Positions 1-64,000 of a stretch of DNA of 64,000 bases are shown piece after piece. Source of the DNA: Flavobacterium sp. CBA20B-1 (GTDB lineage Bacteria > Bacteroidota > Bacteroidia > Flavobacteriales > Flavobacteriaceae); the NCBI RefSeq assembly GCF_028473145.1, contig NZ_CP092370.1:186001-250000 (forward strand), read 5' to 3'. Numbering within the stretch: position 1 is the stretch's first letter; the number at the start of each line of letters is the position of its first letter. A program made the position numbers and the translations under genes. Below the pieces are notes generated by a model. That model searched no databases, had not been told where the DNA came from, and saw nothing but the letters and a program-made list of their open reading frames with translations.

Positions 1-600
1 AATCGTTGTTGTTGTTAAATAGTAAAGTTATCAAAAAAACACAACATAACCAGTAAATAATTACAGCAAAACCAATATTCATTATATTGTGAACTGTACT
101 TTTTTCTGGGGCATCAAAGGGGATGTGTTTTTTAAACGTATAATGTAATGCTGTATTTTGTAAAATTGAAATAGCATTTTTACTCAAAACCTCCCTTTGA
201 AGGGGATTAAGGGAGGATGTGGTATCTAACCTTGAACTTCCCTCCCAAAAAATTCACTAATTCCTGAGTTCAACAATTCAATATATATTGGAACGCTATA
301 CAGTTCAAACATATTAAACTTTAAACCATTGAACCATAGATTAAATGATTCACGTGTCGTACCAAACAAACTATAGCACCCGGATAAACAATATGCATTA
401 TACAATATACATTATTCAGTAAAAACACACCTAGCATTTTTATAGGTATATTGTAAAACGCTATTCCCGTATAATCGAAGTCAATAAATGGCATCAGGGT
501 TTCATGTTAATGTGTTTGTATTTAAAGAATAATTACATACCCTTTTGGATAAAATACGATTATGTAAACTTACTACGGTCATAATTATTTCCGGATCTGA
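1..600. repeat. Intergenic region with a dispersed G-rich repeat copy
   Basis: No convincing gene is seen. Positions 118-222 match the repeat family that is abundant at 19.9-22.6 kb: a block with the GGATGTG-TTTTTTAAA core, an ATGTAATGCTGTATTTTG tract, and a CCTCCCTTTGAAGGGGATTAAGGGAGG tail at about 190-217. The tail can fold as a short hairpin because the CCTCCCTT and AAGGGAGG arms are complementary. The rest is AT-rich without long open frames. Confidence 0.5.
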
Positions 601-620
601 ATAAAATCGCTTTTAAAAAA

Positions 621-652
621 AAAGGATTGCCTCTTTCAAGACAATCCCTTTT
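621..652 (-). terminator. Rho-independent terminator of the phage-like cassette
   Basis: The arms AAGGATTG (622-629) and CAATCC (642-647) pair around a 12-base loop. On the minus strand the hairpin is followed by a long run of T (A-run at about 613-623 on the plus strand). It lies about 10 bases past the stop of the last minus-strand gene of the 662-2230 cassette, so it probably ends that transcript. Confidence 0.7.
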
Positions 653-661
653 AAATTAGTA

Positions 662-835
662 TTACTTTTTCTTACGCAACCAATTGGCTGCGAGCGCTAG
701 CAGTTTGCCAAATAGGTAGCTCGTCAGCGTGCCTATAATCGCCAGCGCAACCGTCTTAAATACATCTGCCTGAAGTAGGCTGTACGAACAAGAGAGCAGC
801 ATCCCACCCATAAACCAGTTTCTGCCTTCAGTCAT
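662..835 (-). CDS. Small membrane protein, possibly holin-like
   Basis: This 57-residue protein starts at the ATG at 835; the longer open frame would begin inside the upstream gene. One to two hydrophobic segments (about residues 10-22 and 26-50) are followed by a strongly basic tail ending RKKK. It overlaps the end of the upstream gene by 8 bases, so translation is likely coupled. A short membrane protein with a basic tail next to another small membrane protein and a DUF5675 protein recalls phage lysis cassettes, but no holin family can be named with confidence. Confidence 0.6.
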   Translation of the reverse strand: MTEGRNWFMGGMLLSCSYSLLQADVFKTVALAIIGTLTSYLFGKLLALAANWLRKKK

Positions 836-1073
836 TGCTGTCTTTTTTAAACGGAGCTTTTGTGTCGTCAACAGTGATTTGTGATACGGCAGACAAAACG
901 CCTCCTGCAACAGCAAGGTATCCGGCGATATTTACCACGGCTACCGGTAATCCGATAGGTGCTGTTAAAATAGTACCAGCTACTGCTGCAAGAACCAATC
1001 CTATGGTACGCAAAGTTTTAAAGAATTTCGGAGTCGGTGCCAGCGCACGCTCCACTACATTATTATTTTCCAT
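828..1073 (-). CDS. Small two-helix membrane protein
   Basis: This 81-residue protein has a polar start (MENNNVVERA), two hydrophobic segments at about residues 23-43 and 46-63, and a charged tail. It overlaps the upstream DUF5675 gene by 11 bases and the downstream gene by 8, so the genes form one compact minus-strand unit. The size and topology are compatible with a holin or holin accessory protein. That is inferred from neighbours, not from a recognised motif. Confidence 0.65.
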   Translation of the reverse strand: MENNNVVERALAPTPKFFKTLRTIGLVLAAVAGTILTAPIGLPVAVVNIAGYLAVAGGVLSAVSQITVDDTKAPFKKDSND

Positions 1074-1473
1074 TTTCTAAGGTATTAGAGATTATACATA
1101 AGGTAATAGAACCGTTTTTTCGGTAAGGTTCCAACACATCCGTAAGTTTCTGCATCGCCTTGCGCGATTCCATGCCTGTCCCTTCAGCTACAAATCTGCT
1201 AACTGGAGCAATACACCCTTGAAGTTCCTTTTGCGCATTGTTCGCTGGGTGTATCAGTATGCAGCTGCGTTTGGGAACATCCAATAACACATAATGCCAT
1301 TTGAATTTTTCAGAATACCTGCGTCTCAACACATAGGTTCCTTCCGGTATGCACGAGATACTTTTTTTGTTTTCCCGCCAGGGCAATTCTATGGTATGTG
1401 CAATGTGCTTTCCGTTTAGTGTAAGCGCGCCATGTGTGGCAGTAGCCAAATAAACACGTTGAAGCACCAGCAT
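1063..1473 (-). CDS. DUF5675 family protein
   Basis: This 136-residue protein matches the pattern of the DUF5675 family as I know it: an early T-L-N-G segment, a TIELPWR-like block (about residues 27-33), a CIPEGTY motif (about 40-46), and a HPANN motif near 76-80 followed by L-Q-G-C-I. The conserved His and Cys residues suggest an enzymatic or structural site, but no activity is established for the family as far as I know. DUF5675 proteins recur in prophage regions of Bacteroidetes. The gene starts 1 base after the stop of the upstream gene. Confidence 0.75.
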   Translation of the reverse strand: MLVLQRVYLATATHGALTLNGKHIAHTIELPWRENKKSISCIPEGTYVLRRRYSEKFKWHYVLLDVPKRSCILIHPANNAQKELQGCIAPVSRFVAEGTGMESRKAMQKLTDVLEPYRKNGSITLCIISNTLENGK

Positions 1474-1474
1474 A

Positions 1475-2230
1475 TTACTGCTTGTTAAGGTTAACTATTG
1501 CCAACGCGTTGAACGAACCGTTATTCAGCATGTAGAAAACGCCGTTGATTTCCTGATAAAATTCCACGCCTAAAAGCAGTACCAATGGTAGGGAGCTTGC
1601 CGGTGTAACGCTCAAATCCAGCGCTAAGGGCGGTAATAGGGTATTGTCCCACGGAATTTCTGCTGTTCCTTCATAAACCGTTAACGAGTTTCCAGCTTGA
1701 AAATCTACTTCCGAAGCACCTGTTACAATCTTAAAGTGAGTGGTTCCGGTCGGAGCGTTGATCATCTGGTCGGGAACCAGTTCCGGCAGTTCCACACTCA
1801 CTGCTCCAGAAACACGATCAATAGAAGCGTTGTAAGGTGCGTAAAGTGTATTGCTCAAAAGGCCGTTGCTGTTAAAATCGAATCCGCGCAACAGTTCAAA
1901 ATCCCCTTCAAGCGGAGTGCGCTCGCCACGGGCATTAACCGTGTCGGTTTTAATAATCGTCATCAGATCCTTAACCAGCCTGCTTACCACACGTTTGTCC
2001 GACGTATTGTTCAACATCGGTCTGAAAGCACTCCGCAGATACTTGCCGTAAGTCCCGGCTCTGCCAAATTCATTGCCGTTTTCACGGGTACGCTTAAATG
2101 CCGGATCTTTTGCCATACGTTTTTTGTCAATCCCGCCTTTCTCGCGTGCCAGATGCCCGTCTTTGGTCTTGTAAAAGGTAACACCACCCAGTGTCCCCTT
2201 AATCTTAAAAATGCCGTCTTGTGAAGCCAT
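1475..2230 (-). CDS. Conserved Bacteroidetes protein of unknown function, phage-associated type
   Basis: This 251-residue protein starts at the ATG at 2230, where the conserved-looking N-terminus MASQDGIFKIKGTLGG begins; the open frame runs 49 codons further up but reads as AT-rich leader. Residues 1-75 are basic and rich in Gly and Arg (VTFYKTKDGHLAR, FKRTRENGNEFG). The C-terminal part is rich in beta-type hydrophobic alternation. I recognise this N-terminal pattern from Bacteroidetes genomes, usually unannotated. It heads the four-gene minus-strand cassette. A virion, tail or surface role is possible but unproven. Confidence 0.65.
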   Translation of the reverse strand: MASQDGIFKIKGTLGGVTFYKTKDGHLAREKGGIDKKRMAKDPAFKRTRENGNEFGRAGTYGKYLRSAFRPMLNNTSDKRVVSRLVKDLMTIIKTDTVNARGERTPLEGDFELLRGFDFNSNGLLSNTLYAPYNASIDRVSGAVSVELPELVPDQMINAPTGTTHFKIVTGASEVDFQAGNSLTVYEGTAEIPWDNTLLPPLALDLSVTPASSLPLVLLLGVEFYQEINGVFYMLNNGSFNALAIVNLNKQ

Positions 2231-2683
2231 AATTTTTAATTTTTTTAAAATGAATAAAAATGTTTTTGGTTCCTTTCGTTGCAACTTTTGTAGGATTACC
2301 TGCAGCAAAGTTGAAAATAAAAATAGCTGCATTTGAAAGTATTGCTCCATTTGGCAGTACTTGGTAGTATTTGTCAATAAAGGGTTCGTTTTCTATAACT
2401 AAAGTTGTTATTTACAGATATTCTTTCACCTTATAAATAGAATATACCGAGCGGCAACATTTACGCTAAAGATTTTATATTTCGCAAACAGCTGTTCAAT
2501 TTTGATAGCGAATGGACTAGAAAGCAGCAGAAATAGAGATTCCCATTATAATTAAAAAAAACTGTTCCACACATTTCGGGAAGTTTCCAATTAATGGAAG
2601 AATTCATAAAAGAATCGGGTAGCTTTGCTACGTTTCGATTCTTTAGGATTTAAAATTTAAATTGACCGTTTTAAGGATGAGGC
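2231..2683. other. AT-rich intergenic region with one arm of a dispersed repeat
   Basis: No gene is supported. Positions about 2599-2690 carry a segment (AAGAATCGGGTAGCTTTGCTACG, then ATTGACCGTTTTAAGGATGAG) that recurs nearly unchanged at 9404-9495. Two nearly identical blocks therefore lie about 6.8 kb apart and bracket the accessory DNA between them. GTAGCTTTGCTAC is itself a small dyad. Confidence 0.5.
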
Positions 2684-3400
2684 AAGATCAAAGAAACTTT
2701 TTCTTCTTTTAGCTTTAAAAGAAGAAAACCGAAATGCATCAATTACGAACAATGGAGAATGAGATTCGAAAGAAATCTACCACGCTGTTTCAACATAAAA
2801 AACATAATAAAATTATTGAATTTTTAAATGAAACCAAATAGCCTAATTAGGACAATCTAAGCGCCATTGGCAAGAAAACGAAGGTTGCCTCGCTGCATAA
2901 CCTGTCTCGCTTAAGCGGAAGCGTAATCACATCGGCGAGCGCAGCAATGGTTTCAATGGGATAGCCGTAAAAGCGAACAGGTAACCGTTTGCGAGCCACG
3001 GCAAGATTAAAGAAACTTTTTCTTCTTTTAGCTTTAAAAGAAGAAAACCGAAATGCATCAATTATAAACAATGGAGAATGAGATTCGAAAGAAATCTACC
3101 ACGTTGTTAAACATAAAAAACAGAATAAAATTATTGAATTTTTAAATCAAACCAAATAGCCTAATAAGGACAATCTAAGCGCCATTGGCAAGAAAACGAA
3201 CGTTGCCTCGCTGCATAACCTGTCTCGCTTAAGCGGAAGCGTAATCACATCGGCGAGCGTAGCGATGGTTTCGATGAAATAGCTTTAAAAGCGAAAAGGT
3301 AACCGTTTGTGAGCCACGGCAAGATCAAAGAAACTTTTGCTTCTTTTAGTTTTAAAAGAAGAAAAAACCGAAATGCATCAATTACTAACAATGGAGAATG
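2684..3400. repeat. Tandem repeat, about 318-bp unit in 2.3 copies
   Basis: The sequence AAGAT(C/T)AAAGAAACTTTT begins at 2684, 3003 and 3321, so the period is 319 and then 318 bases. Units 1 and 2 are nearly identical across their length. They share a GAAATGCATCAATTA stretch, a CCTGTCTCGCTTAAGCGGAAGCG stretch and an ACATCGGCGAGCG stretch. Unit 3 is partial. Short open frames inside it (2847-3071, 3245-3463) follow the repeat and have no protein-like features. Related text recurs at 7.5-9.4 kb and, diverged, at 19.2-19.45 kb. Confidence 0.8.
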
Positions 3401-3586
3401 AGATTTGAAAGAGATCGTTTTTTCTTCATCTGTACATCCTCGGTAAAAAATCAAACAAAACACAGATTAACATACCATCACATCACCAATTCAAAAGTTC
3501 AACAATTCATAAGCCATGCATCTCTGGTACGCGCCCTCATCCAATTTTTTTTCTCCCAAGTTGGGAAAGTGACAAAATCATATACC

Positions 3587-3608
3587 CGTATTTAGCAAAA
3601 TAAATACG
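3587..3608 (+). promoter_or_regulatory. Inverted repeat just upstream of the DnaC-like gene
   Basis: Arms CGTATTTA (3587-3594) and TAAATACG (3601-3608) are perfect and enclose six bases. The dyad ends 7 bases before the ATG at 3616. It could be an operator or a 5' UTR hairpin controlling the ATPase gene. A second imperfect dyad, TCCCAAGTTGGGA, lies at about 3553-3565. Confidence 0.4.
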
Positions 3609-3615
3609 AGAACTT

Positions 3616-4224
3616 ATGGAGCTAACCGACACCTTCGAAATCAAAAATGGTAACCGACATTTTAACTATTTTAAATGCATTCAGTATCTGCAGCAGCAAG
3701 CGCGAAATCTATATGGAAGCAGTTACACCATTCATAAATCACAAATGCAGCCACTTTACAGACTACTAGCCTACGCTTCGCAAAACAGCGAAGAGTCAAA
3801 ATTTTACAGCATTGATACACAAAAAGGATTGCTAATAATCGGAGCACAAAATAGTGGAAAAACCAGCCTGATGCATTTAATCAAACCTTTTTTTCAACCG
3901 CAACACCAATATATAATACGCAGCAGTAGAGAAGTTGCAGCTTATTGCAAACTTTTTGGAAAAAATACCATAGAAAAATATCGTTCATATAAAACGTATT
4001 ACTGCTTCGACGATTTAGGTTTAGAACCCATTTTAAGCTACAGCGACAGCAAAATTGAAATAGTAAGGGAACTAATAGAGATGAGGTTAATTCAATCTTC
4101 AAACACACACATAATTACACGAATGAGTCCAGATAAACTACAAAAAAGATATGGAAAAGATTTCTGTAATTTACTGTTCCAAAGCTTAAATGTGATTGCG
4201 TTCACCCAGTCATTCAACTTTTAA
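3616..4224 (+). CDS. DnaC/IstB-like P-loop ATPase
   Basis: This 202-residue protein has a Walker A motif (GAQNSGKTS, about residues 77-85) and a Walker B motif (YYCFDDLG, about residues 131-138). The C-terminal signature THIITRMSPDKLQKRYG (about 172-188) matches the sensor region of DnaC/IstB helicase loaders, in which THxTTNLSPDEL-xxRYG is usual. It would load or remodel a replicative helicase on single-stranded DNA, or serve a transposition partner. It lacks a long N-terminal helicase-binding part and no primase or helicase gene is adjacent. With the small HTH protein behind it, it looks like the residue of a mobile or phage replication module. Confidence 0.7.
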   Translation: MELTDTFEIKNGNRHFNYFKCIQYLQQQARNLYGSSYTIHKSQMQPLYRLLAYASQNSEESKFYSIDTQKGLLIIGAQNSGKTSLMHLIKPFFQPQHQYIIRSSREVAAYCKLFGKNTIEKYRSYKTYYCFDDLGLEPILSYSDSKIEIVRELIEMRLIQSSNTHIITRMSPDKLQKRYGKDFCNLLFQSLNVIAFTQSFNF

Positions 4225-4234
4225 AAAAATTATT

Positions 4235-4435
4235 ATGAAAAAACAGGAAAAAAGATTGTGCATTTATCCTAAAGATATCCAACGGATCACCGGGAAAAGT
4301 TACCGGCAAAGTATCCGTATTATAAATGCAGTACGCAAAATGTTTAATAAACCGCAGAATGCTTATATTTCGGTGAGCGAATTTTGTTTGTACACCGGAC
4401 TGTCTTATGAGGAAGTAGCGAATTTTTTGGATTGA
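4235..4435 (+). CDS. Small helix-turn-helix-like protein
   Basis: This 66-residue protein starts at the ATG at 4235, 10 bases after the ATPase stop; the open frame extends upstream into the ATPase but that part is out of character. It is basic and reads IYPKDIQRITGKSYRQ followed by KPQNAYISVSEFCLYTG. Proteins of this form are common in Bacteroidetes as unannotated short genes and look like two-part HTH/MerR-like DNA binders. It is probably cotranscribed with the DnaC-like ATPase. Confidence 0.6.
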   Translation: MKKQEKRLCIYPKDIQRITGKSYRQSIRIINAVRKMFNKPQNAYISVSEFCLYTGLSYEEVANFLD

Positions 4436-4618
4436 TTTTCGCATGTTTTCTCTATCTTTAGGAGAAGACTTTCTATTTCAGGTTTTCTTCCTCTTTTGTA
4501 ATTAACAAAGATAAATTAATAAATGGCACAGCAATAATCTGCTAATTAATTTAAAATTTGTTTGCCCGTTAAGTTAAAAAAGAATCATTAATAATTACTT
4601 GGTACACGGATACATTAC

Positions 4619-5635
4619 GTGGATTCAAGTTTTAAATGCAACTCGTCTATTTTCGTTCATTTTTAGAGCAAAAACTTCGTTAGGCGTTTTGAAACCAAAT
4701 CTTTTTCGTGGTCTGTTGTTTAAAATATTAATAACTCTATTAATTTGATCTTGGGTTATCGATTCAAAGTTAGAACTTTTGGGAAAATATTGTCTTACTA
4801 AACCATTTAAATTTTCATTAGCACCTCTTTCCCAACTATGATATGGCTTTGCAAAAAAGTAATCAATAGCGAGCTTTTCTGAGAGTTGCTCGTGGTTGGC
4901 AAATTCCTTTCCATTGTCTGATGTAATGGTGTATAATAAAGGTTTCCAGTCTTTTAAAAGTTCTATTGTTTTGGTTTCTACGGCTTTTGCTTCTTTGCTG
5001 TCAATTTTTCCCATAAAAAGTAATCCTGTGGCACGGTCGTTAATAGTTAATAGTGCACCTTTATGATCTTTACCAATAACTAAATCTATTTCTAGATCTC
5101 CAAATCGTTCTTTTTTCTCCACAATTTGCGGTCGTTTGCTGATATCTACCCTATTGGCTATCAATCCTCTATTGTCTTTTGAACTAGCTCTTTTGCGGTA
5201 TTTTTTACCTTTGGTTCTCAAATGTTTGTATAGGTTGCCACCGGCTCGCTTATCTTTCCAGATATACTGATAAATACGTTCGTGAGAAACCATTTTTTTT
5301 CCTTCTAAAACGGCTCTTCCTACCATTTGCTCCGGACTGAAATCTTGCTCTAAATACTGTTTTACATTGCTTATAACCTCTGGAGTGAATGTAAGTTTTT
5401 TAGGCTTGATTTGATGCCTTTTTTGGGCTTTTCGATGTGCTAAACTGGCTTTATAAATTCCGTTTCTGCCATCAGAATTTCTCTTGATTTCTCTAGAAAC
5501 AACCGATTTGTCTCTCCCGATATAGTCGGCAATTTCAATAATTCGTTTACCTAAGCTGTGGTAAGTTTCAATTTTGTATCTTTGTTCAAGCGTTAAATGT
5601 CCCATCTTTATTTTGTAGTGTCGGAACCACAAAGT
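4619..5635 (-). mobile_element. IS30-family insertion sequence
   Basis: The element contains one full transposase gene on the minus strand. The left end, starting near 4619 (GTGGATTCAAGTTTTAAATG), resembles the terminal repeat of IS30 itself (TGTAGATTCAA...). The right end, read inward on the minus strand from about 5633 (GTGGTTCCGACACTACAAAA), is an imperfect partner. Exact ends and target duplication could not be fixed by eye. The transposase is intact, so the copy may be active. Confidence 0.65.
4625..5605 (-). CDS. IS30-family transposase
   Basis: This 326-residue protein starts at the ATG at 5605 (MGHLTLEQRYKIETY); the 20-codon extension upstream runs into the palindrome and is unlikely to be translated. 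The N-terminal HTH (about residues 1-45, with GRDKSVVSREIKRN) is typical of IS30. The DDE core is visible: DLEIDLVIG (Asp, about residue 190), ITSDNGKEF (Asp, about 247) and the E in ERGANENLNGLVRQYFPK (about 283). Length and motif order are normal for the family, with no frameshift. Confidence 0.95.
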   Translation of the reverse strand: MGHLTLEQRYKIETYHSLGKRIIEIADYIGRDKSVVSREIKRNSDGRNGIYKASLAHRKAQKRHQIKPKKLTFTPEVISNVKQYLEQDFSPEQMVGRAVLEGKKMVSHERIYQYIWKDKRAGGNLYKHLRTKGKKYRKRASSKDNRGLIANRVDISKRPQIVEKKERFGDLEIDLVIGKDHKGALLTINDRATGLLFMGKIDSKEAKAVETKTIELLKDWKPLLYTITSDNGKEFANHEQLSEKLAIDYFFAKPYHSWERGANENLNGLVRQYFPKSSNFESITQDQINRVINILNNRPRKRFGFKTPNEVFALKMNENRRVAFKT

Positions 5636-5651
5636 AAGGTGTTTTTTCGCC

Positions 5652-5699
5652 AACAGGGGGAACATTTTAGCCCCGCGGGGCTAAAATGTTCCCCCTGTT
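5652..5699. other. Perfect 48-bp palindrome next to the IS30 element
   Basis: Positions 5652-5699 read identically on both strands, with the centre between 5675 and 5676 (CCCCGCGGGG). On the plus strand the structure is followed by a run of T, so it would work as a very strong terminator for rightward transcription. It lies about 20 bases outside the transposase-proximal IS end. It may be the insertion target, an IS end-end junction remnant or a pre-existing terminator. Confidence 0.8.
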
Positions 5700-5796
5700 T
5701 TTTTTATGCGGTTGCATTTATTAGTTGAATCTAAGTTATTAAAAAATAGAGTTATATAATTAGCGAAAAAATTGATATTACACTAAATCATTTAAT

Positions 5797-6057
5797 TTAA
5801 ATTTTATCAAGCTCTTTATAATACTTTTCAAAATCAAAATCTATATCTAGTAATTCTTTAGGCATTTTTTGTAATCCAATTGCCAGTTCTAAAATTGTTG
5901 AAAGTCTAATATTTATTTCTCCTTTTTCAATTTTACTTATATTACTATGATCGACAGAACATCTCTGTGCTAATTGTCGGTAACTTAAAGCTTTTTCGAT
6001 TCTTAATTGTTCTATTTTTTTTCCAAATAAAATCTGGAAATTATCTCTATCCATCAT
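5797..6057 (-). CDS. XRE-family helix-turn-helix regulator
   Basis: This 86-residue protein could also start at the second Met (6054). An XRE/Cro-type HTH covers about residues 13-68: IEQLRIEKALSYRQLAQRC (helices 1-2), VDHSNISKIEKGE (recognition helix), then STILELAIGL. A short acidic tail follows. It faces a strong rightward promoter (6147-6177) across an interval with two perfect dyads (6104-6123, 6154-6174). Autoregulation, and repression of the structured RNA beyond, is the natural inference. No toxin or partner protein is adjacent. Confidence 0.85.
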   Translation of the reverse strand: MMDRDNFQILFGKKIEQLRIEKALSYRQLAQRCSVDHSNISKIEKGEINIRLSTILELAIGLQKMPKELLDIDFDFEKYYKELDKI

Positions 6058-6103
6058 CTTAAAAAATTAATTAAGACAATTTCTTCATAATTGTAAAAAA
6101 AAA

Positions 6104-6123
6104 TGTAGGTTTTTTAACCTACA
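6104..6123. promoter_or_regulatory. Perfect dyad upstream of the XRE gene
   Basis: Arms TGTAGGTT (6104-6111) and AACCTACA (6116-6123) enclose four T. The dyad lies 47 bases upstream of the regulator's start codon and 24 bases left of the rightward -33 element. It is a candidate operator for the XRE protein. Confidence 0.5.
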
Positions 6124-6146
6124 AACAAATTTTTTATTTATATTTG

Positions 6147-6177
6147 TTGATATAATTACACTGAACGTGTAATTTTG
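6147..6177 (+). promoter_or_regulatory. Bacteroidetes-type promoter overlapped by a dyad
   Basis: A -33 element TTG (6147-6149) and a -7 element TAATTTTG (6170-6177) are separated by 20 bases and match the TTTG-N19/20-TAnnTTTG consensus. A perfect dyad, AATTACAC (6154-6161) and GTGTAATT (6167-6174), covers the spacer and the -7 box, the classic place for a repressor. Transcription should start near 6183, where there is no long open frame but a highly structured sequence. Confidence 0.65.
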
Positions 6178-6182
6178 CGATA

Positions 6183-6430
6183 CTTTATTAAAAATATTTA
6201 AAGCTATTGCTTAGAATCTCGCTTTTGAAAACTGGTAATTTTTAGCGTACGAGATGATAAGTAGATTAGCTCACGACCATGGCGTGAGCTCTCTTATCTG
6301 TACGTAAGGTATACCAGTACCTCAAAAGCAGATTTGTTGAGTTTCACGCCTTTTTATATGCTTTTTACTCAACCTTTTGCCGGTTATGGTGCTGTGTACA
6401 GGCACTAATATTTAAAAGATATTATTTTTT
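6183..6430 (+). ncRNA. Candidate structured small RNA, rod-shaped
   Basis: Between the promoter and a terminator lies a nested hairpin. The paired segments are GCTTTTGA (6221-6228) with TCAAAAGC (6322-6329), ACTGGTA (6231-6237) with TACCAGT (6312-6318), CGTAC (6246-6250) with GTACG (6300-6304), GATAAG (6256-6261) with CTTATC (6293-6298), and AGCTCACG (6268-6275) with CGTGAGCT (6283-6290). A second stem pairs GTTGAGT (6336-6342) with ACTCAAC (6367-6373). The only start-to-stop frame noticed is 16 codons (6358-6408). The rod recalls 6S-type RNA (a flavobacterial family, 6S-Flavo, is known), but the assignment is inference. The element at 37088-37250 is similar. Confidence 0.5.
6406..6430 (+). 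terminator. Terminator of the candidate small RNA
   Basis: Arms TAATAT (6406-6411) and ATATTA (6419-6424), extended by T-A and G-U pairs around an AAA loop, are followed directly by six T. This is a short rho-independent-type terminator about 225 bases after the predicted start of transcription. Confidence 0.5.
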
Positions 6431-7569
6431 GTGGTCGTTTAACCTTTAAACTTAAATTTCATAGTTCATTTTGTATATGGTAAATCAAACCGTAAGGTTC
6501 ACGGCGTCCAAGCTGTAAAAATAATTGTGGTAGTAAAGAAGAAAAAATCGAAATATTAGCCACGAACAATGGAGATTTAGAATCGACATAGGTCTAGCGA
6601 CCTATTATATCACAAAAGTTTACGCTTCTCCTCTTAATCTCAAATGTTCAAGATGACAAAGCTAGACGCAAAATATAATGCGTGCTGCATGGTTTGTCTC
6701 GCTTTATCGGAAGTGCAGCATAATCAAGTGAATTGTGTTATTAGATTTTTAATTAAAAACAAATATAGACTTTAAACCAGCGGTATTAAGATTTTGGCGA
6801 GTGTCAAAAAGGTGAAGTTGGCGTTAAGCACATCGGGTCGCAAAGCGATCGTTCCGATGCGCTAGACAACAAACCAAATTTTGACCGCCTAAAAGCTTGA
6901 CCGCAATAAAAGCACTTTGCTTCTTTGGTGCGTCAAAGAAGAAATATTGATTTTATTGAAACCAGATTTTCTAATCAAGAATAATTCAAATCGCATTTTA
7001 GTCTAAAAGTGCAAGAAAAAAGAAGTCGATTTTAAGTCATTTTACCAAAAGTGAAAACCGAAAAATTTTCGGTTTACCAACAGCGAGGATACTAAATAGA
7101 TACTGTATGGATAAAGCATGGATAGTGCATAAAACACATTTTCGGAAAAAACGTTCAAAAACAGAAATTTATTCTAAATTTTTCAATTAAGTCAGAAAAT
7201 ACAGAAAATTTAAAATGGCAAAATCGTGGTTTTATAAAGTAAAAACAGTTAAAGATAATAAATTAAAAACAAACGGCGAAAACACCATTTGCAAAAATGC
7301 TTTTTACATGATAAAATACAATTGTTCAACTATTCAGTTTTGCATAAAATCACAGATGGACTTTTAGCTGACGGTATTAAGTTTTGACCGCTAAAAGCTT
7401 GACCGCGATAAAAGCACTTTGCTTCTTTGGTGCGATCAAAGAAGAAGAGTATTTGATTTAACTATTTTTTTTATAGAGTTGACACTCGCTGAAAAAATAA
7501 TGTCGATTTCAAATCCGGGTTTGTAAACAATAGGTTCTTGATTGAAAACTGAATAGGAGTATAAACTAA
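6431..7569. other. Non-coding region with diverged repeat fragments
   Basis: No gene is supported. The segment TTGACCGCCTAAAAGCTTGACCGC, followed by a CTTTGCTTCTTTGGTGCG motif, occurs at about 6884-6944 and again at about 7385-7436. Both are related to the core of the larger repeats that begin at 7571. The GCTGCATGGTTTGTCTCGCTTTATCGGAAG text at about 6690 also belongs to that family. This looks like decayed copies of the downstream duplications. Confidence 0.5.
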
Positions 7570-7570
7570 G

Positions 7571-9360
7571 CGGTATGAGGTTTTGATCGAGTGTCGAAAC
7601 GCTGCATGAAGCGAAAGCAGATCGGGGTGCAAAGCACCGTTTCGATCTGGTAGCTTCAAAAGTGAATTTCGACCGATTAAAAGATCGCCGCAATAAAAGA
7701 CTTTTGGTACTTTTTGTCTCTAAAAAGTACAGAAAAAACCGAAATGCATCTAGCAAGAACAATGGAGATTCAGAATCGAAAGAGATTTTTCACTCCATTG
7801 CATGCCGTTCAAGATGACAAACTAAACGCAAGTCAGGATGCGATGTTGCATGCTTGTCTCGCTTTAGCGGAAGTGCAGCATGACAGATCAGATAGAACTT
7901 CTGGATTTTTGATTGAAAACCCAGCTTGAATGTAACCTACGCGGTATGAGGTTTTGATCGAGTGTCGAAACGCTGCATGAAGCGAAAGCAGATCGGGGTG
8001 CAAAGCACCGTTTCGATCTGGTAGCTTCAAAAGTGAATTTCGACCGATTAAAAGATCGCCGCAATAAAAGACTTTTGGTACTTTTTGTCTCTAAAAAGTA
8101 CAGAAAAAACCGAAATGCATCTAGCAAGAACAATGGAGATTCAGAATCGAAAGAGATCTTTCACTCCATTGCATGCCGTTCAAGATGACAAACTAAACGC
8201 AAAATAGGATGCGATGCTGCACTTCGACTGAGCTCAGTGACCAGCGCAGCATGACAGTATGGATAGAACTATTCGATTTTTGATTGAAAACGGAATAACT
8301 TTTTTAAAAAACAAATTATGAATTAAAACAAACTAAAAATTGCGAGCTATACGCTAACAGTTAAAATAAATCCTTGCAACTAAAAACAAATCATAATACA
8401 AAAAAGTAGTTTGCTAAGGTAGGAGCAAAGCACATAATCACTTTTCAAACCATAATAGATAAATATTAATATAGTTAGTTAGTTGAATGAAGTAGTTAAA
8501 ATCCGAAAGGCGGTTATGTGCCGAAGCTCTTAGTTATTTTCTGTGGAGACACAAAACCGGATGCGATGCTGCATGCTTGTCTCGCTTTAGCGGAAGTGCA
8601 GCATGACAGATCAGATAGAACTTCTGGATTTTTGATTGAAAACCCAGCTTGAATGTAACCTACGCGGTATGAGGTTTTGATCGAGCGTCGAAACACTTAA
8701 TGAAGCGTAAACAGATTAGATGGTCGGTGAGTTTATCGAACCGCGATCTGGTAGCTTCAAAAGTGAATTTCGACCGATTAAAAGATCGCCGCAATAAAAG
8801 ACTTTTGGTACTTTTTGTCTCTAAAAAGTACAGAAAAAATCGAAATGCATCTAGCAAGAACAATGGAGATTCAGAATCGAAAGAGATCTTTCACTCCATT
8901 GCATGCCGTTCAAGATGACAAACTATACGTAAAGTAGGATGCGATGTTGCACTTCGACTGAGCTCAGTGACCAGCGCAGCATGACAGTATGGATAGAACT
9001 ATTCGATTTTTGATTGAAAAACGGAATAACTTTTTTAAAAACAAATTATGAATTAAAACAAACTAAAAATCGCTAGCTGTAAGCTAACAGTTAAAATAAA
9101 TCCTTGCAACTAAAAACAAATCATAATACAAAAAAGTAGTTTGCTAAGGTAGGAGCAAAGCACATAATCACTTTTCAAACCATAATAGATAAATATTAAT
9201 ATAGTTAGTTAGTTGAATGAAGTAGTTAAAATCCGAAAGGCGGTTATGTGCCGAAGCTCTTAGTTATTTTCTGTGGAGACACAAAACCAGATGCGATGCT
9301 ACATGCTTGTCTCGCTTTAGCGGAAGTGCAGCATGACAGATCGGATAGAGCTATTAACAC
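7571..9360. repeat. Nested tandem duplications (about 371 and 723-730 bp units)
   Basis: The sequence CGGTATGAGGTTTTGATCGAG occurs at 7571, 7942 and 8665. The first interval is 371 bp; the second is 723 bp and rises to 730 bp further along because of a 7-base indel. The long unit contains the 371-bp type core plus an extra block (CTTCGACTGAGCTCAGTGACC, then AAGTAGTTTGCTAAGGTAGG) present at about 8222-8640 and 8951-9330. Open frames inside (for example 7714-7929) are reproduced with the repeats and are interrupted differently in each copy, so they are not genes. Confidence 0.85.
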
Positions 9361-9737
9361 GAATTAGGGCGCCATTATAATTAAAACGAGCGTCAATTAA
9401 TTGAAGAATACGTAAAAGAATCGGGTAGCTTTGCTACGATTCGATTCTTTAGGATTCAAAATTTAAATTGACCGTTTTAAGGATGAGGTAAGAGTAAAAA
9501 AACTTTGCTTCTTTAGTTATAAAGAAGAATAAAACCAAAAGATTCATATTACGACTAAATGAGATTAATATCCCAAATAGTCCAATAAACTTAAATAAAA
9601 GAATGATGATAAAAACTAAAACATAAACCTACAAGGTTTCCAAAACCTAGCAGGATAAAAAAAATCCCCTCTAACACAAGTTGGCGCTTCGCAGAAGGGA
9701 TCAAAGTCAATTAATTATTAACTAACCTTACAAAAGT
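9361..9737. other. Region between the repeats and the susC-like gene
   Basis: Positions 9404-9495 are a near copy of 2599-2690 (AAGAATCGGGTAGCTTTGCTACG and the following text). From about 9640 the sequence becomes the leader of the receptor gene: CAAGGTTTCCAAAACCT, an A-rich tract, and CTAACCTTACAAAAGT just before the ATG at 9738. No clear TAnnTTTG element stands out. Confidence 0.4.
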
Positions 9738-12734
9738 ATGAAAAATTTTACTTTTGCAGCACTTGCTGTACCCCTTATGTGGGTGTTGCTCTTACTACTT
9801 TTTTTTAACAGCAACAAATTACACGCGCAAGAAACAATAGTTTTAAGCGGCGTGGTGAAAAGTGTCGACGGTATGCCCCTTGAAGGCGTAACCGTGTGGC
9901 AGAACGATACCGATAATGGTACCCAAACCAATCAAGAAGGATGGTATTCTTTAGAAGTTCAACGTGATTCGTATGTTAGTTTTGAATACCTTGGTTTCAA
10001 AACCCAGACCATTCGCGTCACAGGCAAGGTGCTAAACCTTACACTTTTAGCAGACGACGATACCTTAGAAGAGTTGGTGATCAATGCCGGTTACTATAAC
10101 GTAAAAGACAAAGAACGCACAGGCAGTATAGCTAAAATTACAAGTAAAGAAATCAGTCAGCAACCAATTGCCAACCCACTGGCCGCTATGCAAGGGCGTA
10201 TGGCAGGGGTGAATATTACGCAAAGTAGCGGTACCCCTGGCGGTGGCTTCGATATACAGATAAGGGGGCGCAACAGTTTACGCACCGAGGGGAATGCGCC
10301 CCTGTATATCGTTGATGGTGTGCCCTATGCCGGGCAGTCAAACGCTGACCAAGAATTGTCCTCAGGTATCATGCCTTTAGGGAATGTGAGCCCATTAAAC
10401 AGCATAAACCCCAACGATATCGAAAGCATCGAAGTGTTGAAAGATGCCGATGCTACAGCTATTTACGGGTCGCGTGGTTCCAATGGAGTAGTGCTGATCA
10501 CAACCAAAAAAGGTACTACCGACCGGACTACCTTTTCCTTGCAGTCTCACACTGCCGTAAGCACGGTTTCTAAATATATGGATTTAATGCACACACAGCA
10601 GTACCTGCAAATGCGCCGTGATGCCTTTGCCAATAGTGGTATCGCTGAATATCCAGAAAATGCGTACGATATAAACGGCACCTGGGATCAGCATCGCTAC
10701 ACCGATTGGCAAAAAGAATTTATCGGCGGGAAAGCGCTATCACAAAACACACAGTTCTCCGTGGGTGGGGGATCCGGACAAACCAGCTACCTCTTTAGTG
10801 CCACCCATAGGAAAGATGGTACGGTATATCCCGGAGATTTCGGGTACAGGCGTACCAACTTTATGCTGAATGTAAACCACCAGTCCAAAGACAGCAGGTT
10901 TAATTTTCAGGGAAGTGTGCAAAAGAACGACCAGGACAACAAGCTCATGGCAACCGATCTAACAACAGCGGTTTTTCTACCACCCAATGCGCCAGCTTTG
11001 TACGATGAGCAAGGAACTATCAATTGGGAAAACAACACCTTTGAAAACCCGTTGGCAAAATTAAACGCGCAATACCTTTCCGAAACATCCGATCTAATCG
11101 CACAATTGAATCTGTCTTACGAAGTTGCAAAGAATATAAGGTTCAGCCTGCTTGGTGGCGCTACCCGCACGCAGGGTAAAGAGATTCGTACCATGCCTTC
11201 TACCATGATGAATCCCTCATTGCAATACACCAGTGCCAACTCTTCTGTAAATGTGGTTACGCTTCACAAAGAAAGCTGGATTGTAGAACCTAAGCTAAAT
11301 TATTCGTACAGTAATGATAATGCACGGTTAGAAGTATTATTGGGAAGTACCTTCGAAGAACGTTCACAAGATGTATTGGGATTAAGTGGAAGCAATTTCT
11401 TATCAAATGATTTCATTAGGAACATTCAAAGTGCCGCTACCCAACGTGTTACTAAAGATGCAGAAACACGCTACAGATACCATGCGCTATTTGCCCGAGT
11501 AAACTATACACATAAAGACAAGTACATCCTAAACGCTACCGCCCGCAGGGATGGTTCCAGCAGGTTTGGCTCCAACAAAAAGTGGGGCAACTTCGGTGCT
11601 TTGGGCGCCGCATGGCTCTTCAGCCGGGAAAAGGCATTGGAATATAATTCATGGCTAAGTTTTGGAAAACTACGTGCAAGCTACGGTATTGCAGGTAATG
11701 ACCTCATTGGCGACTACCAGTACCTAAACACATTAGGTTTGGGCTTGTACACCTATGATGGCAAGGTAACCTTAGAACCGTTACGATTATACAATCCCGA
11801 TTTTAGTTGGGAAACCAATAAAAAATTAGAAGCAGCACTGGAACTTGAGTTCTTTAACGGCAAGTTGGCTGCTTCGGCTGCATGGTACCGAAACCGATCC
11901 TCGAATCAGCTAGTAGGTATCCCATTGCCTGGAACAACAGGTTTTCCAAGCGTACAGGCAAACTTGGGTGCAACCGTAGAAAACCGGGGCTGGGAATTCA
12001 CCCTACGCAGCAGCAACCTGCAAAAAGAGAAATGGTCTTGGAACACCCGTTTGAACCTTACCATACCCCGAAACGAACTCATTGCTTTTCCAAATTTAGA
12101 GCAATCAACCTATGCCAACCAATACCAAATCGGTAAACCGGTTACCATCCGTAAAATGTACCGCTACACGGGCATCAACCCAGAAACGGGGCTTTTTGAA
12201 TTTGAAGATACCAACAACGATGGTAAAATCGATTTGAACGACCGCACGCTAGCAATGGATGTGGGGGTGCGTTTTTACGGTGGCATTCACAATTCCTTTC
12301 AATACAAAAACTGGAGTCTCGATTTCTTGTTTCAGTTTGTAAAGCAAAAAGCGTTTTCACCCGATTTCCGCAGCAATTTATTGGGTGAAATGGAAAATAA
12401 AAACGTACGTGCTGGCAGTTATTTTGGTTCGGGTAGCGAAATGCCTTCCTACCAACAGCCATCGTTAACAGCAAATACCGATGCATACCGGGCATACCAG
12501 AATTTTGCCAACAGCGATCAGGTAGTTATAGATGGCTCCTACATCCGTTTGAAATCCCTACAGCTCCAATACGCGTGGAAAATTCCCCAATTGGCAGGTA
12601 TTTCCTTTAACACGTTTTTACAGGGACAGAACCTGGTAACCTTTACAAAGTTCTGGGGCAGCGATCCCGAAACCGCTTTGGGGTTTCTTCCAGCGCTCAG
12701 AACGATATCCTTTGGAGTTACCATTAACTTTTAA
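9738..12734 (+). CDS. SusC/RagA-type TonB-linked outer membrane receptor
   Basis: This 998-residue outer-membrane transporter imports oligomers captured by its SusD partner, powered by TonB. A signal peptide covers about residues 1-31, ending LHAQ. A carboxypeptidase-like beta-sandwich follows (about 35-110, LSGVVKSVDGMPLEGVTVW). The plug domain (about 130-255) shows QIRGRNSLR, PLYIVDGVPY and SIEVLKDADATAIYGSRG, all hallmarks of SusC proteins. The rest is a beta-barrel ending in FGVTINF with a terminal Phe. It is followed after 10 bases by the susD-like gene. Its substrate is not shown, but the peptidase downstream points to peptides. Confidence 0.97.
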   Translation: MKNFTFAALAVPLMWVLLLLLFFNSNKLHAQETIVLSGVVKSVDGMPLEGVTVWQNDTDNGTQTNQEGWYSLEVQRDSYVSFEYLGFKTQTIRVTGKVLNLTLLADDDTLEELVINAGYYNVKDKERTGSIAKITSKEISQQPIANPLAAMQGRMAGVNITQSSGTPGGGFDIQIRGRNSLRTEGNAPLYIVDGVPYAGQSNADQELSSGIMPLGNVSPLNSINPNDIESIEVLKDADATAIYGSRGSNGVVLITTKKGTTDRTTFSLQSHTAVSTVSKYMDLMHTQQYLQMRRDAFANSGIAEYPENAYDINGTWDQHRYTDWQKEFIGGKALSQNTQFSVGGGSGQTSYLFSATHRKDGTVYPGDFGYRRTNFMLNVNHQSKDSRFNFQGSVQKNDQDNKLMATDLTTAVFLPPNAPALYDEQGTINWENNTFENPLAKLNAQYLSETSDLIAQLNLSYEVAKNIRFSLLGGATRTQGKEIRTMPSTMMNPSLQYTSANSSVNVVTLHKESWIVEPKLNYSYSNDNARLEVLLGSTFEERSQDVLGLSGSNFLSNDFIRNIQSAATQRVTKDAETRYRYHALFARVNYTHKDKYILNATARRDGSSRFGSNKKWGNFGALGAAWLFSREKALEYNSWLSFGKLRASYGIAGNDLIGDYQYLNTLGLGLYTYDGKVTLEPLRLYNPDFSWETNKKLEAALELEFFNGKLAASAAWYRNRSSNQLVGIPLPGTTGFPSVQANLGATVENRGWEFTLRSSNLQKEKWSWNTRLNLTIPRNELIAFPNLEQSTYANQYQIGKPVTIRKMYRYTGINPETGLFEFEDTNNDGKIDLNDRTLAMDVGVRFYGGIHNSFQYKNWSLDFLFQFVKQKAFSPDFRSNLLGEMENKNVRAGSYFGSGSEMPSYQQPSLTANTDAYRAYQNFANSDQVVIDGSYIRLKSLQLQYAWKIPQLAGISFNTFLQGQNLVTFTKFWGSDPETALGFLPALRTISFGVTINF

Positions 12735-12744
12735 ATATTAAATC

Positions 12745-14112
12745 ATGAAAAAATTAACGATATATATGGTATCCTGCGGCATAATGCTTCTCACCGCAGC
12801 CTGCAACGACTTTTTAGAAGTGGAAGTACCAAAACAAATGGTGGATCAAACCAAAACGTTCAACGACGACCGTACCGCCGAAGCGGCACTGCATCATGCC
12901 TATGTTTTACTCACAGAGAACGGGTTTTTATCTGGAAATGCCGGTGCTGCACCCGTATTATTGGGTTGTTACACCGATGAGTTGGAAGTAACCTCACCTG
13001 CTTTTCCCGATTACATGAATTTTTACAACGGTGCCGTATTGGCAAATAATTCAAGCGTAAGTGCCCTGTGGAACCAAACCTATGCACAGATTTATGCTGT
13101 AAACAATATTTTGGAAGGTATCAAACAGTCCACAGGAATTACAGAATCTGTCAAAACACAACTACAAGGCGAAGCCTTAGCTATTAGGGGAATTTTACAT
13201 TTTTATTTGGCACAAACTTTTGCAGACGTACCTTATGTGACATCGGTTGACTACAAGGTAAACCAAAAAATAGGCAAGTTGTCGGTCAATGCGGTAATGG
13301 AACGTGCCCTTACCGATTTAAAAGATGCCGAAGAATTATTGTTGCCAACCTATCCCACAGCAGAACGGGTACGCATCAACCAATCTGTCGTACAAGCTTT
13401 TATGGCGCGAATATATCTCTATATGGAAAACTGGCCAATGGCTCAGCAGTATGCAGAAGCTCTTATAAACAATGCAGACTATACACTCTCTGCTATAAAC
13501 AGCCTTTTTCTCAAAGAAAGTAAAAGTGCTATTTGGCAATTGAAACCAACCATTAACGGTATGAATACCTACGAAGCACTTACCTATACTTTTTTTGCTG
13601 TTCCTGCGCCAAACATTAAATTAAGTACGTCGCTTTTAGAAATGTTTGAACCCGGTGACCTGCGAAAAGAACACTGGGTAAAGTTTATTGGCAACGACCA
13701 GCAGAACGCGCACAACTACAAATACAAAAAAATGGGTTTTAGCAGTCCTGCGGTGGAATATTCCCTAGTGATGCGTATAGAAGAAATGTACTTGATTGCC
13801 GCTGAAGCAACAGCCCATTTACAAGATTGGGACGCATGCAACGGTTATTTAAACCAGATAAGAAACCAAGCGGGGCTAGAAGCTGTTGAAATCCAATCGG
13901 TAAATCAAGCAGTGGATGCCATTCTTCAGGAAAGACGGGTAGCATTCTTTTGTGAATTTGGTCACCGCTTTTACGATTTAAAACGCACAGACCGCTTGAT
14001 GGATTTACAGGCTGTTAAACCCAATTGGAAACCCTACGCAAGCGTATGGCCACTGCCTGAAAACGAATTATTATTAAACCCCAACCTGCTGCCTCAGAAC
14101 ACCGGCTATTAA
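12745..14112 (+). CDS. SusD/RagB family nutrient-binding lipoprotein
   Basis: This 455-residue protein has a lipoprotein signal with the lipidated cysteine at residue 20 (LLTAAC). It is therefore anchored in the outer membrane, where it caps the SusC barrel. TPR-like helices fill the middle (EALAIRGILHFYLAQTFADVPYV is the usual SusD block; about residues 145-170). The C-terminus, WPLPENELLLNPNLLPQNTGY-like, is the family's closing signature with P-x-x-E and N-x-G-Y. It lies 10 bases after the receptor and 11 bases before the peptidase, so all three are one operon. Confidence 0.96.
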   Translation: MKKLTIYMVSCGIMLLTAACNDFLEVEVPKQMVDQTKTFNDDRTAEAALHHAYVLLTENGFLSGNAGAAPVLLGCYTDELEVTSPAFPDYMNFYNGAVLANNSSVSALWNQTYAQIYAVNNILEGIKQSTGITESVKTQLQGEALAIRGILHFYLAQTFADVPYVTSVDYKVNQKIGKLSVNAVMERALTDLKDAEELLLPTYPTAERVRINQSVVQAFMARIYLYMENWPMAQQYAEALINNADYTLSAINSLFLKESKSAIWQLKPTINGMNTYEALTYTFFAVPAPNIKLSTSLLEMFEPGDLRKEHWVKFIGNDQQNAHNYKYKKMGFSSPAVEYSLVMRIEEMYLIAAEATAHLQDWDACNGYLNQIRNQAGLEAVEIQSVNQAVDAILQERRVAFFCEFGHRFYDLKRTDRLMDLQAVKPNWKPYASVWPLPENELLLNPNLLPQNTGY

Positions 14113-14123
14113 AAAAAGAAACA

Positions 14124-16655
14124 ATGAAAACCGCTCTATATTATTTAATTTGTTTGTTGGTTTATATGGTCTGCCCCGTATGGGGGCAGGCTAATACCAA
14201 CGAACCGGAAACCTTACGCCCCGCTTTTATTACCGCATCGGGGAAAACAATGGTTTATTTTACTGATACCGACAGCGAAAGTAACTGTATGGTTTATAAA
14301 ACAGATACACACCAAAAGCTTGTTTTAAAGAATGTAGATAACAGCATGCTGGTAACAGATCAAAAAGGTATTTTTTACAGTTACAGTAAAAAACAACTGT
14401 ATGTAGCCGATTTTAATACTAAGAAAATAGATACCATACATCAGGTTACGGCAATGGAGATTTCAGCACCGCTTTCTACCGTGTTATATAGTAACAAAAA
14501 CACATCGCAGCTTACGCTCCTCAATATACAAGCAGATTCCTCTGAAACAATTACCGATGTAGTATTTTATAGTTTTGATAACAACCTTGAGAAATTACTG
14601 TATCAAACAAAAAACAACCAATTATATGTAAAAGACCTAAAAAGGGGAAGTGTAGTAAAATACAATGCTATCGGTATAAATTCATTTAATTTAAAGCAAG
14701 TGAAATGGGATGCAGCTGGAAAAAATGCCTATCTGTTTTTTGTAGATGACGCACATGTTCATCTGTACAGATTGTCAAATAAATGGAATAAGATAGGAAG
14801 TTATGCTATTAAAAATGAGCAGCAGCAGCTCCTAATCGATACTTCGTTCAGTTCGTTGATGGTACTTCCAAACGATCAAATTGTTGTGGGAGTAAAACCA
14901 TTGGAAAACACCGACCCTAATAGCGCAAATGTAACGATATGGAACGGTACTAAAAAGGGCTTTCCGGCAGCGGTCGATTTGCACAGAAAATATACCAACC
15001 AATTGGCGGTACTAAATGGTAAAACCGGCAACTTAACATCGTTAATGCAAGCTGGAAAGGCGTTGGGTTACCTAATTGACCATAGCGGAAATCTGTACCG
15101 ATATGAGCTATTGCAACACGATGATACGTCCCTGCTGAACCCGCCCGTTAGTTTATATAAATACAATTTTGAGAAAAACAGTTTTAGCTATTTTAGTGAT
15201 TTTAGTTCGGATCGTTCCAACCTGATGCAATACAAAGGCTTCCCTCATTTGGTTTATTATAAAGATAATCATTGGTATTATTTTGACGAAAGAAAGGGTA
15301 GCGGAGTAGGCATAACTGAAAATACCGATGGGAAGTTTTACAGTGACCAACACGAGTATTATAAAATAACTGGAACCCAATCACTAAACGCACCGTTGCA
15401 ATGGAAAGATAAAGGCTTTTATGTGAACGATCAGCAAGATATATGGTATTACGATTGGCAACTAAAAACAATCACCCGTAAAACCAGTGGGAAAAAAGAC
15501 GAAAAGAATTACAGCATCTGTAATTGCAATCACGAGCTGCAACAGTCATCCATTACTCCCTTTGAAATTGTTACCAAATCGCACAACGATTTAGTTGTTA
15601 CATGGACAGCGGGCCTGCACGAGTTTGAAGGGATTGAATTGTTAAAAGACGATGGTACACAGCTTCCATTGGTCTGGGATAAGGCGCATTACTCAAAAAT
15701 CAAACGGTTTAATGATTTTCTTATGTATGTAAAAGAAAAGGTAAATGTTCCACCTGCTTTGTACGTTTATGATCTTAAAGCAGGAAAAGAAACATTGTTG
15801 CACCAAAGTAATACTTGGGATGAGAAAGCCGCCGAAGTAAAATCGGAGCATTTTTATTGGTACAACGAAAAATCTGAGATTAGGGGCGGTATTGTCCGCT
15901 TTCCAAAGAACTATAGAGAAAAAGATGCTGTAAAATATCCGGTAGTGGTAGCTATCTACGAAAAAAAGTTTAAAAAACAGAATAAGTATGTTGCACCGAC
16001 AGATTTAAGTGTAACCGATATCAACTTCAGGGAGTACACCGCAGATGATTATTTTGTGATTGAACCGGATATTTATTACGAAATAGGAGAAACGGGCAAC
16101 TCTGCCCTAAAGTGTATCAATGAAACAGTCGATTTCCTTACAAAAGTATTTCCACTCGATACAGAAAGAATGGGGCTCTATGGGCACTCGTTCGGAGGTT
16201 ATGAAACCAATTTTGTCATCACGCAAACGCCAAGGTTTAAAGCAGCAGTTTCTAGTGCCGGAGTTGCTGATGCCGTAAGTATGTATCTCACCTACAGTTT
16301 TGACCTTTACAGACCTGATATTTTCAGATTCGAAACACAACAATGGCGTTTTGGCAAAAGTTTTTTTGATGATCAGCAGTTGTATTTTAGAAACTCACCG
16401 GTTCATCATGCGAAAAATATTTCCACTCCGCTGTTACTCATCACGGGCGATAAAGATTACGTGATCAACTGGCAGCAGAGTCTTTATATGTTTAACGCAA
16501 TGAAGCGTTTGGGTAAAGACGTACAATTATTACTTTACAAAAACGAAGGACACAGCATCAATGAAACTAAGAATCGTATAGATGTAAGCCGCAGAACCAA
16601 AGAATGGTTTGATTATTACCTTAAAGGTAAGACGGAATCCGATTGGTTAAACTAA
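14124..16655 (+). CDS. Secreted S9 family (prolyl oligopeptidase-type) serine peptidase
   Basis: This 843-residue protein has a signal peptide (about residues 1-22, ending WGQA). The N-terminal 580 residues are beta-propeller-like repeats. The C-terminal alpha/beta hydrolase carries the nucleophile Ser689 in GHSFGG, Asp778 in GDKDYV and His810 in NEGHS. The family cleaves short peptides. Placed as third gene of the SusCD operon, it probably trims peptides brought in through the receptor, in the periplasm or at the surface. No lipobox is seen. A clear terminator follows. Confidence 0.9.
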   Translation: MKTALYYLICLLVYMVCPVWGQANTNEPETLRPAFITASGKTMVYFTDTDSESNCMVYKTDTHQKLVLKNVDNSMLVTDQKGIFYSYSKKQLYVADFNTKKIDTIHQVTAMEISAPLSTVLYSNKNTSQLTLLNIQADSSETITDVVFYSFDNNLEKLLYQTKNNQLYVKDLKRGSVVKYNAIGINSFNLKQVKWDAAGKNAYLFFVDDAHVHLYRLSNKWNKIGSYAIKNEQQQLLIDTSFSSLMVLPNDQIVVGVKPLENTDPNSANVTIWNGTKKGFPAAVDLHRKYTNQLAVLNGKTGNLTSLMQAGKALGYLIDHSGNLYRYELLQHDDTSLLNPPVSLYKYNFEKNSFSYFSDFSSDRSNLMQYKGFPHLVYYKDNHWYYFDERKGSGVGITENTDGKFYSDQHEYYKITGTQSLNAPLQWKDKGFYVNDQQDIWYYDWQLKTITRKTSGKKDEKNYSICNCNHELQQSSITPFEIVTKSHNDLVVTWTAGLHEFEGIELLKDDGTQLPLVWDKAHYSKIKRFNDFLMYVKEKVNVPPALYVYDLKAGKETLLHQSNTWDEKAAEVKSEHFYWYNEKSEIRGGIVRFPKNYREKDAVKYPVVVAIYEKKFKKQNKYVAPTDLSVTDINFREYTADDYFVIEPDIYYEIGETGNSALKCINETVDFLTKVFPLDTERMGLYGHSFGGYETNFVITQTPRFKAAVSSAGVADAVSMYLTYSFDLYRPDIFRFETQQWRFGKSFFDDQQLYFRNSPVHHAKNISTPLLLITGDKDYVINWQQSLYMFNAMKRLGKDVQLLLYKNEGHSINETKNRIDVSRRTKEWFDYYLKGKTESDWLN

Positions 16656-16666
16656 TTTTATGTAAG

Positions 16667-16698
16667 AAACGACTGTCTTTGAGGCAGTCGTTTTTGTT
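16667..16698 (+). terminator. Terminator of the susCD-peptidase operon
   Basis: Arms AAACGACTG (16667-16675) and CAGTCGTTT (16685-16693) are perfect and enclose nine bases, followed by a T-rich tract. It lies 12 bases past the peptidase stop codon and ends the operon. Confidence 0.85.
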
Positions 16699-16852
16699 TT
16701 GAATGAAATAAGTTAAAGTAATGAAGTGTTATACATATCGCCCGTATTTAACGTTTTTAACCCGTGCTTTTAAAAGCAAAACGGTGGTGTAGAAAATGTG
16801 TTCCTAATATTGTAACACGTAAAAGCTGGAAACTGCCGATATAGTAACACAC

Positions 16853-17635
16853 TTAAACTTTTTTCTGGTTTCTTTGTGCACGCAGTACGCCCGGAAGTAT
16901 ATTGTAGTACTGTTTAAAATACTTTACAAAGTCACTGTACTGGCGATAGCCTGTTTCTGCTGCAATTTCCTTAAACGATTTTTGGGTATAGCAGATCAAG
17001 TAGTATGCCTTATCCATCCGTAAAGATATCTGGTACTCGTAAATACTGCAACTATACTGTTCTTTAAACAGCTTCTGCACTAGGTTGCTGTTTATACCGA
17101 ATTCTTTAACTACTTCTTCCATACGTACCCGAACGGTTAAAGGGAGCTGGTCAATATAATCCTTAATTTTTTCGATAATTTCATAGTGCCGCTTGTTTTC
17201 TAACAGCCGGGCTGTTTCTGTCTGGGTCATCTCATAGCTAGCTTTAAAATATTCTTTATGCAGATGAAACTGGTACAGGTTTATTGCGATGGTATTGTTT
17301 ACTGCCATCTGGCTCGCTGAACAGAGAAACTGATTGGTAAACAAATGTATGTGCTTCAGCGGGGGAGCTACTGCCACCGATGTATTACAAATTTCATGTA
17401 ATAAGGTACGGGTTTCATAATCGACCAATTGCAATAGTGATTTTCCTGATAACTCCTCCAATTCGGCTTTGTAATGCTTTGCAAATGATTCGCATGTATT
17501 CACTATTTCAAATTCGTTGTTTATTATAACCACGTAATGGCTGCTGTATCTCTGAAAGCTTGCCGGCTTTATGAACGCCATATGCAGCAGGCGTCTGCGT
17601 AGTTCTTCTAATACCATGTTAAACAACGCTTCCAA
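16853..17635 (-). CDS. AraC-family regulator with an N-terminal PAS-like sensor
   Basis: In this 260-residue protein, residues about 25-75 (VVIINNEFEIVNTCESFAKH, then GKSLLQLVD) have the pattern of a PAS domain. Residues about 155-255 form an AraC DNA-binding domain with two HTHs, the second shown by SFKEIAAETGYRQYSDFVKYFKQYY and the P-G-V-L-R ending. It sits convergent to the SusCD-peptidase operon, separated by about 200 bases and the terminator. It may control that operon, but this rests on proximity only. Confidence 0.85.
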   Translation of the reverse strand: MEALFNMVLEELRRRLLHMAFIKPASFQRYSSHYVVIINNEFEIVNTCESFAKHYKAELEELSGKSLLQLVDYETRTLLHEICNTSVAVAPPLKHIHLFTNQFLCSASQMAVNNTIAINLYQFHLHKEYFKASYEMTQTETARLLENKRHYEIIEKIKDYIDQLPLTVRVRMEEVVKEFGINSNLVQKLFKEQYSCSIYEYQISLRMDKAYYLICYTQKSFKEIAAETGYRQYSDFVKYFKQYYNILPGVLRAQRNQKKV

Positions 17636-17757
17636 ACCCTCAAATGCATCATTTATATTTCCCGTTTTTATACGATGGTCTAGCCTTCCCTTCCCCAGCT
17701 CCAGAAGTGCGTGACGGAAATGCTACCACCGCTTTTCGCTAATCTTGAAATGCTTCA

Positions 17758-18165
17758 TTATTTTTTTGTTTTGGCTTTAATGTATTCCTCAGCAGCATAT
17801 AGGTTAGAAAAAAGTTTGGTGTCTGCGCTCGGTTTGTTAAAAATAGTATAAATCGAACCCATTTCCAACAGCGTCGCTTTGTCTGATATAAGGGCAACCG
17901 TTTTAACAAGGTATGATCCTTTCGTGGCAAGGTAGTCACGGGCAGCTTCATCTATGGAGTAAAGCGCAGAAACGTCACATATAACATGATACGAACTGTA
18001 AGCTTGAAACCATAAACGATCACGAACAATCTTGCTTGCGGTATGATAGTTAAGCTGTAGCTTGTTTTTAAATAAAATGTACAGTATTGCCTCTTTCTTA
18101 AAGTATATGGCAAAGTCATTTTCAAAATAATTGGTGCCAGTTTTATTTTTTAGCAGTTGCTTCAT
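17758..18165 (-). CDS. STAS-like protein (DUF7793-type)
   Basis: This 135-residue protein starts at the ATG at 18165; the upstream extension is hydrophobic AT-rich leader. The layout resembles small STAS/SpoIIAA-like proteins of Bacteroidetes (DUF7793 type): a strand-rich start, VICDVSALYSIDEAARDYLATKG in the middle (about residues 65-87), and a C-terminal helix LYAAEEYIKAKTKK. The family role is not established; many members lie near conjugative-element regulators. It is divergent from the rteC gene, with about 216 bases between their starts. Confidence 0.6.
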   Translation of the reverse strand: MKQLLKNKTGTNYFENDFAIYFKKEAILYILFKNKLQLNYHTASKIVRDRLWFQAYSSYHVICDVSALYSIDEAARDYLATKGSYLVKTVALISDKATLLEMGSIYTIFNKPSADTKLFSNLYAAEEYIKAKTKK

Positions 18166-18381
18166 ATTGTTTGGTTTAGTTATGTTAAAATTACAAATTA
18201 ATACGGCATAAAGTGTGAAATAAAGTAAAAAAAGTGTTGAATAACGAATAGTTTCGATACTATAGTAGCATATCAATAATATTCGATACAAATTTAAACA
18301 TAGGTTTTACAATAGGCGCGCTGTTGAAAACCAACCAATTCGTAAACATGTGTTTTTAAACCCCTTAAAGAACTATTTGTT

Positions 18382-19215
18382 ATGAACTTAAATTTACGAT
18401 TCCAAGTATCAGAACTACTTACCGAAATGGAAGTATTTTACACTATCAATCCGTTGCTGTTACCACAGCTTAACGATAAGGTTAAAAAGGTGGCAGTAGC
18501 AATTGCAGACTTGAATGCAGCAGTACGATATTACCACTTTACTACGGTTGAAGATGAAATTCACTTTTTTAAAGAACTAAAACCACCGCTGGTACAGGCG
18601 TATATCTTTATGTTGGAATTAAAGGGATTTTATGATAAAGTAGCCGACCTTGAAATGCAGCGTGCCAAGCCCTACAAGGAAGAAATTAACCGATTGCTGT
18701 ATTTTCTCAAAGATGAAAAAGAATTTTATAATTATATTAAAAACAATGAAACATATAACGACAAACGTTATTTTACACGGTTAGCACATGGTGATACGGC
18801 CTATGCTTTGTACAACCTGAATGCCGATCCGGAATCGTGCAGCTCACATGGTTTCCTGCTAGCTAAAATGAATTCATACAAACAGTTGGTACTACTCTAT
18901 AACAAGCAGTTGAACCTATTGAAAACACCGCTGCCAGCCGAACAACTTAAAGGAAAAATACCGCTTGTTTGGAAAGCCAACAAGGTGGATGCTGTTGAAT
19001 TGGTTTATGCACTTTATTATTCAGGTGCGGTTGACACCGACAAGTGTTCCGTACAGCAATTGGCACAGCAGTTTGGCAGGTTATTCCAAATTCAGATAAC
19101 GGAACAGCTCTACAGGGAGTTCATAGATATTAAAAGACGAAAGATCGAACCAGCGAGGTTTTTGGTTAAACTTTTGAATAATTTCCGCAGCAGGCTGGAT
19201 GACGCATATTCTTGA
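18382..19215 (+). CDS. rteC: RteC-like conjugative transposon regulator
   Basis: This 277-residue protein shows the RteC pattern: FFKELKPPLVQAYIFMLEL (about residues 60-78), LYFLKDEKEFYNYI (about 109-122), YDKRYFTR-like and HGD segments, and the C-terminal winged-helix part with LVYALYYSGAV and DIKRRKIEPARFL. In the Bacteroides CTnDOT system RteC activates excision genes. No excision, integrase, tra or tet genes occur nearby, so this is probably an orphan left from an element, or a domesticated copy. Confidence 0.85.
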   Translation: MNLNLRFQVSELLTEMEVFYTINPLLLPQLNDKVKKVAVAIADLNAAVRYYHFTTVEDEIHFFKELKPPLVQAYIFMLELKGFYDKVADLEMQRAKPYKEEINRLLYFLKDEKEFYNYIKNNETYNDKRYFTRLAHGDTAYALYNLNADPESCSSHGFLLAKMNSYKQLVLLYNKQLNLLKTPLPAEQLKGKIPLVWKANKVDAVELVYALYYSGAVDTDKCSVQQLAQQFGRLFQIQITEQLYREFIDIKRRKIEPARFLVKLLNNFRSRLDDAYS

Positions 19216-20340
19216 AGCAATCACGGTTTTTTGGGCTTCTCACGCTTTAACGGAAGTGCAACTTGAAAACCGCAAACTAAAACTATTGAATTTATAAAAG
19301 AGAATTAAATAGACTATTTGGAACAATCTAAGCGCTATTGGAGAGGAAATACAGCCCATAGCGACCATGGTGGTATTGAATCGTTGAAACAAGGGCAGTG
19401 AATCGGCTTGCTTGCAAAAACTAAATAGAATAATTAGGACAGCAAAGGAGCCATTGGCAAACAAGAAATATTTATTAGTTCTATATCTGACTCAATAGAA
19501 GCTGCTAAAAAATAGGTAAAGGAGCTTAATAAAAATTGATAAAATGCTTTACACTATACATACACATTTCACAAGAAGATAAGTGATAAAATGACGGAGT
19601 AATGATGTTTAAGATGGTTGTAACTTAAACATTTCTTAATGTTATATCTTTTTACCATTATACCCATAGTACTTTTTCACCTTATAAGCTTATAGGCTAC
19701 CTCTTTGTAAAGAAGAAAGCGAATTGAAAAAACAACTATGCACTTTAATAGTGCAAAAAATAGTAAAAAAATGCACTCCTTTAGTGCAAAATAATATGCT
19801 TTATTAAAATATTTGATCAGTTAATTTCCGAAACAAATACACCATATCACTCTTCCCACATTTAACTTTAATTAGCCATTTATATAAAATTTCCCTTTTT
19901 CAAGGAGGATTAGGGGGGATGTGTTTTTTAAATGTATATTGTAATGCTGTATAATGTATTGCTGTAATAATGTAGTTCATAAAGCAATTTGTGAAAACCT
20001 TTTAATCTGTGGTTGATTTGTTTAAAGTTTAAGGTTTTGTTTGCTGTATAGCGTATGAATGTATATTGTATTACTGTATAATGTATATCATAAAACAGAG
20101 ATAACATCACTCCCCAAAACTCCCCCTTTGAAGGGGGATCAAGGGGGATGTGTTTTTTAAATGCATATTGTAATGTTGTATAATGTATTTCTGTAATAAT
20201 GGAGTTCATAAAGCAATTTGTGGAAACCTTTTAATTTGTGGTTAATTTGTTTAAAGTTTAAGGTTTAAAACTGATATAACTTTAATCACTATTTAACCTT
20301 TTAACAAGTATCGGAGTCATTTATTTATCGCGATAAAGAA
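19216..20340. repeat. Non-coding stretch with decayed and dispersed repeats
   Basis: Positions 19216-19460 carry diverged text of the 318-bp family (GACAATCTAAGCGCTATTGG-like and CTCACGCTTTAACGGAAGTGC). From about 19880 the G-rich repeat family begins, with cores at about 19888-19922 and 20113-20150. Each is followed by an ATGTATATTGTAATGCTGTATAATG tract, then TTCATAAAGCAATTTGTG and CCTTTTAAT(C/T)TGTGG blocks. No gene is supported. Confidence 0.6.
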
Positions 20341-20356
20341 ATCGTAAATATTACAT

Positions 20357-20458
20357 AAAACGTTTTTTTGAAAATGCGTTTTTGTAGTAAAAACGTTCTT
20401 TTGAAAATACACTTTTGAGGTAAAAACGTTCTTTTAAAGTGCTTTTTTTGTACTTTTG
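20357..20458 (+). promoter_or_regulatory. Promoter region with three phased AAAACGTT motifs
   Basis: AAAACGTT occurs at 20357, 20390 and 20423, exactly 33 bases apart, each followed by a T-rich stretch and the first two by GAAAAT. A TACTTTTG element (20451-20458) matches the -7 consensus TAnnTTTG and would start transcription just upstream of the ATPase ATG at 20475. The spacing suggests three bound regulator units on one face of the DNA. It is not a CRISPR array: there are only three short, degenerate units. Confidence 0.5.
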
Positions 20459-20474
20459 TCAAAAGTAAATTGTT

Positions 20475-21668
20475 ATGGAAGCACTATTTCGAAGTTATAC
20501 ACGTTTGCTGAATTCGGTAGAAACGAAGCACTACCGTTATTTGTATCATCAAATTGATTGGAGCAATCGTTTGATAGGTATCAAAGGCGCAAGAGGAACA
20601 GGTAAAACAACTTTATTGTTACAGCATATTGTCGAGAATTTTTCGGATAAAAGTAAAGCACTTTATGTTAGTTTGGATAATATTTGGTTTGCTCAAAACA
20701 CGCTTTTAGATTTGGTAGATTATTTTCAGGCACACGGAGGAACGCATTTGTTTTTGGATGAAGTGCACCGCTATCCCAACTGGTCTGTTGAACTCAAAAA
20801 TATTTATGACAGTTATCCCGATTTGTATGTGGTTTTTACTGGTTCGTCTATATTGGAAATCTACCGTTCTAATGCCGATCTTTCCCGAAGAGCCGTGACG
20901 TATCATTTGCAAGGATTATCGTTTCGAGAGTTTCTCAATTTTGAAAACAACCTCAACTTGAAACCATTTGCATTGGAAGATATTTTGCAAAACCATCAAA
21001 ATATCGCAGGAGAGATTATCGCTAAAATCAAAGTGTTGCCCGAGTTTAAAAAATACCTCGAATATGGTTATTATCCGTTTTACAAAGAGGGGATAAAAGT
21101 ATATCCGTTACGATTGCAAAATGTGGTCAATACCATTTTGGAAAATGATTTGCCAGCAGTAGAAAATATTGAATATGTTACCGTACACAAAATAAAAAAA
21201 ATGCTGATGATTGTGGCTTCGTTAGTGCCTTTTTCTCCGAATGTTGCCAAACTCAGTGCTGAAATAGAAACCAACAGAGCCAATGCGGTTCGCTACCTCG
21301 ATTATTTGCAAAAAGCAGGATTAACCATCAATTTGATGTCTTCCAAAAAGGGAATGAGTTTGATGAATAAACCTGATAAAATCTACCTTGATAATACAAA
21401 CTTGCAATATGCGTTAGCTATTTCAGGTGTAAACGAAGGTAATTTGAGAGAAACATTTTTTGCAAATCAAATGAATGGATTTCATCAAATAAGTACTTCA
21501 AAACAAGGCGATTTTTTAGTCAATGATACATACCTATTTGAAGTGGGAGGAGCAGGGAAAAGTTTTAAACAGATAAAAAATATTAAGAACAGCTTTATTG
21601 TAGTGGATAAGACAGAAACGGGATTTGGAAACAAGATCCCACTATGGCTTTTCGGGTTTATGTATTGA
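20475..21668 (+). CDS. AAA ATPase with DUF4143-like C-terminus
   Basis: This 397-residue protein has a Walker A motif (GARGTGKTT, about residues 38-46) and a Walker B motif (THLFLDEVH, about residues 89-97), typical of the AAA_14 family. A central winged-helix region (about 240-285) is followed by a C-terminal part ending EVGGAGKSFKQI and FIVVDKTETG, a degenerate PD-(D/E)xK-like fold seen in DUF4143 proteins. The biological role of these ATPases is unclear. The gene stands alone between copies of one repeat family on both sides, as if moved as a cassette. Confidence 0.85.
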   Translation: MEALFRSYTRLLNSVETKHYRYLYHQIDWSNRLIGIKGARGTGKTTLLLQHIVENFSDKSKALYVSLDNIWFAQNTLLDLVDYFQAHGGTHLFLDEVHRYPNWSVELKNIYDSYPDLYVVFTGSSILEIYRSNADLSRRAVTYHLQGLSFREFLNFENNLNLKPFALEDILQNHQNIAGEIIAKIKVLPEFKKYLEYGYYPFYKEGIKVYPLRLQNVVNTILENDLPAVENIEYVTVHKIKKMLMIVASLVPFSPNVAKLSAEIETNRANAVRYLDYLQKAGLTINLMSSKKGMSLMNKPDKIYLDNTNLQYALAISGVNEGNLRETFFANQMNGFHQISTSKQGDFLVNDTYLFEVGGAGKSFKQIKNIKNSFIVVDKTETGFGNKIPLWLFGFMY

Positions 21669-22569
21669 TGTGTTTGGTATTGCTGTAATAATGTAATTCA
21701 TAAAACAATTTGAGAAACCTTTTAATCTGTGGTTGATTTGTTTAAAGTTTAAAGTTCAAAGTTAGAATGAAACTCTAATTCTTATTTTGAAGCTCAAAAA
21801 CTCCCCCTTTGAAGGGGGACTAAGGGGGATGTGTTTTTTAAATGCATATTGTATTGTTGTATAATGTATTGCTGTAATAATGTAGTTCATAAAGCAATTT
21901 GTGGAAACCTTTTAATCTGTGGTTCACTTGTTCACTCGTTTACTAGTTTAAAGTTCAAAGTTAGAATGAAACTCTAATTCTTATTTTGAAGCTGAAAAAC
22001 TCCCCCTTTGAAGGGGGACTAAGGGGGATGTGGTTTTAAATGTATATTGTATTTCTGTATAATGTATTTCTGTAATAATGGAGTTCATAAAGCAATTTAC
22101 GGAAATCATTTAATCTGTTGTTCGCTTGTTCACTCGTTTACTAATTTAAAGTTTAAAGTTCAAAGTTAGAATGAAACTCTAATTCTTATTTTGAAGCTGA
22201 AAAACTCCCCCTTTGAAGGAGGATTAGGGGGGATGTGTTTTTTAAATGTATATTGTATTTCTGTATAATGTATTTCTGTAATAATGGAGTTCATAAAGCA
22301 ATTTACGCAAATCATTTAATCTGTGGTTCACTTGTTCACTCGTTTACTAATTTAAAGTTTAAACTTCAAAGTTAGAATGAAACTCTAATTCTTATTTTGA
22401 AGCTGAAAAACTCCCCCTTTGAAGGGGGACTAAGGGGGATGTGTTTTTTAAATGTATATTGTATTGCTGTATATTGTATTGCTGTATTTTGTAAAACTGA
22501 AATAGAAACATTAAACAAAATTTCCCCCTTTGAAAGGGGGGTTAAGGGGGATGTCAGCATTTATTCTCT
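21669..22569. repeat. Tandem array of an about 205-bp G-rich repeat
   Basis: The core CTCCCCCTTTGAAGG(G/A)GGA recurs at 21801, 22000, 22205 and 22411 (intervals 199, 205 and 206), and a variant ends at 22555. Each unit continues with TAAGGGGGATGTG, a TTTAAATGTATATTGTAT tract, a TTCATAAAGCAATTT block and GTTAGAATGAAACTCTAATTC. The core folds into a short CCCCC/GGGGG hairpin. The last copy abuts the stop codon of the proline dehydrogenase gene and may act as its transcription end. Confidence 0.85.
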
Positions 22570-23742
22570 TTACTTCGATCTTCTTCGTTTTAACTCTTTA
22601 TCCAACAAATCCAACTCTCGATTGGTTTGTCCGGCAACCGATGTGTTTTCGTTGGCACGGCGAATTAAATACGGCACCACATCATATACTGGTCCAAAAG
22701 GTAAGTATTTCGCCACATTGTAATTGTGATTGGAAAGATTATAGCTGATATTGTCGCTCATGCCGTACAATTGTCCAAACCATACACGTTTGTCAGTATG
22801 AGGAATGTTGTTTTGGGTCATTAAATCCATCAATAAATAGCTGCTTTCTTCATTGTGAGTACCAGCAAACAATGCCATTTTATTATCTAAATTCTCAGCG
22901 ATATAAGTCATGGTTTTGTTAAAAGTAGCATCGGTTTGTGCTTTGGTAGCACAAATAGGCGATGGATATCCCTTTTCTTCTGCACGTGCACGTTCTTTTT
23001 CCATATACGCACCACGAACCACTTTAAAACCCACATGAAAACCTTCACGAAGACCAATAGCATGTGTGTTTTTTACAAAATCAAAACGGTCCCAACGATA
23101 GGTTTGTGCCGTGTTAAAAACAATGCATTTTTCTTTGTTGTATGTGCGCATCATATCCAAAACCAGATCATCGGCAGCGTCTTGCATCCAGCTTTCTTCC
23201 GCATCTATCAGCAACAAAACATCTTTTTCATAAGCTGTTCGGCAAATCAAGTCAAAACGTTCAACCACTCGGTTCCATTCTTGCTGTTCGGCATCGGTAA
23301 AAGCTTTGTTTTCGCCCTTCTTTTCAAACAGGAAAAATCGACCCACACCAGTTGGTTTAAAAACCGCAAATGGAATGGCTGCTCGTTCTTTGGCAAATTC
23401 AATGGTTTTCAGGGTCATTTGCAAAGCATGGTCAAACTGCTGTTCGGTTTCTTTTCCTTCCACAGAATAATCTAAAACCGACGATACACCTTTGGTGTAC
23501 ATTTTATCAACCACCTTTAAACAATCTTCTTCGGTAACACCGCCACAAAAATGATCAAAAACAGTAGATTTTATCAACCCTTTCACAGGCAGATTGGTAG
23601 AAATAGCGAAATTGGTTAACGAAGTACCCAGTTTTACCAAGGTGTTGCTGCTGATTAATTTGAATAAATAATAGGCCTTATTTAATTCGGTATTGTTTTT
23701 TAATGCAAAAGCAACCGCGGTATTATCAAATATCTTTTCCAT
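22570..23742 (-). CDS. Proline dehydrogenase
   Basis: This 390-residue protein oxidises proline to pyrroline-5-carboxylate, passing electrons to FAD and then quinones. Features of the PRODH barrel are visible: FCGGVTEEDC near residue 65, VSSVLDYSVEGKE (about 89-101), LLIDAEESWMQ (about 175-185), VFNTAQTYRWD (about 210-220) and the ending RANENTSVAGQTNREL, where R-R/A-x-E-N binds substrate. The length is normal for a stand-alone Bacteroidetes enzyme. The gene is divergent from aroB; a CAAAGATA (TATCTTTG on the minus strand) at 23763-23770 is its likely -7 element. Confidence 0.93.
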   Translation of the reverse strand: MEKIFDNTAVAFALKNNTELNKAYYLFKLISSNTLVKLGTSLTNFAISTNLPVKGLIKSTVFDHFCGGVTEEDCLKVVDKMYTKGVSSVLDYSVEGKETEQQFDHALQMTLKTIEFAKERAAIPFAVFKPTGVGRFFLFEKKGENKAFTDAEQQEWNRVVERFDLICRTAYEKDVLLLIDAEESWMQDAADDLVLDMMRTYNKEKCIVFNTAQTYRWDRFDFVKNTHAIGLREGFHVGFKVVRGAYMEKERARAEEKGYPSPICATKAQTDATFNKTMTYIAENLDNKMALFAGTHNEESSYLLMDLMTQNNIPHTDKRVWFGQLYGMSDNISYNLSNHNYNVAKYLPFGPVYDVVPYLIRRANENTSVAGQTNRELDLLDKELKRRRSK

Positions 23743-23817
23743 TTTGGTTTAAAGTTGTGCTGCAAAGATACAATAGTTCTAAAAATTGATTTATTTTTAC
23801 AGCAAATTTTTTTAAGC

Positions 23818-24885
23818 ATGCACATACAAGCATCTAATTATCCTGTTTTTTTTGGAACCGACTACTACGCAAGGCTGTCGCAGTTTATTGGCGAAAAAAA
23901 ATACAGTAAAGTGGTACTGTTAGTTGATGAAAACACGGCTAAATATTGTTTGAATACCGTATTGCAATGGTTGGCAATTGATGTATCCTTTGAAATTATT
24001 GAGATAGAAGCAGGCGAAGAGAACAAAACCATTGAAACCTGTAATGCTGTTTGGGAAACTCTGGTGGAGATGAACATAGATAGAAAAGCACTACTTATTA
24101 ATGTAGGTGGCGGAATGGTCTGCGATTTGGGCGGTTTTGTTGCTGCAACCTATAAAAGAGGAATCGATTTTGTGAACATACCTACAAGTTTATTGGCAAT
24201 GGTTGATGCTTCGGTTGGAACAAAAACCGGGGTGAATTTAGGCGGATTAAAAAACATGGTGGGCAGTTTTTCACAACCGCAAATGATTTTGATTGATGCC
24301 GCTTTTTTGGAAACATTGCCTGGAAATCAAATGCGTTCGGGTTTGGCAGAAATGTATAAACATGGATTAATTGCCGATGCATCTTATTGGAATCAACTGA
24401 AAAATTTGAGTGAATTAACCACCGAAGATTTGTTATTGCTGATCTACCATTCGGTTTCGATTAAAAATGAAATTGTTTTGCAAGATCCTTTTGAAAAAAA
24501 CGTTCGGAAACTGCTTAATTTTGGGCACACTTTGGGTCATGTAATTGAAACTTATAGTCATTCCGGAAAGGGTATTGCTCCTTTGCTACACGGCGAAGCC
24601 ATTGCGGTAGGAATGATTTTAGAGGCTTTTATTTCGTATAAAAAGAACTTGTTAACAAAAAAAATATACACAGAAATAAAAGAAACTTTAACTTTGATGT
24701 TTGAAAGTGTTGTTTTTACCAAAAATGATATAGAAATTTGCTGCAATTTACTGATACACGACAAGAAGAACGAAAACGGCAATATACAGTTTACGCTCTT
24801 AAACGAAATTGGGAGCGGCGTTATTAATGAAACGGTTGAAACTGGTATGATTTATGATGCTTTCAACGATTATTTAACAAATTAG
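23818..24885 (+). CDS. aroB: 3-dehydroquinate synthase
   Basis: This 355-residue enzyme catalyses the second step of the shikimate pathway, using NAD and a divalent metal. The start is placed at the ATG at 23818 (MHIQASNYPVFFG); the open frame extends 21 codons further but into the proline dehydrogenase promoter. Signature blocks are NVGGGMVCDLGGFVAATYKRG (about residues 98-118), PTSLLAMVDASVGTKTGVN, KNMVGSF, and the metal-binding His in LNFGHTLGHVIE and LLHGEAIAVGM. It lies alone and divergent from the upstream gene. Confidence 0.96.
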   Translation: MHIQASNYPVFFGTDYYARLSQFIGEKKYSKVVLLVDENTAKYCLNTVLQWLAIDVSFEIIEIEAGEENKTIETCNAVWETLVEMNIDRKALLINVGGGMVCDLGGFVAATYKRGIDFVNIPTSLLAMVDASVGTKTGVNLGGLKNMVGSFSQPQMILIDAAFLETLPGNQMRSGLAEMYKHGLIADASYWNQLKNLSELTTEDLLLLIYHSVSIKNEIVLQDPFEKNVRKLLNFGHTLGHVIETYSHSGKGIAPLLHGEAIAVGMILEAFISYKKNLLTKKIYTEIKETLTLMFESVVFTKNDIEICCNLLIHDKKNENGNIQFTLLNEIGSGVINETVETGMIYDAFNDYLTN

Positions 24886-25151
24886 TTTAAACGTTATTAC
24901 ATTTTTTTAGTGAACAAAACTTGTAACATTTACAGCAAAAAAATAATTAAACCATTCCTAAAAATCTCGAATTGGGTTCAAAATCAATGGGGAGCATCTA
25001 GCATGGGCTACAAACCTTTAAAGGCGGTAACCAAGAATCAGATGTATCACGAAAAACTCTCGATTGCTTTTGCCAATATCCGGGTTTGAAAAGCGTATTC
25101 ATAAACAAATACACACCACCCATTATTAATTTTTAACGCAGGATTTTTTTT

Positions 25152-26549
25152 ATGAATACTAAATATTTCGACTTAATAAACCAAACTTTTTATTTTCCGC
25201 AAGAAGAGTTTACATTAAATAAAGACCATTTAATGTTCCACAATATCGATTTAATGAAATTGGTAGAACAATACGGAACACCTTTAAAATTCACTTACCT
25301 TCCGCAAATTTCAAACAACATCAACAAAGCAAAAGGTTGGTTTAGAAAAGCAATGGAAAAACATAAGTACGAGGGCAATTATTACTATTGCTATTGTACC
25401 AAAAGTTCGCATTTTGAATATGTAATGAACGAAGCTTTTAAAAATGATATCCATGTGGAAACATCATCGGCTTTTGACATTAATATTGTAGAGAATTTAT
25501 TGGCAAATGGCAAAATCAACAAAAAAACGATTGTAATTTGCAACGGTTTCAAGCGCGACCAATACGTGGAAAATATTGCACGATTGATAAACGGCGGACA
25601 CAAAAATACCATTCCCATTATTGATAATTACGAAGAATTGGACTTGTTGCAAGAACGCATAAAAGGAAAATTCCAAATCGGAATCCGCATTGCATCAGAA
25701 GAAGAACCTAAATTCGAGTTTTACACCTCTCGTTTGGGAATTGGTTACAAAAACATTCTTCCTTTCTACAGAAAAACCGTGGCCGAGAACACGAATGTGG
25801 AACTTAAAATGCTGCACTTTTTTATCAATACCGGCATTCGCGACACCGCCTATTATTGGAATGAATTGGGAAAATGTTTAAAAGTGTACACCAGCCTTAA
25901 AAAAGAATGTCCATCGTTAACAGGATTAAACATAGGCGGCGGTTTCCCGATTAAAAACTCGCTGAATTTTGATTACGATTATGCATATATGGTCGATGAA
26001 ATCATCAATCAAATAAAAATGGCGTGCGAGGAAGCCGATGTGGACATGCCGAATATTTTTACCGAATTTGGTTCGTTTACAGTAGGCGAATCGGGTGGAG
26101 CCATCTATAAAGTGTTGTATCAAAAACAACAAAACGACCGAGAGAAATGGAACATGATCGATTCGTCTTTCATCACCACTTTACCCGATACGTGGGCAAT
26201 TAACAAACGATTCATCATGTTGGCTGTTAACCGCTGGAACGATTCTTATGAACGCGTACTTTTAGGTGGATTGACTTGTGATTCAGATGATTATTACAAT
26301 TCAGAACAAAACTGGAACGCGATTTATCTGCCTAAATTCAACAAAGAAAAACCTTTATATATTGGCTTTTTCAATACGGGTGCCTATCAAGAAACCATTG
26401 GCGGACAAGGAGGTATTCATCACTGTTTGATTCCGCAACCCAAACACATATTGATAGATCGCGATGAAAACGGCATTTTGGCAACCGAAGTTTTTTCGGA
26501 ACAGCAAACCGCAGACGATGTTTTAAAAATATTAGGTTATAATAAATAA
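25152..26549 (+). CDS. speA: Arginine decarboxylase-type PLP enzyme (fold III)
   Basis: This 465-residue protein belongs to the alanine-racemase-fold decarboxylases. The likely PLP lysine is in YYYCYCTKSSHFEYV (about residues 78-92). LNIGGGFPIK (about 258-267) is the phosphate-binding glycine motif, and the FFNTGAYQE block (about 416-424) is typical of the C-terminal active-site part. In Flavobacteria this branch is annotated as biosynthetic arginine decarboxylase, which makes agmatine for polyamines. The next gene is deoxyhypusine synthase-like, which supports a polyamine role. Ornithine or lysine specificity cannot be excluded. Confidence 0.82.
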   Translation: MNTKYFDLINQTFYFPQEEFTLNKDHLMFHNIDLMKLVEQYGTPLKFTYLPQISNNINKAKGWFRKAMEKHKYEGNYYYCYCTKSSHFEYVMNEAFKNDIHVETSSAFDINIVENLLANGKINKKTIVICNGFKRDQYVENIARLINGGHKNTIPIIDNYEELDLLQERIKGKFQIGIRIASEEEPKFEFYTSRLGIGYKNILPFYRKTVAENTNVELKMLHFFINTGIRDTAYYWNELGKCLKVYTSLKKECPSLTGLNIGGGFPIKNSLNFDYDYAYMVDEIINQIKMACEEADVDMPNIFTEFGSFTVGESGGAIYKVLYQKQQNDREKWNMIDSSFITTLPDTWAINKRFIMLAVNRWNDSYERVLLGGLTCDSDDYYNSEQNWNAIYLPKFNKEKPLYIGFFNTGAYQETIGGQGGIHHCLIPQPKHILIDRDENGILATEVFSEQQTADDVLKILGYNK

Positions 26550-26661
26550 AAATTTTTACGATTTATAAGGAAGATAATTTGTAGATTAGGTAATTAGCAA
26601 ATAAACGATTTTAAAAATCAACAAACTTTAAACAAAGAAAACTTTAAACAAGAATAAAAAT

Positions 26662-27633
26662 ATGAAAGGACCCATTTCACAATTTATCGAACATAATTAC
26701 CGTCATTTCAATGCAGCAGCTTTGGTTGATGCCGCAAAAGGTTACGAACAACATTTATTAGAAGGCGGTAAAATGCTTATTTCGTTAGGCGGTGCCATGT
26801 CAACAGCCGAATTAGGCGTTTCGTTGGCAGAAATGATTCGTCAGGATAAAGTACATATTATTTCGTGCACAGGTGCCAATTTAGAAGAAGATGTGATGAA
26901 TTTGGTGGCACATTCGCACTATAAAAGAATACCTAATTGGAGAGATTTAACACCAGAACAAGAACGCGAATTGTTAGACACGCACTTTAACCGTGTAACA
27001 GATACATGTATTCCTGAAGAAGAAGCATTTCGCCGTTTACAACAACATTTAGAAGATGTGTGGCATGCTGCAGAAGCTAAAGGAGAACGCTATTTACCTC
27101 ATGAATTTTTGTATCAAGTGGTAAATTCAGGCGTTTTGGAACAATATTATGAAATCGATCCAAAAGATTCATGGATTGTTGCAGCATCAGAGAAAAATTT
27201 ACCAATTGTTTGTCCGGGTTGGGAAGATTCAACCACAGGAAACATCTTTGCAGCAAACGTAATCAAAGGAAATTTACAAGCTTCAACAGTAAAATCGGGT
27301 ATTGAATACATGATTTATTTAACAGAGTGGTACCGTGCCAATTCAGCAGGAAAAGGCGTTGGGTTTTTCCAAATTGCTGGTGGAATTTCAGGTGACTTCC
27401 CAATTTGTGTGGTTCCAATGATGTATCAAGATTTAGAGTGGGAAGATGTACCTTTCTGGTCATATTTCTGTCAAATCTCCGATTCTACCACTTCTTACGG
27501 TTCTTATTCAGGTGCCGTTCCAAATGAGAAAATTACTTGGGGTAAACTAGATATTGATACACCAAAATTCATGATCGAATCAGATGCAACAATCGTGGCA
27601 CCACTTGTATTTGCTTATATATTAGGACAATAA
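26662..27633 (+). CDS. Deoxyhypusine synthase-like protein
   Basis: This 323-residue protein has the DHS fold features: LISLGGAMSTAELGVSLAEMI (about residues 38-58), IISCTGANLEEDVMNLV (about 66-82), PIVCPGWEDSTTGN (about 184-197) and FFQIAGGISGDFPI (about 234-247). In bacteria, which lack eIF5A, homologues are thought to act on polyamines, for example in homospermidine formation. The arginine decarboxylase 112 bases upstream agrees. The conserved catalytic lysine region of eukaryotic DHS is not clear here, so the exact reaction is uncertain. Confidence 0.85.
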   Translation: MKGPISQFIEHNYRHFNAAALVDAAKGYEQHLLEGGKMLISLGGAMSTAELGVSLAEMIRQDKVHIISCTGANLEEDVMNLVAHSHYKRIPNWRDLTPEQERELLDTHFNRVTDTCIPEEEAFRRLQQHLEDVWHAAEAKGERYLPHEFLYQVVNSGVLEQYYEIDPKDSWIVAASEKNLPIVCPGWEDSTTGNIFAANVIKGNLQASTVKSGIEYMIYLTEWYRANSAGKGVGFFQIAGGISGDFPICVVPMMYQDLEWEDVPFWSYFCQISDSTTSYGSYSGAVPNEKITWGKLDIDTPKFMIESDATIVAPLVFAYILGQ

Positions 27634-27660
27634 AAAAAATCAAAAAAAAGCTTCAAAACA

Positions 27661-27693
27661 TTTGCATAATTCCGTGTAGCTATAGTATTTTTG
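27661..27693 (+). promoter_or_regulatory. Promoter of the acidic-tail protein gene
   Basis: TTTG at 27661-27664 and TATTTTTG at 27686-27693 are 21 bases apart and match the Bacteroidetes consensus. Transcription would begin near 27700, which places the true start codon at 27715 and excludes the ATG at 27691. Confidence 0.65.
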
Positions 27694-27714
27694 AAGCACC
27701 TAATTACTACAATA

Positions 27715-28146
27715 ATGAAACGAATAATTGTTGATTACGCAAAATTAACAAACGAAATTTTAACCCTGTTAGTTGATAAATTTCCCGACGGATACGACGA
27801 CGCAGACGTTATTCAGTTTACCAATGCAAAAGGCGAATTAATTGAAGCTGTTGAGGTGCGTACAGAAGATACCATATACTTAGTAAAAGTAAGTACAAAA
27901 CTGCAAGACCGAATTGAAAACTTTGAAGAAGAAGAGGAGTTGCCAGCCGTTGATTCTATCAATGTGAAAGAGTTAGACATAGACGAAGAAGAAGAAGAGA
28001 GCAAGCCTAAAAAAGCATCAAAGAAAAAAGCCGACAAGCGCAAAAACGACGAGGACGAGGACGAAGATTATGATTCAGACGATGATGATTTTGACGATGA
28101 CGATGACTTCGAAGACGACGACGATTTTGACGATGAAGAAGAGTAA
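27715..28146 (+). CDS. Small protein with a long acidic tail
   Basis: This 143-residue protein has a folded N-terminal part of about 70 residues (KRIIVDYAKLTNEILTLLVDKFPDG, then VEVRTEDTIYLVKVS). A lysine-rich linker (about 95-112) and a tail made almost only of Asp and Glu follow. Flavobacterial homologues are often labelled DNA primase without basis; nothing like a primase motif is present. An acidic tail of this kind could mimic nucleic acid or bind basic proteins. The start was chosen from the promoter position. Confidence 0.8.
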   Translation: MKRIIVDYAKLTNEILTLLVDKFPDGYDDADVIQFTNAKGELIEAVEVRTEDTIYLVKVSTKLQDRIENFEEEEELPAVDSINVKELDIDEEEEESKPKKASKKKADKRKNDEDEDEDYDSDDDDFDDDDDFEDDDDFDDEEE

Positions 28147-28147
28147 T

Positions 28148-28182
28148 AAAAAAATCTAACTTTTTTAAGTTAGATTTTTTTT
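28148..28182 (+). terminator. Terminator after the acidic-tail gene
   Basis: Arms AAAAAAATCTAAC (28148-28160) and GTTAGATTTTTTT (28169-28181) are perfect with an eight-base loop and end in a T-run. The structure starts 2 bases after the stop codon. Confidence 0.85.
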
Positions 28183-28279
28183 GCATTAAAACATTTGTAA
28201 AGACTTGCTCAAAATCAATAATTAAAATGCGATAAATAATCATAAAAATTGTAAATTTACACCCAAACATCACATCGCT

Positions 28280-28828
28280 ATGAGTTCAAAAATACTGTTA
28301 ACTTCGCAAGAGGTTGATATCATCTTACATCGTTTAGCGTGCCAATTAATTGAAAAACACAACGATTTTTCGAATACCGTTTTAATAGGCATTCAACCGC
28401 GTGGAAAATTTTTAGCACAGCGTATTGCGCATATTCTTTCGGCTCATTACGGAATTGCAGCTATTCATTTAGGGTTTTTAGATATTACTTTTTTTAGAGA
28501 TGATTTCCGCCGGAGCAACAAACCATTGGAAGCCAACAAAACACAAATCGACTTTTTGGTGGAAAATAAAAACGTAGTTTTTATAGATGATGTGCTTTAC
28601 ACTGGTAGAAGCATTCGTGCGGCTTTAACAGCCATTCAATCGTTTGGAAGACCTAGCGAAATTGAGCTTTTGGTATTGATAGATCGTCGTTTCAGCAGGC
28701 ATTTACCCATTCAACCCGATTACCGAGGCAGACAAGTAGATGCTTTTAACAATGAAAAAGTGAAAGTGCAATGGAAAGACGAAGATGCCACTGCCGATGA
28801 AGTATATCTTTTATCAAATCCCGTATAA
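28280..28828 (+). CDS. pyrR: PyrR-like phosphoribosyltransferase
   Basis: This 182-residue protein has the type I PRTase loop motif VVFIDDVLYTGRSIRAAL (about residues 94-111) and the PyrR-specific LVLIDRRFSRHLPIQPDYRG (about 132-151). In Bacillus, PyrR is a uracil phosphoribosyltransferase that also controls pyrimidine genes by attenuation. It precedes pyrB by 31 bases, so the two form a pyrimidine operon. No obvious antiterminator/terminator pair is seen upstream, so RNA-level control by PyrR here is uncertain. Confidence 0.92.
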   Translation: MSSKILLTSQEVDIILHRLACQLIEKHNDFSNTVLIGIQPRGKFLAQRIAHILSAHYGIAAIHLGFLDITFFRDDFRRSNKPLEANKTQIDFLVENKNVVFIDDVLYTGRSIRAALTAIQSFGRPSEIELLVLIDRRFSRHLPIQPDYRGRQVDAFNNEKVKVQWKDEDATADEVYLLSNPV

Positions 28829-28859
28829 ATAATCAAAACGATTCAACAGCAAATTCAAA

Positions 28860-29786
28860 ATGAAAGAATTAAGCGTTAACCATTTATTAGGTATAAAATA
28901 CATCAATAAAAATGATATTGAATTAATCTTTGAAACTGCCGATCAGTTCAAAGAAGTTATCAACCGTCCCATAAAAAAAGTACCTTCGTTACGCGATATC
29001 ACCATTGCCAATATTTTCTTTGAAAACAGCACGCGAACCAAATTGTCATTTGAACTGGCACAAAAACGTTTGTCTGCAGATGTAATTAGTTTTTCGGCAG
29101 CACAATCTTCTGTAAAAAAAGGCGAAACTTTGATTGATACCGTAAACAATATCCTTTCCATGAAAGTAGATATGGTGGTGATGCGCCACAGCAATCCAGG
29201 AGCAGCCCACTTTTTGTCGCGCAATGTAAAAGCCAGTATCGTAAACGCAGGCGATGGTGCACACGAGCATCCCACACAAGCTTTGCTAGATAGTTTTTCA
29301 ATTAGAGAACGTTTGGGAGAAGTAGGCGGAAAAAAAGTAGTTATTGTGGGCGATATATTGCACTCTCGCGTAGCCTTATCAAACATTTTTGCACTCCAAA
29401 TGCAGGGAGCAGAAGTAATGGTATGCGGTCCGAAAACATTGATGCCGCGATACATTACCGATTTGGGAGTGAAATACGAACCTAACTTGCGAAAAGCATT
29501 GGAATGGTGCGATGTTGCCAATATGCTTCGCGTACAAAACGAGCGTTTGGATGTGAATTATTTCCCTTCAACCCGCGAATATGCACAGCAATATGGTGTG
29601 GACAAAGCATTGTTGGATTCTTTGGATAAAGAAATTGTAATTATGCACCCTGGCCCAATCAATAGAGGGGTTGAAATTACTTCTGATGTAGCCGATTCGC
29701 AGCAGTCTGTGATTTTGGATCAAGTGGAAAATGGTGTAGCAATTCGTATGGCAGTGATTTATTTACTTGCATCTAAAATAAAATAA
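28860..29786 (+). CDS. pyrB: Aspartate carbamoyltransferase catalytic chain
   Basis: This 308-residue enzyme joins carbamoyl phosphate and aspartate in pyrimidine synthesis. The carbamoyl-phosphate site FFENSTRTKLSFE (about residues 52-64) is complete, followed by KKGETLIDT, VVMRHSNPGAAHFL, HEHPTQALLD (about 137-146) and the closing IMHPGPINRGVEI (about 261-273). No regulatory chain gene (pyrI) follows, so a catalytic trimer without PyrI regulation is likely. It is cotranscribed with pyrR. Confidence 0.97.
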   Translation: MKELSVNHLLGIKYINKNDIELIFETADQFKEVINRPIKKVPSLRDITIANIFFENSTRTKLSFELAQKRLSADVISFSAAQSSVKKGETLIDTVNNILSMKVDMVVMRHSNPGAAHFLSRNVKASIVNAGDGAHEHPTQALLDSFSIRERLGEVGGKKVVIVGDILHSRVALSNIFALQMQGAEVMVCGPKTLMPRYITDLGVKYEPNLRKALEWCDVANMLRVQNERLDVNYFPSTREYAQQYGVDKALLDSLDKEIVIMHPGPINRGVEITSDVADSQQSVILDQVENGVAIRMAVIYLLASKIK

Positions 29787-29900
29787 TTGTATTTTTAGAA
29801 GAAAAAGGAAAATCGCCTTTACTAAATTATTTGTTGCAAACAAAAACAAATATAGATATAGCGATTCCATGAGTTCCAATAAAAACATAACTGTATAAAT

Positions 29901-30227
29901 ATGAAAGTAAAAGAAAAAAATAACATTGTTGTATTTAAAAAAAGCAGCGAAGATTTTGCTGATTTTGCTGAAAAAATAATGGATCAACCCAATGTTTTCA
30001 AAGGCAAAAACATCATTATCGATTTAGAAGAAATAGCGTTGCGCCCGTCTGAAATTATTCCTTTTGAACCATTGGCAGTACTTCAAAAAAAACAAAAAAA
30101 ATCGTTTGTAATTGTAGCCGATATTGATTTTGATGAAGTTTCAGAAGAGATAATTGTTGTTCCAACACTTCAGGAAGGTTTCGATATCATCGAAATGGAA
30201 GAAATTGAAAGAGATTTGGGGTTCTAA
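29901..30227 (+). CDS. Conserved small protein upstream of rnz, STAS-like
   Basis: This 108-residue protein has alternating strands and helices (NIVVFKKSSEDFADFAEKI, KNIIIDLEEIA, KSFVIVADIDFDEV, TLQEGFDIIEMEEIERDLGF). That order is compatible with a STAS-type fold as in anti-sigma factor antagonists, though no phosphorylatable serine motif is obvious. It ends 23 bases before rnz. In Flavobacteria I recall the same pairing, so a linked role in RNA metabolism is possible but unproven. Confidence 0.7.
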   Translation: MKVKEKNNIVVFKKSSEDFADFAEKIMDQPNVFKGKNIIIDLEEIALRPSEIIPFEPLAVLQKKQKKSFVIVADIDFDEVSEEIIVVPTLQEGFDIIEMEEIERDLGF

Positions 30228-30250
30228 ATCGTTTTCAGAAAAAAACATTC

Positions 30251-31156
30251 ATGAAAGTAAGTATTTTAGGTTGCTATTCGGCAACACCACGCACCATCAC
30301 AAATCCCACATCGCAAGTATTGGAAATCAACAACCAAATGTATTTAATCGATTGCGGAGAAGGAACACAAGTGCAGTTGCGCAAGCACAAAATTAAATTT
30401 TCGCGTATCAATCATATTTTTATATCGCATTTGCACGGCGATCATTTTTTTGGATTGATTGGATTAATTTCTACATTTTCACTTCTAAACCGCCCGAACG
30501 ATTTGCATATTTATGGCCCAAAAGGCATTAAAGAAATTATTTTGTTGCAAATTAAGTTAAGCAAATCATACACCAAATACAATCTGCATTTTCATGAATT
30601 AGAAGCAACAGAATCGGAACTGATTTTTGAAGATGATAAGATAGCAGTGCACACGCTTCCTTTAAAACACCGCATATATGCTAATGGATTTTTGTTTAAA
30701 GAGAAACCAGGTTTGCGCCGTATAAATATCGATGCCGCTACTGAGCAAAGAATTGATGTTTGCTATTTTAACAAGCTAAAACAAGGCAGCGATTTAAAAA
30801 AAGAAGACGGAACAATTATTAAAAATGAAACTGTAACTTTTGATCCACTGCCCACCCAAACCTACGCATTTTGCTCGGATACTATTTATAATGAAGCACT
30901 GATTTCGATGATTGAAAATGTGGATGTGTTGTATCATGAAAGTACTTTTTTAGAAAAAGATATCGACAAGTGTTTGCCAACGGGGCATTCCACCGCCATT
31001 CAGGCAGCCACTATTGCAAAAAAAGCGGGTGTTAAAAACTTGATTTTAGGACATTATTCCACACGATATGCCGATATTAATTTGTTTAAACAAGAAGCCG
31101 AAACAGTTTTTCAGCCCGTGCAACTAGCAGATGATGGCTTGGTTTTTAAATTTTAG
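30251..31156 (+). CDS. rnz: Ribonuclease Z
   Basis: This 301-residue metallo-beta-lactamase-fold endonuclease removes tRNA 3' trailers. The start ATG at 30251 gives MKVSILGCYSATP. The metal site HxHxDH is present in FISHLHGDHFFG (about residues 58-69). DTIYNEAL (about 215-222), the acidic zinc ligand region HESTFLEKD and the late His in LILGHYSTRY (about 260-269) complete the family pattern. It overlaps no neighbour and is followed after 4 bases by pdxH. Confidence 0.95.
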   Translation: MKVSILGCYSATPRTITNPTSQVLEINNQMYLIDCGEGTQVQLRKHKIKFSRINHIFISHLHGDHFFGLIGLISTFSLLNRPNDLHIYGPKGIKEIILLQIKLSKSYTKYNLHFHELEATESELIFEDDKIAVHTLPLKHRIYANGFLFKEKPGLRRINIDAATEQRIDVCYFNKLKQGSDLKKEDGTIIKNETVTFDPLPTQTYAFCSDTIYNEALISMIENVDVLYHESTFLEKDIDKCLPTGHSTAIQAATIAKKAGVKNLILGHYSTRYADINLFKQEAETVFQPVQLADDGLVFKF

Positions 31157-31160
31157 AAAA

Positions 31161-31805
31161 ATGACAGATTTAAGTAATTATAGAAAATCATACGAAAAAA
31201 GTGAATTGTTGGAGTCGATGATCGACGAAAATCCGCTCATGCAATTTAGAAAATGGTTCCATGAAACAGAAGAATTTGGTGGGGTAGAAGAGGTGAATGC
31301 CATGACGCTTTCAACACTTGGTTTAGATGGATTTCCAAAATCGCGCATTGTTTTGCTTAAAAAGTACGATGAAAACGGTTTTACATTCGTAACCAATTAC
31401 GATTCTGAAAAAGGCAAAGCATTGTTGCAAAATCCGCAAGTTTGTTTGTCGTTTTTTTGGCATTCTTTAGAACGTCAGGTTATCATTAAAGGTATAGCTG
31501 AAAAGCAAAGCGAAGCATATTCCAATGGATATTTTCATTCGCGCCCCAAAGGAAGTCAACTAGGTGCTGTGGTTTCACCTCAAAGCGAAGTGATTCCAAA
31601 CCGTGAATTTTTAGACACAAAACTAAAAGAATTAGAAGAGAAATTTGCTAATACCGAAGTAAATCGACCACCAAATTGGGGCGGTATTTTAGTAAAACCG
31701 GTTTCAATTGAATTTTGGCAAGGCAGACCCAATAGGCTGCACGACCGCATTAAATATACGCTTAATCCTGATGGCGATTGGTTTATAGAACGTTTAGCGC
31801 CTTAA
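31161..31805 (+). CDS. pdxH: Pyridoxine/pyridoxamine 5'-phosphate oxidase
   Basis: This 214-residue FMN enzyme makes pyridoxal 5'-phosphate. The start at 31161 (MTDLSNYRKSY) is preferred over the ATG at 31131 because it avoids overlap with rnz and matches the family's N-terminus. Key blocks are NAMTLSTLGLDGFPKSRIVLLK, FVTNYDSEKGKAL, FFWHSLERQVIIKG, SQLGAVVSPQSEVI and the substrate-binding C-terminus EFWQGRPNRLHDRIKY. Length and motifs are complete. Confidence 0.96.
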   Translation: MTDLSNYRKSYEKSELLESMIDENPLMQFRKWFHETEEFGGVEEVNAMTLSTLGLDGFPKSRIVLLKKYDENGFTFVTNYDSEKGKALLQNPQVCLSFFWHSLERQVIIKGIAEKQSEAYSNGYFHSRPKGSQLGAVVSPQSEVIPNREFLDTKLKELEEKFANTEVNRPPNWGGILVKPVSIEFWQGRPNRLHDRIKYTLNPDGDWFIERLAP

Positions 31806-31815
31806 AAGTCATAAA

Positions 31816-32403
31816 CTATTCAAACTGAATTTGAACGATTCGCAATTCATCGGCATCAATAACTTTATTGCTGTTAAAATCATTTAAAAAAATAAAAGTC
31901 AATTGGTTTTCGTTCCATTTTTCAATAGGAAATTGTTTTCCTTCAAAATTAAAACGGTTTATATTCCACTCAAACAAACCTAACTCCTTTTTTTTAGCCA
32001 TTAATTCTACGTTTTTATGCGATTCGTTTTCATAAAATAGATAATGGTGCGCATACTTGCTAATTTCTGCAGTTGTGTAGTACCCATTGTTATCAGGCAA
32101 TACTACAGCAACTTCTTCTAAAAACGGAATTAAATTTATGAGATTGCCTTCCTCAATTACTGGCATATTACTCCTTTCTTTAACGATGGTAACCTTTAAT
32201 CCATTAAAAATTTCTCTTGAAGAATTATGCAATCTACTTTGAAATTGTATAGCAAAAGGCTGTTTTTTCAAATGAATTTTTATGTTTTCTGATGTGATTT
32301 TTTCCTCTACACCATTTTGCACAATAGTTATTTCATTTGTGAAGTGTTGTGCATACATACAATGCGAAGCAAAAAGCAACAAGGTCATTAAAATTTTACT
32401 CAT
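31816..32403 (-). CDS. Secreted protein of unknown function with an EF-hand-like end
   Basis: This 195-residue protein has a signal peptide (residues 1-19, ending CMYA). The mature part is beta-rich and not recognised. The C-terminal segment DFNSNKVIDADEL (about residues 176-188) has the spacing of an EF-hand or dockerin calcium loop (D-x-N-x-N-x-x-I-D-x-x-E). It is convergent with pdxH, 10 bases away. Confidence 0.75.
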   Translation of the reverse strand: MSKILMTLLLFASHCMYAQHFTNEITIVQNGVEEKITSENIKIHLKKQPFAIQFQSRLHNSSREIFNGLKVTIVKERSNMPVIEEGNLINLIPFLEEVAVVLPDNNGYYTTAEISKYAHHYLFYENESHKNVELMAKKKELGLFEWNINRFNFEGKQFPIEKWNENQLTFIFLNDFNSNKVIDADELRIVQIQFE

Positions 32404-32496
32404 TTGGAGTGCAATAAGAATTGTGTAGGTACTATTTTAAACGAAATTAACAATTTTGTTCAAAAAAACCCTTCTTTTTTTTAAAACAAATAATGG

Positions 32497-32504
32497 TATA
32501 TTTG
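32497..32504 (+). promoter_or_regulatory. -7 promoter element of the esterase gene
   Basis: TATATTTG matches TAnnTTTG and lies 16 bases before the ATG at 32520. A -33 TTG is not clear at the expected place. Confidence 0.4.
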
Positions 32505-32519
32505 CGGCAAAAATTGTTG

Positions 32520-33206
32520 ATGAAAATCTTTTTGAAAATCGTTTTTTTGTTTTTAACCATAAGCGCTTTTGGACAGCCGACTGCAATAGTAAACAAAACA
32601 GCCTATAATTTTTGGATGAATGAACCCCAAAATACAACTGATAAAGCACCATTAATTGTATTCTTACATGGAAAAAGTTTGTCGGGCACAAATATAGAAC
32701 GCGTGAAACGTTATGGTGTTTTAAAAGGTGTTGAGAAAGGATTAGATATTCCGGCTTATATAGTTGCACCGCAACTTCCATCGGGACCATGGAATGCAGA
32801 TAAAGTGGATGAAATTGTGCAATATATGATTAATAATTATTCCATTGATGAAGCCCGCATTTATGTCACAGGAATGAGTTTAGGTTCGTATGGAACCATG
32901 AAGTATATAGGTGAATACCCAAATAGGGTAGCTGCAGCGGTATCAATTTGTGGAGGTGGTGATGTGAATGATGCATGTAATTTAGCTCAAGTTCCCATAA
33001 AGGTTATTCACGGCGATAAAGATTTTATTGTTCCGCTTTCGGAGTCACAAAAAATTGTGAAGGCAGTAAAAAAATGTGACAAAAATGCACCAATTGAATT
33101 CGAAATTGTAAAAGGAGGAAATCATGGCAGTGTAGAAGATTTGTACCGCCACATGGAATTATACGAATGGTTGTTAAAACATACAAAAGCCAATAAAGCG
33201 TTGTGA
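32520..33206 (+). CDS. Secreted alpha/beta hydrolase (esterase/phospholipase type)
   Basis: This 228-residue protein starts at 32520 (MKIFLKIVFLFLTISAFGQ, a signal peptide of about 19 residues); the longer frame includes the promoter. The catalytic triad is visible: Ser in VTGMSLGSYG (about residue 123), Asp in VIHGDKDFIVP and His in KGGNHGSVEDLY. It resembles dienelactone-hydrolase or PHB-depolymerase-like esterases. The substrate is unknown; export suggests an extracytoplasmic ester or peptide. Confidence 0.85.
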   Translation: MKIFLKIVFLFLTISAFGQPTAIVNKTAYNFWMNEPQNTTDKAPLIVFLHGKSLSGTNIERVKRYGVLKGVEKGLDIPAYIVAPQLPSGPWNADKVDEIVQYMINNYSIDEARIYVTGMSLGSYGTMKYIGEYPNRVAAAVSICGGGDVNDACNLAQVPIKVIHGDKDFIVPLSESQKIVKAVKKCDKNAPIEFEIVKGGNHGSVEDLYRHMELYEWLLKHTKANKAL

Positions 33207-33356
33207 AAAATAATGGTTTTATCATATTGAAAAGTTAATATGAGAGGATATTATTGTTAATTGATATAAAATTATTGAAAACTAGGGTGTGAAATTTTTG
33301 TGATTTCAAAAATTGTTTTAAAATCTAAAAATCTAACTGAAAAAAAAGCAAAACCA

Positions 33357-33388
33357 TTTGTTTTCAACAAAAAACTGTTATATATTTG
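33357..33388 (+). promoter_or_regulatory. Promoter of the rpsF-rpsR-rplI operon
   Basis: TTTG (33357-33360) and TATATTTG (33381-33388) are 20 bases apart, a full match to the Bacteroidetes consensus. The ribosomal protein operon starts at 33423. Confidence 0.75.
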
Positions 33389-33422
33389 CACCCAATTTTA
33401 TAACAAATTAAATAGAATTATT

Positions 33423-33764
33423 ATGAATCATTATGAAACTGTTTTCATTTTGAATCCCGTTTTATCTGAAACTCAGGTAAAGGAAACAGTACAGAAATTC
33501 GAAGATTTTCTTGCTTCAAAAGGGGCTAAAATGATCTCTAAAGAAGATTGGGGCTTAAAAAAATTAGCTTACGAAATTCAAAACAAAAAAAGTGGTTTTT
33601 ACCATTTGTTCGAGTACACTGTACCAGGTGATGCAATTATTGGTTTAGAAACTGAATTTCGTCGTGACGAAAGAGTTATGCGTTTCTTAACAGTAGCTTT
33701 AGACAAGCATGCAATTTCTTGGGCAGAGAGAAGAAGAGAAAAATTAAAAACTAAAAAAGCGTAA
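33423..33764 (+). CDS. rpsF: 30S ribosomal protein S6
   Basis: This 113-residue protein starts at 33423 ([16 protein letters not shown]), the usual S6 beginning; the open frame further upstream lies before the predicted transcription start. S6 binds 16S rRNA together with S18. [25 protein letters not shown] and the late [14 protein letters not shown] block are diagnostic. It is the first gene of the operon, 5 bases before rpsR. Confidence 0.98.
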
Positions 33765-33769
33765 TTATC

Positions 33770-34066
33770 ATGTCAACAATTGAGCAATCTGCAAAAGGAA
33801 AAAAAGACGGAGATATCAGATATTTAACGCCTTTAAACATTGAAACAAACAAAACTAAAAAATATTGTCGTTTCAAAAAATCTGGAATCAAATACATCGA
33901 TTATAAAGATGCTGATTTCTTATTGAAATTCGTTAACGAGCAAGGTAAAATTTTACCGCGTCGTTTAACAGGAACTTCTTTAAAATACCAAAGAAAAGTA
34001 TCTGTAGCTGTAAAACGTGCGCGTCACTTAGCTTTAATGCCTTACGTTGCAGATTTATTAAAATAA
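33770..34066 (+). CDS. rpsR: 30S ribosomal protein S18
   Basis: This 98-residue protein shows the S18 core [16 protein letters not shown], then [20 protein letters not shown] and the C-terminal [12 protein letters not shown]. It binds the ribosome platform with S6. The N-terminus is longer than in E. coli, as is usual in this phylum. Confidence 0.98.
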
Positions 34067-34129
34067 TAACAAATTAAAGTTGTTGCCTCGTCATTGGCGG
34101 GCTAACTTCTCTTTAAAAAGGACAACAAC

Positions 34130-34570
34130 ATGGAAATTATCTTAAAACAAGATGTTCAAAAATTAGGATTTAAAGACGATGTGGTAACTGTAAAACCAGG
34201 TTACGGTCGTAATTTCTTAATTCCTCAAGGTATGGCTGTTTTGGCTACACCGTCTGCTAAAAAAGTTTTAGCTGAAAATTTAAGACAAAGAGCTCACAAA
34301 GAAGCTAAATTAATCGCTGATGCAAACACTACTGCAGAAGCATTAAAAGCTTTAGAGATCAAGATTGCTGTTAAAGCTGGTGGCGAAAAATTATTTGGTT
34401 CGGTAACGAACGCTGATATTGCTGCAGCTTTAGAATCAAACGGTCAATCAATCGACAAAAAATTCATCACTTCTGGTACTATCAAACGTTTAGGTAAATA
34501 TACTGCAAACGTTCGTTTACACCGCGATGTAATCGTTGAATTACCATACGAAGTTGTTGCTGCTGAGTAA
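34130..34570 (+). CDS. rplI: 50S ribosomal protein L9
   Basis: This 146-residue protein has the N-terminal domain motif LKQDVQKLGFKDDVVTVKPGYGRNFLIPQG (split about residues 4-33). The connecting helix and the C-terminal rRNA-binding domain (GSVTNADIAAAL) follow. It is the third gene of the operon. The 63-base gap after rpsR contains GTTGTTG and CAACAAC segments that could pair around the ribosome-binding site. Confidence 0.98.
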   Translation: MEIILKQDVQKLGFKDDVVTVKPGYGRNFLIPQGMAVLATPSAKKVLAENLRQRAHKEAKLIADANTTAEALKALEIKIAVKAGGEKLFGSVTNADIAAALESNGQSIDKKFITSGTIKRLGKYTANVRLHRDVIVELPYEVVAAE

Positions 34571-34592
34571 TTAGTTGCAAAATAGTATAATG

Positions 34593-34622
34593 AAAACCTT
34601 CTTTTTTTAAGAAGGTTTTTTT
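34593..34622 (+). terminator. Terminator of the rpsF-rpsR-rplI operon
   Basis: Arms AAAACCTTC (34593-34601) and GAAGGTTTT (34611-34619) are perfect, followed by further T. It lies 22 bases after the rplI stop. Confidence 0.85.
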
Positions 34623-34637
34623 TATTAAATTTATCGA

Positions 34638-35207
34638 ATGAATTTTTTAGATTTAAACCAAAAACTTACCGGTAATTCCAACCATATTGCTGTATCAACC
34701 TATCAATCTCCGTTGGGTTTAATGTTTTTAGGTGCTACTGAAAATGGAATTTGTCTGGTGGAATTTCACGATCAAATTCATTTAGAAAAAACGCTTTTAA
34801 AGTTAGCTGAAAGCTTGAATGCGCAGTTTGTGGAGCAAGAAAATCAACATTTAAGTCAATTAAAAGACGAACTTGCTTTATATTTCGATAAAAAATTACA
34901 GAAATTTAAGGTTTCATTGGTATTTACAGGAACCGATTTTCAACAAAAAGTGTTTCAATCGTTGCTACAAATTCCGTACGGAAATACATCAACCTACAAA
35001 AAACAAGCAATTTTTTTGGGCGATGAAAAAACGATTCGTGCAGTTGCAACTGCGAATGGTTTGAACAAAATAGCCGTTGTAGTTCCGTGCCATAGAATTA
35101 TTGGCAGTGATGGCTCTATGATTGGCTATGCAGGAGGAATTTATAGAAAAGAAGCTTTATTGCAGCTAGAAGGTGCTTTAGCACAAAATCAATTGGTTTT
35201 GTTATAG
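34638..35207 (+). CDS. ogt: Methylated-DNA-[protein]-cysteine S-methyltransferase
   Basis: This 189-residue suicide repair protein removes alkyl groups from O6-guanine. The acceptor cysteine is in VVVPCHRIIGSDG (about residue 152), and YGNTSTYKKQAI with the following ANGLNKIAVV block forms the DNA-binding HTH of the Ada/Ogt C-terminal domain. The first 80 residues match the Ogt N-terminal ribonuclease-like part. There is no AraC or alkyl-sensing domain, so it is a stand-alone enzyme. Confidence 0.9.
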   Translation: MNFLDLNQKLTGNSNHIAVSTYQSPLGLMFLGATENGICLVEFHDQIHLEKTLLKLAESLNAQFVEQENQHLSQLKDELALYFDKKLQKFKVSLVFTGTDFQQKVFQSLLQIPYGNTSTYKKQAIFLGDEKTIRAVATANGLNKIAVVVPCHRIIGSDGSMIGYAGGIYRKEALLQLEGALAQNQLVLL

Positions 35208-35270
35208 TTTTTGTACAAAAATATATTTGTTAATACATTTTAAATATATTCTTGATTTATAATATCTAAA

Positions 35271-35295
35271 AAACCGTTCTAAAAAAGAACGGTTT
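35271..35295. terminator. Bidirectional terminator between convergent genes
   Basis: Arms AAACCGTTCT (35271-35280) and AGAACGGTTT (35286-35295) are perfect with a five-A loop. The T-run is better on the minus strand, so it mainly ends the 35303-37032 minus-strand genes. Confidence 0.75.
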
Positions 35296-35302
35296 GAATA
35301 AT

Positions 35303-35614
35303 TTATTTTAAATTAATATATTTTTCTTTTATGAATTCAATATTGAAAGGTTTTCCTTTATATATGTAAACTTGGTATGGTTTGTTTCCTCCAACAGAGT
35401 ATTCTTCAAGAATGGTATTGTTAACGGTTTCATAAAATTTAATTCCCATAACATTTAAAATGCCAGGTTGCATCTTAGGGTGAAATAGAAAAACACATGT
35501 AACATCATTCTCATTAATAATTTCATCTTTTTTTAAGTCAAATCTTACAATGATATCAGGTTTAATAAATTCTATATGAAAGTTATCTGGAATTTCATTT
35601 TTTCTAAAAATCAT
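35303..35614 (-). CDS. Hypothetical protein
   Basis: This 103-residue protein has no signal peptide and no motif I recognise. Its sequence alternates charged and hydrophobic residues (IEFIKPDIIVRFDLKKDEII, then CVFLFHPKMQPGIL), in keeping with a small beta-rich soluble domain. It is the last of five small minus-strand genes, 19 bases from its upstream neighbour. Confidence 0.65.
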   Translation of the reverse strand: MIFRKNEIPDNFHIEFIKPDIIVRFDLKKDEIINENDVTCVFLFHPKMQPGILNVMGIKFYETVNNTILEEYSVGGNKPYQVYIYKGKPFNIEFIKEKYINLK

Positions 35615-35633
35615 AATTTGAATGTGTTAAAGG

Positions 35634-36029
35634 TTAGTAAGTATAATAAGAATTTGTTGATTTTAACCTTGTTCGCTTAATAGGTTTTGGTTGAGTGTTA
35701 TAATAACCGTTATAATATGATTTATAATTGTTTGTAGAATAAGATTTAGATTTTAGTGTTTTAATCTTATACTCATTAGTTGAGTAGGTTTGTGTTTTTG
35801 GAGTTTTGTAATTTCCCTCTCTAGGTATATAGCCTGGTCTGCCATTGTAAGGGTTTACATTCCCTTTTGTCGTGTAATTATCATTAATAGTTTCGGTTTT
35901 TGGAGTACGGTAATGATCTGGAATAAATGTACCATCACTTTTTACATAACTTTTTACATATACATCTCCTTGCTGGGCAGAAGTTATTAGCGAAAATAAA
36001 AGTGCAAAAATTGTTAAAAAATTTTTCAT
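35634..36029 (-). CDS. Exported Tyr/Thr/Lys-rich protein
   Basis: This 131-residue protein has a signal peptide (about residues 1-18, ending ITSA). The mature part is made of short degenerate repeats built from Y-R-T-P-K-T-E/Q-T and Y-S-T-N-(E/N)-Y-K, and it is very rich in Tyr, Thr, Asn and Lys. It is probably unstructured or a surface/periplasmic linker-like protein. The function is unknown. Similar short exported repeat proteins occur in Flavobacteria, often in variable loci. Confidence 0.7.
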   Translation of the reverse strand: MKNFLTIFALLFSLITSAQQGDVYVKSYVKSDGTFIPDHYRTPKTETINDNYTTKGNVNPYNGRPGYIPREGNYKTPKTQTYSTNEYKIKTLKSKSYSTNNYKSYYNGYYNTQPKPIKRTRLKSTNSYYTY

Positions 36030-36040
36030 AAAGATAGGAT

Positions 36041-36430
36041 TTAAGGATATAATATTTTGTATAGTTGTTCTTCTACTCCGTCTAAAGTTTGTAGTATTGA
36101 TAGAGTATTAGATTCGCTAGTAAGTTCATCTTTAGTAATAGTTTTTGTATACTCATAATATGAAGAAAAATATTTTGTTTGTTTTTCTGTGAATGTGTTG
36201 TTCTGTCTTTCATATAATTTTATAAAAAGTTTATCTATAACTTCCATTTTATCAAGTATTCTTTTACTATTTCTGTCATAGTTACTTTGTTTACTTGCTA
36301 AAACATGATTAACCAAATTGACATCAATAGGACTTATGTACTCATTGTACTGTCTTGGTTGGGAATAAGTTGATTGTGCACTCATGTTAAATGCTAAACA
36401 GCAAATGAAAATTGTAAGTATTGATTTCAT
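36041..36430 (-). CDS. Exported helical protein of unknown function
   Basis: This 129-residue protein has a signal peptide ending FNMSAQS (about residue 19). The mature part is helical and charged (RNSKRILDKMEVIDKLFIKLYERQ, then YTKTITKDEL). No family is recognised. It is 11 bases upstream of the repeat-rich exported protein and 18 bases downstream of the 50-residue membrane protein, so it is cotranscribed with them. Confidence 0.7.
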   Translation of the reverse strand: MKSILTIFICCLAFNMSAQSTYSQPRQYNEYISPIDVNLVNHVLASKQSNYDRNSKRILDKMEVIDKLFIKLYERQNNTFTEKQTKYFSSYYEYTKTITKDELTSESNTLSILQTLDGVEEQLYKILYP

Positions 36431-36448
36431 AATATTAAAATTTAAGAG

Positions 36449-36601
36449 TTATTTGATTCGATTCATTTCTGGATCATCTTTGTGCCAACCATTATATGTA
36501 TCACCTGGTTTTGATTTACAGCTTCTTACAAATTGAACAAAAATTAGTATTGATATAACTAATATTAAAATGGTAACTACGTCATCTTTTATTTTCTTCA
36601 T
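36449..36601 (-). CDS. 50-residue single-pass membrane protein
   Basis: A complete 50-codon frame runs from the ATG at 36601 to the stop at 36449. It starts MKKIKDDVV, has one hydrophobic helix (about residues 9-26, ILILVISILIFVQFV), then a polar tail with CKSKPGDTYNGWHKDDPE. The spacing to both neighbours (5 and 18 bases) and the lack of other features in the gap support it as a real gene. The function is unknown. Confidence 0.65.
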   Translation of the reverse strand: MKKIKDDVVTILILVISILIFVQFVRSCKSKPGDTYNGWHKDDPEMNRIK

Positions 36602-36606
36602 TTTAA

Positions 36607-37032
36607 CTACTGTTTTACATAAGTGAAATGCTCTATTATAGATTCATCGAAACCGTTTGCATTCGTCCATATAATTTCTGATGAAGATTTTTGTTTAAAA
36701 GAAAAAATAGAAGAGATACCCATTGCAGTGTATTTAATACTGTATGTTGTATTACTTATATCTTGACTAATCGAGGAATCTGAATTTTGAACACCCATAG
36801 ATGCCTTCCAACAAAATTCGTTTAGTATAACAAGTTGACAAAAATCATCGGATGTAAATCTATAACCTACATTGTCAGTTTCTCCCTTTTTGATCCAAGT
36901 ACCTTGAATCCAAGCAGGGGGAGTGATTTTTGAAGAAGAGTTGTTGTTAGAATTGTTAGATGATGAATCATCAGATGTTCCGCAAGAAAGTGTTAATAAC
37001 ACCGAGCTTGCCATAAGTAGTAATTTTTTCAT
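36607..37032 (-). CDS. Lipoprotein of unknown function
   Basis: This 141-residue protein has a lipobox with cysteine at residue 17 (LLTLSCGTSDD), followed by a Ser/Asn-rich linker. The mature domain has IQGTWIKKGETDNVGYRF (about residues 43-60), which recalls small lipocalin-like lipoproteins of Bacteroidetes that begin with a G-x-W motif. It heads the five-gene minus-strand set. Confidence 0.75.
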   Translation of the reverse strand: MKKLLLMASSVLLTLSCGTSDDSSSNNSNNNSSSKITPPAWIQGTWIKKGETDNVGYRFTSDDFCQLVILNEFCWKASMGVQNSDSSISQDISNTTYSIKYTAMGISSIFSFKQKSSSEIIWTNANGFDESIIEHFTYVKQ

Positions 37033-37087
37033 TATAGGTTTAAATTATGTTTCATTCAGTCCCAAAATGAAAGTTTATAAAATAACA

Positions 37088-37250
37088 AAGCGTGGGACAA
37101 AACCTTATTTATTCTTACAGAGGCTCTGGTAAGCCATAGAGATATAAATAGGTAAGCCCACGCCGAAGCGTGAGCGTTCACCCATCTATTCTACATCTCT
37201 TTTTTTGAATTTACCAGATTCCTGTAAGGTAGAAATAGAAGCTAACGCTT
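37088..37250. ncRNA. Candidate rod-shaped RNA or hairpin element
   Basis: The gap between divergent genes folds into a long nested structure. The pairs are AAGCGT (37088-37093) with ACGCTT (37245-37250), CTTACAG (37114-37120) with CTGTAAG (37222-37228), CTGGTAA (37126-37132) with TTACCAG (37211-37217), AGAGAT (37138-37143) with ATCTCT (37195-37200), AATAGGT (37147-37153) with ATCTATT (37184-37190), and CACGC (37159-37163) with GCGTG (37168-37172), closed by a CGAA loop. A closing stem, a wide open bubble and a long arm recall 6S RNA. It shares blocks with the reverse complement of 6221-6329. No good promoter was found, so strand and expression are unknown. Confidence 0.4.
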
Positions 37251-37362
37251 AATTTTTTTCGATATGTTTATAAAGCAAATATTAGCTAAAAAAAAATTAA
37301 AATCCAAATTTATTTTTAACAAATTTTAAAAAATCATCTGTTAAAACAATTCAAATAAATTC

Positions 37363-37391
37363 TTGTTACTAAACAGATAGCTTTATCTTTG
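37363..37391 (+). promoter_or_regulatory. Promoter of the acyltransferase gene
   Basis: TTG (37363-37365) and TATCTTTG (37384-37391) are 18 bases apart. The -7 box lies 15 bases before the ATG at 37406. Confidence 0.55.
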
Positions 37392-37405
37392 CAAAAATTT
37401 CATTA

Positions 37406-38299
37406 ATGAAATATCTTTTATTTATCGTTATATATGCGTTTTTGTGGTGTGTGTCTGTACTGCCATTTCGGGTATTGTATTTACTTTCAAATATTTTTTA
37501 TTTTATATTATACAAAGTGGTGAAGTATCGGGTGAAAACGGTGCGCTACAATTTAGAATTGACATTTCCCCATTTATCAGCTGCTGAACGAAAAGAAATC
37601 GAACGGAAATTTTACATTCATTTGTGCGATTTGTTTCTAGAAATGATAAAAACCATCACCATTTCTCCAAAAGAGTTAGATAAACGCTTTGTTTTTACAA
37701 ATGTGGAACTAATGAAAGCCTACGAACAAAAACAAAAAAGCATTATTTTAATGTTGCCGCATTATGGAAATTGGGAGTGGGTGATTGGTTTGGGGCAACA
37801 TTTAGATTTTAAAGGTTTTGGAATTTATAAAGCGTTAAAAAATAAACATTTCGATAAACTTTTTAGAGACATTCGCTCGCGTTTTAATGCTGAATTGATT
37901 GATACACATCACACAACAGGCACTATTCGTGAAAATCAAGCAAAGGGTTTATATGGAACGTATTTGTTTTTAAGCGATCAAACGCCGTTATTACGAGAAA
38001 ACTTGCATTGGGAACCCTTTATGGGAATTGAAGTACCGGTTCACATGGGTGCTGAAGCTTTGGCAAGAAAATTAAATATGAATATTTTGTATTTAAAGGT
38101 GGAAAAAACGAAACGCGGACATTATCAAGCTACTTTTTCTGAAATTACCGACGATATTAAAAACGAGCCTAAATATAAGCCCACTCGAATGTTTTTGGAT
38201 AAAGTGGAAGAACAAATAAAAGCGGCTCCTGCATATTATTTCTGGACGCACAAACGCTGGAAACACAAAGACCAAAAGCAACAGTTTAAAACGCGATAA
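37406..38299 (+). CDS. LpxL/HtrB-type lipid A acyltransferase
   Basis: In this 297-residue protein an N-terminal membrane anchor (about residues 1-25) is followed by the acyltransferase motif LPHYGNWEW (about residues 113-121; H-x4-E catalytic pair) and a LFLSDQTP block. FWTHKRWKHK at the end is typical of the family. It adds a secondary acyl chain to lipid A on the inner membrane. In Flavobacteria this branch is usually annotated only as lysophospholipid acyltransferase family. Confidence 0.88.
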   Translation: MKYLLFIVIYAFLWCVSVLPFRVLYLLSNIFYFILYKVVKYRVKTVRYNLELTFPHLSAAERKEIERKFYIHLCDLFLEMIKTITISPKELDKRFVFTNVELMKAYEQKQKSIILMLPHYGNWEWVIGLGQHLDFKGFGIYKALKNKHFDKLFRDIRSRFNAELIDTHHTTGTIRENQAKGLYGTYLFLSDQTPLLRENLHWEPFMGIEVPVHMGAEALARKLNMNILYLKVEKTKRGHYQATFSEITDDIKNEPKYKPTRMFLDKVEEQIKAAPAYYFWTHKRWKHKDQKQQFKTR

Positions 38300-38311
38300 G
38301 GGTATATCAAC

Positions 38312-38340
38312 AAAAAAGAAGACCAAATGTCTTCTTTTTT
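38312..38340. terminator. Bidirectional terminator
   Basis: Perfect arms AAAAAAGAAGAC (38312-38323) and GTCTTCTTTTTT (38329-38340) enclose five bases between two convergent genes. T-runs exist on both strands. Confidence 0.85.
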
Positions 38341-38342
38341 TG

Positions 38343-39104
38343 TTAGTTTTTCTTTAGTATCATTTGTAAATCAGTTCCAGAGAATAAATGCAATTCATCA
38401 TTCTTAAGTTCGTAATGGGTTATGGTTTCTAAAACTTTCAAAAAATCGGTTTCCATATTATCATGTACACACATCATGCGTGTTACCCCTAATTTGGAAA
38501 AGCGAATGTGTTCGTTATCAAAATAAACAGCACCACTGAAACCATTGCAACTTGCGTTGCCGCTTACATGATTTTCTTCATTTTCAAATTGTAAATAGGG
38601 TGTTTTTAAGAATTTGTTAGCAGGAACTTCATTTCCTTTAAACGAAATAAGCTCCCATTTTCCTTGCATTTTTACAGGAATCACATAATTTCCACAACCG
38701 TTTAATTGCAGCTCTTTATCTTTTGAAATGATCGTAACATCGGTCTTGTAATCAAAAGATTGATCCGACATGCCATCAGAGCACGGTTTTTGTGCAATCG
38801 TGATTTCTAACTGTTTGTTGTTGTTTTCTGACCTAATCAATCGCACATTTGCATCTTGGGCTTGGTGGGTGTTTTGAATGGTAAATACTTCTTGTTTTCC
38901 GTTAATATCTTTATAAACAACAAAATCGTCGTTTATTTCAATATTCCAAAAAGGTTCTGTACCTAATCCTTTAAAATAAGGATCAAATGTCTTTTCATCG
39001 AAGTTAACTGCAGTTTTGCTGTCATCGGTTGCGGTTTGTTTGCTTTTACACGAAAAAATCACTGTTAACAGAGCAAAAATGAGTAATAAATAGATCTTTT
39101 TCAT
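38343..39104 (-). CDS. META-domain lipoprotein
   Basis: This 253-residue protein starts at 39104 (MKKIYLLLIFALLTVIFSC), a lipoprotein signal with Cys19; the longer frame adds 19 unlikely residues. The first domain (about 30-140) has GTEPFWNIEI, as in COG3650-like proteins. The second is a META/HslJ domain (about 150-253) with WELISFKG and NASCNGFSGAVYF. META proteins are linked to stress or antibiotic resistance in other bacteria; here the role is unknown. It is anchored in the envelope. Confidence 0.85.
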   Translation of the reverse strand: MKKIYLLLIFALLTVIFSCKSKQTATDDSKTAVNFDEKTFDPYFKGLGTEPFWNIEINDDFVVYKDINGKQEVFTIQNTHQAQDANVRLIRSENNNKQLEITIAQKPCSDGMSDQSFDYKTDVTIISKDKELQLNGCGNYVIPVKMQGKWELISFKGNEVPANKFLKTPYLQFENEENHVSGNASCNGFSGAVYFDNEHIRFSKLGVTRMMCVHDNMETDFLKVLETITHYELKNDELHLFSGTDLQMILKKN

Positions 39105-39190
39105 AGCTAGATAATTTTCTATTAAAGATACAAAAAAACCGCTGGTACTTAAAAAATCCAACGGTTTATATCTTTAGATGATTGTTTATT

Positions 39191-39937
39191 TTATGTAAGC
39201 ATTCCGCCATCAACATTTATAACCTGACCCGTAATGTAGGTAGCCAAATCTGATGATAAAAACACACAAGCGTTTGCAATATCTTCTGGTGTACCGCCGC
39301 GTTTCAAAGGAATAGCGTCTGTCCAGCCTTTTACTGTTTCTTCGCCCAATTTTGCAGTCATTTCGGTTTCGATAAACCCTGGTGCCACCACGTTGCAACG
39401 AATGTTTCTAGAACCTAATTCCAATGCTACCGATTTTGAAAAACCAATGATTCCAGCTTTTGATGCTGCATAGTTTGCCTGACCTGCATTTCCTTTCACA
39501 CCCACCACAGAACTCATGTTGATAATCACACCGTTTCTGTTTTTAAGCATGGTTTTTTGCACGGCTTTGGTCATGTTAAAAACCGATTTTAAGTTTACAT
39601 CCATTACGTTGTCAAAATCTTCTTCGCTCATACGCATCAACAAATTGTCTTTGGTAATACCTGCATTGTTGATTAAAACATCAACAGTTCCAAAACTAGC
39701 CAATACACTATCCACCAAACTTTGCGCCTCGTTAAAGTCTGCTGCGTTTGATTTGTATGATTTTGCTTGAACGCCCATAGCTGTTAATTCATTTTCTAAA
39801 GAAATTGCAGCTTCTTCAGACGAGCTGTATGTAAATGCCACGTTTGCACCTTGTTTTGCAAAAGTTAAAGCAATTCCTCTACCAATTCCGCGGGTTGCAC
39901 CTGTTATGATTGCAGTTTTTCCTTCTAATAATTTCAT
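39191..39937 (-). CDS. fabG: 3-oxoacyl-[ACP] reductase FabG
   Basis: This 248-residue SDR enzyme reduces beta-ketoacyl-ACP with NADPH in fatty acid elongation. The cofactor motif TGATRGIGRGIA (about residues 13-24), the NNAG motif (about 90-93) and the catalytic Ser-Tyr-Lys (INMSSVVG; YAASKAG about 152-158) are present. The ending VINVDGGML is typical of FabG. It stands alone rather than in a fab cluster. Confidence 0.95.
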   Translation of the reverse strand: MKLLEGKTAIITGATRGIGRGIALTFAKQGANVAFTYSSSEEAAISLENELTAMGVQAKSYKSNAADFNEAQSLVDSVLASFGTVDVLINNAGITKDNLLMRMSEEDFDNVMDVNLKSVFNMTKAVQKTMLKNRNGVIINMSSVVGVKGNAGQANYAASKAGIIGFSKSVALELGSRNIRCNVVAPGFIETEMTAKLGEETVKGWTDAIPLKRGGTPEDIANACVFLSSDLATYITGQVINVDGGMLT

Positions 39938-39982
39938 GTAATACGTTTTTTAACACATTTAGGCAAATATAAAAATAAAAAA

Positions 39983-40876
39983 TTATAATTCGGTAGGATC
40001 TTTAAACTCGAATTTTTTGTGATTGCGCCATGAAACACCTATTCCAGCCTGAATTTTATGCGGACTGTTTTCAAGGCTTGTTCCACCGAACGCATCAATC
40101 TGTAAATTTTGATGAATTTTATAGGTTAATCCACCTTTCAGCGAAGCTTCGTTCATAAACGGAACTGAAATGTTTTCATATTTGCGATCAATAATTCCTT
40201 GGTGTTCGCCAAAAATACTCCATCTGTCGCTTAATCCCAACGAAGCTGTTACAATATAACTAATGTTTCTGTATGCTTCTTCGGTAACATTTTCACCAAT
40301 AAAATTGTAGGTCATGCTAAAGCGTTTGCTTAGATGTTGCTGTGCAATCAACATGGTTTTTAAGCCCACTTCGGGTAAATTGGGGTAATACAAATTGTGC
40401 TCAAAATTAAACTGCCCACCAGCGTAAAGTGCTACTGCCGGAATCAATCTGCCCCATTTAAAACGTTGATTGGCTTTCCAGCTGTACACGTTTCTTTTTT
40501 CTACATAATATTTATAGTGATCATAAATCAGGTATTTTACACCAAAGTTCAACTGTCTAAAACCGCTGTTTGTTATATCAATTCCATAATCTGTTTGTTT
40601 GTAACTGGTGAAATAAAAATCGCCAACAAACTCTAAGTTTTCCAACATATCTCCATAGCGCAATTGCACCTGAGAATTATTAAAAGTATTGGTTTTATCA
40701 CTATGAAATTCATCGTTTTGATAAGTGTATCCACCTTCTATCTGAAAAATTCCTTTGCTCACACTATAAGCACCCATTGAAGAACTTGGTCGATTGGTGT
40801 TGATATCCTTTGTATATTGTGCGTTTGCGGTTATAAAACCCAACAAAGCAATTGCTATGTAACTGTATTTTTTCAT
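39983..40876 (-). CDS. Outer-membrane beta-barrel protein, MetA-pathway transporter type
   Basis: This 297-residue protein has a signal peptide (about residues 1-19, ending TANA). The mature part starts INTNRPSSSMGAYSVSKGIFQIEGGYTY and then consists of repeated amphipathic strands. That beginning, with a D/N-RP motif and IEGGYTY, matches the transporter family named after the MetA phenol-degradation pathway. The substrate is unknown. Its start overlaps the end of the methyltransferase-like gene by 4 bases. Confidence 0.8.
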   Translation of the reverse strand: MKKYSYIAIALLGFITANAQYTKDINTNRPSSSMGAYSVSKGIFQIEGGYTYQNDEFHSDKTNTFNNSQVQLRYGDMLENLEFVGDFYFTSYKQTDYGIDITNSGFRQLNFGVKYLIYDHYKYYVEKRNVYSWKANQRFKWGRLIPAVALYAGGQFNFEHNLYYPNLPEVGLKTMLIAQQHLSKRFSMTYNFIGENVTEEAYRNISYIVTASLGLSDRWSIFGEHQGIIDRKYENISVPFMNEASLKGGLTYKIHQNLQIDAFGGTSLENSPHKIQAGIGVSWRNHKKFEFKDPTEL

Positions 40877-41541
40877 TTTATTTTTTGAGTAACCATTAAA
40901 TGATTGTGTCCGTATAAATTTTTAAACGATTGCACTTCAAAATGCTTTTTTAGTAGTGCAAGCAATTTTTCATTTCGCAAATTGTGTACTTCATTGAGTA
41001 TAAAAGTATTAAAAATTGCTGTTCCATTTGTATAAAGCACCTTGTAAATTTGCTCTACAAAGCTGTTTTGAAAAACAAATTCAGGAATTTCGGTATCGTT
41101 AAACAAATCAACAATTACTACATGGTATCTTTTTGAAGAATATTTTATGAATTGAAATGCGTCATTATTTACAATTTCAAGCGATTGATTGGGAATAATT
41201 CCAAATTCATTCATAGCCACTTGAATCACCATTGGATCGATTTCAACTGCGGTAATTACAGCTTTTGATTGAAAATTTCTCCGCAATTGTTGCACCACAT
41301 CACCGCCACCCAACCCCAAAACAAGTATTGATGCTTCGTTGCTTCGAAAATCGGTTTTGGTAGCTTGCAGCGCTTTTTTCAGCACTTTTCCCAAGTTTCC
41401 ATAAGAATAATTGGTGTTTTGTGTGTCTAAAACTTTTTTGCCGTTTAGCCAATTAATTTCTAAAATACCGCTGTATGCCGAAGAATAGGTTTTTTCGGGA
41501 ATTACATTCAAATAACTTAGGTATTTTTTTAAAAAATTCAT
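40873..41541 (-). CDS. Spermidine-synthase-like SAM-binding protein
   Basis: This 222-residue protein has the Rossmann motif ILVLGLGGGDVVQQL (about residues 71-85), an acidic loop ITAVEIDPMV (about 97-106) and VVIVDLFNDTEIP (about 137-149), as in spermidine synthase-like methyltransferases. The N-terminal strands of true aminopropyltransferases are shortened, so polyamine synthesis is not proven. It starts directly after the stop of the XRE-type regulator and overlaps the barrel protein, forming a three-gene operon. Confidence 0.8.
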   Translation of the reverse strand: MNFLKKYLSYLNVIPEKTYSSAYSGILEINWLNGKKVLDTQNTNYSYGNLGKVLKKALQATKTDFRSNEASILVLGLGGGDVVQQLRRNFQSKAVITAVEIDPMVIQVAMNEFGIIPNQSLEIVNNDAFQFIKYSSKRYHVVIVDLFNDTEIPEFVFQNSFVEQIYKVLYTNGTAIFNTFILNEVHNLRNEKLLALLKKHFEVQSFKNLYGHNHLMVTQKIK

Positions 41542-41985
41542 TCAGGGTTGGTATTGTTTAAAACTGCCATCATTGTAAAAAATCACGATACTGTCAATTT
41601 TTTTAGAGCCGAAAGATAAAATGTTTTCTTCATTTGTAATTAATTTTTCAGAACTATTTTCATTGCTAGTGGTCAAGTTTTCATCTGCGATTGCTATTTC
41701 GGGGTACGATTTTTTTTCTAAATCATAAGTAGGGGATGGATGCAAAACATTATTTTCTGAAGTTTTTTCAGCCATCAAAAAAGGTTCTTTTGCATATATC
41801 AGCCACTCCAAATTGATCGATGGAAAAGTAGTATGCACCTTTGTGATAAATTCTAAACTGGGCTTGTTTCGCTCTGAAATTAAGTGCGAAATGGTGGCTT
41901 TTGGCACATTAATTTTATCTGCCATTTCGGTGGTAGAAAGTTTAAAATGATGCATTATTTTTTGAAGTTGCGAACTGAATTTCAT
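41542..41985 (-). CDS. XRE-type transcriptional regulator with a C-terminal extension
   Basis: This 147-residue protein starts at 41985 (MKFSSQLQKIMHHF). The HTH spans about residues 5-60, with STTEMADKINVPKATISHLISERNKPS. A linker and a C-terminal part ending SKKIDSIVIFYNDGSFKQYQP follow; this pattern is seen in flavobacterial helix-turn-helix proteins. Three regularly spaced palindromes (42021-42080) upstream of it are likely its own operators, so it probably autoregulates this operon. Confidence 0.85.
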   Translation of the reverse strand: MKFSSQLQKIMHHFKLSTTEMADKINVPKATISHLISERNKPSLEFITKVHTTFPSINLEWLIYAKEPFLMAEKTSENNVLHPSPTYDLEKKSYPEIAIADENLTTSNENSSEKLITNEENILSFGSKKIDSIVIFYNDGSFKQYQP

Positions 41986-42020
41986 TACTAAAAAAGATTG
42001 ATAAATACGTAAAAACGCTG

Positions 42021-42080
42021 TTACAATTGTAAACTTACGAATTTTTACAAATGTAAACAATAAAATATTTACAATTGTAA
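42021..42080. promoter_or_regulatory. Three phased TTACAATTGTAA operators
   Basis: TTACAATTGTAA occurs at 42021-42032 and 42069-42080, with TTACAAATGTAA at 42045-42056. The centres are exactly 24 bases apart. They lie 36 bases upstream of the XRE start codon and between it and the peptidase gene on the other strand. Repeated, evenly spaced dyads of this kind are typical binding sites for a dimeric regulator. Confidence 0.75.
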
Positions 42081-42269
42081 CGTGTGTTTTAAGTATAAAC
42101 TAAAAGTTTAAATTATGATATTTAATTATTTGATTTTAAGTAGATTAAATTTATTATTTATTTTAGTGCCTGGTATGGTATTGCTTGTTTGTTTACAAAA
42201 ATAAACACCACTTCGGATGCAAACACTTCGATAAATGCGCTTATATTTGATAAAAATTTAAAGTGCCTT

Positions 42270-43358
42270 ATGCAATTCCTAAAACAAGCCGAAATCAATC
42301 AACGATATTTCACAAATTTTCACTTAGAAAAAGTCCTTCAACAATTGGATGCATCCATTTTCAAAATTTCAATTTTAGGGAAAAGTGTGCAACAAAAAAA
42401 TATTTACAGAGTTGATTTTGGTACGGGTGATTTTAAGATTTTGCTGTGGTCTCAAATGCATGGAAACGAAACTACGACTACTCGGGCAATTGTTGATTTT
42501 TTACACTATGTGAATGAAGGAAAAAATACGCATTGGTTAGAAAAATTTTCGTTTACATTTATCCCGGTTTTAAATCCTGATGGAGCAGAAGCCTTTACTC
42601 GTGTAAATGCCAATGCGGTTGATTTGAATAGAGATTCGGTAAACCTTTCACAGCCAGAATCGCAATTGTTGCGTGCTGTTTTTAATGAAACGCAACCAAA
42701 TTTAGCACTGAATATGCATGATCAACGCACTATTTTTTCTGCGGGAAACACTTCAAATGCTGCTACGCTTTCTTTTTTAGCTCCGGCATACAATGAAGAG
42801 CGCAGTATCAACAACACCCGAAAGTTTGCTATGCAGTTAATCGCTGCCATGCATCAATCATTAAAAAAGTCGGTTCCAGGACATATTGGCCGGTTCGATG
42901 ATGGCTTCAATATAAATTGTATTGGTGATTTATTTACCCATTTAAATACACCTACTATTTTGTTTGAAGCTGGGTTTTATCCGAATGATTACCAACGTTT
43001 GGTTGCCAAAAAACTGGTTTTTGATAGCTTAATTATCTTGTTGAATTCCTTACTGTCTGAAGATTATAAGAATTTATCGATTACTCACTATATGGAAATA
43101 CCTGAAAATCAGAAGAATTTTGTAGATCTATTGATTGAAAATTTTGCTACCGAAAACCCCGATTATGCTACCTTTTCAAAGCTTCCTATTGTTTTTAAAG
43201 AGCATATTTTGAATGGTGAATTGTTGTTAAAACCCGAAGTAGATTTTGAGTCGGCGCCTGCCTATCAATTTTCACACAACATTGTAAATGTTGCTAAAAA
43301 AGTAGTAAATAGTTCAAAAGACCTTGAAAATGCTCTAAAAAATGTAATGATTTCTTAG
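42270..43358 (+). CDS. M14 family zinc carboxypeptidase-like protein
   Basis: This 362-residue protein starts at 42270 (MQFLKQAEINQRYF); the extra 27 codons upstream are less plausible. Zinc ligands are suggested by QMHGNETTTTRA (His and Glu, about residues 66-77) and by LNMHDQRT (His, about 151). VDLNRDS is the substrate arginine region. LFEAGFYPNDYQR carries the catalytic Glu. It has no signal peptide, so it acts in the cytoplasm; bacterial relatives cleave peptides or deacylate small molecules. Confidence 0.85.
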   Translation: MQFLKQAEINQRYFTNFHLEKVLQQLDASIFKISILGKSVQQKNIYRVDFGTGDFKILLWSQMHGNETTTTRAIVDFLHYVNEGKNTHWLEKFSFTFIPVLNPDGAEAFTRVNANAVDLNRDSVNLSQPESQLLRAVFNETQPNLALNMHDQRTIFSAGNTSNAATLSFLAPAYNEERSINNTRKFAMQLIAAMHQSLKKSVPGHIGRFDDGFNINCIGDLFTHLNTPTILFEAGFYPNDYQRLVAKKLVFDSLIILLNSLLSEDYKNLSITHYMEIPENQKNFVDLLIENFATENPDYATFSKLPIVFKEHILNGELLLKPEVDFESAPAYQFSHNIVNVAKKVVNSSKDLENALKNVMIS

Positions 43359-43440
43359 TAATTTAGTATATAGATGTTAATGCTTTGCTAAAATCTAAAA
43401 AATAATTACTATAAAATATATTTTTTATAATAATTCATTG

Positions 43441-43448
43441 TATTTTTG
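43441..43448 (+). promoter_or_regulatory. -7 promoter element of the Lrp/AsnC gene
   Basis: TATTTTTG matches TAnnTTTG and lies 38 bases before the ATG at 43487. The -33 region is T-rich without a clear TTG. Confidence 0.45.
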
Positions 43449-43486
43449 CACTCACAAATAAAAAAATAATTGATAAAAATTGTTAT

Positions 43487-43966
43487 ATGAGTAAGTTTCG
43501 ATTAGATGAAATTGATCACCAGATATTAGATATGTTGATTGATAACACAAGGGTACCTTTTACAGACATTGCAAAAAAATTGTTAATATCTGCAGGAACA
43601 GTCCATGTGCGCGTTAAAAAAATGGAAGATGCAGGTATTATTCAAGGTTCTTCTTTAACGTTAGATTACGAAAAATTAGGATATTCATTTATAGCTTATG
43701 TAGGAATTTTCTTACACAATACCTCGCAAACAAAATTTGTTTTAGAGCGTATCAATGAAATTCCGTTTGTAACGGTGGCACACGTTACTACAGGTAAATT
43801 CAACATTTTCTGTAAAATTCGTGCAAAAAACACTCGTCATGCGAAAGAAGTAATTTTTATGATCGATGATATTGAGGGTGTTTACAGAACCGAGTCGATG
43901 ATTTCTTTAGAAGAAAGCATTAACGATAAAAAACGCTTAATGCACACGATTTTTCAAGACATGTAA
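43487..43966 (+). CDS. Lrp/AsnC family regulator
   Basis: In this 159-residue protein an N-terminal HTH (about residues 8-55: QILDMLIDNTRVPFTDIAKKLLISAGTVHVRVKKM) is followed by the RAM effector domain (about 70-150) with FIAYVGIF and FVTVAHVTTGKFNIFCKI. Such proteins sense amino acids and form octamers. A strong hairpin follows the stop. The target genes are not evident. Confidence 0.93.
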   Translation: MSKFRLDEIDHQILDMLIDNTRVPFTDIAKKLLISAGTVHVRVKKMEDAGIIQGSSLTLDYEKLGYSFIAYVGIFLHNTSQTKFVLERINEIPFVTVAHVTTGKFNIFCKIRAKNTRHAKEVIFMIDDIEGVYRTESMISLEESINDKKRLMHTIFQDM

Positions 43967-43989
43967 TTAAGAAATATATTGTATTTTTG

Positions 43990-44022
43990 AACTGCTCATT
44001 CCTATAAATGAGCAGTTTTTTT
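43990..44022 (+). terminator. Hairpin with T-run abutting the next start codon
   Basis: Arms AACTGCTCAT (43990-43999) and ATGAGCAGTT (44008-44017) are perfect and a T-run extends to 44021. The ATG of the next gene begins at 44023, directly after it. A TATTTTTG (-7 consensus) sits at 43982-43989. The element may end the Lrp/AsnC transcript and also sit in the promoter/leader of the next gene. Confidence 0.75.
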
Positions 44023-45009
44023 ATGGATTCATTTACCCAAATTGTTTTAGGAGTAAGCGTTGCACATGTAGCTTTAAATAAAAGTGTAAGCACCAAAAAG
44101 ATATTTTTATTGGGTGCAATCGTTGCTACATTACCTGATTTAGACATTTACATTGCAAAGATTTTTAATGATCCGCTAACCGAAATCGAAATCCATCGGG
44201 GATTTTCCCATTCCATTATGTTCTTTTTAATGTTAAGCATGCTCCTAACTTTTCTAATTAAACGCTGGTTTCAAGAAACTTCGTTAAAACAACTATATAT
44301 AACCATATTTTTGATTTTGCTTACGCATTCATTATTGGATGTTTTTACCACTTGGGGCACTCAGCTTTTTTGGCCTGTTTCAAATAAAATAGCCTTGAAA
44401 TCAGTCTTTGTAGTCGATTTGTTTTACACCCTTCCATTATTAATAGCTGTTTTTTGGGGTTTGAAGAAGAAGAAAAAAGCAATAACATACACAGGTTTAG
44501 GTATAAGCACCTTTTATTTAATTTGGGGATTGAGTGTTCAACAAATGGTAAAAAGTAGGGTGGAAGGTCAGTTTTATAAACAATTTCCCTCTAAAACCGT
44601 TCAAACAACCATAAAACCCACTTTTTCAAACAGTTTTTTGTGGAATGTAATTATTCAAGATACCAATGGTTTTTATATTTCAGATTATGCTATTTTTGAT
44701 TCAAAAGAAATGAATTTTCAATATTTCCAGCAAAACAAAAAATTAATCAATCATTTGAATGATAAGAACATCAATCGATTAAAAGAACTATCCGAAAATC
44801 AATACATTATAACACAAAACAAAAACGGATTGGTTTTTAATGATTTGCGTTTTGGATTGTTGAAAAATACCGATAACGAAACCCAATTTGCTTTTTCCTA
44901 TCAGTTAATTCCTACAAAAAATGGATATGCTGTGAAAGAACTTCCAAAAGATAAACGTGACGGCATGCAACTTTTAAAAAATATATGGAATCGAATTTTT
45001 AATAGGTGA
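44023..45009 (+). CDS. YdjM-like membrane metal-dependent hydrolase
   Basis: This 328-residue protein starts at 44023, giving MDSFTQIVLGVSVAHVALNK, the usual start of the LexA-regulated YdjM/DUF457 family. HRGFSHSIMF (about residues 63-72) carries the conserved metal-binding His pair, and LTHSLLDVFTTWGTQLFWP (about 107-125) the second site. Four to five membrane helices fill the first 180 residues, then a soluble C-terminal domain. The function is unproven; in E. coli the relative is damage-inducible. Confidence 0.88.
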   Translation: MDSFTQIVLGVSVAHVALNKSVSTKKIFLLGAIVATLPDLDIYIAKIFNDPLTEIEIHRGFSHSIMFFLMLSMLLTFLIKRWFQETSLKQLYITIFLILLTHSLLDVFTTWGTQLFWPVSNKIALKSVFVVDLFYTLPLLIAVFWGLKKKKKAITYTGLGISTFYLIWGLSVQQMVKSRVEGQFYKQFPSKTVQTTIKPTFSNSFLWNVIIQDTNGFYISDYAIFDSKEMNFQYFQQNKKLINHLNDKNINRLKELSENQYIITQNKNGLVFNDLRFGLLKNTDNETQFAFSYQLIPTKNGYAVKELPKDKRDGMQLLKNIWNRIFNR

Positions 45010-45095
45010 AGTGTTGCTTTTTAAAAGTTTAATCTGTGTAAATTTGTGAAATCTGTGGTTTATCATCATAAGCTATAAAAAAAATAAAACAGAAA

Positions 45096-45860
45096 ATGAA
45101 AATAATCATATCACCAGCAAAATCTTTAGATTTTGAAACCGAATTACCTACACAAAACTTTACAAAGCCTGCATTTATCAAGCAAAGTAAAGAGGTGCAT
45201 AAAGTTTTAAAAACACTAAAACCCGAAGATTTAAGTAAGTTAATGGATATTTCTGCTAACCTAGCAGATTTAAATTGGCAACGAAATAAAGCAAGAAAAT
45301 ATAAGTTAACGGAACTTAATAATTCAGTTCGCCAAGCGGTTTTTGCTTTCAACGGTGAAGTTTATACAGGGTTAAACGCTTATACATTAAAAGAAAGCGA
45401 AATAGATTATTTGCAAAAACACCTTAATATACTTTCAGGTTTGTATGGTTTGCTAAAACCTTTAGATTTAATAGAAGCTTATCGATTGGAAATGGGGATA
45501 AAACTGCCAATTGCCGATAAAAAAGACTTACACGATTTTTGGAAAGAAACTGTCACAGCAACTTTAAACAAAGGTTATAAAAAAGGCGATGTGTTGGTAA
45601 ACTTAGCCAGCAACGAATATTTCGGTGCAGTTGATAAAAAAACACTAAAAGCAAAAATCATTACGCCCGAATTTAAAGATTACAAAGACGGAAAACTAAA
45701 AATGATTAGCTTTTTCGCTAAAAAAGCGCGCGGGTTGATGGTGCGCTACATGGCAAAAAATAATATTACAAATGTTGAAGATATTAAACAGTTCAATGAA
45801 GAAGGATATGGCTTCGATGCAAATTTATCCACCGATACCAAATGGGTTTTTACGAGGTAA
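45096..45860 (+). CDS. yaaA: Peroxide stress protein YaaA
   Basis: This 254-residue protein matches the YaaA/DUF328 family from end to end: MKIIISPAKSLDF at the start, FNGEVYTGLNAYTL (about 84-97), LSGLYGLLKPLDLIEAYRLEMG (about 112-133), NLASNEYFGAVD and KKARGLMVRYMA. In E. coli YaaA limits free iron and DNA damage during peroxide stress. It is the last recognisable core gene before the accessory scar. Confidence 0.96.
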   Translation: MKIIISPAKSLDFETELPTQNFTKPAFIKQSKEVHKVLKTLKPEDLSKLMDISANLADLNWQRNKARKYKLTELNNSVRQAVFAFNGEVYTGLNAYTLKESEIDYLQKHLNILSGLYGLLKPLDLIEAYRLEMGIKLPIADKKDLHDFWKETVTATLNKGYKKGDVLVNLASNEYFGAVDKKTLKAKIITPEFKDYKDGKLKMISFFAKKARGLMVRYMAKNNITNVEDIKQFNEEGYGFDANLSTDTKWVFTR

Positions 45861-45938
45861 ATGAATTACAAATAAATGAATTGACGCCAGAAAATTTAAA
45901 GAAAAAAAAAGTTCTTATTTGGGAGAAAGCTATAGAAT

Positions 45939-46232
45939 ATGCTTATAAACAAGATGTTAACCTTTGGAAGAGAACAAGAAATTTTGTTAGATACGCTATT
46001 ACATAAAGGAGTTTTTTATCCTAATAGATTTATAATTCACTATTGTATTGAATATATTGAGAAAAATTATCCCGATTTTGAATTGGTATTTCCAGATGTA
46101 GTTGGAAAGGAACTTAATGCTTATTTAAAAAGCAAAGGAGCAAATACTGTAATTGTTCGAGAGGAAAATTCTTGTTGTCAATTTTTATTTTCTAGGTCGT
46201 TAATAATATCTGGGTCAGTCAAATATTTATAA
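45939..46232 (+). CDS. Truncated hypothetical protein
   Basis: This 97-residue frame has a protein-like part (GREQEILLDTLLHKGVFYP, YCIEYIEKNYPDFELVFPDVVGKELNAYLK; about residues 10-75). After about 46165 the frame reads through the antisense of a decayed serine hydrolase, so its natural 3' end is lost. Another frame, 45842-46006 (54 codons, MGFYEVNELQINELTPENL), overlaps yaaA and could be its separated N-terminal part. The family is unknown. Confidence 0.45.
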   Translation: MLINKMLTFGREQEILLDTLLHKGVFYPNRFIIHYCIEYIEKNYPDFELVFPDVVGKELNAYLKSKGANTVIVREENSCCQFLFSRSLIISGSVKYL

Positions 46233-46969
46233 ACGGGTTCTTCCAAATTCTCCTTGTCTCAATTCATAAATTTTAAGGCAACCATTGCGGTTATAGATTT
46301 TGTTAAAAAGCTACATTAGAAACGGTATTTAAGGCGCTCATCTACTTTTTTATGATTTCGCCAAAAACTTTTACTTGTTGCAGTTTGGTATTTTCAAAAG
46401 CGCCAATTCCCAAAGTTGGAACTTTATTTTCTTTCAACCATTTTTCAATATTAGTTTGATTATCAAAAGTTGATTTTTCTGTTTTTTATATTTTTGTCAG
46501 CTAGATGGTCGAAACTAAAAGAAGTTGTTAGTTTCCATTCGCCATTTTCCAATTGCCAAACGTTGGTAAACTTTGCAATTCCACCTTGACTTTCTCTTTT
46601 TTCTGAAAATTTATGTTCGCCATTCTGAACCGCCCCATAAAGAATCCCATTTTATAAAGAGGGAAAATTTCACTACTTTCTTTTACCAAAAATTGCTGCA
46701 TTGGCGATTGGTTTGGTTGTTGCAAATTCCATTTTTATGGTCTGCAAGAAATTTTGTTTTATCAGAAATTCCGTCTTTGTCGTGATAAAATTTAAGGTTG
46801 TCGCTCAACAAATTCTCAAACTGTTTGATGTCGCAATGGTTAAAACCAACGTCAAAAGTAAACTGTCTTTTGCTATAATGGTTTTATATAATTCTGAATT
46901 TTTGTCAAATTGTGCAAACGCTGAAAGAGTTGTCAATAGAATGGAAAGGATTGTAAATAGTTTTTTCAT
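46172..46969 (-). pseudogene. Decayed DUF4440/serine hydrolase gene
   Basis: From 46969 on the minus strand the sequence reads MKKLFTILSILLTTLSAFAQ (signal peptide), then FDKNSELYKTIIAKDSLLF and SDNLKFYHDKDGISDKTKF, as in flavobacterial proteins with an NTF2-like domain followed by a beta-lactamase-type serine hydrolase. Frameshifts follow near 46730, 46550 and 46330: QQFLVKESSEIFPLYK is in another frame, and VYKYLTDPDII near 46210 in yet another. The catalytic C-terminal part is missing. The gene is dead, and its end forms a junction with the 45939 gene. Confidence 0.75.
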
Positions 46970-47027
46970 TTATTATTATCGTTCAATTTTTCGTATCGTT
47001 TTTTAAATGCAAGCTAACGGTCCTCAG

Positions 47028-47133
47028 CTATACGCAGGCAGGGATTTTTACCACTGAACTTTCTACGAAGAACTGAACTTTAAATTTATCACTTTCCTAT
47101 CCTATGAAGAACAAAACCCTTGCTTGCGTATAG
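47028..47133. repeat. Long inverted repeat directly before the group II intron
   Basis: CTATACGCAGGCAGGG (47028-47043) pairs with CCCTTGCTTGCGTATAG (47117-47133), leaving one bulge and one mismatch, around 73 bases. AAGCTAACGG precedes the left arm. Class C group II introns insert just behind such stems (terminators or attC sites), and the intron here starts 7 bases later. Confidence 0.7.
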
Positions 47134-47140
47134 GTGATGT

Positions 47141-49113
47141 GTGTGCCCTGCATATGCAGGACACACCCCGAAAGCTTTTCAAATAGTTCAAAAATACAAA
47201 TTTAGTTTTATGAACCTAGTTTTCGGGGGTGTTATTTTTCCAGAGGGTGCAAGTCCCTTACGGGCGGGACTAACAATCCGAACCGTTAGCACGTGACAAG
47301 GTGGTTTACCGTGAGGTATGCACTAAAGGAAGTCAAACGGCAAAAATCTGTACCGACGAACAAAAAGTACATATGAGGCATAGCAATAAGGATGAGTATC
47401 CACAGCAATACGAAGTCCAAAACAGTGTTCTGAACATGTTATTAAATCAGATTATTGTTATGTAGATGTACCGGTGATAGATGGAAGGGAAAAGCATTTA
47501 CCAGGAGGGCAGAGCGTAAAGAAAATGTCCGGTGGACATTTTTAGCGAACGAGCCAGCAGGCGGGCGGGCAAAAGATTACGAGTTAATCACAAAGAGAAG
47601 TCAGCAGAGGTCATAGTACTTGAAGGCAAACGAGGTGCGAATAGATACCGCATAGGACTCACAATTAAGGAAGGACCGAACGTAAAGAGGTTTTTAATGA
47701 GTAACGGAACGCATAGTAGCCCTACTTAACGAAAACAGGTTAAAACAAGCTAAAATGATAACAAGAGTAGTACAACCGTTTAATCTTCAAAAACCATTGG
47801 AACACGTTATTGCCAATAAAGGCAGTGCGGGTGTTGATGGTGTTTCTATCCGAGAACTCCGCAAGGTGTTTTCTGAAAAGAAACTACAACTGATTGAAGA
47901 CATCAAACACGGAAACTACCAAGTACACCCCATTTTAGGTATCGAAATTCCGAAAGGAAACGGAAACACCCGATTATTGGGTGTTCCCACCACTACAGAA
48001 CGTGTGTTGCAACAAGCCGTAGCACAAACCCTTGCACCACTTTTTGAACCCGAATTTAGTAATTATAGTTTTGGATTTAGACCCCAGAAGAATGCCCGAC
48101 AAGCTGTTGGACAATCTAGGGAATACATCCATTCAGGGCTCAATCACATTGTTGATATCGACCTGAAAAACTTCTTCGACGAAGTTGACCATTGTTTAGT
48201 ACTGAATTTAATTTATCAGAAAGTAAAATGCAAAGCTACCCTGCAACTCATACGTAAATGGCTCAGAGCACCGATTAAAATCAACGGAAAGCTACAAAAG
48301 AGAAGAAAAGGCGTTCCGCAAGGAAGTCCCTTAAGTCCGCTATTGTCGAACATTTTACTGCATCAATTGGATAAGGAAATGACCCGAAGAGGACACAAAT
48401 TTGTACGTTATGCGGATGATTTTAGTATCTATTGCAAAAGCCACAATCAAGCCAAAGCTACGAGAGTGGTAATTGAGAAGTTCCTGAAAAACAAGCTCAA
48501 ATTAACTATAAATGAAGAAAAGAGCGGTATTAGAAAACCAATCAACTTCACGATTTTAGGTTTTGGGTTTGTGCCTACGTACAAAAAAGGAAGCAAGAAT
48601 CAATACCAACTCATCGTTTCGGAAAAGGCATGGAAGAAACTAAAAGAGCGACTCAAAGCCATAACCCGAAAAACTACACCAGCCACGTTTGAAGAACGTA
48701 TTACCAAGATAAAAAAAGTGCAACGAGGATGGTTGAACTATTTTCAAGGCACGAGTATTTTGGGCAAATTACGAGATTTAGATGGTTGGTTACGTAACCG
48801 ACTGCGCTACTGCATTTGGCATCATTGGAAGAAACCTGAACGAAAGCGGAAAAACCTGATTCGATTAGGAGTTGACCAAGACCACGCCTATGCTTGGAGC
48901 AGAACTCGGAAAGGAGGTTGGGCAATTGCACAAAGTCCTATTTTAGGAACAACCATTACTTTACAACGCTTGAAGAAAAGGGGGTATATTTCCTTAACCG
49001 AATTATATTTAGAGCTTAATCCATCTCTTTGCGAACCGCCGAGTACGTGACCCGTACGCTCGGTGGTGTGAGAGGCGCACTCCGTCAGTTATTGGCGGAG
49101 CCGTCTACTCGAT
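47141..49113 (+). mobile_element. Group II intron, class C-like
   Basis: The 5' end GTGTGCCCTGCAT matches the start of class C introns such as that of Oceanobacillus (GTGTGCCCGGCAT). Domain I-type text follows (GGTGCAAGTCCC, CCGTTAGC, AAAGGAAGTCAAACGGCAA). The RT gene is in domain IV. Domain V is the hairpin at about 49035-49066 (ACCGCCGAG with CTCGGTGGT), followed by domain VI (CTCCGTCA with TGGCGGAG) and the end CTACTCGAT. The ends are predicted, with an error of a few bases. Confidence 0.8.
47755..49050 (+). CDS. ltrA: Group II intron reverse transcriptase/maturase
   Basis: This 431-residue protein is encoded inside the intron. RT motifs run from SAGVDGVSIRELRK (about residues 23-36) through DLKNFFDEVDH (catalytic Asp, about 142-152), PQGSPLSPLLSN and RYADD (Y219-D222). 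The GIIM maturase domain covers about residues 290-360 (KIKKVQRGWLNYFQ). The C-terminus has no H-N-H endonuclease, in line with class C introns that use hairpin targets. All catalytic residues are intact. Confidence 0.95.
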   Translation: MITRVVQPFNLQKPLEHVIANKGSAGVDGVSIRELRKVFSEKKLQLIEDIKHGNYQVHPILGIEIPKGNGNTRLLGVPTTTERVLQQAVAQTLAPLFEPEFSNYSFGFRPQKNARQAVGQSREYIHSGLNHIVDIDLKNFFDEVDHCLVLNLIYQKVKCKATLQLIRKWLRAPIKINGKLQKRRKGVPQGSPLSPLLSNILLHQLDKEMTRRGHKFVRYADDFSIYCKSHNQAKATRVVIEKFLKNKLKLTINEEKSGIRKPINFTILGFGFVPTYKKGSKNQYQLIVSEKAWKKLKERLKAITRKTTPATFEERITKIKKVQRGWLNYFQGTSILGKLRDLDGWLRNRLRYCIWHHWKKPERKRKNLIRLGVDQDHAYAWSRTRKGGWAIAQSPILGTTITLQRLKKRGYISLTELYLELNPSLCEPPST

Positions 49114-49128
49114 TAGCTACAGCCATTT

Positions 49129-49428
49129 TTATTCAGTCAGTCGGGATTCAATATCCATTCTTTGATGCAAAACTCTGATGATTTCAATTTCTTCTCTTTT
49201 TAGACTGATTTTATAGAAAATGAAATGTGATTTTATTTGAGAACGAAAATAGCCTTTTCTTAGATGCCCATAATCTTTTCCTGATTTTGGATTTTCCGCT
49301 AAGTATTCTATTTCGTCAATTATCAGGTTGATGTATCTATCCGCTTGTTCGAGCGACCAGTTTTCATATGTATAAAGCCAAATGTTCTCAATATCCCGAT
49401 TCGCTTCATGACTGATTTTATACCCCAT
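49129..49428 (-). CDS. parE: ParE/RelE-family toxin
   Basis: This 99-residue protein has the ParE pattern: ISHEANRDIENIWLYTYENWSLEQADRYI (about residues 4-32), YLAENPKSGKDYGHLRKGYF (about 42-61) and IEIIRVLHQRMD (about 81-92). ParE toxins inhibit DNA gyrase; RelE relatives cut mRNA. Its start overlaps the antitoxin stop by 1 base (TAATG), so translation is coupled. It lies 15 bases beyond the group II intron end. Confidence 0.9.
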   Translation of the reverse strand: MGYKISHEANRDIENIWLYTYENWSLEQADRYINLIIDEIEYLAENPKSGKDYGHLRKGYFRSQIKSHFIFYKISLKREEIEIIRVLHQRMDIESRLTE

Positions 49429-49676
49429 TATTTACTCAAATGCTTTTGATGAAGGCTATTTAAAAGTTCTTTTCTGTCAAAGTTTTTTACAAAACCTGAT
49501 TTTTCTCCTTTTTTCAGTTCCTTTATCAGTTCGGTTCTTTTTGACTCTTCGTACTCGAACATTCTCAAAGCCGCTCTAACAACTTCACTTGCGGAAGAAT
49601 ATTTTCCTGTTTTAATTTGTCGGCTGATAAAATTGTCAAAATAATCCCCGAGCAAAATAGATGTGTTTTTAGCCAT
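49428..49676 (-). CDS. parD: ParD-like antitoxin
   Basis: This 82-residue protein has a ribbon-helix-helix N-terminus (TSILLGDYFDNFISRQIKTGKYSSASEVVRAALRM, about residues 4-38) and a charged C-terminal tail that would wrap the toxin. This order, antitoxin before toxin, and the CopG/ParD fold are typical of type II modules. It probably represses its own promoter; TACCAACTATTGGTA at about 49698-49712 is a candidate operator dyad. Confidence 0.9.
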   Translation of the reverse strand: MAKNTSILLGDYFDNFISRQIKTGKYSSASEVVRAALRMFEYEESKRTELIKELKKGEKSGFVKNFDRKELLNSLHQKHLSK

Positions 49677-50198
49677 AGTTCCAAATATTTTTTCAAATAT
49701 ACCAACTATTGGTATGAAATCAAAATTTTCTTCTCTGCGTTTCGTTTGGATGGTTGTAGCTATAACGGGGCGGCGGCTTTGCGAAGTTCTTTTTCCGAGC
49801 TTGCTCGGGGAAAGGATTTAGCAAAACCGCATGATGTGCGAAGTTCGCGAAGCGACAAGCGCATCGTGCGGTGCAGGCGTCGCCCCGATGTAGCGAAAGG
49901 AGCGTAAGCGGATTTCGCTACATCACCCAAATATACGAAAGTTTTTTAATTAACAAAAAAATGTTGTATTTTTTGAAATAGCTTGTTAAGATTGATTTTT
50001 TCTTTCAAATTATGTTGCGTATTTTGAATAGAGTTATGCGGTATTTGTTTAAAATCTATTTAAAATACGCAATGCTTTCGGTAGTGTATCATATTAATTG
50101 GTAACAGCATTTTAGCAATTATTGCTAACTTGTTCTAAGCAAAATTTGTGGTGTTTTCGTAAATGTCAAAAATGCAAAATAATCGTTTTTGTTGTGTG
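49677..50198. other. Non-coding region with GC-rich hairpins
   Basis: Positions 49767-49888 are far richer in GC than the surroundings and close as a large stem: CGGGGCGGCG (49767-49776) with CGTCGCCCCG (49879-49888). A CCGAGCTTGCTCGG hairpin lies at 49797-49810. A second perfect hairpin pairs GATGTAGCGAAA (49888-49899) with TTTCGCTACATC (49914-49925). A third inverted repeat, TTGCGTATTTTGAATAG (50015-50031) with CTATTTAAAATACGCAA (50056-50072), has one G-T pair. No gene is seen. The first structures look like mobile hairpin or attC-like folds. Confidence 0.6.
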
Positions 50199-50543
50199 CT
50201 AGTCTATTTTTTTTAGTGCGCGTTCCACAACCACAATCATTAAAACTGTTCCAATAATCATCACACCTAAACCCAACATAAGATCGGTGGTTTCATTGGT
50301 TTTAAATAAGCCTTTGGTGGGGGCAATCAATAAAAAAACAACTCCGGTAAGCATCATGATTTTGGCGCTGTATGTTTGCGCAAAATTCCATTTTTTCTGG
50401 TTTTGCATAGATGATGCTGTGCGGTATCCATACAAACTATTGATTTTTTTTGGTGGAAACACATACATTACTGCCGCAGCAAGTATAAAAATTATTCCTA
50501 CTAGAAGCAGCATTTGGTTGCAATATTCTAAAATTATATCCAT
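50199..50543 (-). CDS. SdpI-family membrane protein
   Basis: This 114-residue protein has three hydrophobic segments (about residues 9-29, 60-79, 88-108). The conserved loop INSLYGYRTASSMQNQKKWNFAQTY (about residues 34-58) is the SdpI signature. In Bacillus SdpI gives immunity to the SDP killing peptide; short homologues in other bacteria have unknown roles. No toxin gene is adjacent. Confidence 0.85.
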   Translation of the reverse strand: MDIILEYCNQMLLLVGIIFILAAAVMYVFPPKKINSLYGYRTASSMQNQKKWNFAQTYSAKIMMLTGVVFLLIAPTKGLFKTNETTDLMLGLGVMIIGTVLMIVVVERALKKID

Positions 50544-50608
50544 TTCTATAATTTGTTATAGTTTTTTTTGAACGATGTGTGTTGCGTAAAATCGATTTTA
50601 TACCGCAA

Positions 50609-51067
50609 TTAAAAACCTAATTGTGTAACTATTTTTTCTAATTCTTGCGGTTTTTGGGTGCCAATAACCAGTTGCTTGCCATTTTTCAATTTTATGTGCA
50701 AGCCTTTGTTGCCACGTACATTGTAAACCGTTCCATAGCTGGTCCACAACCGAATGCCCCAACCACCAACAAAACCGTAATTTATCACACGCATTGTATC
50801 AATATCTGATAAATGAATGCTTTTGTTTACAAACGGAATGTAAGTTAGTTGAATGTTGCTATTGGTAATTGTAGTTTTTAGTTGCAATACCGCAAATAAA
50901 AATACCGAAAGTAATAGGATGAATACAATCCAAAGGCTGTTTTTTGATAAAGAATTTGTTACAACTTCTTTATACAAAACCATTAAAGGAGCTGCTGAAA
51001 TAGCAAGCAACAGTACCCACAACCACCATTGGTTAAAGCGTTGTTTTTCTGTGAAAACTGGTTTCAT
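50609..51067 (-). CDS. Membrane protein with a bacterial PH-like domain
   Basis: This 152-residue protein has two membrane helices (about residues 14-34 and 44-64) followed by a compact beta domain (NIQLTYIPFVNKSIHLSDIDTMRV to QKPQELEKIV) that fits a bacterial PH-like fold. It is separated from the hydrolase upstream by 1 base, so it is the last gene of a four-gene minus-strand operon starting at 53284. Confidence 0.75.
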   Translation of the reverse strand: MKPVFTEKQRFNQWWLWVLLLAISAAPLMVLYKEVVTNSLSKNSLWIVFILLLSVFLFAVLQLKTTITNSNIQLTYIPFVNKSIHLSDIDTMRVINYGFVGGWGIRLWTSYGTVYNVRGNKGLHIKLKNGKQLVIGTQKPQELEKIVTQLGF

Positions 51068-51068
51068 A

Positions 51069-52424
51069 TTATTTTACATTTTCGTTCAACCATTTGGTAA
51101 TATCTTCTAAAACAGCAGGTTCCATGGTAGTTTCAATAGTACCGTATTCATCCGGCATGCCTGTTTTTGCCAATTGAAACAAATGGTTTAAGTTTGGATA
51201 TGATTTTATGGTAACATTCTTATTGTGTGCCAAACCTTTTCGCCAACCTTCTAAATTTTCTTTTGCGGTAACCTGCACATCTTTTTCGCCGTTTAAAATC
51301 AAAGCTTTTGCTTTTATTTTGGCAATATTTTTTTCAGGATTGTATCTAATAAAAGTTGTAAACCAATTAGAATCTGTTGCAGCAGCCAAGTCGTTGATTT
51401 GTTTTTCGGATAGTTCTTTATAAGCAGGATCTGTTTTTAAGAACGATTTAATCGCTTGCTTTGCTTTTTCATTGGATGGATTGTTTTTAATGATTTCATA
51501 GATTTTCTTGTAAAGATTTTTACTGGCTTCTAGATCTTCGTTTGATAGTCCGTATGCTTTTTCAATCTCGTATTTTTGAGTAAGCATTAACTCGTCAATT
51601 GCAATTCCGGGACCGGCAAGCGAAATTATAAATGCAACATCTTTGTTTTCAGCAGCTACAATTTGGGCAATCATTCCGCCTTCGCTGTGTCCTAAAATAC
51701 CGATATTTTTTCTATCGATTTCTTTAATGGTTTTAAGATATTCAAGAGCACTTTTGGTATCTTTTGCAAAATCAAAAGTAGTGGCTGATTCAAAATTACC
51801 TTCCGATTGTGCTACACCTCGATCATCATAACGCAACACTGCAAAACCGTTTTTTGTAAGGCGATCGGCAATAAGCAAGAAAGGTTTGTGTCCCAACAAT
51901 TCTTCGTTTCGGTCTTGAGCGCCGCTGCCCGATACTAAAACAACTGCGGGAAATGGTCCTTTGCCGTTTGGCATGGTCAATGTTCCGGCCAATTTTATTC
52001 CGGCTTCTTTGTTTTCAAATGTTATATCTTGGATTTTATAGCTGAATGGTGGTTGTGGTTCCTGCGGACGATTGCGTGTAAATGTACCTTTTTTGAAATT
52101 TAGTTTAAACGATTGTCCGCCTTGTTTAAAGTTTCCGTTGATAGCGTTCGCGTTAGCCAATTCGCCTTCATAGCTCATAAACATACGCGCATCTTTCAAG
52201 AATAATGTATTGTTTTCAAATCGAATTTCCTGTAATTCGATTCCATAAACCCCTTGATCTGGACTGTCGGATGTTGCTTTGTATTGCCCATTTTCTTTGG
52301 TGATATGCAGCACAAAGGGAAGCTTTCCGGTGGGTAATTCAATATTTCCGTTCCAAGTTCCTTCAATTTGGGCAAAGGAAACAAAACTAAAGAGTAGGGC
52401 AAAAAGTAGGATGATTTTTTTCAT
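51069..52424 (-). CDS. Secreted alpha/beta hydrolase
   Basis: This 451-residue protein starts at 52424 (MKKIILLFALLFSFVSFAQ, signal peptide). An N-terminal beta domain (about 20-125, IEGTWNGNIELPTGKLPFVLHI) precedes the hydrolase. The nucleophile Ser is in NIGILGHSEGGMIA (about residue 250), the Asp in ILNGEKDVQV and the His in YPNLNHLFQ. It resembles peptidase S9-like or Est-type esterases of Bacteroidetes. It is third in the operon, 5 bases after the YIP1-like gene. Confidence 0.88.
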   Translation of the reverse strand: MKKIILLFALLFSFVSFAQIEGTWNGNIELPTGKLPFVLHITKENGQYKATSDSPDQGVYGIELQEIRFENNTLFLKDARMFMSYEGELANANAINGNFKQGGQSFKLNFKKGTFTRNRPQEPQPPFSYKIQDITFENKEAGIKLAGTLTMPNGKGPFPAVVLVSGSGAQDRNEELLGHKPFLLIADRLTKNGFAVLRYDDRGVAQSEGNFESATTFDFAKDTKSALEYLKTIKEIDRKNIGILGHSEGGMIAQIVAAENKDVAFIISLAGPGIAIDELMLTQKYEIEKAYGLSNEDLEASKNLYKKIYEIIKNNPSNEKAKQAIKSFLKTDPAYKELSEKQINDLAAATDSNWFTTFIRYNPEKNIAKIKAKALILNGEKDVQVTAKENLEGWRKGLAHNKNVTIKSYPNLNHLFQLAKTGMPDEYGTIETTMEPAVLEDITKWLNENVK

Positions 52425-52429
52425 GATAT

Positions 52430-53008
52430 TTAGATTGAGTTGATTAAAAATGAACATATTGCATCTGTAAAAAGAAGGATTACAAAAAATAGGGCATAGT
52501 GTGCTGTTTTTTTTGCGTTTGTTGCTGTTTTAAAGCCAATAAATAGCAAATAGATATAATAGATGAAAAATACAAAACCAGCTATTCCAACAAAAATAAA
52601 TAATAGAGGGGGTGATTGTGTATAAATACTTCCGTCTTTTAAAGCGTTGAGCATTTTTTCGGTTTCTTCGGTTAAAAAATTATTGAAATTTTGGAAGAAT
52701 GAAATATAGATAGGAATTAATGCAATGAGAACGGTATTTAAAATATCGATAAATCTCGTTTTTTTATTGATTATTTTTCCCAAAGTAAAAAATACAATCG
52801 TTAATGAAACAACAATTATTAAATGCCATATAATGACTTGTTTTAATTCAGGTGTTTCTAAAATATTTAATCTTAAGATTTGTTGCTGTAATTGAAAATA
52901 ATAAGCTAAGAAAATTCCTACAATGAAAGTAGCTATTCCAACAAAGAACAATTTTTTATCTTCAACAATGGCAAAAGGGTTTTTCAGAATTTGTAATAAT
53001 TGCTTCAT
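52430..53008 (-). CDS. YIP1-like multi-pass membrane protein
   Basis: This 192-residue protein has five predicted membrane helices and an N-terminal helix reading LLQILKNPFAIVEDKK, a start typical of small Yip1-domain proteins in Bacteroidetes. The function is unknown. It lies 3 bases after the DUF2089-type regulator gene and 5 before the hydrolase, an operon conserved in my memory for related genomes. Confidence 0.75.
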   Translation of the reverse strand: MKQLLQILKNPFAIVEDKKLFFVGIATFIVGIFLAYYFQLQQQILRLNILETPELKQVIIWHLIIVVSLTIVFFTLGKIINKKTRFIDILNTVLIALIPIYISFFQNFNNFLTEETEKMLNALKDGSIYTQSPPLLFIFVGIAGFVFFIYYIYLLFIGFKTATNAKKTAHYALFFVILLFTDAICSFLINSI

Positions 53009-53011
53009 AAA

Positions 53012-53284
53012 TTACATATTAAGGTCTTTAATGTGTTGTATCATATCGTCTAACTGGTTGCGCACCGTTGGATAGCTTACTCCCAATTGAGCTGCCATTT
53101 CTTTCAAACTACCGCTGGTTAAAAAAAACTGTAGAATGAATTCTTGTTGCTTAGGTGACAGTTTTAAAAATACCGGCAACGGATAATTTCCCTGAACCAC
53201 CGTTTGGCAATTTTCACAACTTAATTGCGATACACTCAGCAATGTTTCACAACTTGGGCATTGGGTGGGTAATTTTGCTTTCAT
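53012..53284 (-). CDS. DUF2089-type zinc-ribbon/HTH regulator
   Basis: In this 90-residue protein two C-x2-C pairs (CPSC about residues 9-12 and CENC about 23-26) make a zinc ribbon. The C-terminal half has a sigma-70 region 4-like HTH (LSPKQQEFILQFFLTSGSLKEMAAQLGVSYPTVRNQLDDM, about 42-81). DUF2089 proteins are thought to bind DNA. As first gene of the operon it probably regulates the membrane protein and hydrolase that follow. Confidence 0.85.
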   Translation of the reverse strand: MKAKLPTQCPSCETLLSVSQLSCENCQTVVQGNYPLPVFLKLSPKQQEFILQFFLTSGSLKEMAAQLGVSYPTVRNQLDDMIQHIKDLNM

Positions 53285-53412
53285 ATTAATAAAATTAAGT
53301 AGTACTTTAATTTTGTTTATACAAATGTAAATAAAATTAATAAATTAAGCAATAAAAAAATCCATCAGTTTTATATTGATGGATTTTAGTTTAATATTAT
53401 TTAATTGGACTT

Positions 53413-54339
53413 TTACTTTGTACGGATTAAATTCCAATTGATTAATAAAACTGCGGCAAGAATGATTGCGATTCCAATCCATTGCGAAAACAGTACCTGT
53501 TCCTGCAAAAAGATAAATGCAAAAGTTACTGAAACAGGAAGTTCCACTGCCGAAACAATACTTCCTAAACCAACTCCTGTTAATGGAAATCCTTTGTTTA
53601 ATAGGATAGGAGGTAATACTGTTCCAAAAACTGAAAGTAAAATGCCCCACGTATATAAAATGGAAATATCGAATGTTTTTAAAGCAATAAAATCCGAAGC
53701 AATTAATTGCATGTTTAAGTAGGAGGGAAGTATTTGCGAAAGCAAACTAAAAAGCAACACTATGATACCGCCACCCAAAAGCATAAACAAACTGCGTTTA
53801 TAAGCATTCAACTCTTTTGCAATGCTGTTGGTGCTGTATAAGGTTATTGAGAAAGAAATAGCAGCTAAAAATCCGAATAAAAATCCTTTAAAATCATAGA
53901 TTATTTCGTTGTTCAACAAGTTTGTTGCCAATACAGTTCCCAATAAAACAAAAACAACAGCTGCAAATTTTGAAAACGTAGGCATTTTTTTAGCAATAAA
54001 AGCTTCGATTAAAACACCAATCCAAACCGACTGCATTAACAAAACCACTGCAATCGATGCATGGAGGTATTTTACGCACAAATAGTATAACACGCTTGTA
54101 AACCCCATCGATGAGCCGCTGATCAGCAGTTTTTTTACATCGCTTTTGGTAGCTTTTTTGGTGTTTTTAATAAATAAATTCACAACCAAAAGGCATAGTA
54201 TTGCCAAAAAAAATTGCGAAAAAGTAACTTCGGCGGTTGTAAATCCTTGTTTATAAGCCATTTTTACAAACGATGCCAGCATGCCATAACTACTGGCTCC
54301 TAGAGCAACGAGTATGATTCCTTTTAATGTTGAGTTCAA
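53413..54339 (-). CDS. EamA/DMT-family transporter
   Basis: This 308-residue protein has ten hydrophobic helices and the two EamA repeats of the drug/metabolite family (SSYGMLASFVKMAYKQGFTTAEVTF at the start; VLPPILLNKGFPLTGVG in the second half). It is an inner-membrane exporter or permease of unknown substrate. It stands alone, bounded upstream by a perfect hairpin (54361-54386). Confidence 0.88.
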   Translation of the reverse strand: MNSTLKGIILVALGASSYGMLASFVKMAYKQGFTTAEVTFSQFFLAILCLLVVNLFIKNTKKATKSDVKKLLISGSSMGFTSVLYYLCVKYLHASIAVVLLMQSVWIGVLIEAFIAKKMPTFSKFAAVVFVLLGTVLATNLLNNEIIYDFKGFLFGFLAAISFSITLYSTNSIAKELNAYKRSLFMLLGGGIIVLLFSLLSQILPSYLNMQLIASDFIALKTFDISILYTWGILLSVFGTVLPPILLNKGFPLTGVGLGSIVSAVELPVSVTFAFIFLQEQVLFSQWIGIAIILAAVLLINWNLIRTK

Positions 54340-54360
54340 AGTGTACTATTTAAAAAAAAC

Positions 54361-54386
54361 AAAACTCGGTAAAAATACCGAGTTTT
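54361..54386 (-). terminator. Terminator of the TonB receptor gene
   Basis: Arms AAAACTCGGTA (54361-54371) and TACCGAGTTTT (54376-54386) are perfect around four A. On the minus strand it follows the receptor stop at 54395 and has T-runs on both sides. Confidence 0.85.
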
Positions 54387-54394
54387 TTCAAACA

Positions 54395-56860
54395 TTACAT
54401 CATTTCTTCCATATCTTCTCCTGAAGAAGATTGTCTTATTTGATCTTTTTGTCGATCTTGTTTGGTTTGGTTGAAACGGTAGGTAAATGATAAGTTGAGG
54501 GTGCGTTCTCTCCATTGCATTTCAGCATAAGAATTTATAGCTGCAATATTGGTTTCCATGATTCGTTTGCGCGAATTGAATAAATCTTGCACATTGAGGG
54601 CGATAGTACCTTTATCTTTTAAAACTTCTTTACTCAAAGCCATGTTAACCGAAGCAATTCCTAGAATTTTTCCTTGAGCTGTTTTTTGTCCTCCGCGATA
54701 CATAAAGTTTGTTTGCCAATCTATTTTCGATGGAAGTGTTACGCGCGAATTAATTCTACCATTCCATGTAAATGCATCGTTATCAAAGTTTTGGTTCACC
54801 GTGTTTCCTTCAAAGTCTGTATAGGTGTAATCGCCGCGTGTGGAAACCTGAAACAAGTTTGCATTGGCATTTATACGCCACCAGCGAAACGGATTGTAGT
54901 TGGCATTCAACTCTAATCCATAGCGGTATTCGGTTGCCAAGTTTATTGGACCACTTATCGTAATGGGAATACCTTCTTCGTTCACTCCATCCACACGGCG
55001 CACAAACTGCGTGGCATCGGTAGTATGGTTGTAATAAACAGAAGATGTTAAAGTAAGCTGACCAATTCGTTTCATATACCCTAAATCAAAAGCATTGGTA
55101 AACGATGGATCCAAATCGGGATTTCCCATAAAGAAATTAATTGAACTGGAATAATTACTAATTGGGTTCAACATACGCCCGCGCGGTCTGCGCACTCTGC
55201 GGCTGTAACTTATGGTGAAATTTTCATTACTTCCAACTTCATAATTCAAAAAAGCACTTGGGAAAAAGTTGTTGTATTTCTTTTTGTTGAAATCCATTGT
55301 GGTGAATTGATTTACATCTATTTCGGTTGCTTCCCAACGCAATCCAAACATATAACCAAATTTATTGATTTTGTTTCCGTATTGTGCATACAAAGCATGT
55401 ACTTTTTCAAGATACTGCAAATCGTTTCTAAATAAATTATTGGGCTCTAAAACTCCTGCATCGTTCAACGAATTAATGTTGAATTTTGTGCCAATTTCAG
55501 TAAAATTACCCAAATAACCTGCTTCGAACTGATTGTTTTCATTGAAAGGCAATACATAATCAACACGTGCAATGTGTCGCAATTCGTTTTCAGTGGCTTT
55601 GGTTACATCTTGTGCCAAAATCGTATTTGCTTGATTGATGGTTGTGATGTTCGAGTCTTCAATGTCGGTATTCTTGTTCACACTGCCCGAAACATATAAT
55701 TGATGCCCTTCTTCGTTGAATTTATAGGTGAAATCGGTGGTATATTCTACCGTTTCTTTCATGTCGTCTTCTTCGGTTTCGCGGACATTTCGGTACAATA
55801 AATTGCGGTTCGCATCATAATTAGAATAATTCAATGTGCGCGGATTATCACCTGTACTTTTTCGGTATGTGAATCCTTGTGTCCACATTAATTTGTCAGT
55901 TAAATTCCAATCAAAGCCAAAATTCCCGTTAAAACTTTCGCGCTCGCGCGTGTTTTTTGAATATTCATCAACATAGCTTGATGTGTTGCCGTTTTCATCA
56001 AAATATTGCGATTCGTTTAAAGAGTTTCCAAATGTTTTGTTTTTGGCGTATCCAACATTGGTGTATAGATTAAAATCTTTCTCGCGATAATTGATACTTG
56101 CATTGGTACCATAGCTCAAAGGATCGCCAACATTAGCCGTCACGCTTCCGTTTATGCCGTTGTTGCTTCCTTTTTTTAGAATGATATTGATGATGCCGGC
56201 ACCACCTTCTGCTTCGTATCGGGCAGATGGATTGGTAATTACCTCTACACGATCTAACGATTCAGAGGGAATCATTTTCAAAGCATCGCCAATATTTGAT
56301 GCCAAGCCAGAAGGTTTTCCGTCGATTAACACACGCACCGATTCGTTTCCACGCAAACTTACATTTCCTTCAGAATCAACTTCAACCGATGGAATATTGT
56401 CTAAAACATCGCTTGCCGTTCCACCTTTCACAACGGCGTCATTGCCCACATTGTATATTCGTTTATCCAACTTTAGTTCAACTGCAGCACGTTGCGTTTC
56501 AATAACAACTGCGCTTAAAACTTCATTATCACCTTCTACAGCAATGGTTCCAAGGCTAAGGGCGGTGTTGATTTCTTTTGAATCGATGGTAAAGGTTTTG
56601 TATCCTAAATATTCTACTCTTATTTTATAGGTGTCGGGCGTAACCGGAATGCTAAATTTTCCTGTGGCATCGGTCACATCACCTGTAATATTATTAGCGT
56701 TTGTAGTACTTTCAATAGTAATGTTTGCATATTCTAGCGGCGTGTTTGTTGCTTTTTCAACAACAGTTCCGGTAACCAATACTTGATTATTTTCTTGCGA
56801 AAAAACGGTTGACGTAGCCAATGCAAAAACAGTACAATAAACATAATTTATTGCTTTCAT
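54395..56860 (-). CDS. TonB-dependent receptor with a CarboxypepD-like N-terminal domain
   Basis: This 821-residue protein has a signal peptide (about residues 1-21, ending VFSQ). The carboxypeptidase-like beta domain (about 27-110: VTGTVVEKATNTPLEYANI) is followed by the plug (about 125-230: VVKGGTASDVLDNIPSVEVDSEGNVSLRG and RVEVITNPSARYEAEGGAGIINIILKK). A barrel of the OMP_b-brl type follows, and an acidic tail (SSSGEDMEEMM). Unlike the SusC protein at 9.7 kb it has no SusD partner. The substrate is unknown; metal or peptide are usual for this type. Confidence 0.93.
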   Translation of the reverse strand: MKAINYVYCTVFALATSTVFSQENNQVLVTGTVVEKATNTPLEYANITIESTTNANNITGDVTDATGKFSIPVTPDTYKIRVEYLGYKTFTIDSKEINTALSLGTIAVEGDNEVLSAVVIETQRAAVELKLDKRIYNVGNDAVVKGGTASDVLDNIPSVEVDSEGNVSLRGNESVRVLIDGKPSGLASNIGDALKMIPSESLDRVEVITNPSARYEAEGGAGIINIILKKGSNNGINGSVTANVGDPLSYGTNASINYREKDFNLYTNVGYAKNKTFGNSLNESQYFDENGNTSSYVDEYSKNTRERESFNGNFGFDWNLTDKLMWTQGFTYRKSTGDNPRTLNYSNYDANRNLLYRNVRETEEDDMKETVEYTTDFTYKFNEEGHQLYVSGSVNKNTDIEDSNITTINQANTILAQDVTKATENELRHIARVDYVLPFNENNQFEAGYLGNFTEIGTKFNINSLNDAGVLEPNNLFRNDLQYLEKVHALYAQYGNKINKFGYMFGLRWEATEIDVNQFTTMDFNKKKYNNFFPSAFLNYEVGSNENFTISYSRRVRRPRGRMLNPISNYSSSINFFMGNPDLDPSFTNAFDLGYMKRIGQLTLTSSVYYNHTTDATQFVRRVDGVNEEGIPITISGPINLATEYRYGLELNANYNPFRWWRINANANLFQVSTRGDYTYTDFEGNTVNQNFDNDAFTWNGRINSRVTLPSKIDWQTNFMYRGGQKTAQGKILGIASVNMALSKEVLKDKGTIALNVQDLFNSRKRIMETNIAAINSYAEMQWRERTLNLSFTYRFNQTKQDRQKDQIRQSSSGEDMEEMM

Positions 56861-56969
56861 ACATTTGTGAATTTAAGTTATGCAAAAGTAGGATTTGATG
56901 ACCTATTTTTTGCAAATTTGATGTTAAAAAGGAGGATTAAATTGCGTTATTTTAAAACAAACAGTTTTT

Positions 56970-57311
56970 TTATAAAACTTCTTTAATTTTTTCAGCCGGA
57001 CGGGCAATCACAGCCTTGTTGCCATTAACAACAATAGGGCGTTCTATTAACTGCGGAAAATCAACCATTGCTTGAATAATAGCATCGGAAGTCAACTCTT
57101 TACCTTTAAAATGTTCTTTCCAAACCGCCTCTTTGGTTCGAACCAAATCAATAGCATCTATTTTTAAAACTTCTAAAAGCGCTTCTATCTCGTTAAAAGA
57201 TAGCGGATTTTTTATGTATTGAACAATTTCTACCTCTTTGCCAAGGTCTTGAAGCGTGCACAAACCTTCGCGCGATTTGCTGCATTTTGGATTATGGAAA
57301 ATCTTAATCAT
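56970..57311 (-). CDS. arsC: Arsenate reductase-like (ArsC/Spx) protein
   Basis: This 113-residue protein starts at 57311 (MIKIFHNPKCSKSREGL). The thiol motif C-S-K-S-R (Cys about residue 10) and the second-half block FPQLIERPIVVNGNKAVIARP match glutaredoxin-dependent ArsC. It reduces arsenate to arsenite, or acts as a general ArsC-family thiol protein. No ars operon is adjacent, so its physiological role is open. Confidence 0.88.
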   Translation of the reverse strand: MIKIFHNPKCSKSREGLCTLQDLGKEVEIVQYIKNPLSFNEIEALLEVLKIDAIDLVRTKEAVWKEHFKGKELTSDAIIQAMVDFPQLIERPIVVNGNKAVIARPAEKIKEVL

Positions 57312-57367
57312 CTGTATCAATTTTTTTACAAATTTAGTTAACTTCGTAGATAAATATTCGTTTTTTT

Positions 57368-58252
57368 ATGTATTTAGAACAATTCAAAAAAGATCAACCA
57401 AGTATCTTAAAATATATTCCTTTTATTGTTGGTTTTATTGGTTTTATGGCGCTGAATATCATTGTTTCAAGTATGATGAATTTAGATGCAAGCACCATGA
57501 TTCAGGACTCTATTAACCGCTTGGGTAAAAACTTTACTTTTTTTACCTTTTTAATTCCTTTTGCGTTTTTCTTGGTTTTGCTATTTGGTTGGTGGCTTGT
57601 TATTCACAAGTATTCTATAAAACAACTAACCACATCGCGCGCAAAAATTGATTATAAACGATTTTTTTTCTCGTTTAGCGTTTGGGGAGGTATTAATATT
57701 TTGGTATTGCTGATTAGTTATCTATTGCAACCAGAAAGCTTTCAGCTGCAATTCAATGTACAATCATTTATTCCACTTTTTATAATTGCTTTGATTTTTA
57801 TACCGATACAAACCAGCTTCGAAGAATATTTTTTTAGAGGCTATTTTATGCAATTTTCTGCATTTGTAACCAAAAATCGAATCGCAGCTTTGATCATTAC
57901 CTCGGTGGTTTTTGGGTTAATGCACTTAAGTAACCCTGAAGTTTCAAGTATGGGACTCACTGTTATGATTTTTTATATTGGCTGTGGATTTGTTTTGGGA
58001 ATAATGACTTTGATAGACGAAGGTTTAGAGCTTGCATTGGGTTTTCACGCAGCTAATAATCTGTTAGGAGCTTTATTGGTGACCTCTAACGATGCTGTTT
58101 TTCAAACCGATGCTCTTTTTATTTTTAATGGTTCAAGCAATATTTATGAAATGTTGATACAAGTTTTCATTATTTTTCCTATCTTGTTGCTTATTTTTTC
58201 TAAAAAATATAATTGGGCAAATTGGAAACAGAAATTATTTAAACCTATTTAG
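57368..58252 (+). CDS. CPBP-family intramembrane glutamic protease
   Basis: This 294-residue protein has eight hydrophobic segments. The active-site motif EExxxR is at E152-E153-R157 (SFEEYFFRG), a second motif with His is in GLMHLSN (about residues 182-188), and the third, HxxxN, is H227-N231 (GFHAANN). Such proteases process prenyl or peptide substrates and include bacteriocin-immunity members. It ends 2 bases before menE. Confidence 0.92.
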   Translation: MYLEQFKKDQPSILKYIPFIVGFIGFMALNIIVSSMMNLDASTMIQDSINRLGKNFTFFTFLIPFAFFLVLLFGWWLVIHKYSIKQLTTSRAKIDYKRFFFSFSVWGGINILVLLISYLLQPESFQLQFNVQSFIPLFIIALIFIPIQTSFEEYFFRGYFMQFSAFVTKNRIAALIITSVVFGLMHLSNPEVSSMGLTVMIFYIGCGFVLGIMTLIDEGLELALGFHAANNLLGALLVTSNDAVFQTDALFIFNGSSNIYEMLIQVFIIFPILLLIFSKKYNWANWKQKLFKPI

Positions 58253-58254
58253 CT

Positions 58255-59289
58255 ATGGAAAAGAAAATTTGTATTCATCCCGATTTTAAATTAAACGGCA
58301 GATCATACACCAAAAATAGCATTTGTGAATTGGCAATTGCTTTAATTAAAGATGGCGAAGCGCACGAAAAAGACCTTGGCCGCTTAATTTTAGAATGGTT
58401 TGACGATAACACCTATATTTCTCTCACCACTTCCGGAACAACAGGCACTCCCAAACACATAGAACTGAGCAAACAAGCCATGGAAGCATCTGCAATGGCC
58501 ACAGGAGAATTTTTTAAATTGCAACCAAAAGACACTGCTTTGCTTTGTTTACCAACGTGCTACATTGCCGGAAAAATGATGTTTATTAGAGCCGTGTTGC
58601 TGGGTTTGGAACTCGATTTTGTGAGCCCAACGAAAGCACCTCTTAAAAACACAAATAAAGTCTATGATTTTGTGGCAATGGTGCCTTTGCAAGTTCATCA
58701 TTCCATAACACAAATCGAACAATGCAAAACATTGATTGTAGGAGGGGCACGACTTAGCGATCAAACTAAAGATTTATTGATGGATATGATGGTGAATGTT
58801 TATGAAACCTACGGAATGACCGAAACCATTACACACATTGCAGCCAAACGAATTGATGAAAAATATTTTACCGTGTTGCCACATGCCAATATTTCGCAAG
58901 ACCATCGTGGATGTTTAGTAATTGAAGCACCTCTTATTGCCGATTATTTAATTGTGACCAATGATTTAGTTGAAATGCCCAATGAAATTCAGTTTGAATG
59001 GAAAGGCAGATATGATAATTTAGTGAACAGCGGCGGCGTAAAATTAATCCCCGAAGTGATTGAACAAAAGTTAGCAGAATACATTCCTTATCGCTTTTAT
59101 GTGATGGGAAAATCGGATAAAGAATTAGGTGAAAAATTGGTTTTGGTTATTGAACACAAACCCTATACGTTGGTGCCTGAAGCTTTTGACAGTTTGGAAA
59201 AATATGAAAAACCGCGCGAAACTATTTTCATAGAGAAATTTAAAGAAACTCCTAACGGAAAAGTGTTACGAAAAGAATCGATTAGTTGA
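58255..59289 (+). CDS. menE: o-Succinylbenzoate-CoA ligase-like AMP-binding enzyme
   Basis: This 344-residue protein is a shortened ANL enzyme. The P-loop is TTSGTTGTPKHIELS (about residues 60-74), YETYGMTETITHIA (about 182-195) is the adenylate region, and GRYDNLVNSGGVKL (about 244-257) with the late Lys in TPNGKVLRKES completes it. The small size fits flavobacterial MenE of menaquinone synthesis. No other men genes are in the window. A bidirectional terminator follows. Confidence 0.82.
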   Translation: MEKKICIHPDFKLNGRSYTKNSICELAIALIKDGEAHEKDLGRLILEWFDDNTYISLTTSGTTGTPKHIELSKQAMEASAMATGEFFKLQPKDTALLCLPTCYIAGKMMFIRAVLLGLELDFVSPTKAPLKNTNKVYDFVAMVPLQVHHSITQIEQCKTLIVGGARLSDQTKDLLMDMMVNVYETYGMTETITHIAAKRIDEKYFTVLPHANISQDHRGCLVIEAPLIADYLIVTNDLVEMPNEIQFEWKGRYDNLVNSGGVKLIPEVIEQKLAEYIPYRFYVMGKSDKELGEKLVLVIEHKPYTLVPEAFDSLEKYEKPRETIFIEKFKETPNGKVLRKESIS

Positions 59290-59291
59290 AA

Positions 59292-59325
59292 AAAAAATCG
59301 AACTTTATTTAGAGTTCGATTTTTT
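59292..59325. terminator. Bidirectional terminator
   Basis: Arms AAAAAATCGAACT (59292-59304) and AGTTCGATTTTTT-type (59313-59325) are perfect with an eight-base loop, between convergent menE and the type IX cargo gene. Confidence 0.85.
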
Positions 59326-59328
59326 ACA

Positions 59329-60750
59329 TTAATTAACAACCACTTTTTTGCTCGCTTTGCCTTGATTGGTAGTAACCTCAACAAAATACAATCCTTTTGC
59401 AAGCTGACTAATTTCTATAACATTTTTAGTTGCTATTTTAACCACCTGACCCAAATTGTTGTAAATAGTTACTTGTTCTAAAACCAAGTTATTTTCTAAA
59501 CTAATGTTTAATATATCTGATGATGGGTTAGGATAGATGTTGAAGTTTTGTGATACGAAATCATTGTTTGATAAATTAGAAACATCATACAGCGTAGTAA
59601 TTCCTCTATTGCTAGAACTATGAGGTGAGCTAATAGCCGCGATTGTCCCATCTGATGAAAGAGCTACGCTAAAAAAGTTACCTATTGTACCTATTGTAGT
59701 AATTTCTACCCAATTTCCTGAAACATTTCTATATAATTTTGAACGATATACACCATTACTACTTACAATTAAAGTGTCTCCATCCCCTGAAAGAGCAATA
59801 CTGATCTTACCAGTAATACCTCCAGCTATATCGTTTCCTATCTGTGTCCAAACACCTGCTATATTTTTAAAAACACGAACATGACCTAAATTACTAGCTG
59901 TAGCTGAAGGAGCACCAATAGCAACTACAGAACCATCAGCAGAAAGTGATACTACAGTTCCGCTAAAATCTCCAGCCGTTTTACCATCAATATCTTGTCC
60001 TATCTGTGTCCACCCACCTGAAATATATTCAAAAACACGAACATGGCCAGAATCGACTCCATTTCCATCATTTTTATTAGCCCCAATAGCAACAATAGAA
60101 CCATTTGCTGAAATAGAAATACAAAAACCATTCTCATCTCCAGCTTCTTCTGCAATAATTTCGTTTCCCATTTGAACCCAATTTCCTGAAATAAATTGGA
60201 AAATTTTTACGTATCCTAAATTCGAGCCAAACGGTTTATTTAATGTTGGACTACTAATAGCTACAATAGTGCCATCAGCTGACAGAGAAACACTAGAACC
60301 ACTTTGTCCACCTTGGCTAAATTCATTAACGTCACCTTGTATGTTTTGACCTTGTTGTATCCAAACTCCAGAAACATTTTCAAAAACCTGTACATGACCT
60401 GATACACTTCCTAATGATCCATTACCTGGCGATCCAATAGCAATAGTATTACCATCTGCTGAAAGAGAAATGTTATAACCAAACCTATCTACAATATTTG
60501 CCCCATTGAGATCTTGACCCAATTGTGTCCAAACTCCTAATATATTCTCAAAAACCCGTACATGAGCAGAATAATGCCCATTATCACTGTTCAATTGGGA
60601 TCCGATTGCTATGATATTTCCATCAAAAGAAATAGAAAGAGCATCTCCACTTAAATCTCCTATATTTTTCCCAACAATATCCTGCCCTATCTGTACTTGG
60701 CTAAATCCTAAAAATGGAATTAGTAAAAAGTAAAGTAATTCTTTGTTTAT
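59329..60750 (-). CDS. Type IX-secreted repeat protein with a damaged start codon
   Basis: About 473 residues if started at 60750. The C-terminal 75 residues (NIYPNPSSDILNIS, ITIYNNLGQVV-like, ISQLAKGLYFVEV, KKVVV) are a type IX sorting domain. The body has about six repeats of about 60 residues built on VRVFENI-x-G-x-WTQIGQDI and VSLSADGSIVAIGSP, like FG-GAP/beta-propeller blades. The N-terminus reads as a signal peptide, NKELLYFLLIPFLGFSQ, but no ATG precedes it in frame. The codon at its head is ATA (60748-60750). The nearest usable in-frame start is TTG at 60594, which would remove the signal. Confidence 0.8.
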   Translation of the reverse strand: MNKELLYFLLIPFLGFSQVQIGQDIVGKNIGDLSGDALSISFDGNIIAIGSQLNSDNGHYSAHVRVFENILGVWTQLGQDLNGANIVDRFGYNISLSADGNTIAIGSPGNGSLGSVSGHVQVFENVSGVWIQQGQNIQGDVNEFSQGGQSGSSVSLSADGTIVAISSPTLNKPFGSNLGYVKIFQFISGNWVQMGNEIIAEEAGDENGFCISISANGSIVAIGANKNDGNGVDSGHVRVFEYISGGWTQIGQDIDGKTAGDFSGTVVSLSADGSVVAIGAPSATASNLGHVRVFKNIAGVWTQIGNDIAGGITGKISIALSGDGDTLIVSSNGVYRSKLYRNVSGNWVEITTIGTIGNFFSVALSSDGTIAAISSPHSSSNRGITTLYDVSNLSNNDFVSQNFNIYPNPSSDILNISLENNLVLEQVTIYNNLGQVVKIATKNVIEISQLAKGLYFVEVTTNQGKASKKVVVN

Positions 60751-60785
60751 ATTTTTTAGTTTTAGTTAAAAAGTAAATATAATAA

Positions 60786-60816
60786 AAAACAGCTCCGTTC
60801 TGGAACTGCTTTTAAA
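60786..60816 (-). terminator. Terminator of the ABC-F gene
   Basis: A stem of AACAGCTCC and GGAACTGCTT (G-U pairs allowed) around GTTCT lies 20-45 bases past the ABC-F stop. On the minus strand it is followed by a T-run. Confidence 0.65.
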
Positions 60817-60834
60817 TAATATCATAAAATGTAA

Positions 60835-62463
<1,629 letters not shown>

Positions 62464-62653
62464 TTATAAGTTGCAAATTTACAAAAATATATCCAATTTT
62501 AGCCTAAACACGAAGTACTTAAACACTTACTAGGTGAGTATTTTGCTCACATTTTCTTAAATTTAACTTTAATAAAGCTTTTTTCTTAAAATTATATTAA
62601 ATTTAACGTAATTTGAAATGAAAAGCAAAAAGGGTTGGTTTAACTTTGGTTTC

Positions 62654-63403
62654 ATGAAAACAATTAACATAATAGGTTCGGGCAATGTGGCATATCACCT
62701 GTTGCGTGCTATTGAGAAATCAACTAATTATAAAATTCAAAATGTGGCGGTGCGTTCGTTGGAAAAACCAGTGGATTTTATTGCTACTGATTTAATGGTT
62801 TTGTTGGAAGATTTAAAACCGGCTGCCATTACTTTGATTTCGGTTACAGATAGTGCCATTGCAGCAGTTTCAGAAAAAATTCCTTATAACAATTCGTTGG
62901 TGGTGCACACATCTGGAACAACTGCGATGAATGTTTTGAATGATAAAAACAGAAAAGGTGTTTTTTATCCTTTACAAACTTTTTCCAAGCAAAAAGAGGT
63001 GCTTTTTGAAGAAGTTCCGCTTTGTTTAGAAGCTGCAGCCCCTAATGATTTAAACGAATTAAAATTATTGGCAAGCGAATTATCGAACAATGTGTTTGAA
63101 ATTACATCGGAACAGCGCAAAAGTTTACATGTTGCGGCAGTTTTTGTGAGTAATTTTACCAATCATTTATACGCCATTGGCAATGAAATTTGTGCGGCAA
63201 ACAATATTTCCTTTGCTATTTTAAAGCCTTTAATCAATGAAACAGCTGATAAAATCAGGTATTTAAGTCCGAAAGATGCACAAACAGGACCGGCAATAAG
63301 AGGTGACCAAAAAACGATCGATGCACATGAACAATTTTTAACAAACCCAATTTTTAAAGAAATTTACAAATTAATTACACAAAGCATACAAACAAATGTC
63401 TAA
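62654..63403 (+). CDS. Rossmann-fold and DUF2520 domain protein
   Basis: This 249-residue protein starts at 62654 (MKTINIIGSGNVAYHLLRAI); the ATG at 62618 adds 12 untypical residues. The N-terminal NAD(P) site is GSGNVAYHL (about residues 8-16). VVHTSGTTAMNVL and KGVFYPLQTFSKQ (about 90-120) precede the DUF2520 helical part (VAAVFVSNFTNHLYAIGNEI). The reaction is unknown, though the fold resembles pyrroline-5-carboxylate reductase. It overlaps kdsC by 8 bases. Confidence 0.9.
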   Translation: MKTINIIGSGNVAYHLLRAIEKSTNYKIQNVAVRSLEKPVDFIATDLMVLLEDLKPAAITLISVTDSAIAAVSEKIPYNNSLVVHTSGTTAMNVLNDKNRKGVFYPLQTFSKQKEVLFEEVPLCLEAAAPNDLNELKLLASELSNNVFEITSEQRKSLHVAAVFVSNFTNHLYAIGNEICAANNISFAILKPLINETADKIRYLSPKDAQTGPAIRGDQKTIDAHEQFLTNPIFKEIYKLITQSIQTNV

Positions 63404-63923
63404 AAGCTACAAAGAATATTTAAACCAAATAAACACATTTATATTTGACGTGGACGGGGTTTTAACAAATGGAACCATTCACGTAACACAAACCGGAGAA
63501 TTATTAAGAGAAATGAACATACGCGACGGTTACGCCATGAAAGCCGCGATTGAAAAAGGATACAATGTGTGTGTAATTTCAGGCGGATCAAGCGAAGGTG
63601 TGAGAATACGATTACGAAATTTAGGCATTTACGATATTCATTTGGGTGTTCACGATAAAGTGGAAATTTATCAAGAATATATCGATGTGAACAATATTAA
63701 ACCCGAAAATGTTTTGTATATGGGCGATGATTTACCCGATTATTGGGTGATGCAAAAAGTAGGACTACCCGCTTGTCCGCAAGATGCAGTGCCCGAAATT
63801 AAGCAACTTAGCAAATATATTTCGCATGTGAAAGGCGGCAAAGGAGCTGTGCGAGATGTAATTGAACAAGTGATGAAGGTTCAAGGAAAATGGCTTGAGC
63901 ACTTCGAAGCAAAATTTGACTAA
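63396..63923 (+). CDS. kdsC: KdsC-like HAD phosphatase
   Basis: This 175-residue protein has HAD motif I FIFDVDGVLTNGTI (about residues 13-26, Asp nucleophile pair), motif II ISGGSSEGV (about 65-73), the loop YQEYIDVNNIKPENVLYMGDDLPD (motif III/IV, about 101-124) and the CPQDA end. KdsC removes phosphate from KDO-8-phosphate in lipopolysaccharide core synthesis and has no cap domain, as here. It is translationally coupled to the DUF2520 gene. Confidence 0.92.
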   Translation: MSKSYKEYLNQINTFIFDVDGVLTNGTIHVTQTGELLREMNIRDGYAMKAAIEKGYNVCVISGGSSEGVRIRLRNLGIYDIHLGVHDKVEIYQEYIDVNNIKPENVLYMGDDLPDYWVMQKVGLPACPQDAVPEIKQLSKYISHVKGGKGAVRDVIEQVMKVQGKWLEHFEAKFD

Positions 63924-63942
63924 CAATTAAATAATATAGCTT

Positions 63943-64000
63943 ATGAATGTTCTAAAAAAAGACCAAGCACAAATGATGTTACAAGTTATTGTAGCTGTTT
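63943..64000 (+). CDS. Start of a gene cut by the window edge
   Basis: An ATG at 63943, 19 bases after kdsC, opens a frame reading MNVLKKDQAQMMLQVIVAV without a stop up to the window end. Too little is visible to name it. By position it is likely part of the same operon. Confidence 0.4.
   Translation, partial: MNVLKKDQAQMMLQVIVAV

Follow-up and report, generated by a model that had tools for sequence, protein, structure and literature searches.

A pseudoknotted RNA family of Bacteroidota, a candidate 5′ leader with a promoter facing an XRE-type regulator gene

Introduction

Transcription-attenuating riboswitches and leader RNAs bring together a promoter, a structured and pseudoknotted domain, helices that share strands, a U-run and a gene in cis. 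Dyad operators also precede defence genes in restriction-modification operons, where they occur with small HTH controller proteins. For systems that combine a sigma factor with a nuclease-dead Cas12f (dCas12f), a mechanism has reportedly been described by Hoffmann et al. A study on Flavobacterium psychrophilum describes 64 structured 5′ transcribed regions, some of which are conserved beyond the species without Rfam hits (PMC9723704).

Here we analyze a locus in 64,000 nucleotides of Flavobacterium sp. CBA20B-1 (NZ_CP092370.1, positions 186,001 to 250,000), a stretch that we call the window and whose first letter is position 1. A preliminary description of its sequence had proposed a structured RNA with its own promoter opposite an XRE regulator gene, and this arrangement was confirmed together with the placement of its features. 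Our main reading, to which we give a probability of about 0.6, is that the RNA would be a conserved pseudoknotted 5′ leader or attenuator of the downstream gene or operon, with a promoter for which control by the divergent XRE protein is predicted.

The RNA element and its fold

The conserved core of the RNA occupies 6182..6354 on the plus strand and matches positions 1-170 of our covariance model R1 with 180.3 bits, the window copy being itself one of the eight aligned sequences from which R1 was built (37 pairs, 12 with two-sided changes). The stretch 6183-6430 folds with -73.1 kcal/mol (z -5.8), a value equalled by none of 200 shuffles. Because the reverse strand folds equally (z -6.3), energy alone cannot name the strand; it is settled by comparison, that is, by the promoter, the G-U pairs and the homologues. 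Open frames that begin with ATG in 6182-6430 reach at most 17 codons, the next longest having 16.

Homology places a series of plus-strand helices in the core: P2 (6222-6228/6322-6328), P3 (6231-6237/6312-6318), P4 (6246-6249/6301-6305), P5 (6256-6262/6292-6298) and the apical hairpin P6 (6269-6275/6283-6289), in which 100% of cells are paired. A pseudoknot, PK1 (6217-6221/6250-6254), was placed in the same way and has compensatory changes at two of its five pairs. The alternative helix T1 (6281-6291/6339-6350) is followed by a T-run, and its 3′ arm is overlapped by the hairpin P7 (6336-6342/6367-6373; GTTGAGT/ACTCAAC), which has counterparts in distant relatives. Beyond these, the plus strand holds a further hairpin at 6389-6405 and an A/T-rich hairpin with T6 at 6407-6430. 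The terminator proposed earlier for 6406-6430 is a weak candidate.

Promoter, dyads, core and T1 are all intact in the window copy. Inspection by eye finds a closing helix of GCTTAGAA with TTCTAAGC in many relatives; the 3′ strand of this GCTTAGAA/TTCTAAGC helix was not seen by eye in the window copy.

A phylum-spanning family with exclusive helices

When loci fetched with the XRE protein were searched by blastn with 6060-6440, Flavobacterium species showed the RNA upstream of XRE homologues in divergent orientation, and a Rhizosphaericola mali plasmid carried it without an annotated XRE gene alongside. Within the genus, 154 of 299 genomes have R1 matches (E ≤0.001), with up to 6 copies each; within the order, 99 of 395 genomes and 19 of 108 genera do, with up to 7 copies. 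Both tallies pool close copies with the distant type. A wider model, R2, made from 47 sequences including a second copy from the window, finds the RNA in 50 of 345 genomes and 25 of 154 genera of the phylum, some of them outside the class. The Infernal/Rfam comparison suggested in the preliminary description, 6S-Flavo included, assigned the RNA in the tested loci to no family of Rfam 15 at gathering or relaxed thresholds; two weak matches that overlap the RNA at relaxed thresholds lie far below their cut-offs. A literature search, judged by title or start of abstract, found no paper on the RNA.

Do these sequences share a structure? In an alignment of 67 matches, 62 of them distinct, the 41 pairs (PK1 among them) are paired in 97.8% of cases, and two-sided changes number 231 against 58.2 in shuffles (sd 8.2), with a covariation score of 0.278 against 0.097; this alignment was fitted to a nested-pair model and hence is biased towards nested pairs, PK1 being absent from the model. 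In 47 more diverse members, whose alignment was likewise fitted to nested pairs and leans towards them, the score of the nested structure is 0.677 against 0.193, and two-sided changes number 415 against 109. The nested rod that had been drawn from the single sequence is thereby borne out, its pairing kept through compensatory changes. That a structured-RNA family of Bacteroidota exists is close to certain and, judged from the sequences collected here, it is large, phylum-spanning and without an Rfam match.

T1, which is absent from the models, pairs the 3′ arm of P6 with CACGCC immediately before the U-run. Its cells are paired in 98.9% of cases, with 9 two-sided changes against 1.4 in shuffles. 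The wide set has 311 of 321 cells paired, a count without a control, and a best-helix script, likewise without a control, returned a T1-like helix in 31 of 31 distant copies, that of L167 in another register. By eye, the pairing persists through replacement of its letters, as in GCGTGGG/CCCACGC, GGACGC/GCGTCC and CGGGCG/CGCCCG. P7 uses the same 3′ strand as T1 and is clear by script in many distant copies, not in all. P6 and T1 have a strand in common and both are conserved. Since P6, T1 and P7 share strands, they are mutually exclusive, which is the layout of a switch, and the conservation of these exclusive helices supports a probable switch role.

Genes downstream of the RNA

Which genes follow the RNA? 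In 67 rows, a SusC gene lies within 1.7 kb downstream in 34, a sigma factor gene followed by a Cas12f-like gene in 17, a gene for a protein that we call p190 in 12 and something else in four, namely in the two window copies, L136 and the plasmid; some of the 67 rows show the same locus twice. Nine rows were set aside because they came from the window, the plasmid or duplicate-like loci. Each of the remaining 58 near loci has its first following gene of at least 120 aa in the orientation of the RNA, at a distance of 234-1435 nt from the start of the RNA. For most SusC-class loci this distance is at least 388 nt, which makes a separate promoter possible there.

The distant members, 29 weaker matches of 53-80 bits, present a tighter arrangement. 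Twenty-six of the 29 have a same-strand ORF of 60 aa or more whose start lies 154-348 nt downstream of that of the RNA, and when the window's second copy is added, the gap from RNA end to ORF is at most 71 nt in 25 of 30 loci, which leaves little space for another promoter. Nineteen of these 30 loci have a -7 box in the 70 nt upstream of the RNA, compared with 1.66 in shuffles. By eye, no divergent XRE gene was seen directly upstream of the 29 matches among the two nearest ORFs; many of the genes behind these RNAs look secreted by their N terminus, and one is DNA methylase-like. Of 21 further copies, mostly from the R2 search of the phylum, 19 have the next ORF in their own orientation. In L268, one of these loci, a divergent gene looks HTH-like by eye.

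These positions carry the leader reading: an ORF stands close behind the RNA in distant loci, and the next ORF is co-directional. Positional evidence of this kind supports a predicted leader role well. The preliminary description had seen no protein gene behind the RNA and had read the RNA itself as the apparent product, without a protein partner. The absence of a gene holds for 3.3 kb in the window but not for the family, and the second claim finds no support, as both near and distant loci place the RNA as a 5′ leader. Against the leader reading stand the functional mixture of the downstream genes, the distances in the SusC class and in the window, and the form of T1, which would have to arise as a pseudoknot around P2-P5, an unusual terminator.

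Some of the downstream genes form recurring groups. p190 is a family of proteins of about 175-200 aa without a Pfam match; it has 220 relatives at E ≤0.001, and among the 120 listed, those named by their source are hypothetical or uncharacterized. In Chryseobacterium-type genomes, its genes follow the RNA repeatedly, at sites scattered over the chromosome (L123, L124, L130, L134, L137 and others). A comparison of p190 with the genes behind distant copies gave a best profile E of 0.014 and no convincing homology. In L263, L277 and L279, a 73-95-aa protein with the motif LKNGxIxxFxP starts 212-218 nt after the RNA start, and in L263 and L277 a response-regulator-like ORF comes next (both by eye). 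In L276, RNA copies lie in tandem at 3014-3191 and 5381-5555 (+); each precedes its own member of a pair of paralogous genes by about 250 nt.

The window copy and its surroundings

In the window, the likely original downstream gene, a SusC/RagA-type TonB-dependent receptor (9738..12734, +; TIGR04056, 674 bits), is followed by a SusD-type lipoprotein (12745..14112, +; SusD_RagB and SusD-like_3). By eye, this SusC gene has a hairpin before its ATG like that before RNA-linked SusC genes. The pair at 9738-14112 sits 3.3 kb beyond the RNA, with repeats in between. These repeats, at 6666-9352, are tandem and dispersed, belong to families of 300, 168, 88 and 74 nt and have related copies elsewhere in the genome. 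Because SusC/SusD lies this far off behind repeats, the window copy may have been cut off from its gene and may now yield mainly a short RNA.

The genome contains two more, divergent copies. One is in the window at 37085..37267 on the minus strand (65.6 bits, E 1.2e-11), with a 141-aa lipoprotein-like ORF (36607..37032, -) that starts 235 nt after the start of this copy; the other, L261, is at C1:889249-889428. Both are followed at 232-235 nt by a lipoprotein-like ORF of 139-141 aa, the two ORFs being paralogues, and neither copy has an XRE neighbour. Elsewhere in the window, group II intron domains were found at 47305-47676 (+), D1-D4-3 with 110.9 bits and D1-D4-1 with 40.7 bits.

Promoter and divergent regulator

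The RNA is preceded by a Bacteroidota-type promoter (6143..6177, +; TTTG ... TAATTTTG) with the -7 box TAATTTTG at 6170-6177, the upstream TTTG at 6143-6146 and TTG at 6147-6149. Of 62 homologous loci, 58 carry a -7 box TAnnTTTG no more than 20 nt ahead of the RNA, where mononucleotide shuffles give 1.45; in 43 of the 62 it sits exactly at -12. Thirty-eight loci have an additional TTTG 14-22 nt upstream (0.45 in shuffles), a group outside which the window copy falls with its spacing of 23. According to PMC9723704, this box sits at -12 to -5 from the start, which would put the transcript start near the first base of the model, 6182. The proposed element is thus more than a chance assembly, with a recurring promoter box and covarying pairs.

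Divergent from the RNA lies the gene of an 86-aa XRE-type regulator (5797..6057, -), in which Pfam HTH_3 is above its cut-off (E 2.7e-9); this domain check concerns the window protein, while the regulators of other loci were assigned by eye or by clustering. A divergent minus-strand ORF occupies the place of the XRE gene in 57 of 59 related loci, eight rows having been dropped beforehand. The exceptions are L090, where an HTH-like gene lies just beyond the limits of the script, and L132, which has none. The proteins at this place form several clusters, their HTH being judged by eye. No relatives of the XRE protein were found in phage records, and viral contigs gave one short match.

The two perfect dyads reported earlier between the XRE gene and the RNA are there and look operator-like. 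Dyad 1, a putative XRE operator, is at 6104..6123 with 8-bp arms (TGTAGGTT-TTTT-AACCTACA); dyad 2, also with 8-bp arms (AATTACAC-TGAAC-GTGTAATT), covers the -7 box at 6154..6174, and a second dyad over the -7 box is found in many related loci as well. The dyad between gene and promoter varies with the XRE cluster: by eye, ACACATA.TATGTGT is present in 7 of 10 loci of one cluster, AGGACTA.TAGTCCT in 2 of 5 of another and TGTAATCCA.TGGATTACA in 2 of 4 of a third. Taken singly, the top dyad goes beyond chance at 5% in just 16 of 61 loci. The agreement between dyad motif and XRE family is a stronger point than the significance of dyads at single loci. The dyads support the prediction that the RNA promoter is under the control of the divergent XRE protein.

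Defence genes on the XRE side

The genes behind XRE vary between loci, and no constant protein partner appears. When 83 proteins encoded there (up to three same-strand genes per locus) were compared with PADLOC and Pfam, several defence families were recognized; the matches listed include N6 methylases (5), SIR2 (3), AriA-like proteins (3), GajA (2), and GmrSD, AbiEii and AAA_13 (1 each), among others. With one gene per locus and a PADLOC threshold of 1e-10, 5 of 20 genes behind XRE matched against 0 of 10 on the other side, and the remaining 15 of the 20 had no match at this threshold; the sample is small, 20 of 58 loci with 10 of 12 genes as control. These counts are suggestive of an association of defence genes with the XRE side, and the apparent link between defence gene and leader is likewise one of association.

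In L105, a sigma-dCas12f locus, an Argonaute-like protein is encoded behind the HTH gene (pAgo profile, E 3.8e-18). In the window, the place behind XRE is taken by a transposase gene with HTH_38 above its cut-off, which we take to be of the IS30 family. A long GC-rich inverted repeat (GGGGGAACATTTTAGCCCCGCGGGGCTAAAATGTTCCCCC) lies just outside this gene at 5650-5705.

Proposed mechanism and alternatives

How could such a leader work? RNA polymerase would start near 6182, and as long as P6 holds the GCGTG strand, the transcript would run on. If the downstream CACGCC takes this strand instead, forming T1 with the U-run, transcription would stop or the leader would change shape. P7 would compete for the 3′ strand of T1, and a ligand or protein might tip the balance between the helices. 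XRE would act as a repressor of the operon to which it belongs, which in some relatives contains defence genes, and would also tune the RNA promoter; such control would couple the defence state to the expression of the downstream operon, in the window SusC/SusD. A wider scenario, which we put forward tentatively and hold to be rather doubtful, is that XRE-controlled defence cassettes of Flavobacteriia captured a phylum-wide switch RNA with its own ligand; a single promoter region would then link phage defence with SusC/SusD or with an RNA-guided sigma-dCas12f regulator.

The RNA could also be an independent, trans-acting sRNA under XRE control, with the downstream genes as targets or mere neighbours. 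Its own promoter, the U-run after T1, the 3.3 kb without a gene in the window and the 388-1435 nt that separate many SusC-class RNAs from the gene behind them would all fit. The co-directional gene in all 58 near loci, the close ORF in 26 of 29 distant ones and the short gap in 25 of 30, however, make this reading unlikely. Still less credence is due to an anti-phage or RNA-antitoxin function of the RNA itself, with XRE as its regulator: defence-type genes behind XRE and a patchy, multi-copy distribution point that way, but the XRE gene has no constant protein partner, and distant members precede apparently ordinary secreted-protein genes without a divergent XRE. The earlier suggestion of an anti-phage role finds some backing in the genes behind XRE and none in the RNA. 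For an RNA antitoxin no positive evidence was found, and this candidate was rejected, as no constant toxin gene stands beside the RNA and the genes behind XRE vary.

In dCas12f loci, the RNA or its 3′ part might be the guide of dCas12f, working with the adjacent sigma factor. The RNA is just upstream of the sigma gene in 30 of 52 dCas12f loci (8 of the 52 being gene fragments), and the protein matches PDB 9n9c, ‘Nuclease-deactivated Cas12f’, at E 1.1e-197. But dCas12f is found in 3 of 299 genomes of the genus against 154 of 299 for the RNA, it was not found in the window's genome, and some dCas12f loci are without an R1 match; its frequency is 12 of 299 genomes in the window's family and 25 of 120 in a second family. 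As dCas12f is far rarer than the RNA, which is present in 30 of its 52 loci, the RNA is not simply its guide. A word search between leader and downstream gene, a weak test that scanned the stretch up to the gene, found a shared 11-nt word in 9 of 58 rows, by eye mostly simple sequence and no clear guide-target pair. We regard the guide reading as highly improbable and, because co-occurrence fails, reject it as a general function for most copies; it may apply to the subset next to sigma-dCas12f.

The 6S-like RNA of the preliminary description, which would bind RNA polymerase, agrees with the rod-like fold and is otherwise contradicted: several RNA copies occur per genome, none has an Rfam 6S match, and 6S-Flavo is a separate locus of the same genome (C1:2910577-2910683, 92 bits, above cut-off). 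It was rejected and has next to no probability. A single-strand DNA element, such as an origin or recombination site, was set aside because G-U pairs and promoter are conserved. The 5′ leader or attenuator remains our preferred reading.

Comparison with known systems

Bacteroidota are abundant in gut, soil and water, and the RNA would add to them a large structured-RNA family absent from Rfam 15. It would become testable how they switch SusC/SusD operons and sigma-dCas12f regulators, and whether such switching is coordinated with the defence genes nearby. A search for the ligand or protein partner could start directly from the conserved core and the clear exchange helices.

With 6S-Flavo (RF01685), the RNA shares a long rod in Flavobacteria, from a different locus. 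The main-text description of the F. psychrophilum 5′ elements mentions no XRE-, SusC- or sigma-linked RNA family, and the two sets may overlap (PMC9723704). Sigma-dCas12f systems resemble the present loci in the gene pair that follows the RNA in 17 of 67 rows; they differ in that the window's genome yielded no such pair and the RNA is far more widespread in the genus. The controller proteins of restriction-modification operons have in common with our loci an XRE-type regulator, dyad operators and defence genes, whereas here a structured RNA lies on the far side of the operator. The likeness to attenuating riboswitches and leaders extends to the promoter, the pseudoknotted domain, the strand-sharing helices, the U-run and the gene in cis. 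In contrast to them, the RNA is without an Rfam match and has mixed genes behind it, and one of its subfamilies shares its promoter region with a divergent XRE gene.
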